Source of the DNA: Shimia sp. R9_2
GTDB taxonomy: Bacteria > Pseudomonadota > Alphaproteobacteria > Rhodobacterales > Rhodobacteraceae
Reading direction: 5' to 3'
Assembly: GCF_017743735.1 (NCBI RefSeq)
Contig: NZ_JAGHRO010000002.1
Location: forward strand, 496,001-560,000
Length of the DNA stretch: 64,000 nucleotides
Part shown: positions 1 through 64,000 of the stretch, piece after piece
How the letters are laid out: each line of letters begins with the position of its first letter
Numbering within the stretch: the stretch's first letter is position 1
Program-made: the position numbers and the translations under genes
The notes under the pieces: generated by a model
Told to the model about the DNA's origin: nothing
What the model saw: only the letters and a program-made list of their open reading frames with translations
Database searches by the model: none

Positions 1-325
1 CGTCGATCAGCGCCATCTCGTCGCTGTCCGCTTCCAAGTAAGCTCCAAGGGCAATCATCACCAAAACCGCTGTCATACCAAAGCTGATCACAATGGCGGT
101 CAGCACCAGCGCTTGAGGCAGCGGATCGGTATAAGTTGCATCCCCGTATTTGTTGAGGATGGGCGGCGCGTTGGTTGCCAAGCGGCCCGTTGAGAACAGG
201 AAGATATTCACCGCATAAGACAGCAGCGAAATGCCAAGGATCACGGGAAAAGCGCGGAGGCGCAAAATCAAATAGATCCCGCCTGCGGTCAAAACACCAA
301 TGGTGCTGGCCACGATCATCTCCAT
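1..325 (-). CDS. mrpC: Na+/H+ antiporter subunit MrpC/MnhC (partial, C-terminus beyond window)
   Basis: NuoK (NADH dehydrogenase 4L)-like subunit of the multisubunit Mrp cation/proton antiporter in the inner membrane. 108 codons are visible from the ATG at 325 and the frame runs open off the left edge. Three hydrophobic segments fit the family (about residues 5-22, 27-45 and 72-92), with the conserved small-residue pattern of NuoK-like proteins, and the sequence ends in an acidic stretch as the family does near its C-terminus. The start lies one base past the mrpA stop (TGA-C-ATG), so it is translationally linked to mrpA. Family identity is well supported; only the final residues are missing. 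Confidence 0.9.
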   Translation of the reverse strand, partial: MEMIVASTIGVLTAGGIYLILRLRAFPVILGISLLSYAVNIFLFSTGRLATNAPPILNKYGDATYTDPLPQALVLTAIVISFGMTAVLVMIALGAYLEADSDEMALID

Positions 326-326
326 G

Positions 327-3206
327 TCACTGCCCTCCCTTTGCGGGTTCTTGGTCTGCTTTTTCGGCCACCCGTGCTGCGGATGGGTCGTGGTCCATCG
401 GGTTGATGTTCACCGTTTCACCGGCAAAGCGCGCAATCCGCGACAGGCTGTAGAGCATCAGCATCACCGCGCCGAGCACGGCGAGGAACACCCCAAGGTC
501 AAAGGCAATGGCGGTGGCCCATTCAAATTCCTCAATTGGTGGGAAATGCAGATAGCCGTATGCGCTTGTCAGGAAGGGTTTGCCCGCAAGCCACGCCCCC
601 GCACCGGTCAAACCGGCAATCAGAACGCCCCAGCCAATCAATGTGTGGTATTCCGTGCGCTGCCGCATTTGCGCCCAGGCAAAGCCTGAGGCCATATACT
701 GCATCAAAAGCGCAATGGAGATCACGAGCCCGGCGATAAAGCCACCACCAGGCTGATTGTGCCCGCGCAGGAAGATATAGATCCCGACCATCATCGCAAT
801 CGGCAGCATCGCCCGTGTGGCCACCACCATCATCAGCGGGTGGCGATCCCGCGACCGATCCGGTGCAAACACGCGGTCGCGCAGCTTTTTGGCGGCTGGC
901 CCCCGCAGCAGGGAGTCCATCAGCGCGTAGATCGTCAGACCGGCGATCCCCAGCACGATGATCTCGCCATAGGTGTCATACCCCCGGAAATCCACAAGGA
1001 TCACGTTCACCACATTGGTGCCGCCCCCGCCCTTATAGGAATTGGCCAAATGATATGCTGAGATCGAGCTGAAATCGCGGGTCAGATAGACCATCGCCAG
1101 CGCGGCGACTGCCAGCCCGCCGGTGATCGCAATAGCGCCATCACGCAGCTTGCGCGCCGCGCTGCTCTCACGCGGGGTTTCCTTGGGCAGGAAGTAGAGC
1201 GCCAGCAACAAAAGAAGGATGGTCACCGTCTCCACCGAAATCTGCGTCAGCGCCAGATCAGGTGCAGAGAGATAGACGAAGCCGGACGAAATCGACAGAC
1301 CAATGACCGAGATAAACACCAGCGCCCGGAAGCGGTTATGGTGTTGAGTGACCACGAGGAAGGTCGCCACGACCAAGCCAGCCCAGGCGACAAACACCAG
1401 AGGTGGCACAGGCAGCATGTCACGCGTCGGCGGCAACATGCCCCCAGTGGCATATGCGTGGTACCCAAGCCCAATGGTCACAACGACCATGATCGCCAGA
1501 TAGCGGCTCATGGCGCCATTGTGCATGCTGAAGACAACCGCTTGGGCAATCCGAACAGCGCCCGCCAGCAGCCGGTCAAATATCACCTTCGCTTCAGGCC
1601 GTGGCATCGCGTTCCAGATCCGCTCCAACCCGCCATGCAGGTAGAGTAGGATCGCCCCAACCACAAAGGCAATGGCCGACATGTAAAGCGCAGGCGTCAC
1701 GCCGTGCCAGAGCTTCAGATGAGGATGGGTGTCATAGCCCGTGACCGCATTGGCCGCCACGGTCACCAGTGGTTCGGCAAGATGTGGCATCAGCCCCAGC
1801 GCCACCACCAGAACCGTCAGCAATGCTGGAGAGGCGTAGAGCCCGAAAGGCGGATCATGTGGTTTCGCAGGATAATCATCCCGCACCGGCCCACCAAACA
1901 CGTGAAAGACAAAGCGGAAGGAATAGGCCACCGACAGGCAAGCCCCAACCGTTGCCAGCACAGGCACAAGCCAGGGGTTCTCAAACCACTTCGTGTGTGC
2001 CGCTTCTTCCAGCATCATCTCTTTGGAGATGAAGCCATTCAGAGGGATCAGCCCCGCCATAGAGAGCGCGGTGATGGTGCCAATGACTGCGGTGATTGGC
2101 ATCAGCTTTGCCAAACCGCCCAAGCGCTTGATGTCACGGGTATGGGCCTCATGGTCCACGATACCCGCTGTCATAAACAATGCGGCTTTGAAGGTCAGAT
2201 GGTTGATGATGTGAAACACGGCCGCAATCGCCGCAGCTTTGGTGCCAAAGCCCAAAAGCATGGTCAAAAGGCCAAGGTGGCTCACGGTCGAAAACGCCAA
2301 AAGCGCCTTCAGATCGTCTTTGAAAAGCGCAATCAGCGCGCCAAGCACCATGGTGATCAAACCCGTGGTCGCCACGATGTAGAACCAAGCCTCGGTTCCT
2401 GCCAGCGCAGGCCACATGCGCGCCATCAGGAACACACCGGCCTTTACCATCGTCGCGCTGTGCAGATATGCCGAAACCGGCGTAGGCGCGGCCATCGCGT
2501 GTGGCAGCCAGAAGTGGAACGGGAACTGGGCTGATTTTGTAAACGCGCCAATCAGGATCAGGATCAGAGCGGGCAGATACCATTCGCTCGCCTTGATCGC
2601 ATCCCCCTGCGCCAGAATGTCGGTGAGATTGAAGCTGCCCGCAATATTTCCGAGGATCAGCATGCCGCCAATCATCGCCAACCCGCCTGCCCCGGTAACG
2701 GTGAGCGCCATGCGCGCGCCCTGACGGCCTTCGGGCAGATGTTTCCAATACCCAATGAGCAAGAAGGAAGAGAGGCTCGTCAGCTCCCAGAAAACCAGCA
2801 AAAGCAAGATGTTGTCAGACAAAACGATGCCCAGCATCGCGCCCTGAAACAACAGCAGATAGGTGTAAAACTGCCCCATCGGATCATCGCCGGACAGATA
2901 GAACCGCGCATAGAGCGTGATCAACAGCCCGACCCCGAGGATCATCATTGCAAACAGCAGGCCCAACCCATCCAGAAAGAACGACGCCGACAGACCCAGC
3001 TGCGGCAGCCACTCAATGGAGGTTGTCACCACCTCGCCGCGCATCACAGCAGGCGCTTGGGTCAGAAGCAGAAGAAGCGCAAAGGCCGTGGGCACCGCAG
3101 CAAAACTGGCGCATGCATTGCGCCCGGCCCGGATCATCACCCCGGGCAGCAAAGCGCCCAGAAAAGGTAAAATGGCGATGATCGCCAGCACACTGCCGTC
3201 GTGCAT
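327..3206 (-). CDS. mrpA: Na+/H+ antiporter subunit MrpA fused to MrpB
   Basis: Largest subunit of the Mrp (Mnh/Pha) antiporter, which exchanges Na+ or K+ for protons and supports pH and salt homeostasis in marine bacteria. It has 959 residues and many membrane spans. An NuoL/ND5-like proton-channel domain covers roughly residues 60-420, a DUF4040/MrpA C-terminal region about 600-700, and a complete MrpB-type domain the last ~165 residues (from about 795). This AB fusion is known from alphaproteobacterial Pha/Mrp systems. The ATG at 3206 is preceded by GGGAGG (3211-3218 region). mrpC follows immediately, so the rest of the operon (D, E, F, G) should lie to the left of the window. Confidence 0.95.
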   Translation of the reverse strand: MHDGSVLAIIAILPFLGALLPGVMIRAGRNACASFAAVPTAFALLLLLTQAPAVMRGEVVTTSIEWLPQLGLSASFFLDGLGLLFAMMILGVGLLITLYARFYLSGDDPMGQFYTYLLLFQGAMLGIVLSDNILLLLVFWELTSLSSFLLIGYWKHLPEGRQGARMALTVTGAGGLAMIGGMLILGNIAGSFNLTDILAQGDAIKASEWYLPALILILIGAFTKSAQFPFHFWLPHAMAAPTPVSAYLHSATMVKAGVFLMARMWPALAGTEAWFYIVATTGLITMVLGALIALFKDDLKALLAFSTVSHLGLLTMLLGFGTKAAAIAAVFHIINHLTFKAALFMTAGIVDHEAHTRDIKRLGGLAKLMPITAVIGTITALSMAGLIPLNGFISKEMMLEEAAHTKWFENPWLVPVLATVGACLSVAYSFRFVFHVFGGPVRDDYPAKPHDPPFGLYASPALLTVLVVALGLMPHLAEPLVTVAANAVTGYDTHPHLKLWHGVTPALYMSAIAFVVGAILLYLHGGLERIWNAMPRPEAKVIFDRLLAGAVRIAQAVVFSMHNGAMSRYLAIMVVVTIGLGYHAYATGGMLPPTRDMLPVPPLVFVAWAGLVVATFLVVTQHHNRFRALVFISVIGLSISSGFVYLSAPDLALTQISVETVTILLLLLALYFLPKETPRESSAARKLRDGAIAITGGLAVAALAMVYLTRDFSSISAYHLANSYKGGGGTNVVNVILVDFRGYDTYGEIIVLGIAGLTIYALMDSLLRGPAAKKLRDRVFAPDRSRDRHPLMMVVATRAMLPIAMMVGIYIFLRGHNQPGGGFIAGLVISIALLMQYMASGFAWAQMRQRTEYHTLIGWGVLIAGLTGAGAWLAGKPFLTSAYGYLHFPPIEEFEWATAIAFDLGVFLAVLGAVMLMLYSLSRIARFAGETVNINPMDHDPSAARVAEKADQEPAKGGQ

Positions 3207-3233
3207 TACTGCCCTCCCGTTCGTTAACAGACA

Positions 3234-3262
3234 TTGATAATCATCCGAGCGTCACGAAACAA
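3234..3262 (-). promoter_or_regulatory. Candidate sigma70-type promoter for the mrp operon
   Basis: Reading the minus strand, a TTGTTT -35-like hexamer (3262-3257) is separated by exactly 17 bases from a TATCAA -10-like hexamer (3239-3234), about 28 bases before the mrpA start. This is a match by eye only; the -35 is poor. Confidence 0.3.
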
Positions 3263-3334
3263 TGGGAGCACATAAATAACCCGCTGAAAACCTGTTGATT
3301 TCTACTGTCGGGCAGACAGATGCAAAAAACCTGC

Positions 3335-5314
3335 TCAGAATTGCTTCGCGAAAGACAACAAGGTGAGGTCTCCCGGGTTCCACTCCAAGGCGCGGTCCAG
3401 CGTGGATTTGGCCGCCGCGCGTCCCTGCAGCTCAGCGGTCAAACGCACCAAAGTCTGCCACGCCTGAATGTTCTGCGGATTGATCCGCACCGCTTCGGTC
3501 AATGCCCCCGCGGCAGACCGCATGTCCCCCGCAACCATCGCGTATCCGGCCATTTGCAAATGCGCCTCTGCAAAATCCATCTGATTGCGGATCATGGCGC
3601 CAAAGGTTTGGAATGCTTGGCGCATATGGCTCCGCAGGCTGTCTGGCAAGCGATGTGCAGGCTGGCTCATGATTGCGCGTGCCGCAGCCACCCGCACCGC
3701 CTGCACCTCATCCTGCAAGCCTTGGATCAGATACGGCGCCGCCGCCACCGCCGCGCGGGATTTCAGCGCCTCAAGCGCGCCGATGCGCACCTGCGGGTCA
3801 TCATCCCCCATAAAGGCGGCAATATCCTGCAGCTTCAGGCTTGTGGCTCCAGGTCCCAAAAGCCAAAGCGCCGTTGCGCGCACCAGATCAGCCTGCGTCG
3901 CATCCTGCGCCAAGGCCAAGAGATCATCGGCCGCCGCGCGCGGATCGGCCCGTCCGCTGGCCAGAATGTCACCGTAATGCACCTCACGCCAGCGGCCTTC
4001 CGGGAACCACGCTTCGATCTGCGCCGCTGCCCACGCGGGCTCCTGTTCTTCATGGCATCTTGTGCAGACATCCGGCGTCCCGAGGCGTGCGGACACATCC
4101 GGGCGCGGTACGCGGAAGTTATGATCCCGCCGCCAGTCATTGCCCATATAAACCTGATCCATCATGTGGCAATTGACACATTGCGCGCCTGCGCTGCCTT
4201 CCGGATGGTGGGTGTGCTCTGCTGTGTCATAGGCCGCCAAACGCAGGCTTGGAAAATCCGGATTTCCTGCCTCGGAATGGCACTGCGTACACACCGCGTC
4301 CCCCTCTGCGATCACCTCTGCATCATGGGGCGCATGACAATTCGCGCAGGTCACCCCCTTCTGATGCATCTTAGACTGCAAGAAGGAGCCGTAGACGTAG
4401 ACTTCATCCTGAATTTGGCCGTCTGCGTGATACAATCCGGGCCGCAACAGCGCGAGATTGTAGGCATCGGCAAAAGCTGTGCCCGGCAATGGATTGCCGT
4501 CGCCAAAGGCTTCGCGACGTGAGTGGCACCCGGCGCATTGCTCCATCGCCTGCTCCGGCACGGCCATATCTGCGGTAAAGCCCCAATCCGTCAAAGCCAC
4601 CGCGTAGTCCTGCGTCGGCTGGTTTGCCACAAGATCCAGATGCGCTTGGCCGGGGCCATGACAAGCCTCACAGCCGACACCAATCTCGATTTGCGTGGAC
4701 GCATAGCGTTTGCGCTGAAAGTCGTAGTTCTTTTCAAATCCGGTGGCGTGGCATTCCGCGCAGCGTGCGTTCCAGTTCTTGTAAGCCCCGGACCAGTGAT
4801 ACGCGTCTTTGGGGGGCAAATCCTGATCGGGGTAAAGGTGGTACCAGCGTTGCACCTCGACATCCCAAACCACGTCAAAACTCTGCAGCCGCCCGCGACC
4901 GGTCTCGAGGATCAGATGCTGCAATGGCTCCGTGCCGCCCACCGAATGTAGCGTGTAGACGGTTTCCACCCCGTCTTTCTCAACCACCGTGACAACCCGC
5001 GCGCCGTCTTTGGTGTCAAACTGGGCGCGCATTCCGTCATGTTCAAACACTTCGCCCTGAAAGGCCCCGATCAACACCTCATCGCTCGGCATCCGCCAGG
5101 CTTGCGCATGGTGAGACTTGCGCCAGGCCTCAGCCTCATCCTCATGACAGGAAACACAACGCTGCGAGCCGACATAGGCTGGTGCATAGGCACCCTCCGC
5201 CGCAGAGCTATCCCCCTGCTGCGCAAGCCCCGCAGAGCTCAGAACGAGGTAAGCCACACAGATGGCGGCCATATCGGTGCACAAGGCGCGCAGCGCCCGG
5301 AGCCAATAGATCAT
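3335..5314 (-). CDS. Octaheme c-type cytochrome with C-terminal HEAT and TPR repeats
   Basis: Secreted multiheme electron-transfer or redox protein, 659 residues. A signal peptide lies at about residues 1-32 (cleavage near LAQ). Eight CXXCH sites start near residues 53, 185, 215, 260, 323, 342, 379 and 417. The tail holds HEAT-like helices (about 455-550) and a TPR-like pair (about 565-655). The spacing resembles the octaheme families related to hydroxylamine oxidoreductase and tetrathionate reductase, but no substrate can be assigned and the 'cytochrome c552 nitrite reductase' label often given to such proteins is not supported. It is the last gene of the sulfatase/MoxR-VWA run, 10 bp after batD, so it is probably assembled with or by the VWA proteins in the periplasm. 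Confidence 0.85.
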   Translation of the reverse strand: MIYWLRALRALCTDMAAICVAYLVLSSAGLAQQGDSSAAEGAYAPAYVGSQRCVSCHEDEAEAWRKSHHAQAWRMPSDEVLIGAFQGEVFEHDGMRAQFDTKDGARVVTVVEKDGVETVYTLHSVGGTEPLQHLILETGRGRLQSFDVVWDVEVQRWYHLYPDQDLPPKDAYHWSGAYKNWNARCAECHATGFEKNYDFQRKRYASTQIEIGVGCEACHGPGQAHLDLVANQPTQDYAVALTDWGFTADMAVPEQAMEQCAGCHSRREAFGDGNPLPGTAFADAYNLALLRPGLYHADGQIQDEVYVYGSFLQSKMHQKGVTCANCHAPHDAEVIAEGDAVCTQCHSEAGNPDFPSLRLAAYDTAEHTHHPEGSAGAQCVNCHMMDQVYMGNDWRRDHNFRVPRPDVSARLGTPDVCTRCHEEQEPAWAAAQIEAWFPEGRWREVHYGDILASGRADPRAAADDLLALAQDATQADLVRATALWLLGPGATSLKLQDIAAFMGDDDPQVRIGALEALKSRAAVAAAPYLIQGLQDEVQAVRVAAARAIMSQPAHRLPDSLRSHMRQAFQTFGAMIRNQMDFAEAHLQMAGYAMVAGDMRSAAGALTEAVRINPQNIQAWQTLVRLTAELQGRAAAKSTLDRALEWNPGDLTLLSFAKQF

Positions 5315-5324
5315 AGAGTTCTCT

Positions 5325-6608
5325 TTACTTCCTGGCTGCAGACACCGGATTAAGTGCTGCCAAAGCTTGGTACTTTAAAGGACGTTGCCCATGCAACGCG
5401 CGTCTCAGTTGTTTCAGGTCTGTCTCCAAGGCGCGCCACTGCGGCCCCAGCTCAGCGGAGGCCTGCTGACCAAAGAACCCGCTGCCCAAACCCAAAAACG
5501 CCGTCTCCACCGGGCTGTCCAGCTCATGTGCGCCCGTACCTGCCCGCACCCGCCAGATGTCAAAGGCCCGACGAGCAGCGCCAAGATCTCGGGCATGCAC
5601 CGCGAAGAGCAACCGCTTCCAAGCATAGGCTTCAGAGACCTGCCAGCGGGCAATCAACCCCGCGCGCTTTGCCGCAATCCAGCCGCGCGAAAACCATAGC
5701 ATCGCGAGAACCACCATGAGGAGACCTGCCCCCACCAACACGCGCGGGTCAACGTTGGCGCGTGCATCTTCGCCAAGGACATTCACACTTCCTGCAGGCG
5801 CATCTGCCTGCACGTTAACAGCTGGCACCGTTGCTTCCTCGATGGTGTTGGATGCCAGATTATACCACCGAATAGTGATCTCAGGCAGCATCCCATCGAC
5901 CGCGTTCTCCGCAACATAGACGGTCTTCTCACTGCGCGTTCCTGAGAGGATGCCGCGATCTTCTTTGTCTTCCACCACAGGATTCTCCGGATAGGCCCGC
6001 AGCCCGTCTGGTGCTTCTTGCGACGTCAGTGGCGGCACAAAAATCGGAGACACACCCTTGATTTTGGCCGTCAGAACACGACTAAAGCTCGCCCCAGCGT
6101 CAAGGCCTTCGGTTTCCCCATAAATGGTTTGGGTGAGGCTCAGCTCCTGAGCTGCAATAAACGGATCAAGCCCTTCGGCCCCTTCAGGCAAGATGCCCAC
6201 GACCGAGATTTCCGGCACCGGCAGCACTTCCTGCAACAGCTCGCCGCCAGTCTCATCGCGGTAGGTCACCTGCACCGTGCCCGGCGCAATCCGGAAACTG
6301 CCCGGCACCATGGGAGTGATCTGATAGCGCCGCGAAATGCCGGACCAGGTCTCTCCGTTCACCGTTTTGCTGGTGGGAGAGCTCGCTTTCTCCGGCAGCC
6401 GCACCATCAAGTTCGGGCTTTCCAAATCCGGCCAGACAGGAGGCTCCGGCATGAAAGTCGGCACCAGAACGGTCAGCCTGAGGGTCAGCGGTTGTCCGGG
6501 GATCGCTTCTGTGTCGTCAAACACCACATCGAGCTGAGGTTTGTCCTGCGTCAGTCCTGCCCCTGCCAAAGCCACCCAAATCCCAATAACGCATCCCCAA
6601 AACCGCAC
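5325..6608 (-). CDS. BatD-like periplasmic/membrane protein
   Basis: BatD (aerotolerance-operon) homologue, 427 residues. I place the start at the GTG at 6608, five bases after the preceding stop, with GGAG ten bases upstream. This start gives an N-terminal signal peptide (WGCVIGIWVALAGAGL) directly, while the longer reading frame adds an unlikely tail inside the upstream gene. Mature beta-rich, immunoglobulin-like domains are followed by one membrane helix (about residues 305-325, LVGAGLLMVVLAMLWF) and a cytosolic helical tail. BatD works with the neighbouring VWA proteins, which lie in the same operon. Its biochemical role is unknown. Confidence 0.8.
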   Translation of the reverse strand: MRFWGCVIGIWVALAGAGLTQDKPQLDVVFDDTEAIPGQPLTLRLTVLVPTFMPEPPVWPDLESPNLMVRLPEKASSPTSKTVNGETWSGISRRYQITPMVPGSFRIAPGTVQVTYRDETGGELLQEVLPVPEISVVGILPEGAEGLDPFIAAQELSLTQTIYGETEGLDAGASFSRVLTAKIKGVSPIFVPPLTSQEAPDGLRAYPENPVVEDKEDRGILSGTRSEKTVYVAENAVDGMLPEITIRWYNLASNTIEEATVPAVNVQADAPAGSVNVLGEDARANVDPRVLVGAGLLMVVLAMLWFSRGWIAAKRAGLIARWQVSEAYAWKRLLFAVHARDLGAARRAFDIWRVRAGTGAHELDSPVETAFLGLGSGFFGQQASAELGPQWRALETDLKQLRRALHGQRPLKYQALAALNPVSAARK

Positions 6609-6613
6609 TGTTT

Positions 6614-8194
6614 CTAGTCTCCAGTTCGTTGCGCAGCTTCGAGACGAAACCGCTGTCGTAGAAAGTCCTCGGTGCGCGTGTCCACCGTGCGCATCCATTG
6701 CTCGGCTGACAGATGCCCGCCTGCGGCCTCCTCTTCTGAGGCCTCAATCTGGGTCTCAGCGCCCTGCCCGCTTTCGTTGTCAAAGACCACATCATCTGCG
6801 CCGATGCCGGACTCCTCACCGGTGTCCGATTGCGCCTGTGCGGTTTCCACATAGGCCACGATGTCCTTGGCGATCGGCAAGTTTTGCTGTGCGCCCGCGT
6901 GGTCCGGATCAATCTGCAAAGCCCGCTCAAAGGCACGCACCCCATCGCGGTATCCCCGCGACTTAAGCCGCGCCATGCCTTCGATGAAAGCGGCATCCGC
7001 CGTCTCAATTCGGGCCATCTCCTGCGCAGCGGTTTCATATTGCCCGCCGCGATAGAGTGCCACTCCGCGCATGTAGGGATCTGCAAACCGCGATGCGGCC
7101 GTTTCATAGTCCTTGCGCTGATATGCGATCCAGCCCTGCTGATCCGCTGTTAAGAACCAGTCACGCCAGCCTTCCGCCTGCGCCTCTGTTGGCATAACAA
7201 ACCACAAGGCCAGCACCATCTGTGCCGCCCAGCGCACGGCCATCCCCCGCCGGAACCAGACCAGAAGCAACAGCGCTGCGGGCCAGGCAAGCCAAGGTCC
7301 GCGATCTTCCCAAGGCTGCGCAGCATTGCTTAGCTGCGCGCGCTGGTAGGCAGACGCCAGAGAGCGCTCAATCGCCGCCACATCGCGCCCGTCTGGGGTC
7401 ACTCCTTGGGCAAAACTGCCGTCCGGCCCGACCGGCAAACTGCTTCCATCTGGGAGCAGATAGAGAAAACTCATTGACGCTACCGTTGCGCCCGCATCCG
7501 CATCCGCCTGCTCTGCCGCACCACCCGCGCGCCATGCCTCCTCAAGGCTGGCGGCATCTGCTGCGGACAGCGCATCCAACAGGAACACAACCCCGCCAGC
7601 CGCGGCCTCCCGCGCCAAAAGCTTCTGCGCCACGTCAAAGCCCGCCAGCACATCCTGCCCTTCAATTGGCATCACATCCGGTCGCAGCCCTTCAAGATAT
7701 GGCTGCATCACACCGGGGTCCTCGCTCATGGGTACCACCACATGGGCGCTGCCACCAAAGGCCACCAAAGCCGTGCGTGCGCCGGCCCGCAGCTCCAGCA
7801 AATCCCGTGCTTTCTGTTTGGCACGCTCAAGCCGGTCAGGTGCCACATCCGTCGCTTCCATTGACGGTGACACTTGCAAGGCAATCACCAACGGAGCGGT
7901 CTGCGCGGCAAATGGCGCTGGAGCGCGTGTCCAGCTTGGCCCGGCCGCCGCCGTGATCAACAGCAGCATCACCAGTGCAATCACATCAATGGGCTGCACT
8001 CCTCGACGCGTTGTGCCGGGCACAGTCAGCGCTTGCGCCAAATGGGGCGCTATCCAGCCCGCATCATTTGCATTTGTCCCTTGCCTGCGCCGCATCTGAC
8101 ACCAGATCCACAGAACAGGCACAGCCGCCACAAACACCCAGCCGCGCAGAAAATGAAACGCCTCTAGATAGACCCAGAACACCGATCCACTCAT
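6614..8194 (-). CDS. BatB/BatC-type protein: membrane-anchored VWA domain plus TPR
   Basis: Protein of 526 residues. N-terminal membrane helices (about 17-32 and 68-85) are followed by a von Willebrand factor A domain (about 100-280), another membrane pair (about 305-345) and TPR-like repeats (about 370-460), then an acidic tail. The metal-ion (MIDAS) motif that should read DxSxS reads Q-V-S-P-S at 107-111, so the first metal ligand is missing, unlike the intact site in the next VWA gene. The start overlaps the end of the batA-like gene by 4 bases. The architecture equals a fusion of BatB and BatC. It probably scaffolds complexes for the MoxR ATPase. Confidence 0.82.
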   Translation of the reverse strand: MSGSVFWVYLEAFHFLRGWVFVAAVPVLWIWCQMRRRQGTNANDAGWIAPHLAQALTVPGTTRRGVQPIDVIALVMLLLITAAAGPSWTRAPAPFAAQTAPLVIALQVSPSMEATDVAPDRLERAKQKARDLLELRAGARTALVAFGGSAHVVVPMSEDPGVMQPYLEGLRPDVMPIEGQDVLAGFDVAQKLLAREAAAGGVVFLLDALSAADAASLEEAWRAGGAAEQADADAGATVASMSFLYLLPDGSSLPVGPDGSFAQGVTPDGRDVAAIERSLASAYQRAQLSNAAQPWEDRGPWLAWPAALLLLVWFRRGMAVRWAAQMVLALWFVMPTEAQAEGWRDWFLTADQQGWIAYQRKDYETAASRFADPYMRGVALYRGGQYETAAQEMARIETADAAFIEGMARLKSRGYRDGVRAFERALQIDPDHAGAQQNLPIAKDIVAYVETAQAQSDTGEESGIGADDVVFDNESGQGAETQIEASEEEAAGGHLSAEQWMRTVDTRTEDFLRQRFRLEAAQRTGD

Positions 8195-9174
8195 GCCGCA
8201 TCCTTTCGCGGCATCCGCATCGCTGCCGACATCAACAACGCCAGCCCCACGCAGACCGCAGCCAGCAGCAGGTAATGTGCCAGAGGCTCCTTTTGCCGCC
8301 AGCTGATCCTGTCTTCTTCACGAGGCGTGAGCGCGTCAATTTCCGCATAAATCTGATCAAGCGCTTCAGCATCCGAAGCAAAAAACGCCTGTCCGCCAGT
8401 GCGCTCCGCCAGATCGGAGAGCTGGCCCATATCGAGTTGATCCTCACCGCTGGCGTCGGGATCTCCCACACCGATGGCGAACATGCGCACGCCGTTCTCC
8501 TTGGCGATCTCCGCTGCGTTGACCGGGCTCATCCGGCTTGCGGTGTCATTCCCGTCAGACAAGAGAATAAGCAGGCGTTCCTCAATTTCGCTGGCCTCAA
8601 AGGTGCGTATCGCCAGCCCGATGGCATCGCCCAGCGCCGTGTGAGGCCCTGCCATCCCCACCTCAGTTTGCGCCAGCATTGCAGAAACAGTCGCCAAATC
8701 TTCGGTCAAAGGTGCCTGCACATAGGCGCGCGAGCCAAACACGATCAACGCCACGCGGTCGCCCTCACGCCCTTCCAAAAACGCGCCAACCACATCCTGC
8801 ACTGCAGCAAACCTTTGCTGCGCCGCACCTTCTTCGCCGGGAAAATCAACCGTGTCCATAGAGCCGGAGATATCAATGGCCAGGATCACATCGCGCGTGG
8901 CTTTGGTGATTTCCTGCGGCGGGCCAAGCCGCATCGGTCCGCTCAACGCCCCTACGACGAGGGTCCACATCACAAAGCCCGCAACCAAGGCCCAACGCTT
9001 ATGGGCCACAACCATGGCCCCGTCACGCAGGGACACACCTGCCGCCCGCGCCAAAGCCTCAAAGAAAGGCAGGCGCACAGCAGACTCCCGCTGATGATAC
9101 GGCGCAGCCAGCCAACGCACCAATAGCGGCAATGGCCAAAGCAGAAGGGCAAATGGATGGGCCAGCTCAAACAT
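8191..9174 (-). CDS. BatA-type VWA domain protein
   Basis: Protein of 327 residues with two N-terminal hydrophobic segments, a VWA domain and a C-terminal membrane helix (HYLLLAAVCVGLALLMSA). The MIDAS is intact: D-I-S-G-S at about 101-105. I chose the ATG at 9174, overlapping the previous gene's stop by 8 bases, because the protein then begins with the typical BatA N-terminus (MFELAHPFALLLWPLPLL); the longer frame only adds residues encoded inside the upstream gene. BatA proteins pair with BatB/BatD and a MoxR AAA+ ATPase, all present here in the usual order. Confidence 0.85.
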   Translation of the reverse strand: MFELAHPFALLLWPLPLLVRWLAAPYHQRESAVRLPFFEALARAAGVSLRDGAMVVAHKRWALVAGFVMWTLVVGALSGPMRLGPPQEITKATRDVILAIDISGSMDTVDFPGEEGAAQQRFAAVQDVVGAFLEGREGDRVALIVFGSRAYVQAPLTEDLATVSAMLAQTEVGMAGPHTALGDAIGLAIRTFEASEIEERLLILLSDGNDTASRMSPVNAAEIAKENGVRMFAIGVGDPDASGEDQLDMGQLSDLAERTGGQAFFASDAEALDQIYAEIDALTPREEDRISWRQKEPLAHYLLLAAVCVGLALLMSAAMRMPRKDAA

Positions 9175-9685
9175 GGTCCCCTCCCAACGCCTCTGCTGTG
9201 GGGTGGTTCCGTATCCAGTGCCGCGCCAAGGCCTGTAGATCAGGACCTGCGGCCACCGGCTCGGGACGATATGCGGCAGCCGCCAAAATACGCCCGGCCC
9301 CTTCGGCAAACCCGTCTTCGGCAGCACCCCCGGTTTTGTCCAGAAAGCGCAGCCAGTCATCCCCGCTCAGGGCCGCCACAGGTGCGCGCCCATAGGCGGT
9401 CAGCGCAGCACGTTTCAAAATCGTTGAGATCGCTGCCGCGTCAGTGGCCGCAGCGTCCAAAGCTGCGAGCGCCTCACGTCGGTAAGCATTGGCCTGATAG
9501 CGTCGCCAGACCCGCCAGCCCCACCCCAGCAAGGCAAGCCCCAACGCGCCTGCCAGCACGGCCCAACCGACCGTTTGCGGGATCATCGAAACCGGGGCAG
9601 GCTCAGGCACCTCCGCCAACTGATTGATCAATCCCACAAGGCCGTCCGCCTGCACCGGCGTGTTGGCCTCCGCGTTCTCGCTCAT
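9167..9685 (-). CDS. DUF4381 domain-containing membrane protein
   Basis: Protein of 172 residues with one clear membrane helix (about 41-58) followed by a positively charged, helical cytosolic domain. This is the DUF4381 family, almost always found between the DUF58 and batA genes of MoxR-VWA clusters, as here. It overlaps the DUF58 gene by 4 bases and batA by 8. Its specific function is unknown; its place in the cluster implies a structural role in the VWA complex. Confidence 0.82.
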   Translation of the reverse strand: MSENAEANTPVQADGLVGLINQLAEVPEPAPVSMIPQTVGWAVLAGALGLALLGWGWRVWRRYQANAYRREALAALDAAATDAAAISTILKRAALTAYGRAPVAALSGDDWLRFLDKTGGAAEDGFAEGAGRILAAAAYRPEPVAAGPDLQALARHWIRNHPTAEALGGDHV

Positions 9686-10665
9686 GGCCGCGTGCCTCCC
9701 ATGAGGTAAACGATCTGAGGCAGGGTTTCATGTTCCGTCGTCACCGGAAGCACAGAAAGCTTCATCTTGCGCTGCCAACTTTCCACAAGCTCTGTCCGGT
9801 CCGCCGCCACAGACAGGACACCGGCGCGCACATCCGCAGCCGCCATATCCAATCGCGCCTGCTGCTGCCCGTCTGTGCCGGTCACGGCGCCCTGCTCGGG
9901 CAGCTTATCGGCGGTCGGGTCTGTCACCAGCGCCAGAACAACATCATTGTGCCGTGCAATTGCGCCAAGGTGACGCTCGGTCTCGGCATCCGCCGCATCA
10001 AAATCGCTGATCACAATCACCAGATGATCGCGTGTTGCAAGCTTTGCGGCGGCCCGCAGAACAGCGTTCATGGCCATGGGCTGCACTTTGGCCGCATCCG
10101 CGCGCAAACGCTGGTTGGCATGTGTGAGCACGCTTAAAAACCGGGTGAGCGCCGACGCTCCTCGTCCCGGGCGCAGCTCTTCAACACATTGATCGCCAAA
10201 CACAATGCCGCCCAGCCGGTCTCCTTGCGAGATCACGCGATGGGCCACAATCGCCGCGGTCTCCGCCGCGGTGACGGATTTGGTGTTCCGCACCGTGCCA
10301 AAAAACATCGACATGCGCTGATCCACCACAATCAGCGTCGGACGGTCGCGCTCCTCATTGTAAACCCGCACATAGGGTGCGCCAGCCCGCGCTGTGACCT
10401 TCCAGTCAATGGCACGCACATCATCACCGGGCAGGTAGTTGCGCAATTCCTCAAAATCGAGCCCCCTCCCCCGGATGCGCGCCCGATGCCGCCCCTGCAG
10501 GGCTGAGCGCGCAGGCTGTCTGGGCAGGAAAGAAATCGCCCGTGCGGCTTCGCGAAAGCCCTGCAAATGTGGCAAGGTCACATGCACCCGCAAATCCCAG
10601 CTGTCGGTTGATGGAGCAGCTGCGGGTGCAAGCCCCATACGTGATATGCTGGCGCGGCGGTTCAT
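9682..10665 (-). CDS. DUF58 domain protein (MoxR-associated)
   Basis: Protein of 327 residues. It carries the DUF58 signature region G-D-D-V-R-x-I-D-W (in an arrangement followed by A-R-x-G-x-P-Y-V-R), then a VWA-like fold (TLIVVDQRMSMFFG). DUF58 proteins bind MoxR ATPases and the VWA partners in operons like this. I start it at the ATG at 10665, 16 bases after the moxR stop; the longer frame begins inside moxR and has no family support. The VWA-like motif D-Q-R-M-S departs from DxSxS, which is usual for DUF58. Confidence 0.88.
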   Translation of the reverse strand: MNRRASISRMGLAPAAAPSTDSWDLRVHVTLPHLQGFREAARAISFLPRQPARSALQGRHRARIRGRGLDFEELRNYLPGDDVRAIDWKVTARAGAPYVRVYNEERDRPTLIVVDQRMSMFFGTVRNTKSVTAAETAAIVAHRVISQGDRLGGIVFGDQCVEELRPGRGASALTRFLSVLTHANQRLRADAAKVQPMAMNAVLRAAAKLATRDHLVIVISDFDAADAETERHLGAIARHNDVVLALVTDPTADKLPEQGAVTGTDGQQQARLDMAAADVRAGVLSVAADRTELVESWQRKMKLSVLPVTTEHETLPQIVYLMGGTRP

Positions 10666-10681
10666 TGGCGGTGCGCCCCCG

Positions 10682-11683
10682 TCATGGCAAAGCCACCACA
10701 GACAGCACCCGTGCACTCACCTGATCGGCGGAAATCCCGTTGCCCTGCGCCTCATAGCTCAGCGCCAAACGGTGGCGCAGCACATCCGGGGCAATCGCAC
10801 GCACATCTTCGGGATCAACATAGTCCCGACCTGCGAGCCAGGCATGCACCCGCGCGCAGCGGTCCAGCGCCAGCGAGGCCCGCGGGCTCGCACCGATGTC
10901 GATCCACTTCGCGAGGTCGCCATCAAAATCTGCAGGCATCCGTGTGGCCTGCACGATGGTCGCCATATAGGTTTCCATGGCCTCGGCACAGTGCAGCGTT
11001 GCAATCTCTCGGCGTGCGGCAAAGACCACCTCTTGCGACATCGGCTCGATCGCAGTTGCGGTCTTTTCTGCCTGAGTTTCAGCCAATGCCGCCTGCTCTT
11101 CGGCACGCACAAGGCGGATCACCTGCACCTCATCCTCCAGCGGAGGGTAATCAATGCGCACATGCATCAGGAAACGGTCCATCTGCGCTTCCGGGAGCGG
11201 ATATGTCCCCTCCTGCTCCACAGGGTTCTGGGTCGCCAGAACCATGAACAGCGGTGCCATCTTATGGCTTGTGCCCGCAACCGTCACCTGTCGCTCTTCC
11301 ATGGCTTCCAAGAGCGCGGCCTGCACCTTTGCCGGGGCGCGGTTGATCTCATCCGCCAGCACCAGATTGGCAAAAATCGGCCCGGGCTGGAATTTGAACT
11401 GCCCACCGCCTTCGCTTTGGAAATACATCTCTGTGCCGGTCACATCCGCGGGCAACAGGTCTGGCGTGAACTGGATACGTGCATAGTCGCATTCCAAGTT
11501 CTTCGCCAAAGCCTTGACCGCGCGCGTTTTTGCGAGCCCCGGCAGGCCTTCCAGCAACAGGTTGCCGTTGGCCAGAAGGCCAATCAACAACCGGTCAATC
11601 ACATCACGCTGCCCGATGATGCTTTCACCCATCTGGGCGGCAAGGCGCTCAATCTGCTCTCTTGGGGTCATGGGGTTTCTCAC
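10682..11683 (-). CDS. MoxR family AAA+ ATPase
   Basis: Cytosolic AAA+ ATPase of 333 residues. Walker A is GLPGLAKT (about residues 46-53) and Walker B is LVLADEIN (about 108-115), with a sensor-1 type ATQNP segment. MoxR ATPases act as chaperones for metal-cofactor insertion or complex assembly together with VWA proteins. It heads the chaperone block DUF58-DUF4381-BatA-BatB-BatD and its ATG overlaps the HAD-hydrolase stop by 4 bases, so all are probably translated from one mRNA. Target unknown; the sulfatase, HAD protein and octaheme cytochrome of the same run are the candidates. Confidence 0.93.
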   Translation of the reverse strand: MRNPMTPREQIERLAAQMGESIIGQRDVIDRLLIGLLANGNLLLEGLPGLAKTRAVKALAKNLECDYARIQFTPDLLPADVTGTEMYFQSEGGGQFKFQPGPIFANLVLADEINRAPAKVQAALLEAMEERQVTVAGTSHKMAPLFMVLATQNPVEQEGTYPLPEAQMDRFLMHVRIDYPPLEDEVQVIRLVRAEEQAALAETQAEKTATAIEPMSQEVVFAARREIATLHCAEAMETYMATIVQATRMPADFDGDLAKWIDIGASPRASLALDRCARVHAWLAGRDYVDPEDVRAIAPDVLRHRLALSYEAQGNGISADQVSARVLSVVALP

Positions 11684-12675
11684 TCAGCCGGGGTTGCTGT
11701 GAAAATTCTGGACCAGTCCTGCGCCATGTCCACGATCAGCCAGCCGCGCTCTGGGCCTTCATCCAGCCCACGGTTCAGAACCCCGATGTGCCCCTCACGG
11801 TCATAAGCCCATTCACGCTCCGCATCGGTGTGATGCACATAAAGCCCCAGCCGCGCGCCCTCGCCCGCCGTGGTGAACTCCAGCATCTCAAAATCGCCGT
11901 CCGAATTGCCCCCTGCGAGAATGGGCTGCTTGCCAATATGATGGCTGATGCCGACCGGCTTGCCTGCCTTGTCATCATTGAAGAACAGATCCGCGCCCTT
12001 CATGATCAGTGGGACGCCATCAACAACCTCGTATGTCGAGGTGATGGAGCTGCCGATAACCTGCTGTGGAGGGATGCCATAAGCGTCTTCGGCAAAGACC
12101 CGCATGAACTGGATACCGCCGCCGGACACAATATATGTGGCAAACCCCTCATCGCGCAGATAGCGCAGCAGCTCCACCATCGGCTGATAGGTCATCTGAT
12201 CATAGCGCAAGCCGGTCTTTGGATGGCGCGCCTCTTCCAACCAGGCAGCCACATCCTGCTTGAACTGATAAAGCGACACTTCGGAATGAGACGCAGCCAG
12301 CACCTCCAAAAGGCCTTCTTTGCCCGTGGCCGCCAGCGCCTTATAATCACCTGCCGCCGCCGCACGCAGCGCATCAGTCGTGAGAATAGAGGGGTCTTGC
12401 TCTGCAAGCTTGGCCACCTGATCAACAGCAAAGATCAGCTGGAAATAAACCGGCTGTTCCGCCCAAAGCGTGCCGTCATTGTCAAAGGTCGCAATGCGGT
12501 CTGCCGGCGTGACATACTCTTCGGAAGCCGGATCCGTCACGGCCTCAACAAAGGAAATAATGCGCGCCTTGGCGTCGGTGTCGTTCCACGACGGCAAAGG
12601 ATCTGCCAGCGCCATTCCAGAGGTTACTCCAACGCCACTCACAACAAAGGCGGCCATATGCGCAAGCTGTCGCAT
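11680..12675 (-). CDS. Periplasmic HAD-superfamily hydrolase/phosphatase
   Basis: Protein of 331 residues with a signal peptide (about 1-25, VSGVGVTSGMALA). The HAD nucleophile motif is D-N-D-G-T at about 65-69, and later motifs (YIVSGGGIQF; GNSDGDFEM) complete the active site, so it should hydrolyse a phosphoester in the periplasm. Secreted HAD enzymes with this DNDGT form are often annotated as phosphoserine phosphatase-like; the substrate is not evident. It lies between the sulfatase and moxR, overlapping moxR by 4 bases. A sulfatase/phosphatase pair suggests ester scavenging from organic matter. Confidence 0.85.
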   Translation of the reverse strand: MRQLAHMAAFVVSGVGVTSGMALADPLPSWNDTDAKARIISFVEAVTDPASEEYVTPADRIATFDNDGTLWAEQPVYFQLIFAVDQVAKLAEQDPSILTTDALRAAAAGDYKALAATGKEGLLEVLAASHSEVSLYQFKQDVAAWLEEARHPKTGLRYDQMTYQPMVELLRYLRDEGFATYIVSGGGIQFMRVFAEDAYGIPPQQVIGSSITSTYEVVDGVPLIMKGADLFFNDDKAGKPVGISHHIGKQPILAGGNSDGDFEMLEFTTAGEGARLGLYVHHTDAEREWAYDREGHIGVLNRGLDEGPERGWLIVDMAQDWSRIFTATPAE

Positions 12676-12715
12676 TACCCAATCACTCCAACGAAAAATT
12701 AGTGATAATCATGGT

Positions 12716-12739
12716 GCCACCCCGCAAGGGCGGGATGGC
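12716..12739 (-). terminator. Intercistronic stem-loop between sulfatase and HAD genes
   Basis: Inverted repeat GCCACCCCGC / GCGGGATGGC with one mismatch and a 4-base loop, 41 bases before the HAD start. It has no U-run on the minus-strand side, so it is more likely an attenuating or mRNA-protecting hairpin than a full terminator. A smaller stem, CTGATC/GATCAG (12753-12771), overlaps the sulfatase stop. Confidence 0.4.
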
Positions 12740-12767
12740 GGTTTGTCAAACTCTGATCACCTCAGGA

Positions 12768-14357
12768 TCAGTCGCCGATTGGCGAGGACATTTTTTCCAT
12801 CACCTGATCCAGACTGAAGCTCGCCGCTTTCTGACGTGGCGGGAACTCCTGGAAGGTGGCCAGGAACTGAGCCACATACTGCTGCGCAGGCACGAGGAAA
12901 TACGCACGGTCCAGCAGCCAGTCATAGTAGGTGTTGGAAGTCTGATACGCGCGCTCATATGGATCACGACGCAGGTTCATGATCAGCGGCAGACGCAGCA
13001 CAGTGAAAGGTTCGATCCATGCACGCAGGGTCTTGTACTCTTTCTGCTCCATGAAGATGAACTTCCAGTCCTGATAGCGCAGCGCGGTTAGGTCACCATC
13101 GTCAGAGAAATAGAAGATCTCGTTACGTGGGCTTTCGGTGGTTTCACCGGTCAGCATCGGCAGGATGTTGTAGCCATCCAGATGCACCTTGTACTCACGA
13201 CCAATCGCCTGAACGCCGCCGGCTTTCAGCTCTTCCTTGATGTCCGGACGACCAGCGGCCGCCAGCAGGGTTGGGAACCAGTCCATGTGGTGCACGATTT
13301 CGTTGCTCACAGAACCCGCTTCGATTTTGCCAGGCCAACGCACCATGGATGGCACACGCCAGCCACCTTCATAGTTGGTGTTTTTCTCACCAAAGAACGG
13401 AGTGGAGGCTGCATCCGGCCAGGTGTTGTAGTGTGGGCCGTTGTCGGTGGAGTAATGCACGATGGTGTTGTCTGCGATGCCCAGCTCGTCCAGCAGGTCC
13501 AGCAGTTGGCCAACATGCATGTCGTGTTCGATCATGCCAGCAGAATATTCATCCAGCGTTTTACCGGTGATCTGGTTGGCTTTCTCGCGCATGGTGTCCT
13601 GCACGTGTGTGCGGAAGTGCATACGTGTACCGTTCCACCAAACGTAGAAAGGTTTGCCCTGATCATTGGCGCGCTTGATGAAGTCGATGGCAGCCGCCAG
13701 CGTTTCCTCATCAACGGTTTCCATACGCTTCTTGGTCAGCGGGCCGGTGTCTTCAATTTCGCCATCCGCAGAGGACTTGATCACACCACGCGGGCCAAAG
13801 GCTTCGCGGAAAGTGCGGCCGTCCGGCAGCACGGTGTCGCCCGGATAGTCGACGTTCTCAGGCTCTTCTTCGGCATTCAGGTGGTAGAGGTTGCCAAAAA
13901 ACTCATCAAACCCGTGGTTTGTCGGCAGGTGCTCATCCTTGTCGCCAAGGTGGTTCTTGCCGAACTGACCGGTCAGGTAACCCTCAGATTTCAGCAGGCC
14001 CGCAATGGTTGGATCTTCTTCCTGCATGCCAAGCTCGGCGCCCGGCAGGCCAACTTTGGACAAACCGGTGCGGAACACGGATTGGCCCATGATGTAGGAC
14101 GCACGACCGGCGGTACAGGATTGCTCGCCATAGTAGTCTGTGAAGATCATACCTTCGTTCGCCACACGGTCGATGTTGGGCGTGCGGTAGCCCATCATGC
14201 CCATGGTATAGGCGGAGATATTGGACTGACCGATATCGTCACCCCAGATGACCAGAATATTAGGTTTATCTTGCGCTGATACAGCTGTTGCAACTGTTGT
14301 TAGAACTGCTGCGACCGTCGATAGCGCCCTGACGGTCTTAAGCGGCGATAATGGCAT
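12768..14357 (-). CDS. Arylsulfatase (formylglycine-dependent, secreted)
   Basis: Type I sulfatase of 529 residues that hydrolyses sulfate esters in the periplasm or outside. A signal peptide spans about residues 1-28 (cleavage after VSA). Metal aspartates are D40/D41 (WGDDIG), and the formylglycine motif C-T-A-G-R is at 81-85, matching C-x-A/P-x-R. Further active-site features are GKNHLGD and STDNGPH. I start at the ATG at 14357, which gives a clean signal peptide; the longer frame has no such start. Codon use leans to CGT, GGT, GTT and AAC more than in the GGC/CGC-rich neighbours, suggesting high expression. No formylglycine-generating enzyme is in the window. It is the first gene of the MoxR-VWA-octaheme run. 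Confidence 0.92.
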   Translation of the reverse strand: MPLSPLKTVRALSTVAAVLTTVATAVSAQDKPNILVIWGDDIGQSNISAYTMGMMGYRTPNIDRVANEGMIFTDYYGEQSCTAGRASYIMGQSVFRTGLSKVGLPGAELGMQEEDPTIAGLLKSEGYLTGQFGKNHLGDKDEHLPTNHGFDEFFGNLYHLNAEEEPENVDYPGDTVLPDGRTFREAFGPRGVIKSSADGEIEDTGPLTKKRMETVDEETLAAAIDFIKRANDQGKPFYVWWNGTRMHFRTHVQDTMREKANQITGKTLDEYSAGMIEHDMHVGQLLDLLDELGIADNTIVHYSTDNGPHYNTWPDAASTPFFGEKNTNYEGGWRVPSMVRWPGKIEAGSVSNEIVHHMDWFPTLLAAAGRPDIKEELKAGGVQAIGREYKVHLDGYNILPMLTGETTESPRNEIFYFSDDGDLTALRYQDWKFIFMEQKEYKTLRAWIEPFTVLRLPLIMNLRRDPYERAYQTSNTYYDWLLDRAYFLVPAQQYVAQFLATFQEFPPRQKAASFSLDQVMEKMSSPIGD

Positions 14358-14618
14358 CGCTCTGAACTCCCTAAATAAAACGCACCCGCAAACCAAGAAA
14401 CGGAGATTTCAAGAAAAAGTTCAAAAAAATCAGGCAGGTGCAACGCGCGGGAGAGTCGTTGATAAGCTTCTGATTGTCAAACGAATTATCTGGAGGCTGA
14501 GGTAAGGAATACAACCACTAGACGCATATTTTCGCCCACCAAATCAACCAAACCACAAGAAACGCACGCCAAATAGTTGTATTACTTGACGCAGAAGAGG
14601 CTGTCGGCTTGTAGATTC

Positions 14619-15404
14619 TTACGAATTGATCTCGGCAAAACGCGCCGTCAAATGGGCGGCTTCTTGCTCAAGACCATAGGGCGCGTTCAAAATGAACATA
14701 CCAGACCCAATCATCCGGTGTCCCTCGCGCGCCGCCGGAAAGCTGACTTCGTGATGCAGGACCTTGGGAAAGTTCTTGCCTTTGAGCGCTGTGATCATCG
14801 GCTTGTGCAAACCGTCGCGCAAAATCGGATACCAGAGCGCGATCACGCCCACGTTCCACTTCCGGTGCACATGCGCGACCATATTGGGTAAGGTCTTGTA
14901 ATCGCTTTTGATCTCATAACTGGGATCAATCAAAAGAACGCCGCGACGGGGTGTCGGCGGGCAAATCCCGATGACGGTCTCATAGCCGTCCTTTTGATGC
15001 ACCTTCGCACCGCTGCCGCGCATCGCACCGCGCAGGGCCTCGGCTTCCTGAGGATGCAGCTCGCAAAACTGCAGCGTATCCTCTGCCCGTGTCAGTGCTG
15101 CTGCCAGTGCGGGCGAGCCGGGATACGCCTGCGCGCCATGCTTGGCCCGAACTGCCGCCAGCGCCCGCATGTAGGGATGATCTGCGCCAAACCAGTCTTC
15201 CGCGCGTCCGATCCCGGCTTCGGCTTCTCCGGTCTTCACCGCCGCCTCAGCGTTAAGTTGATAGACCCCGCGCCCCGCATGGGTTTCCAGATAGCTCATG
15301 GGTTTTGGCTTTTGCCCCATATAGTCGAGCATCGCAGCCAGCAGCGCGTGCTTTTGCACATCTGCCAGATTTCCGGCGTGGTAAATATGTTGGTAAGACA
15401 GCAT
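14619..15404 (-). CDS. rlmJ: 23S rRNA (adenine-2030-N6)-methyltransferase RlmJ
   Basis: SAM-dependent methyltransferase of 261 residues that modifies A2030 of 23S rRNA. The N-terminus (MLSYQHIYHAGNLADVQKHA) is the RlmJ signature. The SAM-binding region ETHAGRGVY lies near residue 40, and the catalytic motif IV appears as D-P-S-Y (LLIDPSYE, about 155-158) where the family usually has DPPY. It is monocistronic, transcribed away from the CAP-RTX gene. Confidence 0.9.
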   Translation of the reverse strand: MLSYQHIYHAGNLADVQKHALLAAMLDYMGQKPKPMSYLETHAGRGVYQLNAEAAVKTGEAEAGIGRAEDWFGADHPYMRALAAVRAKHGAQAYPGSPALAAALTRAEDTLQFCELHPQEAEALRGAMRGSGAKVHQKDGYETVIGICPPTPRRGVLLIDPSYEIKSDYKTLPNMVAHVHRKWNVGVIALWYPILRDGLHKPMITALKGKNFPKVLHHEVSFPAAREGHRMIGSGMFILNAPYGLEQEAAHLTARFAEINS

Positions 15405-15695
15405 GACGCCCTCTTTAGACGACGCGCCAGGCTTTGCCCAGAGACAGCCCTCAGCAATGCCTCAAAGCCAGCTGTCGCAAGGCAGGCGATCATAAAAGCG
15501 GCCAGCAATCACTCTGACAACCAGCCAAATTCCTTCAATTTGAGAGAACTTCCGCTCTCAGCATTTTCTTGCACACAAAACACCGAAATTTGGCAAAAAC
15601 ACACTGAAATATAAGCGCTTTTTTGCTTGAAGTTGCGCCAATGCATCTCTGCCAGTCACCTCTCGCCAGAACCATGCAAAGAGAAAGGACTGCAC
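15405..15695. promoter_or_regulatory. Divergent intergenic region between rlmJ and the CAP-RTX gene
   Basis: About 290 bases, AT-richer on the right half. It holds a small inverted repeat GAGAG-N8-CTCTC near 15540-15560 and TTTGGC ... TATAAG (about 15592-15618) that could be a promoter but with a spacer of only 15 bases. Nothing firmer is visible. The Shine-Dalgarno for the rightward gene is GAGAAAGGA at 15681-15689. Confidence 0.35.
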
Positions 15696-16964
15696 ATGGG
15701 ACAGGCAAGTAGCTTTGAGCGACAAATGCTCGAACTGATCAACGAGGAACGCGCAAAAGCCGGATTGAATCCGTTGCGTCTGAACACGCTACTAAATGAA
15801 TCCAGCGAAGATCATACGAAATGGATGATGGAGACAGGTACGTTTTCGCACGCAGGTGAAAATGGGTCCAACGTCACGGATCGCATCGATGCAACAGGAT
15901 ACCCTCTGGAAGGCACTTGGGGGACAGCAGAGAACATCGGCTGGCAATCCGAACGCGGCGCCCCAAGTATCGAGGATGATGTGCGGCAGGTTCACGAGGG
16001 GCTGATGAACAGCCCGGGGCACCGCGCAAATATTATGAATCCGGACTTCACCGAAATCGGCATCGGCATCGAACGCGGTAATTTTCGCGGCTATGACGCT
16101 GTGGTCGTGACACAGAATTTTGCCCGCACGGACGGCGACACATCGGGATCCGTCGAGCCAGAGACCACTCCCGCACCCGAACCTACCCCAGAACCAACTC
16201 CTGCGCCTAAACCGGAACCCACACCCGAGCCCACGCCAGAACCTTCTCCGGAACCAGAACCGCAGCCGGAGCCCACTCCTGAACCTGTGCCGGAACCGGA
16301 ACCAACGCCTGAGCCAGCGCCCGAACCTGAACCCGCGCCTGAGCCAGCTCCGGAACCTGCGCCGGAACCTGCGCCACAGCCGACACCAGAGCCGCAGCCT
16401 GAACCTGTGCCAGAACCGGAACCAATTCCAGAGCCTGCACCGGCAGTCGCCGTATCCGGCTTCGCCTATGGCACAAGAGGTGACGACACCCTCACAACAA
16501 CCGGGTCTTGGAACATGGTCTTCACCGGTCGCGGCGATGACACGGTAATCGGGCAGGATGGCTTTGACTACCTCAACGGCGGTAAAGGCGATGACATGCT
16601 GCTTGGCGGCGGCGGGAATGACTTCCTGATGGGCGGTCGCGGCGATGACAATCTGGATGGCGGATCCGGTCGCGACTATCTGGTTGGCGGTGCTGGTGAT
16701 GACGTGATGACAGGAGGCACAGGTGCCGATGTCTTCATATTTGCCAAAGGCGACGACACCATCAGCGACTTCACCGTCGGTGAAGACACGCTCGTGCTCA
16801 GCGCCAGTCTCTGGAGAAGCGGAGAAAACCCACTGTCAGCCTTCGCAAACAACGTCACAATCGAAGACGGTAACGCTGTGATTGACTTTGGCGCAGGCAA
16901 CACGCTGACCCTAACCGGCGTCACCGACACCCCCGATCTGGATGTCTACGGCATGTTCTGCTGA
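15696..16964 (+). CDS. CAP/SCP domain protein with Pro-Glu linker and RTX calcium-binding repeats
   Basis: Predicted type I-secreted protein of 422 residues without a signal peptide. Order: a CAP (PR-1/SCP-like) domain, about residues 8-145, with SHAGENG, ENIGW and [19 protein letters not shown] motifs; a low-complexity linker of about 95 residues built from P-E-P/P-x-P repeats; then about six RTX nonapeptides (GGxGxDxLx) and a C-terminal GADVFIF...GDDTISDF block typical of T1SS substrates. I start at the ATG at 15696, preceded by GAGAAAGGA and giving a CAP N-terminus; the frame upstream is not family-like. The CAP domain may act on peptides, cell wall or lipids; the function is not known. 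No T1SS genes are in the window. Confidence 0.85.
16158..16442 (+). repeat. Tandem proline-glutamate codon repeat (PEPx linker)
   Basis: About 285 bases of degenerate hexa/dodecameric repeats encoding P-E-P-T, P-E-P-A and P-E-P-V units (residues about 155-249 of the CAP-RTX protein). Each unit varies at the third codon position (GAA/GAG, CCT/CCA/CCG), so the repeat is selected at protein level. Such rigid linkers in other secreted proteins span cell wall or separate domains. Length probably varies between strains. Confidence 0.9.
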
Positions 16965-17010
16965 GAACGCCTTTTCCTTAGCCGCAAGGTGCCTTTTGCG
17001 CGCCCCTCAC

Positions 17011-17040
17011 CTGCCGGAGCCCCACTCCGGCAGGTCTTTG
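17011..17040 (+). terminator. Rho-independent-type terminator after CAP-RTX gene
   Basis: Perfect 9-bp stem CTGCCGGAG / CTCCGGCAG with a 5-base loop, followed by GTCTTTG. It lies about 45 bases after the CAP-RTX stop. Confidence 0.6.
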
Positions 17041-17247
17041 CGTTACAACCAAAGCGACCTGTTCCAGCGCAGGCAACCCCACCAACAACACCGCTTGATT
17101 GTTCCAGGTCTCAGGGGTAGTCCCCGCATGTCTGAATTTCTTCATCTCGTCGTTCTGGAACGGCACAGCGCCCACCGCAGAAAGCGCTTTGCCGGATAGC
17201 TGCGCCCCATTCTCATGTCTTAAAACACAACAGAATGGAGCTTTCAG

Positions 17248-18204
17248 ATGACTGAATTCACGGAAATTCCCGTCCTTGATCTTGCGCCATTGGTCGCCGG
17301 TGGTGACACGCGCAAACTTGCTGCCGATTTTGCCAAAGCTTACGGCGAAACCGGCTTTGGCTATGTGATCAACCATGGCATTGATCCCGTGTTGCGCGCC
17401 GCTGTTTTTGCCGCTTCAGAGCGGTTTCACGCGCTGCCTGAGGCGCAAAAACAGGCCATTACGCTGAACCACAGCCATCGCGGCTATATCGCGATCAACA
17501 CATCCACCGATGTCAATTCCGATCTGGCCGAGGTGACAAAACCCAATCAATCGGCGTCTTTCATGATGATGCGCGAAGATGCTGAGGCTGATCCGGACGT
17601 CTACCTGTCCGGCCCGAACCAATGGCCGGAGCTCGCAGGTTTTCGCGAGGCTTGTGAAGCCTATGCCGCCGCGATGACGGCCCTTGGCCAGAAACTCATG
17701 GCGCTGACACTGGAGGCCATCGGCGTGACAGATCGCAGGATTCTCGCGGCCTTTGATACCCCAACTCTATGGCTGCGCCTCTTGCATTACCCTCCACAAC
17801 CACCGCAGGCGCCAGAGGATCTATATGGCTCTGCCCCGCATAAAGACTTCGGCTGCCTGACCCTTCTGGCGCAGGACGATGTGGGGGGCTTGCAGGTCCA
17901 GACACCTGCAGGAAACTGGGTCGACGCCCCGCCGATGGAAAACGCCTTTGTGGTCAATGTCGGAGATATGCTGCACCGGATGTCAAACGGCAAACTCCTG
18001 TCCACGCCCCACCGGGTGATCAACACCTCAGGCCGCGAGCGCTACTCGGTGCCCTTCTTCTTTGACCCGCATGTATCCACCAACATCGCACCGCTTCCCG
18101 GTACAGGTCCCGCCAAATTTGAGTCGCTCAATTTCGGGGACTTTCTGAGGAGCGAGCTCGAAGCGGGCTATGAGGCCCACCAAGGCGCAGAAGCCACACC
18201 ATAG
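17248..18204 (+). CDS. 2-oxoglutarate/Fe(II)-dependent oxygenase (isopenicillin N synthase family)
   Basis: Cytosolic non-haem iron oxygenase of 318 residues. An N-terminal DIOX_N region starts at about residue 7 (IPVLDLAPLVAG). The iron triad is H-x-D in APHKDFG (about 191-193) plus a distal His in STPHRVIN (about 250), and the co-substrate-binding R-x-S is in RYSVP. Substrate unknown; relatives act on amino acids, ethylene precursors or hydroxylated metabolites. It stands alone, between a terminator and the mreB promoter region. Confidence 0.85.
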   Translation: MTEFTEIPVLDLAPLVAGGDTRKLAADFAKAYGETGFGYVINHGIDPVLRAAVFAASERFHALPEAQKQAITLNHSHRGYIAINTSTDVNSDLAEVTKPNQSASFMMMREDAEADPDVYLSGPNQWPELAGFREACEAYAAAMTALGQKLMALTLEAIGVTDRRILAAFDTPTLWLRLLHYPPQPPQAPEDLYGSAPHKDFGCLTLLAQDDVGGLQVQTPAGNWVDAPPMENAFVVNVGDMLHRMSNGKLLSTPHRVINTSGRERYSVPFFFDPHVSTNIAPLPGTGPAKFESLNFGDFLRSELEAGYEAHQGAEATP

Positions 18205-18219
18205 GGCGCATCCTCTCAT

Positions 18220-18247
18220 CTGGCGGCAGGGCCTTCCTTGCCGCCAG
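18220..18247 (+). terminator. Stem-loop downstream of oxygenase gene
   Basis: Perfect 9-bp stem CTGGCGGCA / TGCCGCCAG with a 10-base loop, 15 bases after the stop codon. There is no U-run, so termination is uncertain. Confidence 0.4.
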
Positions 18248-18374
18248 CCAGAGCCCCGAACCCTGAAACCCGAGTCGCAAATCTCGGCCACCCCTGCCAA
18301 TCAGACCGGCACACGGCCCGCTTCCACGGCAGAATGTCGCCTTTGCTTCAACCGAGGCCTTTAATAAAGCGTAA

Positions 18375-19490
<1,116 letters not shown>

Positions 19491-19571
19491 TCTTTTGCAA
19501 AGCATCTGCCGGTTTGGCCTATGCCGACCGGCGGTGTAGCATAGGGCTGATCCCAAGGCATCGGAGGCATC

Positions 19572-20465
19572 TTGGCCAGAGACCGCAATCAGGGCGAGGA
19601 TTTTTCCGCACCGCTTCGGCGGCTCATTCTGGGTGTCATCCTGCTGCTCCTGCTGGGCATCTTTCTGGTCTGGCGCATCGACAGCCCGCGCGTAGAGCGT
19701 TTCCGCGCACAAATCACCGATGCTGTTGTACCCAATTTCGACTGGGCTATGGCCCCTGTCACCGGCACCGTGAACCTGCTGCGCAACTTCCAGAGCTATC
19801 AGCGCATTGCAGAGCAAAACCGCGAACTGCGGCGCGAACTTCAGCAGATGAAAGCCTGGAAAGAAGCCGCCATCCAGCTGCGTCAGGAAAACGCGCGCTT
19901 GTTGGATCTCAACAACGTGCGCCTTGATCCTCAGCTCACCTATGTGACCGGCGTCGTGCTGGCCGACAGCGGCTCGCCATTTCGGCAGTCCGTCCTTCTG
20001 AACATCGGCGCACGGGACGGCATCGTAGATGGCTGGGCCGCAATGGACGGGATTGGCCTTGTGGGCCGCATCTCCGGTGTGGGGCGGTCGTCCTCCCGCG
20101 TGATGCTTTTGACCGACAGCTCCAGCCGCATCCCCGCCCGCATCCAGCCTTCAGGCCAAACCGCCCTGATCGTGGGTGACAACTCCGTTGCACCACATGT
20201 GGATTTTCTGGAAACCCCTGATCTGGTGCGCCCCGGCGACCGGGTTGTGACTTCCGGCGATGGCGGGGTCTTTCCCGGGGGTCTGCTGATTGGACAGGTG
20301 GCAACAGATCCAAGCGGTCGCCTGCGTGTGCGGCTTGCGGCAGATTATGAGCGGCTCGAATTCCTGCGGGTGCTGCGCCACCACGGTCAGGAAACGCCGG
20401 ACACCACTGGCACGCTCATCTCTCCGCTGACGCCGGAAGTCTTCGTGGAGGAGACCGATGGCTGA
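19572..20465 (+). CDS. mreC: Rod shape-determining protein MreC
   Basis: Bitopic periplasmic scaffold of 297 residues linking MreB and penicillin-binding proteins. It has an N-terminal membrane helix (about 17-35, LILGVILLLLLGIFLVW), a coiled coil (about 75-110) and beta domains. The start is a TTG at 19572 with CGGAGG (19562-19567) in good position; there is no ATG near the family N-terminus. It overlaps mreD by 8 bases. Confidence 0.95.
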   Translation: MARDRNQGEDFSAPLRRLILGVILLLLLGIFLVWRIDSPRVERFRAQITDAVVPNFDWAMAPVTGTVNLLRNFQSYQRIAEQNRELRRELQQMKAWKEAAIQLRQENARLLDLNNVRLDPQLTYVTGVVLADSGSPFRQSVLLNIGARDGIVDGWAAMDGIGLVGRISGVGRSSSRVMLLTDSSSRIPARIQPSGQTALIVGDNSVAPHVDFLETPDLVRPGDRVVTSGDGGVFPGGLLIGQVATDPSGRLRVRLAADYERLEFLRVLRHHGQETPDTTGTLISPLTPEVFVEETDG

Positions 20466-20991
20466 TGCCGCGCAATCCCGCAAATGGGTGATGCGCGGTG
20501 TCTTTGCGCTGTTGTGCCTGACCCTGATCTTTGCACAGCTCCTGCCTCTTGAAACCACACCGCGCCGCTGGGCAGGTCCTGACTTTCTGGTTGTGCTCAC
20601 CCTCGTCTGGTCTGTGCGCCAGCCCGATTACACCCCCACATGGCTTGTGGCGCTGGTGTTTTTGCTCGCGGACTTCCTGCTGCTACGCCCCCCGGGGCTT
20701 GCGGCCGCAATTATGGTTCTGACCGTCGAAGCGCAGCGCAGCCGCGCCTTCCGCCTGCGCGAGGCCACCTTTGCCTATGAGTGGCTCACGGCGGCCGCCT
20801 TTATGTTGCTGATCGCTGTTGGATATCGCGTGATCGGGGCGGTCATGCTGTTGCCGCAGCCTTCACTCGGACTTATGCTCATGCAGGTGATCATGAACAT
20901 CGCCGTATATCCCGTTATTGTGGTGCTCTCGCACTTTCTCTTCGGCATCCGACGCACCCATGCGCAGGATGGCGGATTAGGGGCAAACTGA
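20458..20991 (+). CDS. mreD: Rod shape-determining protein MreD
   Basis: Small integral membrane protein of 177 residues with about five hydrophobic helices, a member of the rod elongasome. Its ATG lies 8 bases inside mreC and its TGA shares a base with the next ATG (TGATG), so translation of mreC, mreD and mrdA is coupled. MreD is poorly conserved in sequence; the call rests on size, topology and position. Confidence 0.88.
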   Translation: MADAAQSRKWVMRGVFALLCLTLIFAQLLPLETTPRRWAGPDFLVVLTLVWSVRQPDYTPTWLVALVFLLADFLLLRPPGLAAAIMVLTVEAQRSRAFRLREATFAYEWLTAAAFMLLIAVGYRVIGAVMLLPQPSLGLMLMQVIMNIAVYPVIVVLSHFLFGIRRTHAQDGGLGAN

Positions 20992-22934
20992 TGCGCAAAA
21001 CGCCAACCGAGATCAACGAAGTCCACACCCGGTTTTCCCGCCGCTCCCTGCTTTTGGGCGGCAGCATGGCCGCCTTCATGACCGGCCTTGGCTTCCGCAT
21101 GCGCCATTTGCAACTTGATCAGGCTGATGAATACCGTCTGCTCGCCGAAGAAAACCGCATCAACATCCGCCTGATCCCACCTGCACGCGGCGAGATCTTT
21201 GACCGCAACGGCATCCTGCTGGCCCGAAACGAGCCCTCCTATCGTATCATCCTCGTGCCAGAAGACACAGACGACGTGGACCGCGTGATCGCCAAATTGG
21301 CCACGCTGGTGGAGCTCGATCCGGACGAGCTTGACCGCGCCATGACCGAAATGCGCCGCTCCCCGCCCTTCCTGCCGGTCACGATTGCCGATCGCGTCAG
21401 CTGGGAAGAGCTGTCCCGCGTCGCCGTCAACACACCCGCCCTGCCCGGCATCACGCCAGAGGTGGGTTTGTCGCGCTACTACCCGCTAAAAGGCGATCTG
21501 GCCCATGTGCTCGGATATGTTGGCCCGATCTCGGACTATGACCTTTCCAAGATCGACAACCCGGACCAACTCCTGCGCATCCCGCGCTTTCAGATTGGCA
21601 AGGTCGGCCTTGAAGGCCGCATGGAGGACGATCTGCGTGGCGCTGCCGGAACAAAGCGGGTCGAAGTCAACGCCGTGGGCCGCGTCATGCGCGAGTTGGA
21701 CCGGCGCGAAGGCGAACAGGGTGACGACGTCCAGCTGACCATCGATCAGGATCTGCAGTCCTATGCTCAGGCCCGCCTTGGCGAAGAAAGCGCAGCTGCG
21801 GTGGTGATGGACTGCCAGACCGGTGATCTGCTGGCGGTTGCCTCGGCCCCAACGTTTGACCCCAATCTCTTCGTGCAGGGTATTTCGGTGGCCGACTATG
21901 GCCTGCTCACCAACAACGAATACCGCCCGCTGGCGGCTAAATCCGTGCAAGGCACCTACCCGCCCGGCTCCACCTTCAAGATGATCACGGCGCTGGCCGC
22001 TCTGGAAGCGGGCATCGTCGGGCCGGAAGAAACCGTCTGGTGCCCCGGGCATTTGTCTGTCTCCAACCGGCGCTTCCACTGCTGGAAACGCGCAGGCCAC
22101 GGGCACGTGAACCTCTCCCAAGCGCTGCGCGAAAGCTGTGACGTCTATTTCTATGACCTCGCCGTTCAGGTCGGCATCGACAAGATTTCTGAAGTCGCCG
22201 CCAAATTCGGATTGGGGGAGAAATATGATCTGCCCCTCTCCGGTGTGGCGCGCGGCCTCAACCCGACCCGCGACTGGAAGTCCTCTGTGCGCGGCGCGGA
22301 TTGGGTGGTCGGCGACACGGTCAACGCCTCAATCGGTCAGGGCTTTGTGCTGACATCACCGCTACAGCTTGCTGTGATGACCTCCCGTCTGGCCACCGGC
22401 AAGGCGCTCTCGCCCCGTCTGGTGAAATCCGTGAACGGTGTGGAGCAACCCGCGGCTGAGGCGCCAGACATTGAGGTAAATCCCGTACACCTCAAAGAGG
22501 TGCAGCGCGGCATGTATGCGGTTTCAAACAACCGCCGCGGCACCGCTTACGGCAGCCGCATCATCGAAGATCAATATCGCATGGCAGGCAAGACCGGCAC
22601 CTCGCAGGTCCGCAACATCACCGCAGCCGAACGGGCCCGCGGCGTGACCCGCAACGAAGACCTGCCGTGGAACCGCCGCGACCATGCGCTGTTTGTGAAC
22701 TTTGCGCCTTATGAGAACCCACGCATTGCCGTGGCGGTGGTGGTTGAACACGGCGGAGGCGGGTCCAAAGCCGCAGCCCCCATCGCGCGCGACATCACCC
22801 TGCAGGCGCTCTATAATGGCACCCCGCCGCTCGCCGCTTATCCGGCAAAAGACCGCGATAAGATCGAAGCGCAGCAGGAAAAGCTGCAAAAACTCGCACC
22901 AGGTCGGGAAATCACCCGCCGCAATCGGGCCTGA
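20991..22934 (+). CDS. mrdA: Penicillin-binding protein 2 (peptidoglycan D,D-transpeptidase)
   Basis: Class B PBP of 647 residues, the elongation-specific transpeptidase paired with RodA. An N-terminal membrane anchor follows R-R-S (LLLGGSMAAFMTGLGF, about 18-35), then the PBP dimer domain starting at PPARGEIFDRNG. The transpeptidase domain has the active-site S-T-F-K (GSTFK, about 325-328), S-C-D (RESCD) and K-T-G (AGKTGTS). I start at the ATG at 20991, overlapping the mreD stop by one base; the frame continues upstream but inside mreD. Confidence 0.95.
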   Translation: MRKTPTEINEVHTRFSRRSLLLGGSMAAFMTGLGFRMRHLQLDQADEYRLLAEENRINIRLIPPARGEIFDRNGILLARNEPSYRIILVPEDTDDVDRVIAKLATLVELDPDELDRAMTEMRRSPPFLPVTIADRVSWEELSRVAVNTPALPGITPEVGLSRYYPLKGDLAHVLGYVGPISDYDLSKIDNPDQLLRIPRFQIGKVGLEGRMEDDLRGAAGTKRVEVNAVGRVMRELDRREGEQGDDVQLTIDQDLQSYAQARLGEESAAAVVMDCQTGDLLAVASAPTFDPNLFVQGISVADYGLLTNNEYRPLAAKSVQGTYPPGSTFKMITALAALEAGIVGPEETVWCPGHLSVSNRRFHCWKRAGHGHVNLSQALRESCDVYFYDLAVQVGIDKISEVAAKFGLGEKYDLPLSGVARGLNPTRDWKSSVRGADWVVGDTVNASIGQGFVLTSPLQLAVMTSRLATGKALSPRLVKSVNGVEQPAAEAPDIEVNPVHLKEVQRGMYAVSNNRRGTAYGSRIIEDQYRMAGKTGTSQVRNITAAERARGVTRNEDLPWNRRDHALFVNFAPYENPRIAVAVVVEHGGGGSKAAAPIARDITLQALYNGTPPLAAYPAKDRDKIEAQQEKLQKLAPGREITRRNRA

Positions 22935-22952
22935 TCAGGAACGCGCACGGAC

Positions 22953-24092
22953 ATGAGCTATCTAGAGTATAACGTCAAACATGTGCCCACCGGGTTTCGC
23001 AAGATTCTGCATCTGAACTGGGCGCTGTTCCTGCTTGTGACCACCGTCGCGGGCGCAGGTTTTCTGATGCTTTATTCCGTGGCTGGAGGCTCTTTCCACC
23101 CATGGGCAGAACCTCAGATGAAACGCTATGTGCTCGGCGTTGCGGTGATGTTCACCGTCGCCATGGTGCCGATCTGGTTCTGGCGGTCCGTGTCCGGATT
23201 TGCCTATCTTGTCAGCCTGATCCTTCTGGTCGCGGTGGAGGTGATGGGCAGCGTCGGCATGGGCGCCCAGCGCTGGATCGACCTTGGTTTTATGCGACTT
23301 CAGCCCTCCGAACTTATGAAAATCACCCTCGTGATGTGTCTTGCCGCCTACTATGACTGGCTACCCACCGAAAAGACCTCACGCCTGATCTGGGTAATCC
23401 TGCCGGTGTTCCTGATCCTGTTACCCACGGCGTTTGTTCTGCGCCAACCAGACCTTGGCACCTCACTGCTGCTGATCACCGGCGGCGCCATAGTGATGTT
23501 CCTTGCCGGTGTGCATTGGGGCTATTTTGTCACCGTGATCGGCATGGCTGTGGGGGTGGTTGTGGCCGTCTTCCAATCCCGCGGCACCCCTTGGCAACTT
23601 TTGAAAGACTACCAATACCGCCGCATTGACACGTTTCTAGACCCATCTCAGGACCCTTTGGGGGCTGGCTATCACATCACCCAATCCAAAATTGCCCTAG
23701 GCTCCGGCGGCTGGACTGGACGCGGCTTTATGCAAGGCACCCAGAGCCGCCTGAACTTCCTGCCGGAAAAGCACACGGACTTTATCTTTACAACGCTGGC
23801 CGAAGAGTTCGGCTATGTCGGCGCGGTCACCCTACTGTCGATCTATGGGTTGATCATTGTCTTCTGCATTGCCTCCGCCATTTCCAACCGCGACCGCTAC
23901 GCCGCCCTTCTGACGCTTGGCATCGCCGGGGCATTCTTCCTGTTCTTCGCGGTGAATATGTCCATGGTCATGGGCCTTGCACCTGTTGTAGGCGTGCCGC
24001 TGCCTCTGGTGAGCTATGGCGGCTCTGCGATGCTGGTTTTGATGGTGGGCTTTGGCCTGATCCAAAGCGCCCACGTCCACCGCCCGCGCTAA
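22953..24092 (+). CDS. rodA: Peptidoglycan glycosyltransferase RodA
   Basis: SEDS-family polymerase of 379 residues that makes glycan strands from lipid II during elongation, with PBP2. It has about ten membrane helices and SEDS motifs RRIDTFLDPSQDPLG..YH and GFMQGTQSRLNFLPEKHTDF, which contain the catalytic region. The frame ends with the typical GFGLIQS segment. It is 18 bases after mrdA and ends the rod operon. Confidence 0.96.
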   Translation: MSYLEYNVKHVPTGFRKILHLNWALFLLVTTVAGAGFLMLYSVAGGSFHPWAEPQMKRYVLGVAVMFTVAMVPIWFWRSVSGFAYLVSLILLVAVEVMGSVGMGAQRWIDLGFMRLQPSELMKITLVMCLAAYYDWLPTEKTSRLIWVILPVFLILLPTAFVLRQPDLGTSLLLITGGAIVMFLAGVHWGYFVTVIGMAVGVVVAVFQSRGTPWQLLKDYQYRRIDTFLDPSQDPLGAGYHITQSKIALGSGGWTGRGFMQGTQSRLNFLPEKHTDFIFTTLAEEFGYVGAVTLLSIYGLIIVFCIASAISNRDRYAALLTLGIAGAFFLFFAVNMSMVMGLAPVVGVPLPLVSYGGSAMLVLMVGFGLIQSAHVHRPR

Positions 24093-24108
24093 CACTCCGC
24101 CCCCAAGT

Positions 24109-24945
24109 CTAAGGCTTCTGCCGCAAAATATCGCGCATGAGGGCGATCACCGGGCGGCGTGCATCTCTGCGCCATGTCAACAGGCCAACGTCACGGTAAA
24201 CCGCCCCCAACGGCACAAAAGCCAGCTCCTCCTGATAGCGGGCAAGCCCAGCCCATTTTGGCAAAACCGCCTGCCCCAACCCATCCGCCACCATCTGCGC
24301 GATGATCTCGACCGCATCCATTTCGCACAGAATGCGCGGAGCCGGATCATGGGCTTGCAGCGCCTGCCAACACAAGGCACCACCCCAAGCCGAGCGCTTA
24401 TAAAGAACATAGGGCAGTGGTTTTTGCGCATCGCGCGGCTGCAAAAGCCCGACAGGTTGGCGCGCAAGCCGCTCAAACGTCATGGTTTTGGGCAACGCGA
24501 AGGGCGGTGCTACGATCAGCGCCGCATCCAGATGCCCCTCGACAAACTTCCCGTAAATTTCATCTGATGGCGCCGGGATCAGCGACAGCGCCACCTCCGG
24601 CGCCTGCACTTCCAACGCGCTGACAAGCTGCGGGCCAAAATCACTCAGCGCTGTGGACACCGCCCCGAGCCGCAACGTGCCACGCAGCTGCTCGGCATTC
24701 AGCTTCCCCGCCAAACCAGCATGCAGCGCCACCATCTGGCGTAGATCCGCCAGCAACGCCTCACAATCCGGCGTCGGTGCCATCTGCCGCCCCGCCCGCA
24801 CCAACAAAGGTACCGACAGCTCAGCCTCAAGCGCGGCCACCCTTTGTGACACAGCCGCCGCCGTGATCCCAAGCCGCCGCGCCGCCCCCGCAAGCGAGCC
24901 TTCTTCCACAGCCGCAAGCAAGGTTTCCACAAATCTAACATCCAT
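24109..24945 (-). CDS. LysR-family transcriptional regulator
   Basis: Regulator of 278 residues. The N-terminal winged helix-turn-helix spans residues 1-60 (GSLAGAARRLGITAAAVSQRVAALE), followed by a LysR substrate-binding domain (about 85-270). It is divergent from the VOC-ghrA pair across a 104-base gap and so is likely to regulate those genes and itself. The inducer is unknown. Confidence 0.88.
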   Translation of the reverse strand: MDVRFVETLLAAVEEGSLAGAARRLGITAAAVSQRVAALEAELSVPLLVRAGRQMAPTPDCEALLADLRQMVALHAGLAGKLNAEQLRGTLRLGAVSTALSDFGPQLVSALEVQAPEVALSLIPAPSDEIYGKFVEGHLDAALIVAPPFALPKTMTFERLARQPVGLLQPRDAQKPLPYVLYKRSAWGGALCWQALQAHDPAPRILCEMDAVEIIAQMVADGLGQAVLPKWAGLARYQEELAFVPLGAVYRDVGLLTWRRDARRPVIALMRDILRQKP

Positions 24946-25049
24946 AGAAAACCTTATGTCTGAAGAAAGAAAAACAAGCTACCCTAAGCCTCTTTCATCT
25001 TTTACCCAGAGGCCAGATCCCTATTCTTTTGCGCAAAGGAGCGCCTCAA
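24946..25049. promoter_or_regulatory. Divergent promoter region lysR / VOC-ghrA
   Basis: Contains an inverted repeat GCCTCT (24988-24993) / AGAGGC (25008-25013) with a 14-base spacer, a reasonable LysR-type site by size. The Shine-Dalgarno for the VOC gene is AAAGGA near 25035-25040. I could not identify convincing -35/-10 elements. Confidence 0.4.
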
Positions 25050-25460
25050 ATGAGCATTTTTCATCTGGCCTATAACGTCCGCGACCTTGATCAGGCGCGC
25101 GCTTTCTATGGCAGTCTGCTCGGCTGTGCAGAAGGACGCAGCACCGAAACCTGGGTGGACTATAACTTCTTTGGCCATCAGCTCTCGCTGCATCTTGGCG
25201 AACCCTTTGCCACGGCGGCCACGGGCCATGTGGGCGAGCATCTCGTGCCCATGCCCCACCTCGGTGTGATTCTGCCCAAAGCCGAGTGGGATACATTGGC
25301 CACCAAACTGACCGAGGCGGGCGTCGATTTTGTGCTGGCGCCCTTCACCCGTTTTGCCGGAGAGCCGGGGGAACAGAGCACCATGTTCTTCACCGATCCG
25401 TTCGGCAACCCGATCGAAATCAAAGGTTTTGCCGACATGTCCGGAGTGTTTGCCACATGA
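25050..25460 (+). CDS. VOC-family (glyoxalase/dioxygenase-fold) protein
   Basis: Cytosolic protein of 136 residues with one full vicinal-oxygen-chelate fold: N-terminal HLAYNVRDLDQARAFY and C-terminal TDPFGNPIEIKGF, with potential metal ligands H4 or H6, a central His (HQLSLHLG) and the C-terminal Glu. The start is the ATG at 25050 with AAAGGA upstream. It overlaps the dehydrogenase gene (ATGA), which suggests the two act on the same metabolite; neither substrate is known. Confidence 0.82.
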   Translation: MSIFHLAYNVRDLDQARAFYGSLLGCAEGRSTETWVDYNFFGHQLSLHLGEPFATAATGHVGEHLVPMPHLGVILPKAEWDTLATKLTEAGVDFVLAPFTRFAGEPGEQSTMFFTDPFGNPIEIKGFADMSGVFAT

Positions 25461-26386
25461 TCAACGTTCTCTTCGCTGCCAAAGCTGACCGTTGGGCGGC
25501 CTATGAGCCCCACCTCAAGTCCGGGCTCGCGGCCGCTGGCATCAAAGCCGATCTGCGCACGGAATTTCCGCCAGAAGAGGTCGACTACATCATTTATGCC
25601 CCCAACAGCGCGGTGCAGGATTTCACACCTTACACGCGGCTGAAGGCCGTGCTGAATCTCTGGGCGGGTGTCGAAAACGTGGTGGGCAACCCCACACTCA
25701 AAGCGCCCCTCGCCCGCATGGTGGATCCGGGCATGACACAGGGCATGGTCGAATGGGTCGTTGGCCATGTGATGCGCTATCATCTTGGCATGGATCGCAA
25801 CATTCTTGGCCAAGACGGCACCTGGGAGCCGCACATTCCCCCGCTGGCGCAAAACCGTCGTGTAGCGGTCTTGGGCTTAGGGGAATTGGGCAGCGCCTGC
25901 GCCAGCACGCTCAGCCAATTGGGCTTTGATGTCGCTGGCTGGAGCCGCCGCCCCAAGGACGTGAAAGGCGTGACATGTCTCGCAGGTGAGGATGGCCTTT
26001 CCGCAGCGCTTTCCCGCGCCGAGATTCTTGTGCTGCTTCTGCCCAAGACTCCTGCCACGGAAAATCTGTTGGACGCCAAACGTCTCGCGCAAATGCCCGC
26101 AGGCGCGATGATCGTGAACCCCGGGCGCGGCCAACTGATTGACGACGAGGCCCTGCTGGCCGCCCTCCATAGCGGCCATATCGCTCACGCCACCCTCGAT
26201 GTTTTTCGCATAGAACCCCTGCCCGCGGATCACCCCTATTGGGCCCATCCCAATGTGACGGTCACTCCCCACATTGCCTCAGAAACCCGCACGGAAACCG
26301 CCAGTCAGGTGGTGGTGGAAAACATTCGGCGCGGCGAAGCTGGCGAGCCGTTTCTGCACCTCGTGGATCGCGCAGCCGGGTACTGA
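25457..26386 (+). CDS. ghrA: D-2-hydroxyacid dehydrogenase, GhrA-like (glyoxylate/hydroxypyruvate reductase)
   Basis: NAD(P)H-dependent reductase of 309 residues. It has a substrate domain, then a Rossmann segment VLGLGELGSACA (about 137-148). The catalytic triad is present: Arg in NPGRGQL, Glu in FRIEPL and His in PHIASE. The profile fits glyoxylate/hydroxypyruvate reductase A. The ATG at 25457 overlaps the VOC stop. The gene ends before a stem-loop at 26425-26444. Confidence 0.85.
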   Translation: MINVLFAAKADRWAAYEPHLKSGLAAAGIKADLRTEFPPEEVDYIIYAPNSAVQDFTPYTRLKAVLNLWAGVENVVGNPTLKAPLARMVDPGMTQGMVEWVVGHVMRYHLGMDRNILGQDGTWEPHIPPLAQNRRVAVLGLGELGSACASTLSQLGFDVAGWSRRPKDVKGVTCLAGEDGLSAALSRAEILVLLLPKTPATENLLDAKRLAQMPAGAMIVNPGRGQLIDDEALLAALHSGHIAHATLDVFRIEPLPADHPYWAHPNVTVTPHIASETRTETASQVVVENIRRGEAGEPFLHLVDRAAGY

Positions 26387-26424
26387 GCGCAGATTTATAC
26401 CGGCGGTAAAGGGGCCAGCCCCTC

Positions 26425-26444
26425 TGCCACAGCAAGCTGTGGCA
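26425..26444. terminator. Stem-loop between convergent ghrA and sseB
   Basis: TGCCACAGC-AA-GCTGTGGCA, a perfect 9-base inverted repeat (the tight loop probably opens to 4-6 bases). It lies in the only gap between two convergent genes; there is no U-run on either side. Confidence 0.4.
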
Positions 26445-26482
26445 TTCACCCCGGGATACTTTCGGCAAGAGGAAAGGCGCGT

Positions 26483-27274
26483 TTAGCGCAGGCGTGGCGG
26501 CGCGTCCGGGTCGCTTCCCGGCGCAACCGGTTTATATTCCTGCGCTTTTGGCGGTTCGGGCAAATCAAACCGCAGACCGGATTTGGCGAGCTGTGCCGCC
26601 ACAGGGTCTTTGGCGGCAAAAAAGCCCACATCCAGCGATCCGGCTTCGATACCAGAGAACGTCAGCGCTTCATTCACAGCTTTGGCCAACGCCCCTTCTG
26701 AGCCGGGCAGCGTGTCCACAAACCCAAGCATGTGGGATCGGCTGCCATTCTCATAGGTGGTGCCAACCAAATAGGCCATTTTGGCGAGCCCCGCAGCCGT
26801 GGACAGCTTCATGTCCAAAGCGGTGATCAGATGTTCCGGCAAGCCTGCTGGCGGCGCAAAGCTCTCCACTTTGGCCTCCACCTCATCCGGCGCATGGGTC
26901 AACGTGTCAGACAACCAGCCAAGCGCCTCTCCCGGAATCAAGATGGACGACGGCGCCACCTCCGGGTTCACGGCCAGTCCAATGCCTTGATCTGCCAGCA
27001 TTGTTGCAATGATCCGACCTGAGAGCGCCGCATAAGGGGCCACGCGGCCAACAAATTCCGCCAGACGCTCTTCGGTGTCAAACACCAGCACAAAGCGCGC
27101 ATCCGAGGTTTCAAAGATTTCCGGAGCGATGCGGTCCCCTTCAGGCTCTTTTTCCAAAAGGAGGAACAGCTCTGCATCCGCCAGCCGTTCATAGAACCTC
27201 AGCCGCGCCCCGTCATCCTGCGGGGCCGCTTCCATGGCCATGTGGGCCTGATCCAGTGGGGTCATGTCGCTCAC
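26483..27274 (-). CDS. SseB family protein
   Basis: Protein of 263 residues with an SseB N-terminal-type domain (about 6-130, starting TPLDQAHMAMEAAPQDDGAR) and a C-terminal domain. SseB proteins are reported in enhanced serine sensitivity and secretion contexts, but the role here is unknown. I use the GTG at 27274: AGGAGG lies seven bases upstream and it overlaps the glycosylase stop (GTGA). An ATG three codons later is the alternative. Confidence 0.8.
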   Translation of the reverse strand: MSDMTPLDQAHMAMEAAPQDDGARLRFYERLADAELFLLLEKEPEGDRIAPEIFETSDARFVLVFDTEERLAEFVGRVAPYAALSGRIIATMLADQGIGLAVNPEVAPSSILIPGEALGWLSDTLTHAPDEVEAKVESFAPPAGLPEHLITALDMKLSTAAGLAKMAYLVGTTYENGSRSHMLGFVDTLPGSEGALAKAVNEALTFSGIEAGSLDVGFFAAKDPVAAQLAKSGLRFDLPEPPKAQEYKPVAPGSDPDAPPRLR

Positions 27275-27852
27275 GCCAGAGCCTCCTTGATACGGGCCTG
27301 CAGGCTGGGCAACAGCTCCTCAGCAAACCACGGATGTTTCTTCAGCCATGCCGTATTGCGCCAGGAGGGATGAGGCAAGGGGTAGACGTCCGGCGCATGG
27401 TCGCGCCACTGCGTCACCGTGTCGGTCACGCCGGTTTTCACACCCAGATGCCACTTCTGCGCATAGCCGCCGATCACCAGCGTCAGCGGCACCTCTCCCA
27501 GCGCATCCATCACCTGTTGCCGCCATGTTTTCGCGCATATGGGCGGTGGCGGCAGATCGCTGCCTTTGGCGTTGTAGCCTGGAAAGCAGAACGCCATCGG
27601 CACAATCGCCACCTTTGATTGGTCGTAAAAAACGTCCGCCCCAATCCCCATCCAGTCGCGCAGGCGATCACCTGAGGGATCGGTAAAGGGCTTGCCACTT
27701 TCATGGACCCGCGCCCCCGGAGCCTGACCGACAACCAAAATGCGTGCGCCGGGCTGAAACCAGGCCACCGGGCGCGGCTCATGCGCGGTGGCAGTCTTGG
27801 CAAAGCGTTCTGCGCAGATTTGGCAGGCCCGAATATCTTCAATCAATTGCAT
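27271..27852 (-). CDS. Uracil-DNA glycosylase family protein
   Basis: Protein of 193 residues of the UDG superfamily (DNA base-excision repair). Motif 1 is VVGQAPGARVHESGKPFTDPSGDRLRDWMG (abbreviated: GQAPG, then DPSG), and motif 2 lies near HPSWR. Cysteines in CQIC (10-13), CFPG and PICAK could bind an iron-sulfur cluster, as in families 4/5, but the spacing should be checked. It is divergent from arsR and shares the 86-base operator region; it is co-transcribed with sseB. Confidence 0.82.
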   Translation of the reverse strand: MQLIEDIRACQICAERFAKTATAHEPRPVAWFQPGARILVVGQAPGARVHESGKPFTDPSGDRLRDWMGIGADVFYDQSKVAIVPMAFCFPGYNAKGSDLPPPPICAKTWRQQVMDALGEVPLTLVIGGYAQKWHLGVKTGVTDTVTQWRDHAPDVYPLPHPSWRNTAWLKKHPWFAEELLPSLQARIKEALA

Positions 27853-27879
27853 AGGTTTAGGGATAACCGTTGCGATTTA

Positions 27880-27899
27880 TTTCGACAATATTCGAAATA
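27880..27899. promoter_or_regulatory. ArsR operator copy 1
   Basis: ATTTCGACAATATTCGAAAT, an imperfect palindrome with arms ATTTCGA/TCGAAAT. It lies 40 bases before arsR and 28 bases before the divergent glycosylase gene. The same motif recurs at 27919-27938. Confidence 0.7.
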
Positions 27900-27918
27900 A
27901 ACCTTGCACGAAGGTTTT

Positions 27919-27938
27919 ATTTCGATATTTTTAGAAAT
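27919..27938. promoter_or_regulatory. ArsR operator copy 2 abutting the arsR start
   Basis: ATTTCGATATTTTTAGAAAT, same arms as copy 1 with one mismatch side, 39 bases downstream. It ends at the base immediately before the arsR ATG (27939), where the ribosome-binding site should be. A repressor bound here would block transcription start and elongation. Confidence 0.65.
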
Positions 27939-28283
27939 ATGAAACACACTGATCCCTCCGATATCTCTCTAGAGATTGCCGCCTCCACCTTTGCCGCCCT
28001 TGGCTCTGAGCAACGGCTGGCCGTTCTGCGCTGCTTGGTGCGCGCAGGCACGGATGGCCTGTCCATTGGCGAGCTTGGCAAACGCACCGGCGTCACCGGC
28101 TCCACCCTGACCCATCATATGAAAATCCTCGCCCAAGCCGGGCTTGTGACCCAGGAAAAGCAAGGCCGTTCAATCATTTGTGCCGCTGTCGCCTATGACG
28201 CGGTGCGCGATCTTTCGGCGTTCCTTCTGAAAGAATGCTGCGCCGACAGCCCCAGCCCAGATAAGGACCACCCCCATGGCTGA
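27939..28283 (+). CDS. ArsR-family metalloregulator
   Basis: Small winged-helix repressor of 114 residues. The recognition helix is GVTGSTLTHHMKILAQAGL (about 52-70). Cysteines lie in LRCL (about 32), IICAA (about 80) and a C-terminal ECCAD followed by a His-rich tail (HPHG), good candidates for a metal(loid) site. I use the ATG at 27939; the upstream extension would be encoded by the operators. No Shine-Dalgarno precedes it, so the mRNA may be leaderless. It overlaps the permease gene by 8 bases. Confidence 0.88.
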   Translation: MKHTDPSDISLEIAASTFAALGSEQRLAVLRCLVRAGTDGLSIGELGKRTGVTGSTLTHHMKILAQAGLVTQEKQGRSIICAAVAYDAVRDLSAFLLKECCADSPSPDKDHPHG

Positions 28284-29310
28284 CCTCACGCAAACACCCT
28301 CTCCGCTGCGGCGCCAGTTGGCGCGGATCGACGCCGCCTGGGCCGCCAGCGCGATGATCCTGCTCTTGGTTGCTCTCTTGGATTGGCCGCAATTCCTGCC
28401 AACAGTGACCTTCACCAAGGATGCGCTGCTGCACACCGCGCCTTTCATTCTGTTTGCGGTATTTGCCATTGGCTATCTGAAGGCAACCGGGGCGGAGAAC
28501 CTTCTCGCCAAAGCCTTTGAAGGGCGCGAGACCCGCATGATTTTCTTCGCAGCCCTGCTCGGAGGCCTGTCGCCTTTCTGCTCTTGTGAGGTGATCCCCT
28601 TCATCGCAGCGCTCTTGGCCGTTGGCGCGCCGCTGTCTGCCGTTATGGCCTTCTGGCTGGCCTCCCCGCTGATGGATCCGGCCATGTTTGCCATCACCTC
28701 CGGCACGCTGGGCTATGAATTTGCCATAGCCAAAGCGCTCTCAGCCATTGGGCTCGGGCTGCTGGGCGGCTTTGGCACCATGGTGTTAAAATCCACGCCC
28801 GTGTTTACAGATCCTCTGCGCGAAAAGCCTCAGGTAGGTGGCTGTTGTGGCGTACAAAAGCCCTTCTCCGGAAAGCCCGAGTGGAAGTTCTGGCAAGACG
28901 CCGACCGCCGTGTGACCTTTCGTGAAACCACGCTTAAAAACGGCCTCTTTTTGCTGAAATGGCTGCTGCTGGCCTATGTGATTGAGGCGTTGATGATCCA
29001 CTATGTCCCGGCGGAATGGATCGCAGGCATTCTGGGCGGCGAGGGTTTCATGCCAATCCTTCTCGGCGCTCTGGTCGGCGCACCGGCTTACCTCAACGGC
29101 TACGCCGCCGTGCCGCTGGTCGCCGGTTTGGTGGAGCAAGGCATGTCCAACGGAGCGGCGATGTCCTTTGTGATTGCGGGCGGCGTCAGCTGCATCCCTG
29201 CCGCCATTGCCGTCTGGGCGTTGGTCAAACCCCGCGTCTTTGCCGCCTATTTCGGCTATGCCATGCTTGGCGCGCTGATAGCAGGCTCCATCTGGCAAGC
29301 GGTCGCCTAA
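28276..29310 (+). CDS. Permease of the DUF318/YraQ (ArsP-like) family
   Basis: Membrane transporter of 344 residues with about eight helices. The conserved cysteine motif is S-P-F-C-S-C-E-V-I-P (about 94-103). A cytosolic loop carries GGCCGVQKP (about 191-199), a further cysteine pair. Relatives export methylarsenicals (ArsP) or copper/zinc (SO_0444 group). Overlap with an ArsR gene implies metal(loid)-induced efflux. Which ion is moved cannot be told from sequence. Confidence 0.85.
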   Translation: MADLTQTPSPLRRQLARIDAAWAASAMILLLVALLDWPQFLPTVTFTKDALLHTAPFILFAVFAIGYLKATGAENLLAKAFEGRETRMIFFAALLGGLSPFCSCEVIPFIAALLAVGAPLSAVMAFWLASPLMDPAMFAITSGTLGYEFAIAKALSAIGLGLLGGFGTMVLKSTPVFTDPLREKPQVGGCCGVQKPFSGKPEWKFWQDADRRVTFRETTLKNGLFLLKWLLLAYVIEALMIHYVPAEWIAGILGGEGFMPILLGALVGAPAYLNGYAAVPLVAGLVEQGMSNGAAMSFVIAGGVSCIPAAIAVWALVKPRVFAAYFGYAMLGALIAGSIWQAVA

Positions 29311-29332
29311 AGCCCGCTTCCATCAAGACGAT

Positions 29333-29476
29333 CTACCGGCGCTGCCCCTCGCGGCGCCGGTATTTTTTCATCCTGCTGTCGGCCCACGCTGGCGTGCCTT
29401 CACAACTGTGCGAAATCCGCTGCAGTTTTATGTGTTTATTGCCCAATTCTTGCCGCAGATAGTTGCTAATAGACAT
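29333..29476 (-). CDS. Possible small protein opposite the kps leader (47 residues)
   Basis: Reading frame of 47 codons on the minus strand from the ATG at 29476. GGAGG lies seven bases upstream at ideal spacing, and the first 25 residues (MSISNYLRQELGNKHIKLQR...) look protein-like with charged and amphipathic character. Against it, the C-terminal 15 residues are encoded by the antisense of the terminator of the permease gene, and I recognise no family. Treat as tentative. Confidence 0.2.
   Translation of the reverse strand: MSISNYLRQELGNKHIKLQRISHSCEGTPAWADSRMKKYRRREGQRR
29336..29368 (+). terminator. Rho-independent terminator after ArsR-permease operon
   Basis: Perfect stem CCGGCGC / GCGCCGG with an 11-base loop followed by TATTTTTT, 25 bases after the permease stop. 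Confidence 0.75.
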
Positions 29477-29577
29477 CACAATCCTCCATATTGGAGCAAA
29501 TCGCCGACAGAGCGTTAACAATCATGCGCTACACTTACCCAAGTATACGCACATTTGAGCAGTACCGGGAGCAGTCG

Positions 29578-30237
29578 ATGCTCGAGTTCGACAACGTGAG
29601 TAAGTCCTTTTGGACGGGCACGCAGCGCAAGGTCATCCTTGAGCAGGTGTCTTTTCGCGTGGAGTTGGGCAATTCTCTCGGCATTCTCGCGCCCAATGGC
29701 ACCGGCAAAACCACTCTGATCAATATGATGGCCGGTTTGGAGAAACCCGATGAGGGTGTGATCCGCCGCGAATGCCGCATCTCCTTCCCACTTGGGTTTA
29801 TGGGCGGCGTGGTCAACAAACACACCGCCGTGGAAAACAGCCGCTATATCGCGCGCCTTTACGGTCTTGATCCGGACTATGTGGAGGCCTTCTGCCGCTG
29901 GCTCTGCAATCTGGGTGAGTATTTTGACCAACCGCTGGGGACCTACTCCTCCGGCATGCGCTCGCGCTTCACATTCGCGCTGATGCTCGCGCTGGATTTT
30001 GATATGTATCTGATCGACGAGGGCATGCCCTCGTCAACCGATGTGGAATTCAACAAGAAAGCCGGTGATGTGCTGCGCGAACGCCTGCGCACCACCACAA
30101 TTGTGATCGTGTCACACCAGCCCCAGGTGCTGGAAAAATTTGCACGCTCAGCCGCCGTGCTGCTGAATGGCAAGCTCTATATGTTCGACACCTTGGAAGA
30201 GGCAAAACAGCTCTATGACTACCAAACCCAAGGCTAA
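29578..30237 (+). CDS. kpsT: KpsT-like ABC transporter ATPase (polysaccharide export)
   Basis: Cytosolic ATPase of 219 residues, the exact size of KpsT. Walker A is APNGTGKTTL (about 38-47), the signature motif is Y-S-S-G-M, and Walker B ends in I-D-E-G, all as in KpsT-type proteins. The ATG at 29578 has GGGAG at 29567-29571, six bases away; longer starts are unnecessary. It overlaps the KpsE-like gene by 23 bases. The partner permease KpsM is not in this window. Confidence 0.88.
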   Translation: MLEFDNVSKSFWTGTQRKVILEQVSFRVELGNSLGILAPNGTGKTTLINMMAGLEKPDEGVIRRECRISFPLGFMGGVVNKHTAVENSRYIARLYGLDPDYVEAFCRWLCNLGEYFDQPLGTYSSGMRSRFTFALMLALDFDMYLIDEGMPSSTDVEFNKKAGDVLRERLRTTTIVIVSHQPQVLEKFARSAAVLLNGKLYMFDTLEEAKQLYDYQTQG

Positions 30238-31885
30238 GAAATTCCGCATCCGCCGGTCAGAGTCCCTGGATGTCCCCGCAGCAGGTGGCGCCCCGCACAA
30301 CGCCGCGCCGGGGGCTGCCCCCACGCGCCCGCCGGTTCAGGTGGTGAAAAAGGGAATGCATCCGGCAGGCGCCGCACAATCCGCCCCCGACAACGGCGCC
30401 GCCGTCCCCACATCACAAGCCGCGCCCGAGCAGCCCACGCCACAGGGCGCAGAAGCAGAAATCGACGCCATCAAACGCGAAGGTCTGACAGGCCGTCAGT
30501 TGCGCATGGCCCGCCGTATGGCGCAAAAGAACGAATTGCCCGCCACCTCGGATTATGACGCCGTGCGTGTGTTGCGCAACGCTGGCATTGATCCGTTCCA
30601 GCGCACCAACATGCTCGATCTGATGCCCACCTCCAAGGGCGAGAAAGCTCCTGCCGGTGGCCGTGTTCAGCTCCCGCAAACCATGCCTGTCGGCAAATCC
30701 AATCTGCCTTCCACCGAAACCATGTCGCCCTCAGAAATGCGGGCGCTGGAAATTGGGGAAATCCAGAAAGACATCGCGCGCCGTCGCCGCAAGCGTATGC
30801 TGCTCTTGCTGGCGCGCCTTTCCGCTTTTGTGTTTCTGCCAACGCTGTTTGCTGGCTGGTATTTCTATTCGGTGGCAACACCGATGTATTCCACCAAATC
30901 CGAGTTCCTGATTTTGCAGGCCGACGCCGCAGGCGGCTCAGGCGGTATTGGCGGGCTGCTGTCAGGCACGCAATTTGCCACCAATCAGGACAGCATCGCC
31001 ACACAAAGCTACCTCGCCTCCAAAGACGCGATGCTGCGGCTGGATGCCGATGAAGGCTTCAAGGCCACCTTCAGCGAGCAAAATGTCGATCCGATCCAAC
31101 GGTTGGACACAGACGCCTCCAATGAGGAAGCGTATAAGCTCTACAAAAAATACGTCAAAATCGGCTACGACCCCACCGAGGGCGTGATCCGCATGGAGAT
31201 CGCCACCCCTGATCCGCAAACCTCCGCCCGCTTTGCCGAAGCGCTGATTGGTTATGCGGAACAACGGGTTGATGACCTTTCCCAGCGCAAGCGCGAAGAC
31301 CAGTTGCGCGATGCCCGCGCCAGCCTTGAGCAGGCCAAAGCCGAACGGCGCGAGGCTCAGGCGGCCATGGTTGGCCTGCAGGAAACCACCATCCTTGACC
31401 CCGAAGGGGTGATCGCCTCCCTGCGCCAGCAAATCTCCAACGTGCAGATCCAGCTGCAGGAAAAAGAGCTGCAACTCGCCGCTCTTGAAGACAATGCCCG
31501 CCCCAATCAGGCACGTGTCGACGGTGTGCGCGGTGACATCCGCCGCCTCAATGCGCTTTTGGCACGGCTGCAAAGCGAGATGACCGAGGCCACACAAGGC
31601 GAAAGCTCTCTGGCCCAGCAGACCGCGCAAATCCAGATGGCGCAGGCTGATCTGGCCACCGCCGACCTATTGATGCAATCCGCGCTGCAAACTCTCAAGC
31701 AGACGGAGCTCGAGGCAAACCGCCAGGTGCGCTACCTCACCACATCTGTTGTACCTGTCGCCTCAGAGGACCCGTCTTATCCACGCAAGTTTGAAAACAC
31801 GATCTTGGCCTTCCTGATCTTTTCAGGCATCTATCTGATGATCTCGCTCACAGCGTCCATCCTCAGAGAACAGGTATCTTCGTGA
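30215..31885 (+). CDS. kpsE: KpsE-like capsule export co-polymerase with long N-terminal extension
   Basis: Inner-membrane polysaccharide co-polymerase/export protein of 556 residues. The first ~190 residues are Ala/Pro/Gly-rich and then helical and charged (cytosolic). A membrane helix follows (about 192-213), then a periplasmic domain with a long coiled coil (about 340-500) and a C-terminal membrane helix (about 528-548), matching the KpsE/Wzz topology. E. coli KpsE is about 382 residues, so the N-terminal half is an addition. The start at 30215 lies inside kpsT; the stop shares a base with kdsA. Confidence 0.85.
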   Translation: MTTKPKAKKFRIRRSESLDVPAAGGAPHNAAPGAAPTRPPVQVVKKGMHPAGAAQSAPDNGAAVPTSQAAPEQPTPQGAEAEIDAIKREGLTGRQLRMARRMAQKNELPATSDYDAVRVLRNAGIDPFQRTNMLDLMPTSKGEKAPAGGRVQLPQTMPVGKSNLPSTETMSPSEMRALEIGEIQKDIARRRRKRMLLLLARLSAFVFLPTLFAGWYFYSVATPMYSTKSEFLILQADAAGGSGGIGGLLSGTQFATNQDSIATQSYLASKDAMLRLDADEGFKATFSEQNVDPIQRLDTDASNEEAYKLYKKYVKIGYDPTEGVIRMEIATPDPQTSARFAEALIGYAEQRVDDLSQRKREDQLRDARASLEQAKAERREAQAAMVGLQETTILDPEGVIASLRQQISNVQIQLQEKELQLAALEDNARPNQARVDGVRGDIRRLNALLARLQSEMTEATQGESSLAQQTAQIQMAQADLATADLLMQSALQTLKQTELEANRQVRYLTTSVVPVASEDPSYPRKFENTILAFLIFSGIYLMISLTASILREQVSS

Positions 31886-32718
31886 TGAAACATGTAAACG
31901 TCGGCAATCTCACCATCGGCAATGATCTCCCGCTGACCGTCATCGCAGGCCCCTGCCAGCTGGAGAGCAAAGACCACGCTGAGATGATCGCCGGCACTAT
32001 GAAAGAAGCCTGCGAAGCTGCCGGCGCGCAGTATGTCTTCAAGGCCAGCTACGACAAGGCCAACCGCACCTCCCTTTCCGGCATTCGCGGCATGGGCATT
32101 GAGGCAGGCCTCGCCGTGCTGGATGGCATCCGCAAGGATTTTGGCGTGCCCGTGCTGACCGATGTTCACACCGAGGAACAATGCGCCATCGCGGCTGAGG
32201 CCGTGGACATTCTGCAAATTCCCGCGTTTCTCTGCCGCCAAACAGACATGCTACTGGCAGCGGGCAACACCGGTGCGGCCGTCAATGTCAAAAAGGGCCA
32301 GTTCCTCGCCCCTTGGGAAATGGGCAACATTGTCACCAAGATCGAGAGCACCGGAAACACAAACATCCTGCTGACCGAACGCGGCACCTCCTTTGGCTAC
32401 AACACCCTTGTGGCCGACATGCGCTCGCTGCCGCAGATGGCCAAAACCGGCTATCCCGTGGTGATGGATGCCACCCACTCCGTGCAACAACCCGGCGGTC
32501 AGGGCGGCAGCTCCGGCGGCCAGCGTGAGTTCGCACCGGTGATGGCCCGCGCCGCAGTGAGTATCGGAACCGCTGCTGTTTTCATCGAAACGCATGAAAA
32601 TCCGGACACCGCCCCTTCTGACGGCCCCAATATGATCCCGCTGGATCAAATGGGCGCGCTTGTCACCTCCCTGATGCAATTTGATGCTTTGGCAAAGGCC
32701 AACCCGATCTCGATCTGA
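31885..32718 (+). CDS. kdsA: 3-deoxy-8-phosphooctulonate synthase (KDO-8-P synthase)
   Basis: Condenses phosphoenolpyruvate with arabinose-5-phosphate to KDO-8-phosphate for LPS core and capsule linkers. It has 277 residues. The N-terminal motif A-G-P-C-Q-L-E-S carries a cysteine, which marks the metal-dependent class (the E. coli-type non-metal enzymes have Asn there). The KANRTS substrate segment and the GGQGGSSGGQR loop are present. I use the ATG at 31885 (TGATG with the kpsE stop); a GTG one codon earlier is possible. Confidence 0.93.
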   Translation: MKHVNVGNLTIGNDLPLTVIAGPCQLESKDHAEMIAGTMKEACEAAGAQYVFKASYDKANRTSLSGIRGMGIEAGLAVLDGIRKDFGVPVLTDVHTEEQCAIAAEAVDILQIPAFLCRQTDMLLAAGNTGAAVNVKKGQFLAPWEMGNIVTKIESTGNTNILLTERGTSFGYNTLVADMRSLPQMAKTGYPVVMDATHSVQQPGGQGGSSGGQREFAPVMARAAVSIGTAAVFIETHENPDTAPSDGPNMIPLDQMGALVTSLMQFDALAKANPISI

Positions 32719-32776
32719 TCGTATGATCGCCCCTTTTTGACGACCACGGACCACATTTTGTTAGAGAGACTTTGAA

Positions 32777-34273
32777 ATGATGAAACCGATTGCCGATGTG
32801 CGCCCCAACACTTGGGAATTTCTGCGCGACCCGATGATCAAGCCCACCGGCTTTCGCGAATATGACGCGCGCTGGCAATTCCCCGAGGAGATCAACCTGC
32901 CCGGCATGACCGCGCTTGGCTTTGGTCTGGGCACCCAAATGCGCCGTCGCGGGATCGAGCCGGTGATCGCTGTGGGCAACGACTATCGCGACTACTCCGT
33001 GGCCATCAAAATGGCGCTGATCGTGGGCCTCATGAAAGCAGGCATCCATGTCAAAGACATCGGCCCCGCGCTTTCGCCCATGGCCTATTTTGCGCAGTTT
33101 CATCTGAACACACCTGCCGTCGCGATGGTGACCGCCTCCCACAACCCCAATGGCTGGACCGGCGTGAAAATGGGCTTTGAAAAGCCTCTGACCCATGGCC
33201 CGGATGAGATGGCCGAGCTGCGCGACATCGTACTCAATGGTGATTTTGACGCCCATGAGGGCGGCAAACATGAGGTCGTGGACGGTGTGCGCGAGGCCTA
33301 TATCGACGATCTGGTGGGCGATTTCAAAATGTCCCGCCCACTGAAAGTGGTCTGCGCGACCGGCAACGGCACCGCCGCCGCCTTTGCGCCGGAAATCTTC
33401 AAACGCATCGGCGTTGAAGTGGTCGAAAGCCATTGTGAGCTTGACTACACCTTCCCCAACTACAATCCCAACCCCGAAGCCATGCTGATGCTGCACGACA
33501 TGTCAGACAGCGTGAAAGCCTCCGGCGCAGATCTGGCGCTAGGTTTTGACGGCGACGGCGACCGCTGCGGGGTGGTGGATGACGAAGGCGAAGAGATCTT
33601 TGCCGACAAGGTTGGCGTGATCATGGCCAAAGATCTGGGCAAGATCTATCCCAACGCAACCTTTGTGGCTGACGTAAAATCCACCGGCCTTTACGCGGCG
33701 GACCCTGATCTGCTCGCCACCGGTGCCAAAACCGACTACTGGAAAACCGGCCACAGCCACATGAAACGCCGTGTACATGAACTCGGCGCGCTTGCGGGCT
33801 TTGAAAAATCCGGCCACTACTTCCTCGCCGAGCCAATTGGCCGTGGCTATGACTGCGGCATGCGCGTCGCCGTTGAGGTTTGCAAAATGCTCGACCGCAA
33901 CCCGGATATGAAGATGTCTGACCTGCGCAAGGCCCTGCCCAAAACCTGGTCCACCCCCACCATGTCGCCCTATGCGGCTGACACCGAGAAATACGACATT
34001 CTTGAACGTCTGGTGGAGAAGCTTGTTGCCAAACATGAGGCTGGTGAAACCGTCGCTGGCCGCGCCATCAAAGAGGTGGTCACCGTCAACGGCGCCCGCG
34101 TCATTCTCGACAACGGCAGCTGGGGCCTTGTGCGCGCCTCTTCAAATACCCCGAACCTTGTGGTGGTGATTGAAAGCGCCGAAAGCGAAGCAGAAATGCG
34201 CGCCATCTTTGCCGACATCGACGCGGTGATCCGCACCGAGCCCGGTGTTGGCGACTACGACCAGAGCATCTGA
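32777..34273 (+). CDS. Phosphomannomutase/phosphoglucomutase
   Basis: Hexose phosphomutase of 498 residues in the alpha-D-phosphohexomutase family. The phosphoserine loop is T-A-S-H-N-P (about 115-120) and the metal loop is D-G-D-G-D-R (about 257-262), with a sugar-binding loop GEKSG-type variant G-F-E-K-S-G (about 338-343) and a C-terminal R-x-S-N-T-P phosphate site. It would supply mannose-1-P or glucose-1-P for polysaccharide. It follows kdsA by 58 bases, and a terminator at 34306-34336 ends the unit. Confidence 0.92.
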   Translation: MMKPIADVRPNTWEFLRDPMIKPTGFREYDARWQFPEEINLPGMTALGFGLGTQMRRRGIEPVIAVGNDYRDYSVAIKMALIVGLMKAGIHVKDIGPALSPMAYFAQFHLNTPAVAMVTASHNPNGWTGVKMGFEKPLTHGPDEMAELRDIVLNGDFDAHEGGKHEVVDGVREAYIDDLVGDFKMSRPLKVVCATGNGTAAAFAPEIFKRIGVEVVESHCELDYTFPNYNPNPEAMLMLHDMSDSVKASGADLALGFDGDGDRCGVVDDEGEEIFADKVGVIMAKDLGKIYPNATFVADVKSTGLYAADPDLLATGAKTDYWKTGHSHMKRRVHELGALAGFEKSGHYFLAEPIGRGYDCGMRVAVEVCKMLDRNPDMKMSDLRKALPKTWSTPTMSPYAADTEKYDILERLVEKLVAKHEAGETVAGRAIKEVVTVNGARVILDNGSWGLVRASSNTPNLVVVIESAESEAEMRAIFADIDAVIRTEPGVGDYDQSI

Positions 34274-34305
34274 CGCGCATCTGCTAAGCATCACCAATAA
34301 AACAG

Positions 34306-34336
34306 AAAGCCCGGGCTACACCGCCCGGGCTTTTCT
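34306..34336 (+). terminator. Rho-independent terminator after phosphohexomutase
   Basis: AAAGCCCGGGC / GCCCGGGCTTTTC: a perfect GC stem with A-run and T-run flanks and a 6-base loop, so it may work in both directions. Confidence 0.85.
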
Positions 34337-34352
34337 CATTCGTCAAATATCC
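34333..34352. repeat. Intergenic repeat element copy 1 (TTCTCATTCGTCAAATATCC)
   Basis: A 20-base sequence that recurs at 39461-39480 with one substitution. It sits between a terminator and the 3' end of the HTH gene, followed by a GC-rich stretch with inverted repeats GGGGTGAAGCCCC and GGGCAGCGCCC. Confidence 0.55.
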
Positions 34353-34400
34353 GGGGTGAAGCCCCAACCCGTTGGGGCGAGGGCAGCGCCCCTAAGGCCC

Positions 34401-34613
34401 CTACTCATCCTCAGGCACATACTCCAGAATATCGCCAGGCTGGCAGCCCAGATGCGCGCAGATCGCCTCCAGCGTATTAAACCGGATGCCCTTCACCTTG
34501 CCCGATTTCAGCAGGCTCAGGTTGGTTTCCGTCAAACCAATTGCTTGCGCCAGTTCGCGCGAGGTCATTTTGCGTTTGACCAGTTCAAGATCGAGGTTGA
34601 TGCGTATGGGCAT
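34401..34613 (-). CDS. HTH-type (Xre/YozG-like) regulator
   Basis: Small cytosolic DNA-binding protein of 70 residues made of one Cro/C1-type helix-turn-helix (about 15-60: TSRELAQAIGLTETNLSLLKSG). Such YozG-like regulators pair with DUF2975 membrane proteins; here the DUF2975 gene is 8 bases upstream in the same transcript. Likely autoregulatory; ligand unknown. Confidence 0.88.
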   Translation of the reverse strand: MPIRINLDLELVKRKMTSRELAQAIGLTETNLSLLKSGKVKGIRFNTLEAICAHLGCQPGDILEYVPEDE

Positions 34614-34621
34614 GCGGCCTC

Positions 34622-35131
34622 CTACAGGAACTGGCTGTTCTCGTCAGCAATTTCTTGCGCCTGATTGAGAGATCGGCTGATCGCAAAGAAAACCGCCGCA
34701 AGCACCAGGAAAACCACGTCGATATCAATGTCGATATACTCAATCTCAGGCCGCAGCGCCGCTGCCAGATGGGCGCTCAAAACCACGGGTTGCATCGCGA
34801 CATTAAGCGCGTTGAGCAACCAGAACCCCAAAAACGCCCAGGCACACAACCGCAGATGTTGCCCCATGCGGGCGAAATCCTGCGGATCGCGCAGCATCAA
34901 AATCCGGTCCAGCGCCCAAAACCCCAACCCAAGGCTGAACAGCGCAGGCCACATCATCGTCATTCCCACAATCAGCGCCCAATGCGGCGGCACCGCCATA
35001 TCAAGCGGCAGATCAAACGTGTCCGCCAGCATCTCTGCATGCCCCATAAAGGCGCCGATCCACAAAACCGACCACCCGAAGGTGAAGTAAACAAGGGTGA
35101 TCAGCATGGCGAGGCGGGCGACTAATTTCAT
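34622..35131 (-). CDS. DUF2975 membrane protein
   Basis: Integral membrane protein of 169 residues with four hydrophobic helices (about 7-28, 52-72, 92-110 and 135-155), matching DUF2975. Always found next to a small HTH regulator, as here. Function unknown; it may signal membrane state to the regulator. GGGAGC precedes the ATG at 35131. Confidence 0.82.
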   Translation of the reverse strand: MKLVARLAMLITLVYFTFGWSVLWIGAFMGHAEMLADTFDLPLDMAVPPHWALIVGMTMMWPALFSLGLGFWALDRILMLRDPQDFARMGQHLRLCAWAFLGFWLLNALNVAMQPVVLSAHLAAALRPEIEYIDIDIDVVFLVLAAVFFAISRSLNQAQEIADENSQFL

Positions 35132-35187
35132 GTTTTGCTCCCAAAGTTATTGCCCCTCAGTAATTCAATTAAGCTAAACATGCAATC

Positions 35188-35199
35188 TTTTACGTAAAA
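35188..35199. promoter_or_regulatory. 12-bp palindrome upstream of DUF2975-HTH and lipoprotein genes
   Basis: Perfect palindrome TTTTACGTAAAA in an AT-rich divergent region, flanked by an inverted repeat AATTCAA (35162-35168) / TTGAATT (35215-35221). A plausible operator for the HTH protein, but also explainable by AT richness. Confidence 0.4.
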
Positions 35200-35282
35200 C
35201 ATAAAACTTTCCTCTTGAATTGAAAAACGACTCCTCTTAGGTAGCCGCCATCAAGACGAACCGATTTTCAAAAAAGGAATGA

Positions 35283-35669
35283 ATGATGACCAACCGCAAA
35301 CTGTCCCACAATGCATTGATCGCCTGCCTGTGCTCTGCCATGGCGCTTGGCGCCTGCACGGCGCCAGTGGACCGTCCTCTGACCGTGGACGGCACCCGCA
35401 ACGCAAATTTCAATGACGACTACGCAGAATGCCACACCCAGGCCGCGACATTCAAAGACGGCACCGGCACGGAATATGCCGCCACCGGCGCAGTTGTCGG
35501 CGGGCTGATCGGCGCGGCTGATGCGGATGATGCACTCGAAGGTGCCGTGGTTGGCGCCGCCGTGGGCGGTCTTGTCGGCTCTGCCGAAGCCGCTTCGGAG
35601 CGCGACCACACCCGCCGTGACGTACTGATCCGCTGTATGCAAAATCGCGGCCACAGCGTGATTGGCTAG
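35283..35669 (+). CDS. Glycine-zipper lipoprotein
   Basis: Putative envelope lipoprotein of 128 residues. The signal peptide ends in a lipobox L-G-A-C (Cys about 25). Two glycine-zipper stretches (about 68-85 and 88-103, AVVGGLIGAA and AVVGAAVGGLVGSA) suggest membrane association or oligomerisation. AAGGA lies upstream; the ATG at 35286 (second Met) has better spacing. Function unknown. Confidence 0.8.
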   Translation: MMTNRKLSHNALIACLCSAMALGACTAPVDRPLTVDGTRNANFNDDYAECHTQAATFKDGTGTEYAATGAVVGGLIGAADADDALEGAVVGAAVGGLVGSAEAASERDHTRRDVLIRCMQNRGHSVIG

Positions 35670-35697
35670 TGTCTCCAACTTGGCTTACCTCGCCAAT

Positions 35698-35744
35698 AAA
35701 AAGACCCGCGCCAGCCTCTGCCAGCGCGGGTCTTTTTGCTTTTA
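35698..35744. terminator. Bidirectional terminator between lipoprotein gene and M3 peptidase gene
   Basis: AAAAAGACCCGCGC / GCGCGGGTCTTTTT, a perfect 14-base stem with a 12-base loop and T-rich flank, placed between two convergent stops. Confidence 0.9.
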
Positions 35745-35754
35745 TTAAATGGCC

Positions 35755-37767
35755 TTAGGCGGTGAGCCCGCGCCCTTTCAAAAGAGCTTCGACGCCAGGC
35801 AAACGCCCCCGGAACCGCTCATAAAGCTGTCCCGCATCCACCGATCCCCCGGTGGAAAGGATATGCGTTTCCAGCGCTTTGGCTGTGTCAGAATCAAAGG
35901 CGCTTCCGGCCTCCTCAAAGGCTTCAAACGCATCCGCATCCATCACCTCTGACCACATGTAACTATAATACCCGGAGCTGTAGCCGTCCCCGGCGAAGAC
36001 ATGGGCGAAATGTGGTGTGGCGTGGCGCATGGTGATCGCCGCGGGCATGCCCAGCTCTGCCAGAACCTCGGATTGCTTGGCCATCGGATCCTTTGGCGCA
36101 GCCCCCTCGTGGAACGCCAGATCCACCAGGGCCGAGGCGACATATTCCACCGTGGCAAACCCCTGATCGAAATTCGCCGCCCCCAACACTTTTTCCAGCA
36201 TCTCTTTGGGCATCGCTGCACCGGTCTCTGCATGCGTGGCATATTCCGCCAGCACCTCTGGCACCTCGAGCCAATGTTCGTAAAGCTGGCTGGGCAACTC
36301 CACAAAATCCCGAGCCACGGAGGTGCCTGAAATGCTCTCATAGGTCACATTGGACAGCATCTGGTGCAGCGCATGGCCGAACTCATGGAACAGCGTGCGC
36401 GCATCATCATAGCTCAGGAGCGCCGGATCACCCTTTGCAAAATTGCAGACATTGATCACCACAGGCGCCTGTACCTCGGGGAATTTCGCCTGCGCCCGCA
36501 TCGCAGAACACCAGGCCCCGGAGCGTTTGCTCCCGCGCGCAAAGTAATCGCCGATGAACACCGCCACATGTTCGCCGTCTCGTGTCACATCCCAGGCCCG
36601 GCAGTCTTCGTGATAAAGCGGCACATCCAGCTCTTTGAACTCCAACCCAAACAGGCGGGTTGCACAGGCAAAGCTTGCCTCGATCATCCGATCAAGCTGC
36701 AGGTAGGGCTTGAGCGCCGCCTCATCCAGATCATGCTCCGCCTTGCGCCGCTTCTCCGCATAGTAGCGCCAGTCCCAAGGAGCCAGATCACCATTCACAC
36801 CATCCGCATGCATCATCTCTGTCAGCACAGCCGCATCCGCCTCCGCGCGCGCCTTGGCTGGCTCCCAAACCGCCATCAACAGATCCCGCACCGCACCGGG
36901 CGTCTTTGCCATCTCGGTCTCAAGCTTATAATCCGCAAAGCTCGCGTAGCCCAAAAGCTTGGCGCGTTCCTCACGCAGCGACAGGATCTCCGCAGCAATC
37001 TCACGGTTGTCAGTTGCACCGCCATTGGCCCCGCGCGCAGCCCAGGCCTCAAAGGCTTTCTCCCGAAGATCGCGGCGCGGTGAAAACTGCAGGAACGGCA
37101 CAATCAACGAACGCGACAGCGTCACAACGGGCCCGCCTACCTCTTTCTCCTCGCCAGCCGCGCGCGCCGCATCCACCACAAAGTCGGGCAGCCCTTCCAG
37201 ATCCGCTTCGGCCAACGACATGAACCACTCGCGCTCATCCGCCAACAGGTTCTGGGTGAACTCTGTCCCCAGAACAGCCAATCGAGATTTGATCTCTTTC
37301 ATGCGCGCATCCTCAGCGCCCTCAAGCGCTGCACCACCCCGCACAAAGCCGCGATGGGTCAGCATCAACACCCGCTGCTGCTCCTCTGTGAGGTCCAGCG
37401 TGTCGCGCGCTTCCCAGATTGTCTTGATCCGACCAAAGAGCGCCTTGTTTGCGGAAATCTCCGCACTATGCGCCGCCAGTTTTGGCGAGAACTCCCGCTG
37501 CAAAGCCTCGCGCGCTGGATTGCTGTCCGCACCCGCCACAGTGAAGAACACAGAGAGCACCTTATCAAGCCCTTCGCCCGCGGCTTCCATCGCCTCAATC
37601 GTATTGGCAAATGTCGGCACCTCGGCGTTATCGGCAATCGCCGCCACGTCAGCTTTATGCGCCAGCAAAGCCTCCTCAAAGGCGGGCGCAAAATCAGCGT
37701 CGGAAATCTTGTCAAACGGCGCGAGCGCAAATGGTGTGTCCCAGGTGGACAACAGCGGATTGGTCAT
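35755..37767 (-). CDS. M3-family metallo-oligopeptidase (PrlC/Dcp-like)
   Basis: Cytosolic zinc peptidase of 670 residues that degrades short peptides. The zinc motif H-E-F-G-H is intact (LFHEFGHALHQ) with the downstream Glu region, and the N-terminus (TNPLLSTWDTPFALAPF) is typical. I start at the ATG at 37767, preceded by AGGAGA; the longer frame adds non-family sequence. It follows the moeB-like gene after 172 bases and may have its own promoter. Family is certain; oligopeptidase A versus dipeptidyl carboxypeptidase is not. Confidence 0.92.
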   Translation of the reverse strand: MTNPLLSTWDTPFALAPFDKISDADFAPAFEEALLAHKADVAAIADNAEVPTFANTIEAMEAAGEGLDKVLSVFFTVAGADSNPAREALQREFSPKLAAHSAEISANKALFGRIKTIWEARDTLDLTEEQQRVLMLTHRGFVRGGAALEGAEDARMKEIKSRLAVLGTEFTQNLLADEREWFMSLAEADLEGLPDFVVDAARAAGEEKEVGGPVVTLSRSLIVPFLQFSPRRDLREKAFEAWAARGANGGATDNREIAAEILSLREERAKLLGYASFADYKLETEMAKTPGAVRDLLMAVWEPAKARAEADAAVLTEMMHADGVNGDLAPWDWRYYAEKRRKAEHDLDEAALKPYLQLDRMIEASFACATRLFGLEFKELDVPLYHEDCRAWDVTRDGEHVAVFIGDYFARGSKRSGAWCSAMRAQAKFPEVQAPVVINVCNFAKGDPALLSYDDARTLFHEFGHALHQMLSNVTYESISGTSVARDFVELPSQLYEHWLEVPEVLAEYATHAETGAAMPKEMLEKVLGAANFDQGFATVEYVASALVDLAFHEGAAPKDPMAKQSEVLAELGMPAAITMRHATPHFAHVFAGDGYSSGYYSYMWSEVMDADAFEAFEEAGSAFDSDTAKALETHILSTGGSVDAGQLYERFRGRLPGVEALLKGRGLTA

Positions 37768-37939
37768 ATGGGAATCTCCTTTGGTCGCGATCTTAGCACC
37801 GCATGCCGGGGCCGCAATCTCCCGCCACGGCTGGCACACAGGCCGTTTGCCACAATGGTTAACGCTGATTTTGTGCCGAAAATGACACCGACGCGTTATT
37901 GCCGTGATACAGACGCGATACCGACGTGGATTTCAAAGG

Positions 37940-38989
37940 TTAACGCGCCCCGCAAGTCGGGCAATCCGCGCGGCGATTGAGGGTGATTTTGCGGGTCTCT
38001 CCCCACAGCGCATCATAGATCATCATCTCACCGCGCAACGCCGCTCCCGCTCCGGTAATGACCTTGATCGCCTCCGCTGCCATCATGGTGCCCACCACCC
38101 CGGGCAGCGGACCAATCACCCCCGCTTCGGCGCAGCTCGGTGCCAGCTCCGGTGCAGGCGCTTCTGGGAAAATGCACTGATAGCACGGCGTTTTCCGGGC
38201 TGTATCAAACACGCTGAGCTGCCCTTCCCACTGCGACAAAGCTCCGGAAATCAGAGGCTTGCCCTGCTCCACACAGACTTCATTCACCAGATAACGGGTG
38301 TCAAAATTGTCCGTGCCATCCAAGACAAGATCATACTCGCCGATGATCTCCTCCGCATCGTCAACGCTCAGCCTGCGCGGATAAGGCACCACCTGCACAA
38401 AGGGGTTTTGCGCCACCATCGCCTCCGCTGCCGATAGCACCTTGGGCGTACCAATGGCCTCATCCTTGTGGATCACCTGTCGCTGCAGATTGGAGTTATC
38501 GACCACATCGTCATCCACCACCCCAATACGCCCCACGCCCGCCGCTGCAAGATACAGCAGAACCGGCGATCCAAGCCCTCCCGCCCCAATCACCAAGATC
38601 TTGGCATCTTTGAGTTTTTTCTGCCCCAGCCCACCAATTTCGCGCAGCACAATATGGCGCGCATAGCGGTTGAGTTCAGTGTCGGAAAACAGCTCCTGCG
38701 CCGCTTCTTCCTGTGCTGTCTCGGTAGCCCGAGCCTCGGCTTTCGCGCGCAGTTTTTGCAACATTGTGGAATAGGCCAGCACCAGCGCCACCGCACCGCC
38801 GATCATCAACCACATGGCAAGGCTGCCACCGGTGGCAATCGCGAGCGGATGGTCAGCTGGGAACACCACCTGCACGCCAATAACCGCCAGATATAAAACA
38901 AAAATCATGCTCCAACGGGCAGACTTCGGAGCACCCATCAAAAGGCCAATCCCCCAAAGCACCGCCGCCATCGCCAGAACCAGCAGCAT
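37940..38989 (-). CDS. moeB: Membrane-anchored MoeB/ThiF (HesA) family adenylyltransferase
   Basis: E1-like enzyme of 349 residues that adenylates the C-terminus of a sulfur carrier protein (MoaD or ThiS type). An unusual N-terminus carries three membrane helices (about 1-19, 27-43 and 56-77) and a charged coiled coil (78-100). The ThiF core starts at about residue 100: G-A-G-G-L-G at 135-140, adenylation Arg in NLQRQV, cysteines in PSCAEAG, and zinc pairs C-Y-Q-C and C-P-T-C. Its ATG shares a base with the dut stop. Sulfur-carrier partner genes are not in the window. Confidence 0.85.
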   Translation of the reverse strand: MLLVLAMAAVLWGIGLLMGAPKSARWSMIFVLYLAVIGVQVVFPADHPLAIATGGSLAMWLMIGGAVALVLAYSTMLQKLRAKAEARATETAQEEAAQELFSDTELNRYARHIVLREIGGLGQKKLKDAKILVIGAGGLGSPVLLYLAAAGVGRIGVVDDDVVDNSNLQRQVIHKDEAIGTPKVLSAAEAMVAQNPFVQVVPYPRRLSVDDAEEIIGEYDLVLDGTDNFDTRYLVNEVCVEQGKPLISGALSQWEGQLSVFDTARKTPCYQCIFPEAPAPELAPSCAEAGVIGPLPGVVGTMMAAEAIKVITGAGAALRGEMMIYDALWGETRKITLNRRADCPTCGAR

Positions 38990-39456
38990 CAGCTCACCCC
39001 GGTGGAGCCAAAGCCACCCGTGCCGCGCTCAGTCTCACTAAGCTCTTGATCTAATTCAAAATCCGCAACAACCACCGGCGCGACCACCATCTGCGCAATG
39101 CGCATGCCATGGCTGATCTCAATGGTTTCCAGCCCAGCGTTCAGCACGATCACCCCAAGCGGGCCGCGATAGTCACTGTCAATTGTTCCAGGCGAGTTTG
39201 GCAATGTCAGGCCCTGCTTCAGCGCAAGTCCGGATCGCGGCCGCATCTGCACCTCATAACCCTCTGGTATTTCGAGAGAAAGCCCCGTTGGAATCAGAGC
39301 ACGCAATCCCGGTGCAAGCCGCAGCCCTGCGCGTTGTTCAGGCGGAAAGTTCGCCCGCACATCCGCACCGGCCGCCCCAGCAGTTTCATAAGACGGCAGG
39401 CCAACAGATTGATCCGCCCCCTCAAGCCACTTCAGCTTAATGTTCACGCGTCCCAT
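38989..39456 (-). CDS. dut: Deoxyuridine 5'-triphosphate nucleotidohydrolase
   Basis: Homotrimeric dUTPase of 155 residues that prevents uracil in DNA. Motif 1 is A-G-A-D-V-R-A, motif 2 R-S-G-L (PRSGLALK), motif 3 is near NSPGTIDSDYRGPLGV, and motif 5 is RGTGGFGSTG. I start at the ATG at 39456 (MGRVNIKLKW); the upstream TTG extension would be encoded by a repeated intergenic element. It sits between coaBC and moeB in one minus-strand unit. Confidence 0.95.
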   Translation of the reverse strand: MGRVNIKLKWLEGADQSVGLPSYETAGAAGADVRANFPPEQRAGLRLAPGLRALIPTGLSLEIPEGYEVQMRPRSGLALKQGLTLPNSPGTIDSDYRGPLGVIVLNAGLETIEISHGMRIAQMVVAPVVVADFELDQELSETERGTGGFGSTGVS

Positions 39457-39460
39457 GCTC

Positions 39461-39480
39461 TTCTCATTCTTCAAATATCC
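39461..39480. repeat. Intergenic repeat element copy 2 (TTCTCATTCTTCAAATATCC)
   Basis: Matches the 34333-34352 element at 19 of 20 bases. It lies between coaBC and dut in a 41-base gap and is followed by CCGCCGGAGGCCGCG. Confidence 0.55.
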
Positions 39481-39497
39481 CCGCCGGAGGCCGCGCC

Positions 39498-40694
39498 TCA
39501 GCCAACCAGTGTTTCCGCTATCCGAGCAGCCAGTTTCTCGGCCACCTCAACTTTACCCATACGCGGCCAAGCCTCTGATCCCACATCAGAAATCAAGGTC
39601 ACAGCATTTTCGCTGCCGCCCATAATCCCGGTCGCTGGGCTCACGTCATTGGCGACAATCCAGTCACATCCCTTTCGGATACGTTTGGCGGTGGCGTTTT
39701 CGATCACATCATCGGTTTCCGCCGCAAACCCCACTACCAACGGTGGCCGCCCGTCGCCCATTTGGCTGACGGTTGCGAGAATGTCCGGGTTCTCCGCGAA
39801 CTCCAGCACAGGCAATCCGCCTTTGGTCTTTTTTATCTTGCTGTCAGAAGCGCTTGCCACCCGCCAATCCGCCACCGCCGCACAGAATACGGCCGCATCA
39901 ACCGACAGGTTTTTCTGCACAGCCGCCAGCATCTCCTGCGCCGTTTCAACCTCGATCAACGTCGCGCCTTCTGGCCGCGCCGCATCCGCCGGGCCGGTGA
40001 CAAAGATCACCTCCGCCCCCAATTTTATGAGCGCCTGCGCGATCGCACTGCCCTGCGCACCAGACGAGCGGTTCGCAATGTAGCGCACCGGATCAATCGG
40101 CTCATGCGTCGGCCCTGAGGTCACCAAAATACGCCGTCCCTGCAGCGGCCCCTCGGCCAGAACCTCCTGAACTGCCTGCACAATTTCCATCGGCTCAGCC
40201 ATGCGGCCGGGGCCAAACTCCCCACAGGCCATATCCCCGTCATTGGGGCCGACAAAGGCAATCCCATCAGCCTTCAGCTGCCTCAGATTGCGTTGTGTCG
40301 CCGGGTGATCCCACATCCGGACATTCATCGCGGGTGCGACAAGCACCGGCGTGTCTGTCGCGAGCAGCAGCGTGGAGGCCAGATCATTGGCCATACCCTG
40401 CGCCATTTTTGCCATCAGATCGGCTGTGCCGGGTGCGACCACGATCAGATCTGCCGAGCGGGACAGTTGTATATGCCCCATGTCCGCTTCATCGGTCAGA
40501 TCAAAAAGATCCCGATAGGCCTTCTCTCCTGCCAGTGAGGACACCGACAATGGCGTCACAAATTCTTCTGCGGCGCGGGTGAGCACCGGGGTCACCCAAG
40601 CCCCGCGCTCACGCAGCCGCCGGATCAGCTCAAGCGATTTATAAGCCGCGATTCCACCTGCGATGATCAGAAGAATACGTTTGTCTGTCAGCAT
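39498..40694 (-). CDS. coaBC: Bifunctional phosphopantothenoylcysteine decarboxylase/synthase
   Basis: Makes 4'-phosphopantetheine for coenzyme A. It has 398 residues. The N-terminal CoaC part (about 1-185) has the G-G-I-A-A-Y-K FMN loop, PGTADLMAK and the P-A-M-N-x-x-M-W motif; the C-terminal CoaB part has VTSGPTHEPIDPVRYIAN and the ADWR...KIKK substrate lysines. It begins the coaBC-dut-moeB unit. Confidence 0.96.
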   Translation of the reverse strand: MLTDKRILLIIAGGIAAYKSLELIRRLRERGAWVTPVLTRAAEEFVTPLSVSSLAGEKAYRDLFDLTDEADMGHIQLSRSADLIVVAPGTADLMAKMAQGMANDLASTLLLATDTPVLVAPAMNVRMWDHPATQRNLRQLKADGIAFVGPNDGDMACGEFGPGRMAEPMEIVQAVQEVLAEGPLQGRRILVTSGPTHEPIDPVRYIANRSSGAQGSAIAQALIKLGAEVIFVTGPADAARPEGATLIEVETAQEMLAAVQKNLSVDAAVFCAAVADWRVASASDSKIKKTKGGLPVLEFAENPDILATVSQMGDGRPPLVVGFAAETDDVIENATAKRIRKGCDWIVANDVSPATGIMGGSENAVTLISDVGSEAWPRMGKVEVAEKLAARIAETLVG

Positions 40695-40776
40695 TTAGCA
40701 GGCCTTTCTGATGCCGGGTTGGCTCAAGTTAGGCCGCCGCGCTCACAGACTCAAGCCGCCGAATAGCGCAGCAAGC

Positions 40777-41574
40777 TCATTTGAAGGCCGCACAGGGATC
40801 TTCGCGCTCCGCCGCTTCGGTGACAATCCAGGCATCATAGGGCGGTACACCCTCAGGCTCCGCCTCAAGCTGCCCAAAGGTCACCACGGAAATGCTCGGA
40901 TCCATCAGCGAAGGTGCCCCCCAGTCGTTGCGCACATGGCCATTGCCGCTGATCACCACAACCGGCCCACCGGTGTCTCGGAGTGCCTGCGTGGTCGCTT
41001 GCGCAAGTCGCGCATCCCGCACCCGCTGCGCGGTCACCATGATCGGCAACATCTCTTCCGGCAAAGCATCACAATGCGCCGCCATCTGCATCTTTTCGCG
41101 TTCTGCCTGCTGCGCCTCTGGCAAGGGGGCTGTCAGGCCATAAAGGTCGGCCTCACCGCCCACTGCAGCGCTGAAATCACCGTCAGACAACACCCGGCGC
41201 ACCACCTCTCGCGGTACTTGCGCGCCATAGATGCGCGCCCCTTCAGAAACCGCAAATATCGGGTAGTACATTGAAAAATCGGGCCAACCGCTCTCATCCC
41301 ACCCCAAGGCCTCTTCCAGCGCCTCAGCATTGTCCAAGAGATCCGGCGCCACCACGGCAGCCTGAAATGGCGTCAGCATTTCAAACACAATCGCCTTGGG
41401 GCCAATCGACAATGTGGCCTGCGCTTGGGTGCCATGATGCACCGGATTGTCATGCACTTCGCCAAGGAACACCACATCAACCCCTTTGAGGAGGCTGAGA
41501 TCCAGCTGTTCCGCCTCTGCTGCAGCACCTGCCAACGCAAACGCCAGAGCACCCGCTTTCACCATATACTTCAT
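40777..41574 (-). CDS. ChaN-like/Tiki-fold periplasmic protein
   Basis: Secreted protein of 265 residues with a signal peptide (about 1-20, ALAFALAGAAAEA). The ChaN/TraB-Tiki pattern is visible: V-F-L-G-E-V-H-D-N near residue 35, VFEML near 63 and ISGNGHVRNDWG near 208. ChaN binds haem iron; Tiki-type relatives are metal-dependent proteases. Which applies is open. It is divergent from cobU across 133 bases. Confidence 0.78.
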   Translation of the reverse strand: MKYMVKAGALAFALAGAAAEAEQLDLSLLKGVDVVFLGEVHDNPVHHGTQAQATLSIGPKAIVFEMLTPFQAAVVAPDLLDNAEALEEALGWDESGWPDFSMYYPIFAVSEGARIYGAQVPREVVRRVLSDGDFSAAVGGEADLYGLTAPLPEAQQAEREKMQMAAHCDALPEEMLPIMVTAQRVRDARLAQATTQALRDTGGPVVVISGNGHVRNDWGAPSLMDPSISVVTFGQLEAEPEGVPPYDAWIVTEAAEREDPCAAFK

Positions 41575-41707
41575 AGATTAACCAATACGCCTCTGATCCG
41601 GGGATGCAAGCGATCTTGGCTGTGTGGTTTTGCCTCATCCGCTTTCCGACTTGCCCTCGCCCGCTGTTTCCCGCAGGGTGCGCGCCAACCAGTCGAAAGG
41701 ACCATTA

Positions 41708-42229
41708 ATGCTGCCCAAACTGAGCCTTATTCTTGGCGGCGCAGCGTCAGGAAAATCTGTCTTTGCAGAACAATTGGTAATGGATACCGGGCAGCCCCGT
41801 ATCTATCTCGCCACGGCGCAGGCATTTGATGGAGAGATGGAAGCCAAGGTTGAAAAACATCTGCTTCAGCGCGGCCCTGACTGGCAAACCATTGAAGCGC
41901 CTCATGAAACAGCCGAAGCGCTTAAAGACCTGCCAGCGGAGTCTGTCGTGCTTCTGGATTGCGCGACCATGTGGCTCTCCAATCACTTGCTGGCAGAAAG
42001 CGATCTTGTGGCGGAGCAAGGCAAACTCCTGAATGCGCTCACAGACTGTGCTGCACGGGTGGTGGTGGTCTCTAACGAAGTGGGCCTTGATGTGGTCCCG
42101 GAAAACAAACTCGCGCGCCAATTTCGCAACGCCCAAGGCTCGCTCAATCAAGCACTTGCACGACAGGCAGACCTTGCGGTTCTGGTGGTGGCCGGACTGC
42201 CCATGGTCTTGAAGGGGAAATTGCCATGA
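41708..42229 (+). CDS. cobU: Adenosylcobinamide kinase/guanylyltransferase
   Basis: CobU/CobP of 173 residues, which phosphorylates adenosylcobinamide and transfers GMP in late B12 synthesis or salvage. The P-loop G-G-A-A-S-G-K-S is at about 11-18 and the family motif V-S-N-E-V-G-L-D-V-V-P-E is present. It overlaps the phosphatase gene by 4 bases. I saw no cobalamin riboswitch consensus in the 133-base leader. Confidence 0.93.
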   Translation: MLPKLSLILGGAASGKSVFAEQLVMDTGQPRIYLATAQAFDGEMEAKVEKHLLQRGPDWQTIEAPHETAEALKDLPAESVVLLDCATMWLSNHLLAESDLVAEQGKLLNALTDCAARVVVVSNEVGLDVVPENKLARQFRNAQGSLNQALARQADLAVLVVAGLPMVLKGKLP

Positions 42230-42804
42230 CCGAATTGCATCTTGTGCGCCATGGACCAACCCATGCGAAATCCATGGTGGGCTGGTCAGACCTGCCCGCA
42301 GATCTTTCCGATACCGACGCTCTTTCCCGGCTCTCAAACCACCTGCCCGAAGACGGTCTGGTGATCAGCTCTGATCTGCAGCGGTGCGTTGCCACAGCAG
42401 ACGCCATTCAGGGCAGTCGCACCCGCCTTCCACATGACCCGAAGCTGCGAGAAATCCACTTTGGCGACTGGGAACTCAAGAATTTCAAAGAGATCGAAGC
42501 CGAGGATGCCGCCCTCGCCCGCGCCTATTGGGAAAACCCTGGCGATGTGCGACCGCCAAATGGCGAAAGCTGGAACGAGGTCTGCGCGCGTGTAAATCCC
42601 GCCATAGACCACTTGATCGACACGCATCGCGGTGGCAAGCTGATTGTGGTTGTGCACTTTGGCGTGATCCTCACCCAAGTGCAGCGTGCAGAGCTCCTGA
42701 CAGCCGAAGAGGCCTTTGCCCATCGGATCGACAATCTCTCCGTCACCTCTTTCAAAATCGCAGACACCGGCTGGGCCACGCAGCAAATAAATCAATTACT
42801 GTGA
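42226..42804 (+). CDS. Histidine phosphatase family protein (CobC-like alpha-ribazole phosphatase)
   Basis: Phosphoglycerate-mutase-fold phosphatase of 192 residues. The catalytic motif is R-H-G (LVRHGPTHAK, about 7-9) with a later catalytic Glu in LREIHFGDWE and His in VVHFGVI. Its position, overlapping cobU, suggests it dephosphorylates alpha-ribazole-5'-phosphate in B12 assembly (CobC), although the family is broad. Confidence 0.82.
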   Translation: MTELHLVRHGPTHAKSMVGWSDLPADLSDTDALSRLSNHLPEDGLVISSDLQRCVATADAIQGSRTRLPHDPKLREIHFGDWELKNFKEIEAEDAALARAYWENPGDVRPPNGESWNEVCARVNPAIDHLIDTHRGGKLIVVVHFGVILTQVQRAELLTAEEAFAHRIDNLSVTSFKIADTGWATQQINQLL

Positions 42805-42809
42805 TGGAT

Positions 42810-42836
42810 ATCGTCAAAATGTTTCGCTTTGACGAT
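42810..42836 (+). terminator. Stem-loop after cob gene pair
   Basis: Perfect 9-bp stem ATCGTCAAA / TTTGACGAT with a 9-base loop, 6 bases after the stop; AT-rich flank but no clear U-run. Confidence 0.4.
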
Positions 42837-42862
42837 TAATCACCAATTGCTAGCCTACCGCC

Positions 42863-43729
42863 ATGACGTATGATCTTTATCTTGGCGATTACGCCTATTC
42901 CTCGTGGTCCCTGCGCGGCTGGCTTCTGTTCGAAAAATTCGGCATCGCCCGCAACACTACGCTTGTGGACTTTTCCAACCAATCGGTGGCTGAGCAGCTC
43001 ACTAAAATCGCCCCGGCGCGCACGGTACCAGCGGTCAAATTCCCCGAAGGTGCGGTCGTCTCAGACAGCCTTGCTATCGCCGAGGAACTGGCAACCCGAC
43101 ATCCGGACGCCAGGATCTGGCCCACCGACCCCGGTGCGCGCGCGACGGCACGCAATTTGGCCGCAGAGATGCACTCCGGTTTCTTCCCCTTGCGCAACGA
43201 CTGCCCGATGAACCTGCGCATTTCCTATGAAGATGCCCGCCCCTCAGAAGCGGTCCTGGCAGATCTTGCGCGCCTTGAAACCATCTGGGAACACGCTCGC
43301 ACATCATACGGAGAAGACGGCCCATGGCTCTGCGGCAGCTATAGTGCAGCGGATGCGTTCTTTGCGCCGGTTGCCGGGCGCATTGCAGGCTACAATCTCC
43401 CCGTTGGCGACGCGGCGCAGGCCTATGTTGCTGCCCATCTCTCCGATCCCGCATTCCGCCGGTGGCGCGCCATGGGGCTCGTGCACGGGCAAACGCTGCC
43501 TTGGTATGCCAAAGACTACCCACCCCGCCCTTGGCCCGGCCCAGCGCCCCGCAAGGCTGTGGCTGTGGCAGCCACTAGTGCTGAGAATGCCAACTGCCCC
43601 TATTCCGGCAAACCCGTCACCCATTTCATGGAAATGGAAGGCCGCATCTTTGGCTTCTGCAACGCCTTCTGCCGCGACAAAACTGTCGCCGACCCAGAGG
43701 CGTGGCCCGCCTTCATGGCCCTGCTTTAG
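42863..43729 (+). CDS. Glutathione S-transferase fused to a YHS/TRASH-like metal-binding tail
   Basis: Protein of 288 residues. A thioredoxin-fold N-terminal domain (about 1-80, with AYSSWSLRG as active-site region and TVPAV / VSDSLAIAEE glutathione contacts) and a helical C-terminal domain (about 90-220) follow the GST pattern. After a Pro/Ala linker, the last 44 residues form a small domain with C-P-Y-S-G-K-P, then F-C-N-A-F-C (Cys about 245, 266 and 270), a YHS/TRASH-like zinc or copper site. Substrate unknown. Confidence 0.85.
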   Translation: MTYDLYLGDYAYSSWSLRGWLLFEKFGIARNTTLVDFSNQSVAEQLTKIAPARTVPAVKFPEGAVVSDSLAIAEELATRHPDARIWPTDPGARATARNLAAEMHSGFFPLRNDCPMNLRISYEDARPSEAVLADLARLETIWEHARTSYGEDGPWLCGSYSAADAFFAPVAGRIAGYNLPVGDAAQAYVAAHLSDPAFRRWRAMGLVHGQTLPWYAKDYPPRPWPGPAPRKAVAVAATSAENANCPYSGKPVTHFMEMEGRIFGFCNAFCRDKTVADPEAWPAFMALL

Positions 43730-43736
43730 AGGGCAA

Positions 43737-43751
43737 TTAACCTTTCGCTAA
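43737..43751 (+). promoter_or_regulatory. CtrA-like binding site upstream of comM
   Basis: TTAA-CCTTTCG-CTAA, one mismatch from the TTAA-N7-TTAA consensus for the response regulator CtrA and followed by CC, 73 bases before the comM start. Confidence 0.45.
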
Positions 43752-43809
43752 CCATCCCCCGCTACCAATTCTTTAGGTTTCGTTTATTGTTTTGGTGGCG
43801 GGGTGTGCC

Positions 43810-45324
43810 ATGGTTGCGCGCGCATATACGGTGGCGTTTGAAGGGGTTGACGCCCATCAGGTCGAGGTGCAATGCGCCCTCACGCCGGGGCTTCCAGCCT
43901 TCTCAATTGTCGGGTTGCCGGACAAGGCGGTATCTGAAGCGCGAGACCGGGTCCGCTCTGCACTTGCCGCCATGGCAATTGCTTTGCCGTCAAAGCGCAT
44001 CACCATCAATCTTTCTCCCGCCGATCTACCCAAAGAAGGCAGCCATTTTGACCTGCCGATCGCGGTGGCATTACTTGCGGCGCTCGGGATCATCCCAGAA
44101 GACGCCTCCGAAAGCACTGTCAGCTTGGGAGAGCTGTCGCTGGACGGCTCGCTCGTCGGGGTCACAGGCGCGCTGCCGGCTGCGATGAGCGCCGCCGAGG
44201 ATGATCGCACCCTGCTCTGCCCAGCTGCTTCCAGCCCGGAAGCCGCTTGGGTTGCCGCGACGCAGGTCATTGGGGCCGCGACACTTGCAGATGTTGTGCG
44301 GCACTATAGCGGGCAGTCGCCGCTTCAGCCCTCAGAGCCTGGTGAAGTGCATGCCCCCCAAAGCTCCCTCGACCTTAGGGATGTCAAAGGGCAGGAACGC
44401 GCGAAACGCGCTTTGGAAATCGCAGCGGCGGGACGCCACCATCTCTTTATGGTGGGCGCGCCGGGGTCCGGAAAATCCATGCTGGCTGCGCGCTTGCCCA
44501 CGATTTTGCCTCCGCTCAGTCCGGCAGAGGCTTTGGAAACCTCGATGATTCATTCCATCGCGGGCCTGCTGGATCAGGGGGGCATTTCACGCAGCCGCCC
44601 GTTCCGCGAGCCGCATCACACTGCCTCCATGGCGGCCATTGTCGGCGGTGGGCGCCGCGCCAGCCCCGGAGAAATCTCGCTCGCCCACAATGGCGTTTTG
44701 TTCATGGATGAGATGCCGGAATTCTCCCGTGCCGTACTCGAAACCCTGCGCCAGCCGATAGAAACCGGGCAAGTCATGATCGCCCGCGCAAACGCTCATG
44801 TGACATACCCTTGCAAATTCATGCTGATTGCGGCGGCCAATCCTTGCCGCTGTGGTCATATGTTTGATCCTTCCCAAGCCTGCGCACGCGTGCCCGATTG
44901 CGGACAGGATTATCTGGGGCGTCTGTCCGGCCCGTTGCTGGACCGGTTGGATCTGAGGATCGAAGTGCCGCCTGTGGCTTACCGCGATCTTGACCTGCCC
45001 GCAGACGGCGACACCTCGCAAACTGTGGCCGCGCGTGTTGCACAAGCCAGAGAGCGACAAATTCATCGTTTTGGTGAGGATAGCACCATCCGTGCAAACG
45101 CCGATATTCACGGTCAACAGCTCGAAGAGATCGCCACTCTGGATGCGGAAGGGCGGCAATTGCTCTCTCAAGTGGCGGAGCGCTTTGGCCTTTCGGCCCG
45201 CGGCTACCATAGGGTCTTGCGGGTGGCGCGCACCATTGCCGATCTCGACAGCTGCGACACCATAAGGCGCCCGCACCTCGCAGAGGCTATAAGCTTCCGC
45301 CTGTCAACCGCGCCTGACAGCTGA
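43810..45324 (+). CDS. comM: ComM/YifB-family magnesium chelatase-like AAA+ ATPase
   Basis: DNA branch-migration helicase in natural transformation (ComM), 504 residues. It has an N-terminal Lon-protease-like domain (about 1-170), a Mg-chelatase AAA+ domain with Walker A GAPGSGKSMLA (about 220-227) and Walker B VLFMDEM, and a C-terminal zinc-like cysteine set (NPCRCGH, CARVPDCG). The ATG at 43810 gives the conserved MVARAYTVAFEG start. A CtrA-like site lies upstream, matching reported CtrA control of competence and gene-transfer genes in Rhodobacterales. Confidence 0.93.
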   Translation: MVARAYTVAFEGVDAHQVEVQCALTPGLPAFSIVGLPDKAVSEARDRVRSALAAMAIALPSKRITINLSPADLPKEGSHFDLPIAVALLAALGIIPEDASESTVSLGELSLDGSLVGVTGALPAAMSAAEDDRTLLCPAASSPEAAWVAATQVIGAATLADVVRHYSGQSPLQPSEPGEVHAPQSSLDLRDVKGQERAKRALEIAAAGRHHLFMVGAPGSGKSMLAARLPTILPPLSPAEALETSMIHSIAGLLDQGGISRSRPFREPHHTASMAAIVGGGRRASPGEISLAHNGVLFMDEMPEFSRAVLETLRQPIETGQVMIARANAHVTYPCKFMLIAAANPCRCGHMFDPSQACARVPDCGQDYLGRLSGPLLDRLDLRIEVPPVAYRDLDLPADGDTSQTVAARVAQARERQIHRFGEDSTIRANADIHGQQLEEIATLDAEGRQLLSQVAERFGLSARGYHRVLRVARTIADLDSCDTIRRPHLAEAISFRLSTAPDS

Positions 45325-45357
45325 TCAAAGAAACAAGGCCCAGCAGTCGCTGAGCCT
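45325..45357 (-). terminator. Minus-strand terminator after gshB
   Basis: AGGCTCAGC-GACT-GCTGGGCCT in minus orientation (one mismatch) followed by TGTTTCTTT. It lies between convergent comM and gshB. Confidence 0.5.
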
Positions 45358-45431
45358 CGCAAAGATCAAATTCTGTGGCTGAGCTGATACCTCTCCATCA
45401 AAGCCAAGAGAAGCGCGCCCATTCTGTGAGT

Positions 45432-46367
45432 CTAGGCCAATTTGCCTTCAATCGCTTCCCAGATCTTCTCGGCAATGTTCACCCCGTCAAAGCGCTCCAA
45501 CTCCTGAATACCCGTTGGCGAGGTGACGTTGATCTCTGTGAGGTAGTCCCCAATCACATCGATCCCGACAAAAATCTGCCCTTTTTCGCGCAGGAGTGGA
45601 CCAATCGCGGCGCAGATTTCCAAATCACGCTCAGTCAGACCAATCTTCTCTGGCCGCCCGCCCACATGCATATTGGAGCGGGTTTCCCCCGCAGCCGGCA
45701 CGCGGTTGATGGCACCGACAGGTTCCCCGTTCACAAGGATCACACGTTTGTCGCCATTGCTCACGTCAGGCAGGAACTTCTGAACGATCAGAGGTTCCCG
45801 ACTAAACCCGGTGAACAGCTCATGCAGCGACGTGAGATTGCGGTCGTTGGCGTCCAGGCGGAACACCCCTGCACCGCCATTGCCATAAAGCGGCTTCAGG
45901 ATCACATCGCCATGCTTGGCTTTGAATTCCTTAATGGTTTCCAGATCCCGAGCAATTGTCGTGGGGGGTGTCAGCACTGGGAAGTCCAGCACCAGCAGCT
46001 TCTCTGGATAGTTGCGCACCCAGAAGGGATCATTCACCACCAAAGCTTTGCCCGCCAGCCGATCCAGCAGATGGGTGCTGGTGATGTAATGCATGTCAAA
46101 CGGCGGATCCTGACGCAGCCAGACCACATCGAAATCTGCCAGATTTACGCGTTCAAACGGGCCGAGATCCACATGATTGCCCTCTTCGCGGCGCACCACC
46201 ATCGAATGTCCGCGCGCTGTAATTTCGCCTTCTTCATAGGCCAGATGATCAGGGGAGTAGTAAAACAGCTCATGACCGCGCGCCTGCGCTTCTTCAGCGA
46301 TACGGAAAGAGCTGTCCGCATTGATATCCACGCCGGTGATCGGATCCATCTGGAAGGCAATTTTCAT
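45432..46367 (-). CDS. gshB: Glutathione synthase
   Basis: ATP-grasp ligase of 311 residues joining gamma-glutamylcysteine and glycine. It starts MKIAFQMDPITGVDINADSS, the typical GshB N-terminus (ATG at 46367). ATP-grasp features are VILKPLYGNGGAGV (about 145) and D-V-I-G-D-Y-L-T-E-I-N-V-T-S-P (about 280). It is the third gene of rsmI-yraN-gshB on the minus strand. Confidence 0.95.
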   Translation of the reverse strand: MKIAFQMDPITGVDINADSSFRIAEEAQARGHELFYYSPDHLAYEEGEITARGHSMVVRREEGNHVDLGPFERVNLADFDVVWLRQDPPFDMHYITSTHLLDRLAGKALVVNDPFWVRNYPEKLLVLDFPVLTPPTTIARDLETIKEFKAKHGDVILKPLYGNGGAGVFRLDANDRNLTSLHELFTGFSREPLIVQKFLPDVSNGDKRVILVNGEPVGAINRVPAAGETRSNMHVGGRPEKIGLTERDLEICAAIGPLLREKGQIFVGIDVIGDYLTEINVTSPTGIQELERFDGVNIAEKIWEAIEGKLA

Positions 46368-46430
46368 GTCAAAGACCTCTTGATTTGCCCAAACTACATG
46401 GCCCATGCACCGGCGGCTTGCAATGGGGGC

Positions 46431-46808
46431 TCACATCTCCCACAGCGCATTTTCAAGGATGTGAACATCCCCCTGGCCATCCACGAGCGCAACGTCAAAG
46501 CGCATCTCGGTCAATAGGCCAGCCGGTTCTCTTCCCGCAAACTCTTCCGCCGCCGTCCTCAAGCGTCGAACTTGGGTTGGCAAAAGGCGCGCTGCCGCAG
46601 CATCAAACGAATGACTTTTCTTGACCTCCACAAAAACAAGCGCATCGCCGTCGCGAAAGATCAGGTCAATCTCGCCAGCTTTTCCCCGCCAGCGATGTTC
46701 CACTAAGGTCACTCCGAGCGAAAGATAATGGCGAGAGACCACGTCTTCTGCTGCTTGCCCCGCCAGATAGTTGCGGCGTCCGGCATCTTCTCTATGCCCA
46801 TCACTCAT
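46431..46808 (-). CDS. UPF0102 (YraN) putative endonuclease
   Basis: Protein of 125 residues with the YraN nuclease-like fold: a Holliday-junction-resolvase-type E-x-D...V-F-V-E-V-K motif (GEIDLIFRDGDALVFVEVK, about 45-63). I chose the ATG at 46808, which has AGGT five to six bases upstream; the ATG four codons earlier has none. Function not established. It sits between rsmI and gshB, as in many proteobacteria. Confidence 0.85.
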   Translation of the reverse strand: MSDGHREDAGRRNYLAGQAAEDVVSRHYLSLGVTLVEHRWRGKAGEIDLIFRDGDALVFVEVKKSHSFDAAAARLLPTQVRRLRTAAEEFAGREPAGLLTEMRFDVALVDGQGDVHILENALWEM

Positions 46809-46849
46809 ACCAAACCTCATGCGCCCAAACCGCTAGGTCACATCTATTT

Positions 46850-47710
46850 TTACTCAGCTTTCTGCAGCTTCAACGCCAATTGGTAAACTTTACGCCGATT
46901 GATGCCATAGGCTTTGGCGACTGTATCCGCCGCATCGCGCACAGACATGGCCTCAAGCGCATCTTTGAGCGCGCTTTCAACATCGTCCTCGCTGGCCGCT
47001 TCCCCACGTTGGCGATCAATCAAAACGACAATCTCGCCCTTGATCTGTCGCTCAGGCAAATCAGAGGACAAGTCTGACAGGCTGCCGCGCAGCACCTCTT
47101 CGAACTTTTTGGTCAACTCCCGCGCCACGGCCGCGGGCCGCGTCCCGCCCAAAACTTCGGCTGCATCGGCTACCATTGCAGCGACACGTTTGGGAGATTC
47201 GTAGAACACCAATGTGCCGGGCACCTCGCGCAGGGCCTCCAAGGCGGTCTGCCGCGCTTTCTTGGCGTTGGGCAAAAAACCGGCGAAGAAGAACGAATCT
47301 GTCGGCAACCCTGCGAGAGAGAGAGCTGTGATGATGGCGCTCGGTCCCGGCGCACTGGTCACCAGATGCCCGGCCTCGGCCGCCGCCACAGACAAGTGAT
47401 AGCCCGGATCGGCAATAAGCGGCGTACCCGCCTCGGAGGCATAAGCCACAGACCGGCCTGCCTCCAGATGCGCCAGAAGCTTGGCGCGTGCGCCCTCGCC
47501 CGAGTGATCGTGATAAGACAAAAGCGGACGCCCATTCAGCGCCACCCCGTGAATTTCCAAGAGCTTTTTCATCGACCTTGTGTCTTCTGCAGCGATCACA
47601 TCCGCAGAGGCCAGAATATCCAGCGCGCGCAGGGTGATGTCGCGTGCCGCCCCGATAGGTGTGGCGACAAAGTACAACCCCGGCTGCAATTTAACCGATT
47701 GAAATTTCAT
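46850..47710 (-). CDS. rsmI: 16S rRNA (cytidine-1402-2'-O)-methyltransferase RsmI
   Basis: Tetrapyrrole-methylase-fold rRNA methyltransferase of 286 residues. Typical segments are FVATPIGAARDITLRAL (about 14-30), AAEDTR, LSYHDHSGE and ASEAGTPLIADPG (family: S-D/E-A-G-T-P-x-I-x-D-P-G). It is divergent from the PBP activator gene across 87 bases, a conserved arrangement (yraL/yraM). Confidence 0.95.
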   Translation of the reverse strand: MKFQSVKLQPGLYFVATPIGAARDITLRALDILASADVIAAEDTRSMKKLLEIHGVALNGRPLLSYHDHSGEGARAKLLAHLEAGRSVAYASEAGTPLIADPGYHLSVAAAEAGHLVTSAPGPSAIITALSLAGLPTDSFFFAGFLPNAKKARQTALEALREVPGTLVFYESPKRVAAMVADAAEVLGGTRPAAVARELTKKFEEVLRGSLSDLSSDLPERQIKGEIVVLIDRQRGEAASEDDVESALKDALEAMSVRDAADTVAKAYGINRRKVYQLALKLQKAE

Positions 47711-47797
47711 GGGTAGACCCGCCTTTCCACTCGTTTATTATTCGCACCAACGCCGCCCGGGCGCAATCACGGGCGCGACCCCAACGGGAGTGGAGCT

Positions 47798-48976
47798 TTG
47801 CCGATTTTGTCTTTTCTTAAACCTGCCACGCGCTTTGTGAAAGGGGCCGCGCTCAGTGCAGCGGTTCTTGCTGTGGCAGCATGTGATCCATCCAGCCTGA
47901 ACACCGGCCAACGCATTTCGACCACGGCTCCGGTTCCGGTGGCTCTGCTCGTGCCTGCAGGGTCCAGCAACTCTGGCGATGCGCTTTTGGCACAAAGCCT
48001 TGAAAACGCAGCGAAGCTGGCAATCGCGGATTTGGAAGGCGTGCAAATCGACCTGCGTGTCTATCAGACTGCGGGTGATCCTGCCACTGCGCAGGCTTCC
48101 GCACTCAAAGCCGTCGACGAAGGTGCCAAAATTATTCTTGGCCCGGTCTTTGGTGAAGCCGCGAACGCCGCTGCGACCGCCGTTGCGTCACAGAACATCA
48201 ACGTTCTGTCGTTCTCCAACAACACCACCATCGCGGGTGGCAACCTCTTCGTGTTGGGCCCGACTTTTGACAACACCGCCAATCGCCTCGTGGCTTTCGC
48301 GCGCGCAAATGGCAAAGACGGCATCATGTCCGTCTATTCCCAAAACAGCGCGGGACAGCTTGGCAATACCGCCATCAGCAACGCCATCGCCGCACAGGGC
48401 GCGCGCTCTGCTGGTGCTGTTGGTTATGAGTTTTCTCAGGAAGGCGTGATCGCTGCTGTGAGCCAAATCAAACTCACTGCAGAGCAAAATCTGGCGGATG
48501 CGCTGTTTTTGACATCAAACACCTCCGGCGCCTTGCCTCTGCTCACACAGCTTTTGCCCGAATCCGGCTTGAGCTCAGAAACCACGCAATTCATCGGCCT
48601 CACCCGCTGGGACATCCCCGCGCAAACGCTTGAACTGCCGGGTGTGCAAGGCGGTTGGTTTGCCCTGCCCGATCCTGCTTTGACAGACCAGTTCCAGAGC
48701 CGTTATGCACAGGCCTATGGCGGGCTGCCCCATCCGATTGGCGGGCTTGCCTATGACGGCATCGCAGCCATTGGTGCGCTGGTCAAATCCGGCAATGCCA
48801 ATGCGCTAACCTCCTCAGCCCTTACGCAGGGCGCAGGCTTTCAAGGTGTGAACGGCATCTTCCGCCTGCGGACAGACGGAACAAACGAACGCGGGCTGGC
48901 AGTGGCCACAATCCGCGACAAAAAGGTGGTAATCATTGACCCTGCCCCAACAAGATTTGCAGGCGCTGGCCTCTGA
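47798..48976 (+). CDS. Penicillin-binding protein activator (LpoA-like) lipoprotein
   Basis: Outer-envelope lipoprotein of 392 residues that would activate a class A PBP. A signal peptide with lipobox V-A-A-C (Cys about 29) is followed by a type I periplasmic-binding-protein fold (about 45-385). The start is TTG at 47798 with GGAG at good spacing; no ATG or GTG fits the signal peptide. It overlaps the glnD start by 41 bases. The LpoA-like fold is clear; the N-terminal TPR domain of E. coli LpoA is absent. Confidence 0.85.
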   Translation: MPILSFLKPATRFVKGAALSAAVLAVAACDPSSLNTGQRISTTAPVPVALLVPAGSSNSGDALLAQSLENAAKLAIADLEGVQIDLRVYQTAGDPATAQASALKAVDEGAKIILGPVFGEAANAAATAVASQNINVLSFSNNTTIAGGNLFVLGPTFDNTANRLVAFARANGKDGIMSVYSQNSAGQLGNTAISNAIAAQGARSAGAVGYEFSQEGVIAAVSQIKLTAEQNLADALFLTSNTSGALPLLTQLLPESGLSSETTQFIGLTRWDIPAQTLELPGVQGGWFALPDPALTDQFQSRYAQAYGGLPHPIGGLAYDGIAAIGALVKSGNANALTSSALTQGAGFQGVNGIFRLRTDGTNERGLAVATIRDKKVVIIDPAPTRFAGAGL

Positions 48977-51746
48977 CGTCAGCGACATCTTTCCAGCTCC
49001 GCCAGAGGCGGGGCTGATCTGCGACGCAGATGAAATCTTCAATCGCTCCGAAGTTGCTGAGGCTCTTGCCGACATCCTGAAACAGGAAGGCAAGGAAACA
49101 GAGCTGCGCAAAGAGCTGGTGGGCCTTCTGATGGCCCGCCGCAAAGCTGCCATGGCACAGATCGCGACGGCTTTCCGTGCAAGTCCGCGCGCTGCGCGGG
49201 CGATGACCCGCTCCTACACTTGGCTCACAGATTGCCTTGTGGCAGCGGCCTTTCACGCGGCCACAAAACGCTTTCACCCCCTTGCCACCCCAACCGAAGC
49301 AGAGCGTATCGCGCTCTTTGCCGTGGGCGGCTATGGGCGCGGTGAAATGGCCCCCCAATCAGACGTCGATCTGCTGTTTTTGACGCCCTACAAGATCACG
49401 CCTTGGGCGGAGAGCGTGATCGAGTCGATGCTCTACATCCTATGGGATTTGCGCCTGAAAGTCGGCCACAGCTCCCGCACTGTGAAAGACTGTCTCCGCT
49501 TGGGACGTGAAGATTTCACAATCCGCACGGCGCTTTTGGAGAACCGCTTCCTGCGCGGCTACGAGCCGCTTTCACAAGAACTCAACACACGCCTTGAAGA
49601 GGAGCTCTTCAAAGGCACCGAACGAGAATTCATCGAAGCCAAGCTGGATGAACGGGATGCCCGCCATGTGAAGCAAGGCCAGCGCTATGTGGTGGAGCCC
49701 AACGTCAAAGAAGGCAAAGGCGGTCTGCGCGACCTGCAATCGCTGTTCTGGATCGTGAAATACGTCTACCGCATCACCGATGTCTCCGAACTCGTGGCCA
49801 AGGATGTTCTGCGCAAAGATGAGCTGAAGCGCTTTGTTGCCGCAGATGATTTCCTTTGGGCCGTGCGCGGGCATCTCCACCTTCTCGCAGGGCGCCCGGT
49901 GGAGCAACTCACCTTCGACATTCAGGTAGAGGTCGCGGAGTTCATGGGCTATCAGGACAAAGGTGGTCGACGAGCGGTTGAGCATTTCATGCAGGACTAT
50001 TTCCGCCACACCACTTCGGTCGGCGATCTCACCCGCATTCTGCTGACCAAACTGGAAGCGATTCACGCCAAGGGCGAACCGCTTCTGGAGCGCATTTTCC
50101 GCCGCCGCCCTCGCGTGAAGGCGGGGTATGTCGTGACCCACAACCGTCTGGATGTGCCTGATGAGAAAGCCTTTCTTGCAGATCCGCTGAATTTGCTGCG
50201 GATCTTTGAGGAAGGATTGCGGACCGGCATGTTGATCCATCCGGACGCGATGCGGCTGGTCACAGCCAATCTGCACCTGATTGATGATAAAGTCCGTTCA
50301 GACAAGGAAGCACAGCGAATTTTCCTCGGCCTGCTGCTCAAGCACGGCAATCCGGAGCGCGCGCTGCGCCGGATGAACGAGCTTGGCGTTCTGTCTGCTT
50401 TCATTCCGGAGTTCGAACCCATCGTAGCGATGATGCAGTTCAACATGTATCACTCCTATACCGTGGATGAGCACACCATTCAGGTGATCTCAAACTTCGC
50501 CGAGATCGAACGCGAAGAGCTGCAACAGGAGCTGCCGCTCAGCTCCGAAATCCTGAAAACCGGCATCAACCGCAAGGTTCTGATGGTCGCCATGCTGCTG
50601 CATGACATCGGCAAAGGCCGTGACATCGACCATTCAGTACTGGGTGCACAAATTGCGCGCAAAGTGGCTCCGGGGCTGGGCCTCAACAAGGCGGAAAGCG
50701 AAACCGTCGAATGGCTGGTGCGCTATCACCTGTTGATGTCGGATATGGCCCAAAAACGCGACATCGCCGATCCACGTACCGTTCGTGATTTTGCCAAGGC
50801 CGTGAAGACCGTCGACCGGCTGAACCTGCTGACTGTCCTGACGGTCTGTGACATCCGTGGTGTTGGCCCGGACACATGGAACAACTGGAAGGCGGTGCTG
50901 ATCCGCGCGCTTTATGGGCAGACCAAGCTTGTTCTTGAGGACGGCATGGAATCCATCACACGCGAAAACCGCGGCGCGCAAGCGAAGAAGCTGCTGCGGC
51001 AGGAGCTGGCGGATTGGCCATCCAAGGAGCTTAAGAAAGAAACCGGCCGTCACTACGAACCGTATTGGCAGGGCCTGCACATCACCGCGCATAAAGTCTT
51101 CGCAGAGCTGCTGCGCGACATTCCGGATGATGAAGTCCGCATAGACCTGCACCCTGATGAGGACCGCGACGCCACTCGCGTTTGCTTTGCCATGGCGGAT
51201 CACCCGGGGATTTTCTCCCGCATGTGTGGCGCACTGGCGCTTGTGGGCGCCAACATCGTGGATGCCCGCACCTTCACCTCTAAAGACGGCTACGCCACTG
51301 CTGCGTTCTGGATTCAGGACGCTGAAGACAAGCCCTACGAAGCAGGCCGTTTGCCACGTCTGCGGCAGATGATCGAAAAGACTCTGGCCGGTGAAGTGGT
51401 CACAACAGAAGCCATCAAATCGCGTGACGTCATCAAGAAACGCGAGCGCGCCTTCAACGTCCCAACAACAATTAACTTCGACAACGAAGGCTCTGAGATC
51501 TATACGATTATCGAGGTCGACACGCGCGACCGTGCTGGCCTTTTGTTTGATCTCACCCGCACCTTGGCCAACGCCAACGTCTACATTGCCTCAGCTGTCA
51601 TTGCGACCTATGGCGAGCAGGTCGTCGACACCTTCTATGTCAAAGACATGTTTGGTCTGAAGTTCCACACGGATGGCAAACAGAAGGGTCTTGAGAAGAA
51701 GTTGCGAGACGCCATCAAAAAAGGCGCTGAGAGGGCCAACGCATGA
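48936..51746 (+). CDS. glnD: [Protein-PII] uridylyltransferase/uridylyl-removing enzyme
   Basis: Glutamine sensor of 936 residues that adds or removes UMP on PII. Nucleotidyltransferase domain: G-G-Y-G-R-G-E...S-D-V-D (about 128-144). HD phosphohydrolase: L-L-H-D-I-G-K-G (about 552). Two C-terminal ACT domains cover about 740-935. The start is a TTG at 48936 with AAGGTGG upstream, 41 bases inside the lpoA-like gene. Overlap with murJ is 4 bases. Confidence 0.95.
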   Translation: MTLPQQDLQALASDVSDIFPAPPEAGLICDADEIFNRSEVAEALADILKQEGKETELRKELVGLLMARRKAAMAQIATAFRASPRAARAMTRSYTWLTDCLVAAAFHAATKRFHPLATPTEAERIALFAVGGYGRGEMAPQSDVDLLFLTPYKITPWAESVIESMLYILWDLRLKVGHSSRTVKDCLRLGREDFTIRTALLENRFLRGYEPLSQELNTRLEEELFKGTEREFIEAKLDERDARHVKQGQRYVVEPNVKEGKGGLRDLQSLFWIVKYVYRITDVSELVAKDVLRKDELKRFVAADDFLWAVRGHLHLLAGRPVEQLTFDIQVEVAEFMGYQDKGGRRAVEHFMQDYFRHTTSVGDLTRILLTKLEAIHAKGEPLLERIFRRRPRVKAGYVVTHNRLDVPDEKAFLADPLNLLRIFEEGLRTGMLIHPDAMRLVTANLHLIDDKVRSDKEAQRIFLGLLLKHGNPERALRRMNELGVLSAFIPEFEPIVAMMQFNMYHSYTVDEHTIQVISNFAEIEREELQQELPLSSEILKTGINRKVLMVAMLLHDIGKGRDIDHSVLGAQIARKVAPGLGLNKAESETVEWLVRYHLLMSDMAQKRDIADPRTVRDFAKAVKTVDRLNLLTVLTVCDIRGVGPDTWNNWKAVLIRALYGQTKLVLEDGMESITRENRGAQAKKLLRQELADWPSKELKKETGRHYEPYWQGLHITAHKVFAELLRDIPDDEVRIDLHPDEDRDATRVCFAMADHPGIFSRMCGALALVGANIVDARTFTSKDGYATAAFWIQDAEDKPYEAGRLPRLRQMIEKTLAGEVVTTEAIKSRDVIKKRERAFNVPTTINFDNEGSEIYTIIEVDTRDRAGLLFDLTRTLANANVYIASAVIATYGEQVVDTFYVKDMFGLKFHTDGKQKGLEKKLRDAIKKGAERANA

Positions 51747-53296
51747 AGCCGATCCGCCTCCTGCGCGGGTTTCTGACCGTCGGGTTCTGGACCTTGGCAA
51801 GCCGCATTTTGGGGTTTGCCCGTGAAATTCTCCTGCTCAGCTACATCGGCCCCGGTCCGGTGATGGACGCCTTTGTGGCAGCCTTTCGTCTGCCCAATAT
51901 GTTTCGCCGCTTCTTTGCCGAAGGCGCGTTCAACGCCGCGTTTGTGCCGATGTTCTCCAAGCGCTACGAAGGCGGCGAGGATCCCGAAGGTTTTGCCAGC
52001 GACGCGCTGAGCCTGCTGAGCACGGCTGTCCTCACTCTGACGGCCACAGCCATGATTTTCATGCCCGCAATGGTATGGCTGACCGCCGATGGGTTTTCTG
52101 GCGATGAGCGTTTTGACCTCACCGTGGGCTACGGTCGCATCGTCTTTCCTTACATTGTGTGCCTGTCGCTTGCCGCTTTGTTTTCCGGCGTTCTGAACGC
52201 CTCAGGCCGCTTTGCCGCCGCCGCGGCTGCGCCTGCGCTGCTCAACATAGTGATGATCCCGGCGCTTGTGATCGGGCATTGGGTCGGCGGTCCGGTGATC
52301 AACTGGCTGATCTGGTCGATCCCGGCTGGCGGTATTTTGCAGCTGGGCTTGGTCTGGATCGCCTCTCGCAAGGCTGGCTTCAACATTCGCCTCAAACTTC
52401 CGCGCTACACACCGGAGATGTCGGAAATGGTGCGGGTGGCAGTCCCCGCCGCCTTGGCCAGCGGAGTGGTTCAAATCAATCTTCTGGTGGGACAGCGCGT
52501 TGCGTCTGATTTCACCGGTTCGGTGGGCTGGCTCTATGCCGCAGATCGGCTTTATCAGCTCCCTCTTGGCGTGATCGGCATTGCGGTGGGCATCGTCTTG
52601 TTGCCCGACCTATCCCGCCGCCTGAAAGCCAACGATTCCGATGGCGCCCGCAACGCGTTTTCCCGCGCAGGCGAATTCTCCATGTTCCTGACAATCCCTT
52701 GCGCGGTGGCGTTTCTGGTGGTGCCACTGCCGCTGGTGTCGGTCCTTTTTGAACGCGGGGCGACAAGCGCGGACGACAGCGCAGCCATCGCAACCGCTCT
52801 TGCCATCTACGCCGTTGGTCTTCCCGCTTTTGTTCTGCAAAAGCTTCTGCAGCCCCTGTTTTTTGCCCGTGAAGACACCAAGCGCCCCTTCCACTATGCG
52901 GTTTGGGCCATGGTCATCAACGCGGGCATCGCAATCGGTTTGGCGCCCTACCTGCAGTGGCTCGCACCCGCGATTGCAACCACGGTCGCCTCATGGATCA
53001 TGGTTCTGCAACTGGCCCTGGGCGCGCGCAGCTTTGGCGGCGTGGCACGCTTTGACACCCGCCTAAGGCGGCGGCTCTGGCGCATATGCGCTGCATCTGC
53101 TGCTATGGGCGGCGCCCTCTGGTGGCTGGCTGTTGTGCTCTCGCCTTGGCTTGGCACCGCTGGCTGGCGCTATCTTGCGCTATTGACCCTGATCCTGCTC
53201 GGATCTCTGGTCTATTTCCTGATCGGCCGTGTGATTGGAGCCTTCGATCTCAAGGATCTGCGAAATGCTTCCCGCCGCAACAGGCATCAAAACTAA
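51743..53296 (+). CDS. murJ: Lipid II flippase MurJ
   Basis: MATE-like flippase of 517 residues with about 14 membrane helices. The N-terminus (FLTVGFWTLASRILGFAREILL) and R-L-P-N-M-F-R-R motif (about 49-56) are characteristic of MviN/MurJ. It overlaps glnD (ATGA), the order glnD-mviN being common in alphaproteobacteria. It supplies lipid II for the rod and division machineries. Confidence 0.96.
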   Translation: MKPIRLLRGFLTVGFWTLASRILGFAREILLLSYIGPGPVMDAFVAAFRLPNMFRRFFAEGAFNAAFVPMFSKRYEGGEDPEGFASDALSLLSTAVLTLTATAMIFMPAMVWLTADGFSGDERFDLTVGYGRIVFPYIVCLSLAALFSGVLNASGRFAAAAAAPALLNIVMIPALVIGHWVGGPVINWLIWSIPAGGILQLGLVWIASRKAGFNIRLKLPRYTPEMSEMVRVAVPAALASGVVQINLLVGQRVASDFTGSVGWLYAADRLYQLPLGVIGIAVGIVLLPDLSRRLKANDSDGARNAFSRAGEFSMFLTIPCAVAFLVVPLPLVSVLFERGATSADDSAAIATALAIYAVGLPAFVLQKLLQPLFFAREDTKRPFHYAVWAMVINAGIAIGLAPYLQWLAPAIATTVASWIMVLQLALGARSFGGVARFDTRLRRRLWRICAASAAMGGALWWLAVVLSPWLGTAGWRYLALLTLILLGSLVYFLIGRVIGAFDLKDLRNASRRNRHQN

Positions 53297-53299
53297 CGA

Positions 53300-53314
53300 T
53301 TAACGGTTGCTTAA
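53300..53314 (+). promoter_or_regulatory. Perfect CtrA-like box upstream of the HdeD-like gene
   Basis: TTAA-CGGTTGC-TTAA matches the CtrA consensus exactly (TTAA-N7-TTAA), 53 bases before the ATG. It lies just past the murJ stop. Confidence 0.55.
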
Positions 53315-53366
53315 ACCGCACCACTCGCCTTTAGATCGCTCCATTGATTAATTTATGGAGAGCGAA

Positions 53367-53897
53367 ATGAAGACGTCGATCCTTTTGATGATCGTTGGCG
53401 CGCTGGCCATTGTTCTTGGCATTGTCGCGCTGGCATATCCTTTTGCTGCCTCACTGACAGCCACCCTGTTTGTGGGTTGGAGCTTTGTCCTGATGGGATT
53501 GTTGCAAATATTTGCAGCTTTTCGCGCAGACTCAACGGGCGCAAAAATAGTCGGGGGGCTGCTTGGTGTTGTAGCGGCTGCTGTGGGTGTGCACATCGTT
53601 GGTGAGCCCTTGCGCGGGCTGCTGTCGCTGACCCTGATCGCGGGCATCCTGTTTCTCGTTTCAGGCGCCTTCAAACTGGTCTTTGGGCTGGTGAGTTTCC
53701 AGGGCAACGCCCGGCTGGCACTGGTTCTGTCAGGCGCCATCTCGATGGTACTGGGCCTGATGGTGCTCAACAACTTCCCGCAAACCGCATCTGTGCTGCT
53801 GGGCCTGCTTCTGGCTGTCGAAATGCTGTCCAACGGGATCAGCGCCATTGCGCTCGGCCTAGCCGTGCGCAATTTGGAAAACGAAAGCGCAACCTAA
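53367..53897 (+). CDS. HdeD/DUF308 family membrane protein
   Basis: Integral membrane protein of 176 residues with six helices in a pseudo-repeat, the HdeD/DUF308 pattern. E. coli HdeD is linked to acid resistance; the function here is unknown. The ATG at 53367 has GGAG (53357-53360) six bases upstream; the ATG at 53355 is preceded by no site. A CtrA-like box lies upstream. Confidence 0.8.
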   Translation: MKTSILLMIVGALAIVLGIVALAYPFAASLTATLFVGWSFVLMGLLQIFAAFRADSTGAKIVGGLLGVVAAAVGVHIVGEPLRGLLSLTLIAGILFLVSGAFKLVFGLVSFQGNARLALVLSGAISMVLGLMVLNNFPQTASVLLGLLLAVEMLSNGISAIALGLAVRNLENESAT

Positions 53898-53904
53898 AAG
53901 AGTT

Positions 53905-54591
53905 TCACTGGCGGCGGATTTTCTCAACTATCCGCTGCCAGCCCCCCGGCGTCAGCGCAAAAGACATCGTGAATCCCGCACCAAATCCGATCACATCCGC
54001 AACCCAGTCGGGGGCACCGCCAAAAATCAGCCCGAACACCAGCTGGATCGCCACCAACATGCCGATCAGGGAAAAGGCACGAGCCTGCGGCGCACCCACA
54101 GCACCAAGCCGTGTCCACATCAAGAATGTGAACGCTCCGATCAGGCCATAAACACCGGGATAGCTACCAAGCAAAGGGACTGAACTGTCCAAAATCACCG
54201 CGTAGCCCAGCGCGCCCACGGCCCCGGAGATCACAAAAATTGCTAAGGTCGCCCAGCCAGAAAACACCTCGCCGACCATCTTTCCCATAGCCAGCAGCAA
54301 CACACCGCCAAACAGCGCATGGGTGAAGTTGCCATGCACAAACAGATAGCTGACAAAGCGCACAACATGCTCCAGTGGCCAGTTACCAATGTTCATCATC
54401 CAATCGAAGATTTCAGCCGAAAACGCATAGCGCTGGATCGTTTCCAGACGCCACCCCACCGCCGTTGGCCCGCCCACAATCCCTTGCGAGCCCAGCCACA
54501 ACACGGCCTCCACCCCCGCCAGAATGAGGAACAATGCCGTCACAACTGGCGGCAGCGGGTTGATGGGGCTTTGATCGTCGGGATGTGACAT
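53905..54591 (-). CDS. Rhomboid-superfamily protein lacking catalytic residues
   Basis: Membrane protein of 228 residues with about six helices and a rhomboid-like layout. The expected G-x-S-G active-site serine segment reads G-V-Y-G (146-149), so Ser is Tyr148. The N-terminal H-x-x-x-x-H-x-x-x-N pattern keeps H86 and H91 but has Gly at the Asn position (95). The catalytic His of the last helix is Asp (ADVIGF, about 198-202). So it should not be a protease; it may act as a pseudo-rhomboid (iRhom/Derlin-like) chaperone. AGGAG precedes the ATG. It diverges from trpS. Confidence 0.72.
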   Translation of the reverse strand: MSHPDDQSPINPLPPVVTALFLILAGVEAVLWLGSQGIVGGPTAVGWRLETIQRYAFSAEIFDWMMNIGNWPLEHVVRFVSYLFVHGNFTHALFGGVLLLAMGKMVGEVFSGWATLAIFVISGAVGALGYAVILDSSVPLLGSYPGVYGLIGAFTFLMWTRLGAVGAPQARAFSLIGMLVAIQLVFGLIFGGAPDWVADVIGFGAGFTMSFALTPGGWQRIVEKIRRQ

Positions 54592-54615
54592 GCCTGTACT
54601 CCTTGCCCGTAATTC

Positions 54616-54644
54616 TTGACGGGGTTTGACCTCGTAGGTAAGCC
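54616..54644 (+). promoter_or_regulatory. Candidate promoter for trpS
   Basis: TTGACG (54616-54621) and TAAGCC (54639-54644) with a 17-base spacer, 34 bases before the ATG at 54678. No Trp-rich leader peptide was seen. Confidence 0.45.
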
Positions 54645-54677
54645 AAGCGCGTTAACAAATCCAGACGGAGTATTCCT

Positions 54678-55715
54678 ATGAACGAGGCGGTCCAAACGTC
54701 CTCCACCTTTACCCCACGCGTCTTTTCCGGGATCCAACCCTCGGGCGGCCTGACGCTGGGCAATTATCTTGGCGCGATGAAGCGCTTTGTCGACATGCAA
54801 GAGGCCGGTACGCATGAGACCGTCTACTGCATGGTTGACCTACACGCGATCACCGTCTGGCAAGATCCTGAGAAGCTGCGCCATGCGACCCGCGAGCTCT
54901 GTGCAGGCTTTATCGCCGCCGGCATCGACCCACAGAAATCCATTCTGTTCAATCAGTCGGCCGCACCTGAGCACGCACAGCTTGCCTGGGTCTTCAACTG
55001 CGTCGCCCGTATGGGCTGGATGCAGCGCATGACGCAGTGGAAAGACAAGGCAGGCAAAAACCAGCAGAACGCCTCGCTGGGCCTGTTTGCCTACCCTGCC
55101 CTGATGGCGGCGGACATTCTGATCTACCACGCCACCCACGTACCGGTGGGCGAAGATCAGAAGCAGCACCTTGAGCTGACCCGTGATGTGGCGATCAAGT
55201 TCAACCACGACTATGGCGTGGACTTCTTCCCGGTCACTGAACCAGTGATCGAAGGCGCGGCTACCCGCGTCATGTCTCTGCGCGATGGCTCCAAAAAGAT
55301 GTCCAAATCTGACCCGTCAGATGCCTCCCGCATCAACATGACCGATGACGCGGACACCATCGCCAAAAAGATCCGCAAGGCCAAAACCGATCCGGAAGGC
55401 CTGCCTTCTGAAGCCGAAGGTCTGGAGGATCGTCCAGAGGCCCGCAACCTTGTGAACATCTACGCTGCCCTGTCAGAACAGTCCGTTGCACAGGTGCTCG
55501 CAGAGGTCGGCGGCAAGCAGTTCTCGGAGTTTAAACCGATGCTTTCAGAACTGGCTGTTGAGAAGCTCGCTCCGATCTCCACCGAGATGGCGCGTCTCAT
55601 GCAGGATCAAGCAGAGATCGACAAAATCCTTGCCCACGGCGCAGGCCAAGCCCGCGAGCTCGCCGCACCGATCCTGAAGAAAACATATGAGATTGTCGGC
55701 ATGGTCGGCGCCTGA
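54678..55715 (+). CDS. trpS: Tryptophanyl-tRNA synthetase
   Basis: Class I synthetase of 345 residues. The HIGH-equivalent region is [10 protein letters not shown] (about 22-31) and the KMSKS loop is K-M-S-K-S (about 209-213). It is followed by a strong terminator. It begins 87 bases from the divergent rhomboid gene. Confidence 0.97.
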
Positions 55716-55740
55716 GCGCTGGGTCAAACCGTTTGGCAAT

Positions 55741-55779
55741 ATAGGGGCTCGCCTGAGATGGCGGGCCCCTATTTTGTTC
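55741..55779 (+). terminator. Rho-independent terminator after trpS
   Basis: ATAGGGGCTCGCC / GGCGGGCCCCTAT, a 13-bp stem with one G-T pair and a 6-base loop, followed by TTTGTT. Confidence 0.85.
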
Positions 55780-55805
55780 GAGACCACTCCACGCAACACC
55801 TACCT

Positions 55806-55852
55806 TCGAGAGGGCGCAACGCTTCTCGGCACACCCTCTCGAGACGGCGCAA
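55806..55852. promoter_or_regulatory. Inverted and direct repeats upstream of the unknown membrane protein
   Basis: TCGAGAGGG (55806-55814) and its inverse CCCTCTCGA (55834-55842); in addition CGAGAGGGCGCAA (55807-55819) recurs as CGAGACGGCGCAA (55840-55852) at a 33-base interval, 12 of 13 identical. Possible regulator sites for the gene starting at 55943; nothing else recognisable is in this gap. Confidence 0.4.
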
Positions 55853-55942
55853 ACCTACAGTTAAATAGATCAGTCGTGAGATTGCGGCGTTTGTGCTATA
55901 TTGACGGGATCGTTTTGTTGATTGGTTTGTTGCGGTTCTCTT

Positions 55943-57445
55943 ATGAGTGGATTTGCCAATGTGTTGCGGCGGATAACACCTTCCCAAGAAGGCGTCCTGA
56001 ATATCGCGGAAATGGCGCGTGCCTTTATCGGGACCTGCCTCGCGATCACTTGGCTTCTCGTGCTCTATGCTTTCACCATTTGGATGGTCGTGGGCAGCCT
56101 CAGCACAATCCTACTTCATGATGAATTTGTCGCCGCAGGGATTGAAGGCACCTTTCAGGATATCGCCTTGGCCGAACAGCAGGTCGTCATGCAGCAGGAA
56201 ACGATCTGGCGACAGCTGGATGAGGTGGATCACTACGAAAACCTTGAATTTAACGCCAACCAAAGGTCAGCGAATTTCGCGACTTCTGATGATTGGGTCT
56301 CATATATCGATTTTCATAGCGCAACCTCTCCGCAATCCATCGACTACTACGCCTCACTCGCGCTTTGGGAGTTTGTTGAGACTGACCTGTTCCACATGGC
56401 CCAAGCCGAGTGCCAGAGAGACGGCAAAGATGCGAACTCAATCACCAATAGGTTCTGCCGGGAAATCGAAAATCTCGATGAACAGAATGATCGCCTCTAT
56501 GGCATGCGGCTCGACATAGAGACCTCCGATCTCATGGCATATCGCGAAAACCTCTACAAAAAAGCCACGACAATCCGAAACGAGCACCCGCTCAGCCAGC
56601 ACATCACGGCAGTCGGGTTCTTTTACCGCTGGGGCTACACCTATCTGATCTACCTGCCACGCCCGGTCATGGTGATGGTTTTGACCATGTCGATGGGCAT
56701 TTTGGGCAGCGTCATTACCATGACCTGGAAACTGCTTGGCAGCGACAAACTGAGCATACGCAGCCTTGCCATGTTGCCTCTGGTTGGCTGTATGAGCGCC
56801 TTCGTCATCCTTGTGTTTGCCAAAGCGGGGCAAATCACGCTCTCAACGGGGATCGACCCGGGATCACTCAATCCGTTTTTCATTTCCTTTCTGGGCATCA
56901 TCTCCGGTCTTCTCTCCGAAAGCGCCTATGCGCGCATGGCCCAGATTGGTCATCGCTTCTTTGAAGCTTCTGATGACATCACCCGCTGGGGAATTGGGCT
57001 GGACGCCATCGCGCAGAGCGAAGGTCTCAGCCCTGATGACCTGTCCTCCATCCTCGGCATCCATCCTTCAGATCTGCAAAACATCCTGAGCGGGGAAAGC
57101 CCGGCAACGCCGGAACATCAGACACTCATCGCAGCAGCGCTGCGCCGCCCGGTCGAGACTTTATTCACCGATCTGCGTCCACATCCGAACCAAGAGGTTG
57201 AACCTCCTGCCCCACTCCAGAATGGTAATCTTGTTTCCGACCAGAGCTACACCAAGGTTCTGCAGGCGCTATTGGACAATGGAGAGAAAGATCTCGAAGC
57301 CCTCGCCGCAGAATTGGAAGCCCAGACAGGAGAACTCTCTGATGTTCTGTCAGGCAATGCCGCGGTGCCGGAAGGGTGGAAACCAATCATTCAAAAGTTC
57401 GCTCAAAACACGCCCACAGATCCAGCCACCAACGCCAACGATTGA
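55943..57445 (+). CDS. Unrecognised multi-span membrane protein with C-terminal HTH-like segments
   Basis: Protein of 500 residues that I do not recognise. A first helix (about 25-48) is followed by a large, charged, soluble loop of about 190 residues (with a HYENLEFNAN segment and a likely coiled region), then three helices (about 243-265, 280-300 and 320-340). The last ~160 residues are cytosolic: two stretches resemble Cro/C1 helix-turn-helix units (SPDDLSSILGIHPSDLQNIL near 373, and DLEALAAELEAQTGELSDVL near 455), each followed by a short helix. I start at the ATG at 55943; a clear Shine-Dalgarno is not visible. Possibly a membrane-bound sensor or regulator, but this is inference. Confidence 0.65.
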   Translation: MSGFANVLRRITPSQEGVLNIAEMARAFIGTCLAITWLLVLYAFTIWMVVGSLSTILLHDEFVAAGIEGTFQDIALAEQQVVMQQETIWRQLDEVDHYENLEFNANQRSANFATSDDWVSYIDFHSATSPQSIDYYASLALWEFVETDLFHMAQAECQRDGKDANSITNRFCREIENLDEQNDRLYGMRLDIETSDLMAYRENLYKKATTIRNEHPLSQHITAVGFFYRWGYTYLIYLPRPVMVMVLTMSMGILGSVITMTWKLLGSDKLSIRSLAMLPLVGCMSAFVILVFAKAGQITLSTGIDPGSLNPFFISFLGIISGLLSESAYARMAQIGHRFFEASDDITRWGIGLDAIAQSEGLSPDDLSSILGIHPSDLQNILSGESPATPEHQTLIAAALRRPVETLFTDLRPHPNQEVEPPAPLQNGNLVSDQSYTKVLQALLDNGEKDLEALAAELEAQTGELSDVLSGNAAVPEGWKPIIQKFAQNTPTDPATNAND

Positions 57446-57476
57446 GCGGTCGCCGCTGAGACAGCACGCCGGAAAA

Positions 57477-58244
57477 TTACGATTGCTCAAAAAGCGCTGC
57501 GCTCAGCCGCTTGGCCGCAGCGTGCAGCACATCAACCCGCTCCACAGCTTCCGAAAGTTTGACCCGCTGCGTCGGCCCATGAAATGCTAGGGCGGAGACA
57601 AACCGTCCAGCCGGATCTTTCACCGGCACGGCCAATGCCACCATACCTTCCAAAAACTCTTCTTGATCCAGTGCGTAGCCCTGCCGCGCGATCAATGCGA
57701 GTTCCTCGAGCAGACTTTCCTGCGACGTATGTGTTGCCTCAGTCATGCCTTCCAAGGTCAGCGTCGCAACAAATCTCTTGCGGGCAGCAGGGGCCAGACT
57801 CGCCAGAAAGCTTTTCCCACTTGCGGTGCAGTGAAATGGCACATGGGTGCCAATCGGCAGCTGAATGCGAAACGCCCAATCGGTTTCCACGCGATCCAGA
57901 TAGCTCATACCCGCATCTTCCGGCACCACATAGTTCACCGTCTCACCGATCTGATGCGCCACATCCAAAAGGATCTGCCGCCGGGCGATGTGGTCGCGAG
58001 AATTATAGAGCAACCCTGCCCCAAGCTCGCGCAATCGGCGCGCCACCTGAAAGCGGCGCGAGTTGCCTTGGCGGGTTAGAAATCCGTTCTGCTCCAGCGT
58101 TGCACAAAGGCGATGCACAGTCTGCTTGGGCAGGCCAAGCGCGGCATTGATCTCCGTCGCAGTCATCGCCTGATCGCTACGCCCGAGGATCTCGAGGATC
58201 ATCAGCGTGCGCAGATTGGTCGGTATGCGGTCAGTCTCGGTCAT
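57477..58244 (-). CDS. IclR-family transcriptional regulator
   Basis: Regulator of 255 residues with an N-terminal winged HTH (about 25-65, TATEINAALGLPKQTVHRLCATLE) and a C-terminal IclR effector domain (about 85-250). It is divergent from the GMC oxidoreductase gene across 109 bases and probably controls the GMC-TRAP genes. Inducer unknown. Confidence 0.9.
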   Translation of the reverse strand: MTETDRIPTNLRTLMILEILGRSDQAMTATEINAALGLPKQTVHRLCATLEQNGFLTRQGNSRRFQVARRLRELGAGLLYNSRDHIARRQILLDVAHQIGETVNYVVPEDAGMSYLDRVETDWAFRIQLPIGTHVPFHCTASGKSFLASLAPAARKRFVATLTLEGMTEATHTSQESLLEELALIARQGYALDQEEFLEGMVALAVPVKDPAGRFVSALAFHGPTQRVKLSEAVERVDVLHAAAKRLSAALFEQS

Positions 58245-58277
58245 CTTTCCCTTGGGTAAGAAAGGTTTTGATTTATG

Positions 58278-58337
58278 AGTGAATCACTGTAGCGTCAACA
58301 ATTGAGCAAAAAACAAGACAAAAAGTCTCATTTTTTG
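58278..58337. promoter_or_regulatory. Operator-like palindromes in the iclR / GMC divergent region
   Basis: AGTGA-A-TCACT (58278-58288, perfect arms) and a longer interrupted inverted repeat CAAAAAAC..GAC / GTC..TTTTTTG (58307-58337; 11 paired bases with a 2-base mismatch). Both fit IclR-type sites, and the second is just before the GMC start. Confidence 0.5.
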
Positions 58338-58353
58338 AATTTTGGGAGGAAAA

Positions 58354-59955
58354 TTGGAGTTTGACTACGTTGTAGTGGGCGCCGGCTCGGCCGGATGTGT
58401 CCTTGCCAACAGGCTGTCAGCAGATGGACGGTACACCGTCGCGCTGCTGGAGGCTGGCCCGCGCGACAGCAACCCATGGATCCATATCCCCGTCGGTTAT
58501 TTCCGCACCATGGGGAACCCATACACCGACTGGCGTTATCAGACACAACCCGATCCCGGCATCGCGGGACGCTCCATTCCATGGCCGCGCGGACGGGTGC
58601 TGGGTGGCTCCAGCTCCATCAACGGATTGCTCTATGTTCGCGGTCAGGCGCAGGACTATGACGGATGGGCGCAGCTCGGCTGCACCGGTTGGGCATGGGA
58701 TGATGTGCTGCCCTATTTTAAACGCTCCGAGCGCTGGGAAGGTGAAGATTGCTCCGGCCTGCGCGGCACAAACGGGCCTCTGTCTGTGCAAAACTCCCGC
58801 CTCACACGGGAGGTTGTCGATCTTTGGGTCGATGCGGCGGAAGCTGCAGGCTATCGGCGCAACCCCGACTACAACGGCTCAGATCAAGAAGGTGTGGGCT
58901 ACTTTCAGCTCACTATGCGAGGTGGGCGACGGTGCTCCTCGGCAGTTGCCTACCTCGCGCCTGCGCGCCACCGACACAACCTCGAGATACTCACCGAGGC
59001 ACAGACCGAAAAGATCCTCGTTCAAAATGGCCGCGCCACCGGCGTGCGGGCGCGCCTGAAGGGCAAGCCGCAAGACATAACCGCGCGCGGCGAGGTCATC
59101 CTCAGCGCTGGGGCCATTGGCTCACCCCAGATACTGATGCTTTCCGGTATTGGAGACCCGGATGCGCTCGCACCCCACGGCATCTCGCCCGAAGCTGCGC
59201 TGAAAGGGGTCGGCAAAAACCTGCAGGATCATCTGCAGGCACGCCCCGTCTTCAAAACCCGCCTCAGCACCATCAATGTTGAGACCAGCAATATCCTCAA
59301 GCAAGCCGCCATCGCCCTGCAATACGCAGCCACCCAGCGCGGCCCGATGACCATGGCCGCAAGCCTTGGCACGGGGTTTCTCAAAACCGCTGAACATCTT
59401 GAGACGCCGGACATCCAGTTTCACATTCAACCGTTTAGCGCAGACAGCCCCGCCGCGGGTGCTCACAAGTTCTCCGCCTTCACAGCCTCGGTGCTGCAAC
59501 TGCGCCCGGAAAGTGCCGGACATCTGGAACTGAAATCCGCCAATATCGATGATCACCCCGAGATCCATCCGAACTACCTTGCGACCGACACCGATTGCCA
59601 CACCATCGTAAAGGGCATTCAGATCGCACGCAAAATAGCGCAGACCGAGCCGCTGAAATCGCAAATTACCGAAGAATACGCACCGGGCCGCGAAATTGCA
59701 TATGACGATGAGGCCGGCACATTGGATTGGGCGCGCAACACCGCCGTCACAATTTATCACCCCACAGGCACCTGCAAAATGGGCACGGACCCCATGGCCG
59801 TGGTTGACGCGCGTCTGCGGGTGATTGGGGTCGACGGCCTGCGCGTTGCAGACGCCTCCATCATGCCCCGCATTGTCAGCGGCAACACCAATGCGCCCGC
59901 CATCATGATTGGCGAGAAAGCCAGCGACCTCATTTTGGAGGACGCTGCCCCATGA
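58354..59955 (+). CDS. GMC-family FAD alcohol/choline dehydrogenase-like oxidoreductase
   Basis: Flavoprotein of 533 residues that oxidises alcohols. The FAD-binding segment V-V-V-G-A-G-S-A-G is at the N-terminus (about 5-13), the GMC signature 1 R-V-L-G-G-S-S-S-I-N (about 77-86), and the active-site pair is in Y-H-P-T-G-T-C-K-M-G (His about 469) and S-G-N-T-N (Asn about 512). The start is TTG at 58354 with GGAGG five bases upstream; the TTG four codons earlier is a weaker alternative. Genes for uptake follow, so it may oxidise an imported alcohol. Confidence 0.9.
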   Translation: MEFDYVVVGAGSAGCVLANRLSADGRYTVALLEAGPRDSNPWIHIPVGYFRTMGNPYTDWRYQTQPDPGIAGRSIPWPRGRVLGGSSSINGLLYVRGQAQDYDGWAQLGCTGWAWDDVLPYFKRSERWEGEDCSGLRGTNGPLSVQNSRLTREVVDLWVDAAEAAGYRRNPDYNGSDQEGVGYFQLTMRGGRRCSSAVAYLAPARHRHNLEILTEAQTEKILVQNGRATGVRARLKGKPQDITARGEVILSAGAIGSPQILMLSGIGDPDALAPHGISPEAALKGVGKNLQDHLQARPVFKTRLSTINVETSNILKQAAIALQYAATQRGPMTMAASLGTGFLKTAEHLETPDIQFHIQPFSADSPAAGAHKFSAFTASVLQLRPESAGHLELKSANIDDHPEIHPNYLATDTDCHTIVKGIQIARKIAQTEPLKSQITEEYAPGREIAYDDEAGTLDWARNTAVTIYHPTGTCKMGTDPMAVVDARLRVIGVDGLRVADASIMPRIVSGNTNAPAIMIGEKASDLILEDAAP

Positions 59956-60008
59956 CCAGAATTCGGAAGAGGAAGGGCAACATGCCACCAAAGACAACAC
60001 CAGGTTAG
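59952..60008 (+). other. Possible 18-codon leader frame between GMC and TRAP genes
   Basis: ATG overlapping the GMC stop (ATGA) opens an 18-codon basic frame that ends just inside the hairpin at 59998-60025. It could be a leader peptide or chance. Confidence 0.15.
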
Positions 60009-60025
60009 TGCCTTCGGCCCTGGTG
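59998..60025 (+). promoter_or_regulatory. Hairpin upstream of the TRAP dctP gene
   Basis: CACCAGG / CCTGGTG, 7 bp perfect with a 14-base loop, no U-run, 42 bases before the dctP start. May affect mRNA processing or attenuation. Confidence 0.35.
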
Positions 60026-60067
60026 AGACAAAAACACGTCCAGAAGGCACACATCTAGGGAGGAAAC

Positions 60068-61165
60068 ATGATGTTCAAGTTGAAATCCGTTGCGGTGGGG
60101 GTCGCTACCCTCGCCCTAACCGCCTCGGCGGCGGTCGCTGAAACCGTGATCCGGGTCCAATCCGTGATCCCGGCGCAGGCGGATGAAGTGCATATGCTGA
60201 ATGAATTTGCCGCAGATGTCGCCGCGCTGACCGATGGATCGGTCAAAATCGAAGTATTGCCTGCAGGCGCCGTGGTTGGCGTGCGTGAAACACTGGATGC
60301 GGTTGACAGCGGCCTGATCGAAGGCGGATTTGCCTGGACCCACTACTGGGGCGGCAAGCACCCTGCGGCCAACCTCTTTGGTGCTCCCATCGCGGGCGCT
60401 GGTGTCGGCCTTGATAACATCGCCTTCATGTCCTGGTTCCAATACGGCGGGGGCAAAGAGCTCTATGACCGCCTGTGGGACGAGATGGGCGTGAATGTGA
60501 AGGGCTTCATGCTTCAGCCGGTTGGACCAGAAGCACTGGGATGGTTCCCCGAGCCGATTGCCTCCATGGACGACTTCCGCAAACTGCGCTTCCGCGCGCC
60601 TCCCGGCATGGTTGGCAAAGCCTATAGCGACATTGGCGTTGCCGCCGTGGCGATGGGCGGCGGGGACATCCTGCCTGCCCTTGAGAAAGGCACAATTGAT
60701 GCGGCCGAATGGTGCTGCCCCAAGCCTGACTCCGTCTTTGGCTTCCAGAAGGTGCTGAAGCACTACTACCTGCAAGGTCTGCACCAGGTTGTTGTGAACG
60801 CCGACCTTTACATCAACGGCGACGTCTATGACGGGCTGACTGATGGCGAAAAGAAAGCGCTGGAAGTTGCGGCTAACGCCTCACTCTCCAAAGCGATGTC
60901 CTACCGCATCTATGAAAACGGCAAGGCGCTGAAGGATCTGACCGAAAACCACGGCGTGCAGCTGCACGACACGCCAACAGATTACTTCACCGAATACATG
61001 AACGCCGCCCAAGCCTCTCTGGAAGCGGCTGCTGCGGAAAATGAGTTCTTCGCAGAAGTCTGGCAGTCCCAAAAGGACTTTGCAGAAATCGCCGTCCCAT
61101 TCTGGGCGGGGGCACAGACCTCCAATGCGAACCTCGGCAAGGCCTTTGCTGACAGCCTGAAGTAA
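60068..61165 (+). CDS. dctP: TRAP transporter substrate-binding protein DctP
   Basis: Periplasmic receptor of 365 residues with a signal peptide (about 1-24, VAVGVATLALTASAAVA). DctP fold; the conserved substrate Arg segment is R-F-R-A-P-P-G (about 176-182), and the tail (WCCPKPDS) is shared with the TakP/keto-acid or mannitol-related TRAP branches. GGGAGGAAAC precedes the ATG. It is transcribed with the DctQM gene; ligand unknown. Confidence 0.9.
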   Translation: MMFKLKSVAVGVATLALTASAAVAETVIRVQSVIPAQADEVHMLNEFAADVAALTDGSVKIEVLPAGAVVGVRETLDAVDSGLIEGGFAWTHYWGGKHPAANLFGAPIAGAGVGLDNIAFMSWFQYGGGKELYDRLWDEMGVNVKGFMLQPVGPEALGWFPEPIASMDDFRKLRFRAPPGMVGKAYSDIGVAAVAMGGGDILPALEKGTIDAAEWCCPKPDSVFGFQKVLKHYYLQGLHQVVVNADLYINGDVYDGLTDGEKKALEVAANASLSKAMSYRIYENGKALKDLTENHGVQLHDTPTDYFTEYMNAAQASLEAAAAENEFFAEVWQSQKDFAEIAVPFWAGAQTSNANLGKAFADSLK

Positions 61166-61183
61166 GGCTGGCCACACGCGACC

Positions 61184-61213
61184 GGAAAGCCCTGACCACG
61201 CTCGGGGCTTTCC
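61184..61213 (+). terminator. Intercistronic hairpin after dctP
   Basis: GGAAAGCCC / GGGCTTTCC perfect 9-bp stem with a 12-base loop, between dctP and dctQM. Such hairpins often make binding-protein mRNA more abundant than permease mRNA. Confidence 0.5.
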
Positions 61214-61255
61214 ACAGCATTCAGAAATCCAGAACTTCCAACAAGGGCGGGTCTC

Positions 61256-63568
61256 ATGGCCGAAGAGGTGATTCCGGACGAACTCGACATCACAGACGAG
61301 TTGATTGCCGAAAGACGAACAGAGCAGCCGGGCGAAACACCCGAAGACATGACCCCATGGCAAAGGCCGATCACAGCCGCCATTGACATTCTCAACATGT
61401 GGGCGGGCCGTCTGATTTGTCTGCTGATGATACCGCTGATCCTGGCCATCGTGTTTGAGGTTTTCTCGCGCAATATGTTCGCGATCCTCACCCAAAATGG
61501 CATGCACGACGTCGCCACCGCCTGGGGCCTTGGTCCAACGCTTTGGGTGTATGACATCAGCCGCATGATCGGTGGGGTGCTCTTCATGGCCGCCGCGGGT
61601 TACGCCCTCCTGCGTGGGGTACATATCCGCGCTGATTTTCTTTACCGCACATGGTCTCCCAAGACACAGGCCACCGTCGACGCGACGCTCTACATGGCGT
61701 TCTACCTGCCTGCGATGTTGTTCTTCACATGGGTGTCGACCGAGTATTGGCTCAAGGCCTTCCTCGTGAACGAGACCGCAGCGGACAGCACATGGGCTCC
61801 CATTCTCTGGCCTGCACGCCTTGCCATGCCCGTCGGTGCCGCGCTTCTATTTTTGCAAGGTTTCCCCGAACTCTTCCGCGCGTTTCACCAGATGGGCAAA
61901 GAGCGGGAGCGCGCCTTCCTGCGCATCCTACCCTTCTACGTCATCGCCCTCGCAACAGTCACCGTGGGCGTGTTCTTTCCCGATGTCCTGCCACTCGGCG
62001 ATGTTTGGGAAAGCGTGTTTGGCAAAGGTCCCGGCATCGCAAAACCCACCATTGGTCTGATCATGCTCGCAGTGATGCTGTTTGCGATCTTCGTGGGCTT
62101 TCCAATTTCATTTACCCTGATCTTCCTCGGTTTTGTCTTCGGCACATGGGGCGCGAATTTCAAACTCGCGACCTTCCTGATGACGCTGCAAACCAACTCC
62201 GTGATGCTGTCTGATCAACTGGTCGCAGTACCGCTCTTCATCTTCATGGGCATCGTAATGGAGCAAGCCGGTCTGATGGAGCGCCTGTTCCAAGCGGTTC
62301 AGATGATGATGAGCCGCACCCGCGGCGCGCTCTTCATCGCCGTCCTGTTTGTCTCCACCATCTTTGCCGCAGCCACCGGCATCGTTGGTGCCTCGGTCAC
62401 CATTCTCGGCATTATGGCGGCGCGCACGATGAACAAATCCGGCTACGACGTGCGCCTTGCAGCAGGCACCATCACCGCAGGCGGCACGCTTGGCATTCTG
62501 ATCCCCCCGTCCATCATGCTGATCGTGATGGGGCCGGTGCTCGAAGTGCCGGTCACAGACCTCTTCCGCGCAGCCATCATACCCGGGATCATGCTCGCCG
62601 GACTGTATCTCCTTTATTCCTTGGGTCGTTGCTGGCTCAACCCAGATCTCGGCCCTATTCTGCCGCCCGAAGAACAGCCGGAAACCTCACCCTACTACCT
62701 GCTTGAAGTGGTGTTGGTGATGGCCTCACTGGTCTTCCTGATCTGGCTCATCACGCGCGGGCTGATTGAAGGTTTCGGTTTCCCGCTTGGCGCGCTTGTG
62801 GTGCCCTGCGCTTGGGTCGGCGTGATGTTCGCCGTCTATGGCTGGCTCAACAAAGCACGCCCCGGTGGCTTTTACTTTTCAGAGCTTTGGTATGAATTCT
62901 TCATGGGTCTTGTGCCGCCTACGGTGCTGATCGCCTTTGCGCTTGGCTCCATTCTGGCGGGCTGGGCCACCCCTGCCGAAGCATCCGCCTGTGGGGCCTT
63001 TGGGGCCATCGTGCTCTCCGTGCTCTATCGCAAATTCACCCTTCCGGGACTTTACGATGCGCTGCTCAAAAGTCTTGAGATCACCGTGCTCATCATGTTC
63101 CTCGTGGCAGCCTCCAACTTCTTTGGCGCGGTGTTCTCCAACCTTGGCACCCCCAAGATGCTGACCGAGCTGCTCCTGTCCCTCGACATGAGCCCTGTTC
63201 TGATCCTGATGCTGATCATGGCGCTGATCTTCCTGCTGGGCTGGCCTCTGGAATGGGTGCCTATCGTGCTTATCATCGTGCCGATCCTGATCCCCACGGT
63301 CACCTCACTGGACCTCGGTTTTGAAAACACCAATGACCTACTGGTCTGGTTCGCCATCCTCGTCGCCGTGAACCTGCAAACCGCCTGGCTCAGTCCACCC
63401 GTGGCGCTCTCGGCCTACTTCCTCAAAGGCGTCGTTCCGGAGTGGGACCTGCGGGACATCTACTTCGGCATGATGCAGTTCATGGTGATCCAGCTGATTG
63501 GCCTCACCCTGATCTTCCTCTTCCCGCAAATCGCCCTCTGGCTGCCCAACTTCATTTACGGGCAATAA
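61256..63568 (+). CDS. dctM: Fused TRAP transporter DctQM permease
   Basis: Inner-membrane permease of 770 residues joining the small Q subunit (about 40-235, four helices) and the large M subunit (about 260-765, twelve helices; GTWGANFKLATF.. and GAAGATGIVGASVTILG-type segments). TRAP systems of the DctP type use a Na+ gradient. The DctQ and DctM genes are usually separate; the fusion is known in some branches. Followed by a DUF475 gene. Confidence 0.9.
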   Translation: MAEEVIPDELDITDELIAERRTEQPGETPEDMTPWQRPITAAIDILNMWAGRLICLLMIPLILAIVFEVFSRNMFAILTQNGMHDVATAWGLGPTLWVYDISRMIGGVLFMAAAGYALLRGVHIRADFLYRTWSPKTQATVDATLYMAFYLPAMLFFTWVSTEYWLKAFLVNETAADSTWAPILWPARLAMPVGAALLFLQGFPELFRAFHQMGKERERAFLRILPFYVIALATVTVGVFFPDVLPLGDVWESVFGKGPGIAKPTIGLIMLAVMLFAIFVGFPISFTLIFLGFVFGTWGANFKLATFLMTLQTNSVMLSDQLVAVPLFIFMGIVMEQAGLMERLFQAVQMMMSRTRGALFIAVLFVSTIFAAATGIVGASVTILGIMAARTMNKSGYDVRLAAGTITAGGTLGILIPPSIMLIVMGPVLEVPVTDLFRAAIIPGIMLAGLYLLYSLGRCWLNPDLGPILPPEEQPETSPYYLLEVVLVMASLVFLIWLITRGLIEGFGFPLGALVVPCAWVGVMFAVYGWLNKARPGGFYFSELWYEFFMGLVPPTVLIAFALGSILAGWATPAEASACGAFGAIVLSVLYRKFTLPGLYDALLKSLEITVLIMFLVAASNFFGAVFSNLGTPKMLTELLLSLDMSPVLILMLIMALIFLLGWPLEWVPIVLIIVPILIPTVTSLDLGFENTNDLLVWFAILVAVNLQTAWLSPPVALSAYFLKGVVPEWDLRDIYFGMMQFMVIQLIGLTLIFLFPQIALWLPNFIYGQ

Positions 63569-63570
63569 CC

Positions 63571-64000
63571 ATGCAGGCACAGAAATCTCCTTTGGCTTAT
63601 CTGAAGTGGGCGCTGATTGTCACCGTAGTGGGCTTGTTCCTCTCCGCATGGCTGGGCTGGGAAACCGAGGGCACCATCAACGGGATAATCTCTTTCCTGT
63701 TGATCGGTGCTGTGCTCGCAGCTTTGGAAATCGCGCTCTCGTTTGACAACGCCATCGTCAACGCAAACAAGCTAGAAGACATGACCCCGGTTTGGCAGCG
63801 CCGCTTCCTCACTTGGGGCATCCTCATCGCCGTCTTCGGCATGCGGATCGTCTTCCCGCTCCTGATCGTCACCGTTTTTGCCTGGCTCACGCCCCTCGAA
63901 GCCCTGCGCCTCGCCCTGATCGCACCAGAGCAATACAGCCACATCATGCATCAGTCCCACAGCTCTATCGCGGCCTTTGGCGGGACATTCTTGATGATGG
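63571..64000 (+). CDS. DUF475/TerC-like membrane protein (partial, C-terminus beyond window)
   Basis: N-terminal 143 residues of a membrane protein in the DUF475 (YkoY/TerC-related) family: several hydrophobic helices and the conserved D-N-A-I-V-N-A-N (about 55-62) motif (TerC: D-N-x-x-V). The frame is open at the window end. It follows dctQM by two bases. Role in ion homeostasis is only a family inference. Confidence 0.8.
   Translation, partial: MQAQKSPLAYLKWALIVTVVGLFLSAWLGWETEGTINGIISFLLIGAVLAALEIALSFDNAIVNANKLEDMTPVWQRRFLTWGILIAVFGMRIVFPLLIVTVFAWLTPLEALRLALIAPEQYSHIMHQSHSSIAAFGGTFLMM

Follow-up and report, generated by a model that had tools for sequence, protein, structure and literature searches.

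The window, by which the whole 64,000-nucleotide stretch of Shimia sp. R9_2 DNA is meant, carries on its minus strand a block of nine genes, all present on reading the window, that encode an exported sulfatase, a secreted-looking hydrolase of the HAD superfamily, a MoxR/Bat set and an octaheme c-type cytochrome (Table 1). The first-pass annotation had described nine minus-strand genes with small overlaps or gaps under 100 bases, and this is borne out by the ORF coordinates and Pfam matches: overlaps of 4 to 8 nt occur at several junctions, and gaps of 10, 16 and 92 nt separate BatD from octaheme, MoxR from DUF58 and sulfatase from HAD, respectively. Matches to promoter or terminator consensus stay at chance level.

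Table 1. Coordinates and supporting evidence for the features of the block, listed from the sulfatase to the cytochrome.
Feature	Coordinates	Strand	Evidence
Sulfatase, exported, Cys-type, motif C-T-A-G-R, signal peptide	12768-14357, ATG at 14357	-	PF00884 4.9e-48
Intergenic region with 10-bp GC-rich hairpin (sulfatase-HAD)	12676-12767	-	z -2.5 vs shuffles
HAD-superfamily hydrolase, secreted-looking, DNDGT motif	11680-12675	-	PF12710 1e-11; PDB 4ovy E 1.6e-100
MoxR-type AAA+ ATPase	10682-11683 (GTG) or 10682-11671 (ATG)	-	AAA_3, PF07726 2.6e-62
DUF58 protein	9682-10665, ATG chosen inside ORF 9682-10716	-	PF01882 3.8e-40
DUF4381 protein	9167-9685	-	PF14316 1.3e-33
VWA domain protein, BatA type	8191-9174, ATG chosen inside ORF 8191-9360	-	PF00092 7.3e-22
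VWA + TPR protein, BatB/BatC type	6614-8194	-	PF13519 1.1e-13
BatD-like protein, whole ORF from first ATG (putative start)	5325-6698	-	Named by position
Octaheme c-type cytochrome, N-terminal signal, 8 CxxCH, HEAT then TPR	3335-5314	-	Cytochrome_C554, HEAT, TPR

The sulfatase combines a PF00884 domain with the C-x-P/A-x-R motif, as S1 (Cys-type) sulfatases do; its C81-T-A-G-R is unchanged across 16 of 16 aligned sequences. The eight CxxCH motifs of the cytochrome are matched by eight in 87 of 90 aligned homologues, and six histidines outside these motifs are kept in at least 88 of the 90, with two more in 84 and 77, as read from the alignment only and with a haem-free model. This AlphaFold2 model (pLDDT 91.7) finds its closest fold by Foldseek in OcwA (6i5b, E 6e-11, TM 0.40/0.52), and the Pfam match is to Cytochrome_C554 (PF13435, 1.1e-12); in its haem-domain fold the protein is related to the multihaem enzymes of NrfA/HAO/ONR/MccA type. 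It resembles OcwA, cytochrome c554 and NrfA-MccA in that fold and family, but is only 18-19% identical to OcwA and adds a HEAT/TPR tail and a tie to sulfatases. No relative was found in the viral contigs searched with the cytochrome.

The octaheme cytochrome and exported sulfatases across genomes

The host family was sampled with 61 genomes, one per genus, sulfatase motifs being searched with a profile HMM built from relatives of the window sulfatase and export being called by a home-made signal-peptide rule. The octaheme gene is present in 10 of the 61; exported Cys-type (C-x-P/A-x-R) sulfatases occur in all ten of these genomes vs 3 of the 51 others (naive P 3e-9), and the sulfatase and octaheme genes are linked in seven of the ten against 0.4 expected (about 17-fold, P 1e-8), both P values being too small because genomes of one family are related and not independent. 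Counted by gene, 50 of the 53 rule-called exported C-x-[PA]-x-R sulfatases fall in the ten octaheme genomes, a count that leaves out the rule-exported calls of G012, G016 and G046, which are without C-x-P/A-x-R, and the L156 sulfatase (G057), exported by eye and missed by the rule. Fragments of PF00884, such as G007 C3:7097-8121 and C63, G013 C1:3254530 and G045 C1:2328849, lie outside the sulfatase set. The non-exported Cys-type sulfatases (n=158) are spread over all genome groups. At E 1e-60, relatives of the window sulfatase are found in the ten octaheme genomes and in G036, and the HAD protein is found at E 1e-20 in eight family genomes, every one of them among the ten; no intact sulfatase of G031, G034 or G013 is linked to the octaheme gene.

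The same neighbourhood is met in other genomes. A Cys-type motif sulfatase lies near the octaheme gene in 38 of 80 loci, and by clustering (37 loci) sulfatases are the commonest family beside it; no such sulfatase was found nearby at the remaining 42, several of which are cut by contig ends. Among 12 octaheme isolates taken by hand from these 42 loci, 11 encode non-Tat exported Cys-type sulfatases elsewhere in the genome (ten by rule, Roseibium by eye), a tally without L417 and L411, two proteins labelled 'cyto?' that have an exported look by eye. In Endozoicomonas, one of the 12, a Tat-type exported sulfatase has an anSME gene about 11 kb away, and none of the four PF00884 matches is a Sec-type sulfatase. 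Some octaheme-adjacent sulfatases are close to that of the window, others merely 23-35% identical and from divergent subfamilies. A substrate-specific pathway was set aside as the main reading because several sulfatase subfamilies flank the octaheme gene.

The association between the octaheme cytochrome and sulfatases is strong, and the pair, as the first-pass annotation had supposed, is more than a chance neighbourhood: the two co-occur across genomes, and linkage is frequent in versions of the locus that are rearranged, divergent or carried on plasmids. The nine genes had been expected to prove mere neighbours should their order not be conserved outside close relatives; the order does change, but the association extends to Vibrio, Rhizobium and Microbulbifer.

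The cytochrome could also be an ordinary NrfA/c554-type reductase (of nitrite, hydroxylamine or sulfite) or an electron carrier, its link to sulfatases reflecting a shared lifestyle on sulfated polymers. OcwA, the nearest fold, reduces nitrite and hydroxylamine, in line with such a role; it is also kin of catalytic multihaem enzymes, and two of its own haems have an open site, which equally favours a sulfatase-activating cytochrome (PMC6703420). Against an ordinary reductase, the CxxCK catalytic-haem motif typical of NrfA occurs in 0 of the 90 octaheme homologues, the 17-fold linkage in the family is one of genes and involves several sulfatase subfamilies, and plasmids bearing a sulfatase-HAD-octaheme trio occur in soil rhizobia; an ordinary reductase is very improbable.

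MoxR/Bat genes and the conserved module

MoxR, DUF58, two VWA proteins and BatD stand in a row in the window, BatD being recognised by position only: this protein has no match in Pfam or NCBIfam, and its homologues adjoin VWA genes in six other genomes of the host family (cluster c8). Within its ORF, the codon at 6617 is not a start codon. The BatA-type VWA protein matches the Leptospira BatA model at 8.5e-37, under the model's cut-off. In the MoxR-VWA/Bat operons of Leptospira, Borrelia and Riemerella, the row of MoxR, DUF58, VWA and BatD-type genes is the same; the block of the window differs in being inserted between the HAD and octaheme genes.

The first-pass annotation had placed MoxR/Bat at the centre, as a chaperone with either the sulfatase or the cytochrome for its client, so that the nine genes would form one maturation operon. 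The gene block is real; 15 of the 80 loci, three of them in Vibrionaceae, have MoxR and BatD close to the octaheme gene, and the identical nine-gene order is found in Shimia sp. R10_1 (L038) and repeated on a plasmid of Alloyangia pacifica. The central role is weaker, because at E 1e-20 the BatB/C protein was not found in G031, G034 and G043, all of which retain the octaheme gene and exported sulfatases, and because bare sulfatase-HAD-octaheme trios, on plasmids of Rhizobium leguminosarum and Sinorhizobium meliloti 1021 (in the latter pSymA, with the octaheme match at NC_003037.1:943887-945725), have no MoxR/Bat genes within 10 kb; in G005, moreover, the Bat block lies on a separate contig from the octaheme gene. 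A single chaperone-driven operon is accordingly improbable, and the cytochrome as a MoxR client is kept as a rival only, the module being able to do without MoxR/Bat. The conserved module is exported sulfatase, secreted HAD protein and octaheme cytochrome, MoxR/Bat being a frequent, optional insert; this suggests that the cytochrome serves the sulfatase, rather than MoxR serving either one.

Sulfatase maturases and the proposed role of the cytochrome

Two sulfatase maturases are known, FGE (SUMF1 family, PF03781), which is not known to be a haem protein, and anSME (radical SAM, TIGR03942), an iron-sulfur enzyme that performs a two-electron oxidation. The outcome proposed here for the cytochrome, conversion of the C-x-P/A-x-R cysteine to formylglycine, would be the same as theirs; the octaheme protein, however, is without a PF03781 domain, and no radical SAM protein is encoded among the nine genes. 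None of the nine block proteins has a PF03781 domain with the GGS..C....C..R cysteine pair, the host genome's sole PF03781 match at E 0.001 is without this pair, and anSME has no match in G000 at E 1e-20. In eight of the ten octaheme genomes of the family there is neither an intact Cys-pair FGE nor an anSME over cut-off; the other two (G007 and G038) also have FGE, and one of them also anSME. Among 50 further octaheme genomes, a hand-chosen, non-random set from 50 of the 80 loci, Cys-pair FGE occurs in 12 and anSME over cut-off in six, and FGE or anSME is also found in four of the 12 isolates from sulfatase-free loci. FGE was read at one PF03781 locus per genome (30 family genomes and 30 of the 36 positive further octaheme genomes); matches outside this reading include a weak one in G035 (57.7 bits), the only one there, and additional ones in G003, G008, G013 and G017. 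Because FGE or anSME coexists with the cytochrome in some genomes, the latter is not simply their replacement, a candidate role that these genomes weaken.

The genomes classed as having no octaheme gene, FGE or anSME number 39, and exported Cys-type sulfatases are found in none of them. G020, G036 and G040 lack the octaheme gene, have FGE or anSME and encode exported sulfatases; that of G036 is 64% identical to the window's and has a Tat-like signal and an adjoining FGE gene (L023). Of the same 39 genomes, 32 have cytosolic Cys-type sulfatases in the absence of any known maturase; the absence of FGE and anSME is therefore by itself no proof of octaheme maturation, and either another maturation route exists or cytosolic Cys-type sulfatases work unmodified.

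The octaheme relatives often accompany several kinds of secreted sulfatase, and the cytochrome may therefore act as a so far undescribed factor in their activation. That it is a periplasmic activation factor for exported sulfatases, within an exported-sulfatase module, has about an even chance of being right; that it constitutes, with its HEAT/TPR repeats, a third, haem-based formylglycine-generating system for Sec-exported sulfatases, with electrons going to respiration, is put forward more tentatively. In such a system, the sulfatase would reach the periplasm by its Sec-type signal with the active-site cysteine in C-T-A-G-R, and would there be met by the cytochrome, possibly through the C-terminal HEAT/TPR repeats, and turned to its active state. 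Most likely, the cytochrome would oxidise the cysteine to formylglycine or accept the electrons of that oxidation, which it would pass to the respiratory chain; we infer this chemistry and electron path, as we do direct contact between the two proteins. The secreted HAD protein would be a third, frequent partner, and MoxR/Bat an optional chaperone block with a part in assembling or loading the complex.

Against haem oxidation of the cysteine counts the weakness of ordinary c-haems as oxidants of C-H bonds. In comparison, MauG, a periplasmic dihaem c-type cytochrome that makes the TTQ cofactor, oxidises residues of its client and is encoded near it. The octaheme cytochrome is likewise a multihaem protein of c type in the periplasm, with its gene close to that of the proposed client, but has eight haems instead of two, a c554/OcwA-like fold and HEAT/TPR repeats, and shows no Pfam or NCBIfam match to the MauG-type dihaem peroxidase family at E 0.001.

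Alternatively, the cytochrome could be a functional partner of exported sulfatases and not their maturase, formylglycine being made earlier via a cytosolic route; it might then handle a redox reaction in the breakdown of sulfated polymers, or shield the cysteine or aldehyde of the sulfatase from oxidation in the periplasm. The 32 genomes with cytosolic sulfatases, in which such a route or unmodified function must exist, and the coexistence of the cytochrome with FGE or anSME are in favour of this explanation, as is a Cys-converting activity of Escherichia coli recorded without a named enzyme in two reports, which suspect a third sulfatase-activating system (PMC6189696, PMC8379841). The cytochrome tracks several exported sulfatase subfamilies and not a single substrate pathway, however, and exported Cys-type sulfatases are missing from all 39 genomes; a non-maturase partner therefore appears rather unlikely, though less so than the chaperone-driven operon.

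The octaheme cytochrome as activation factor would provide a candidate gene family for sulfatase activation in bacteria without FGE and anSME. If true, a haem route would be added to protein-derived cofactor formation, exported sulfatases would be freed from FGE and anSME, the periplasmic sulfatases of marine and soil bacteria would be accounted for, and the production of active sulfatases and formylglycine-tagged proteins could be aided. A mostly title-level search of open-access literature found no multihaem cytochrome coupled to secreted sulfatases, and against that literature such a coupling remains notable even if the chemistry is wrong. Sinorhizobium meliloti 1021, a tractable strain, has a member of the gene family.

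The nine-gene block and its octaheme cytochrome

The nine minus-strand genes described by the first-pass annotation are present in the claimed order, as judged from open reading frames and Pfam matches (coordinates are collected in the table); the name of the BatD-like protein, which has no Pfam or NCBIfam match, rests on gene position. The block is flanked by RlmJ upstream and a Mrp-type antiporter gene downstream, and recurs in Shimia sp. R10_1, with identities to the window of 80% for the octaheme and 98% for the sulfatase. A hairpin between the sulfatase and HAD genes may uncouple or stabilise the transcript.

In the octaheme, the eight CxxCH motifs are conserved in 87 of 90 homologues, none of which carries a CxxCK; six histidines besides these motifs are conserved in at least 88 of the 90, and a further two in 84 and 77, a pattern that would leave room for one or more haems lacking a conserved distal histidine. 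A confident AlphaFold2 model (pLDDT 91.7) matches three PDB chains at E <=0.001, namely an artificial repeat protein and two chains of OcwA (6i5b; E 6e-11 and 9e-11, TM 0.40 and 0.52-0.54). OcwA is described by its authors as a relative of NrfA, c554 and MccA that has two haems with an open site and reduces nitrite slowly (PMC6703420). The open-access literature (subscription papers and preprints being outside this scope) yielded nothing combining MoxR, a sulfatase and a multiheme cytochrome; for octaheme with sulfatase, the available part of the one match examined has octaheme in a reference title only.

Features of the window and of related octaheme loci
Feature	Sequence	Coordinates	Strand	Remarks
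Nine-gene block	window	3335-14357	-	
Sulfatase	window	start ATG at 14357	-	signal peptide, C-T-A-G-R motif
HAD protein	window		-	DNDGT motif, export-like N-terminus
MoxR, DUF58, DUF4381, two VWA proteins	window		-	all confirmed by Pfam
Octaheme, last gene	window	3335-5314	-	eight CxxCH motifs followed by HEAT and TPR repeats
Hairpin	window	12676-12767		GC-rich, 10 bp; coordinates are those of the intergenic stretch that holds it
ORF beyond the block	window	15627-16964	+	CAP domain, long Pro/Glu-rich stretch, RTX calcium-binding repeats
Sulfatase fragment	L013 (G013)	9029-9503		
Crp/Fnr-type regulator	L015	5994-6662		
Crp/Fnr-type regulator	L016	11495-12163		
Crp/Fnr-type regulator	L017	8960-9667		
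Crp/Fnr-type regulator	L027	7249-7830		
Sulfatase-HAD-octaheme trio	L398 (S. meliloti 1021 pSymA, NC_003037.1)	7033-11839		sulfatase C-T-P-G-R; stretch unannotated in plasmid table

Conservation of the gene neighbourhood

Among 61 genomes of the host family Rhodobacteraceae, one per genus, the octaheme was found in 10. Relatives of the window sulfatase (E 1e-60) occur in these 10 and in one other genome, G036; the HAD protein (E 1e-20) is present in eight genomes, every one among the 10, and a BatB/C-type protein (E 1e-20) also in eight, seven with the octaheme plus G009, where the match is weak. A Cys-type sulfatase (C-x-[PA]-x-R) lies within ~10 kb of the octaheme in 7 of the 10 genomes, which are related to each other, against an expectation of 0.4 that allows for genome size and the number of sulfatases (P 1e-8). 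In 20-kb neighbourhoods of the nine other family octaheme genes, genes for the sulfatase, HAD and MoxR/Bat usually lie close by, in varying order and often divergent; none of them accompanies the octaheme at L011 (G031) and L019 (G034), and at L013 it is accompanied by MoxR/Bat and by no more than a fragment of a sulfatase. Intact exported sulfatases are located elsewhere in that genome. A Crp/Fnr-type regulator (assigned by a Pfam scan of the L016 copy and by clustering) is encoded next to the octaheme or to the sulfatase in four genomes of the family and may provide redox or oxygen control. Around the octaheme at L011, L012, L014 and L015, genes for an AI-2E-type permease, a BrkB-type membrane protein and a PLD-type protein recur, adjoining ppx- and ftsJ-like genes.

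A scan of genome contigs gave 342 octaheme relatives, of which the best 80 were taken as named loci (best segments 32-80% identical), several of them ending early at contig ends. Within these best 80 of 342, 38 loci include a sulfatase bearing a [CS]-x-[PA]-x-R motif, with an export signal by a home-made rule on 40 of the 44 such genes, and sulfatase is the commonest neighbour family by clustering (37 loci); MoxR with BatD occurs at 15, HAD at 15, and 36 have neither sulfatase, MoxR/BatD nor HAD. In three Vibrionaceae (L101, L104, L116) the sulfatase gene is followed by the octaheme and then by MoxR to BatD. All three also encode another exported sulfatase on the opposite strand, which by its coordinates would lie ~15 kb away from the octaheme in two of them if on the same contig. 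Their genomes have anSME genes as well.

The octaheme has matches in 146 plasmid records, five of which were examined: the complete nine-gene order is carried by an Alloyangia pacifica plasmid, sulfatase, HAD and octaheme only by plasmids of Rhodobacteraceae SC52 and Rhizobium leguminosarum, and the same trio was located by tblastn in unannotated regions of S. meliloti 1021, which is a laboratory model organism, and S. terangae. Because the trio thus occurs bare as well as within the nine-gene order, it is the core of the module and MoxR/Bat is an insert.

Exported sulfatases and the known maturases

PF00884 matches at E 1e-8, all but a few fragments, were gathered from the 61 family genomes, and the Cys-type sulfatases among them were sorted by a simple home-made signal-peptide rule into 53 exported and 158 not. 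Fifty of the 53 belong to the octaheme genomes, all 10 of which have some; G020, G036 and G040 account for the remaining three with one gene each, and all of these genomes have the maturase FGE (PF03781 plus a cysteine pair), G040 with anSME (TIGR03942 over cut-off) too. Exported calls in G012, G016 and G046 were removed, as they lack the C-x-[PA]-x-R motif. By the same rule, no exported Cys-type sulfatase was found in any of the 39 family genomes that were assigned neither the octaheme nor a Cys-pair FGE nor anSME.

Of the family's 10 octaheme genomes, G007 carries FGE as well as anSME, G038 FGE, and G013 an FGE fragment in a 134-residue frame; G005, G031 and G034 gave no PF03781 match, those read in G000 (the window genome), G043 and G057 lack the cysteine pair, and G035 has one weak match, outside the set that was read. 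Fifty further octaheme genomes, hand-chosen from the best 80 of 342 loci, include 12 with a Cys-pair FGE and 6 others with anSME; neither was seen in 32, by a check that covered a single PF03781 locus in each of 30 genomes out of the 36 with PF03781 matches. The octaheme, found both with and without these maturases, is therefore neither their strict replacement nor their companion, and follows sulfatase export.

Octaheme-linked sulfatases span several subfamilies, some being relatives of the window sulfatase and others just 23-35% identical to it (Roseomonas, Methyloligella, Zoogloea, Pseudomonas and others). Because its exported partners are so varied, the octaheme would more readily be taken for an activation factor shared by exported sulfatases than for a member of a single catabolic pathway. 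Sulfatases of this kind are known to require activation by formylglycine formation, and MauG, which is a haem protein and generates a cofactor within its periplasmic client, offers a precedent to which the octaheme might be likened. A third formylglycine system has been suspected (PMC6189696, PMC8379841).

Several observations weigh against such an activating role: FGE or anSME coexists with the octaheme in part of the genomes, the family genomes are related to one another, and in 32 of the 39 genomes classed as lacking octaheme, FGE and anSME it leaves unexplained cytosolic proteins that we take, from their motifs, to be Cys-type sulfatases or phosphonate-hydrolase-like. A further objection is that 42 of the best 80 of 342 loci have no sulfatase near the octaheme. 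In 12 isolates hand-picked from these 42, the best PF00884 matches were read: 11 have non-Tat exported Cys-type sulfatases elsewhere in the genome (by rule in 10, by eye in Roseibium album), and the twelfth, Endozoicomonas, has a Tat-type exported sulfatase ~11 kb from an anSME gene; FGE or anSME is present as well in 4 of these 12 isolates. In the family, a Tat-like signal occurs on one exported sulfatase, in G036, and on none of the 50 from octaheme genomes.
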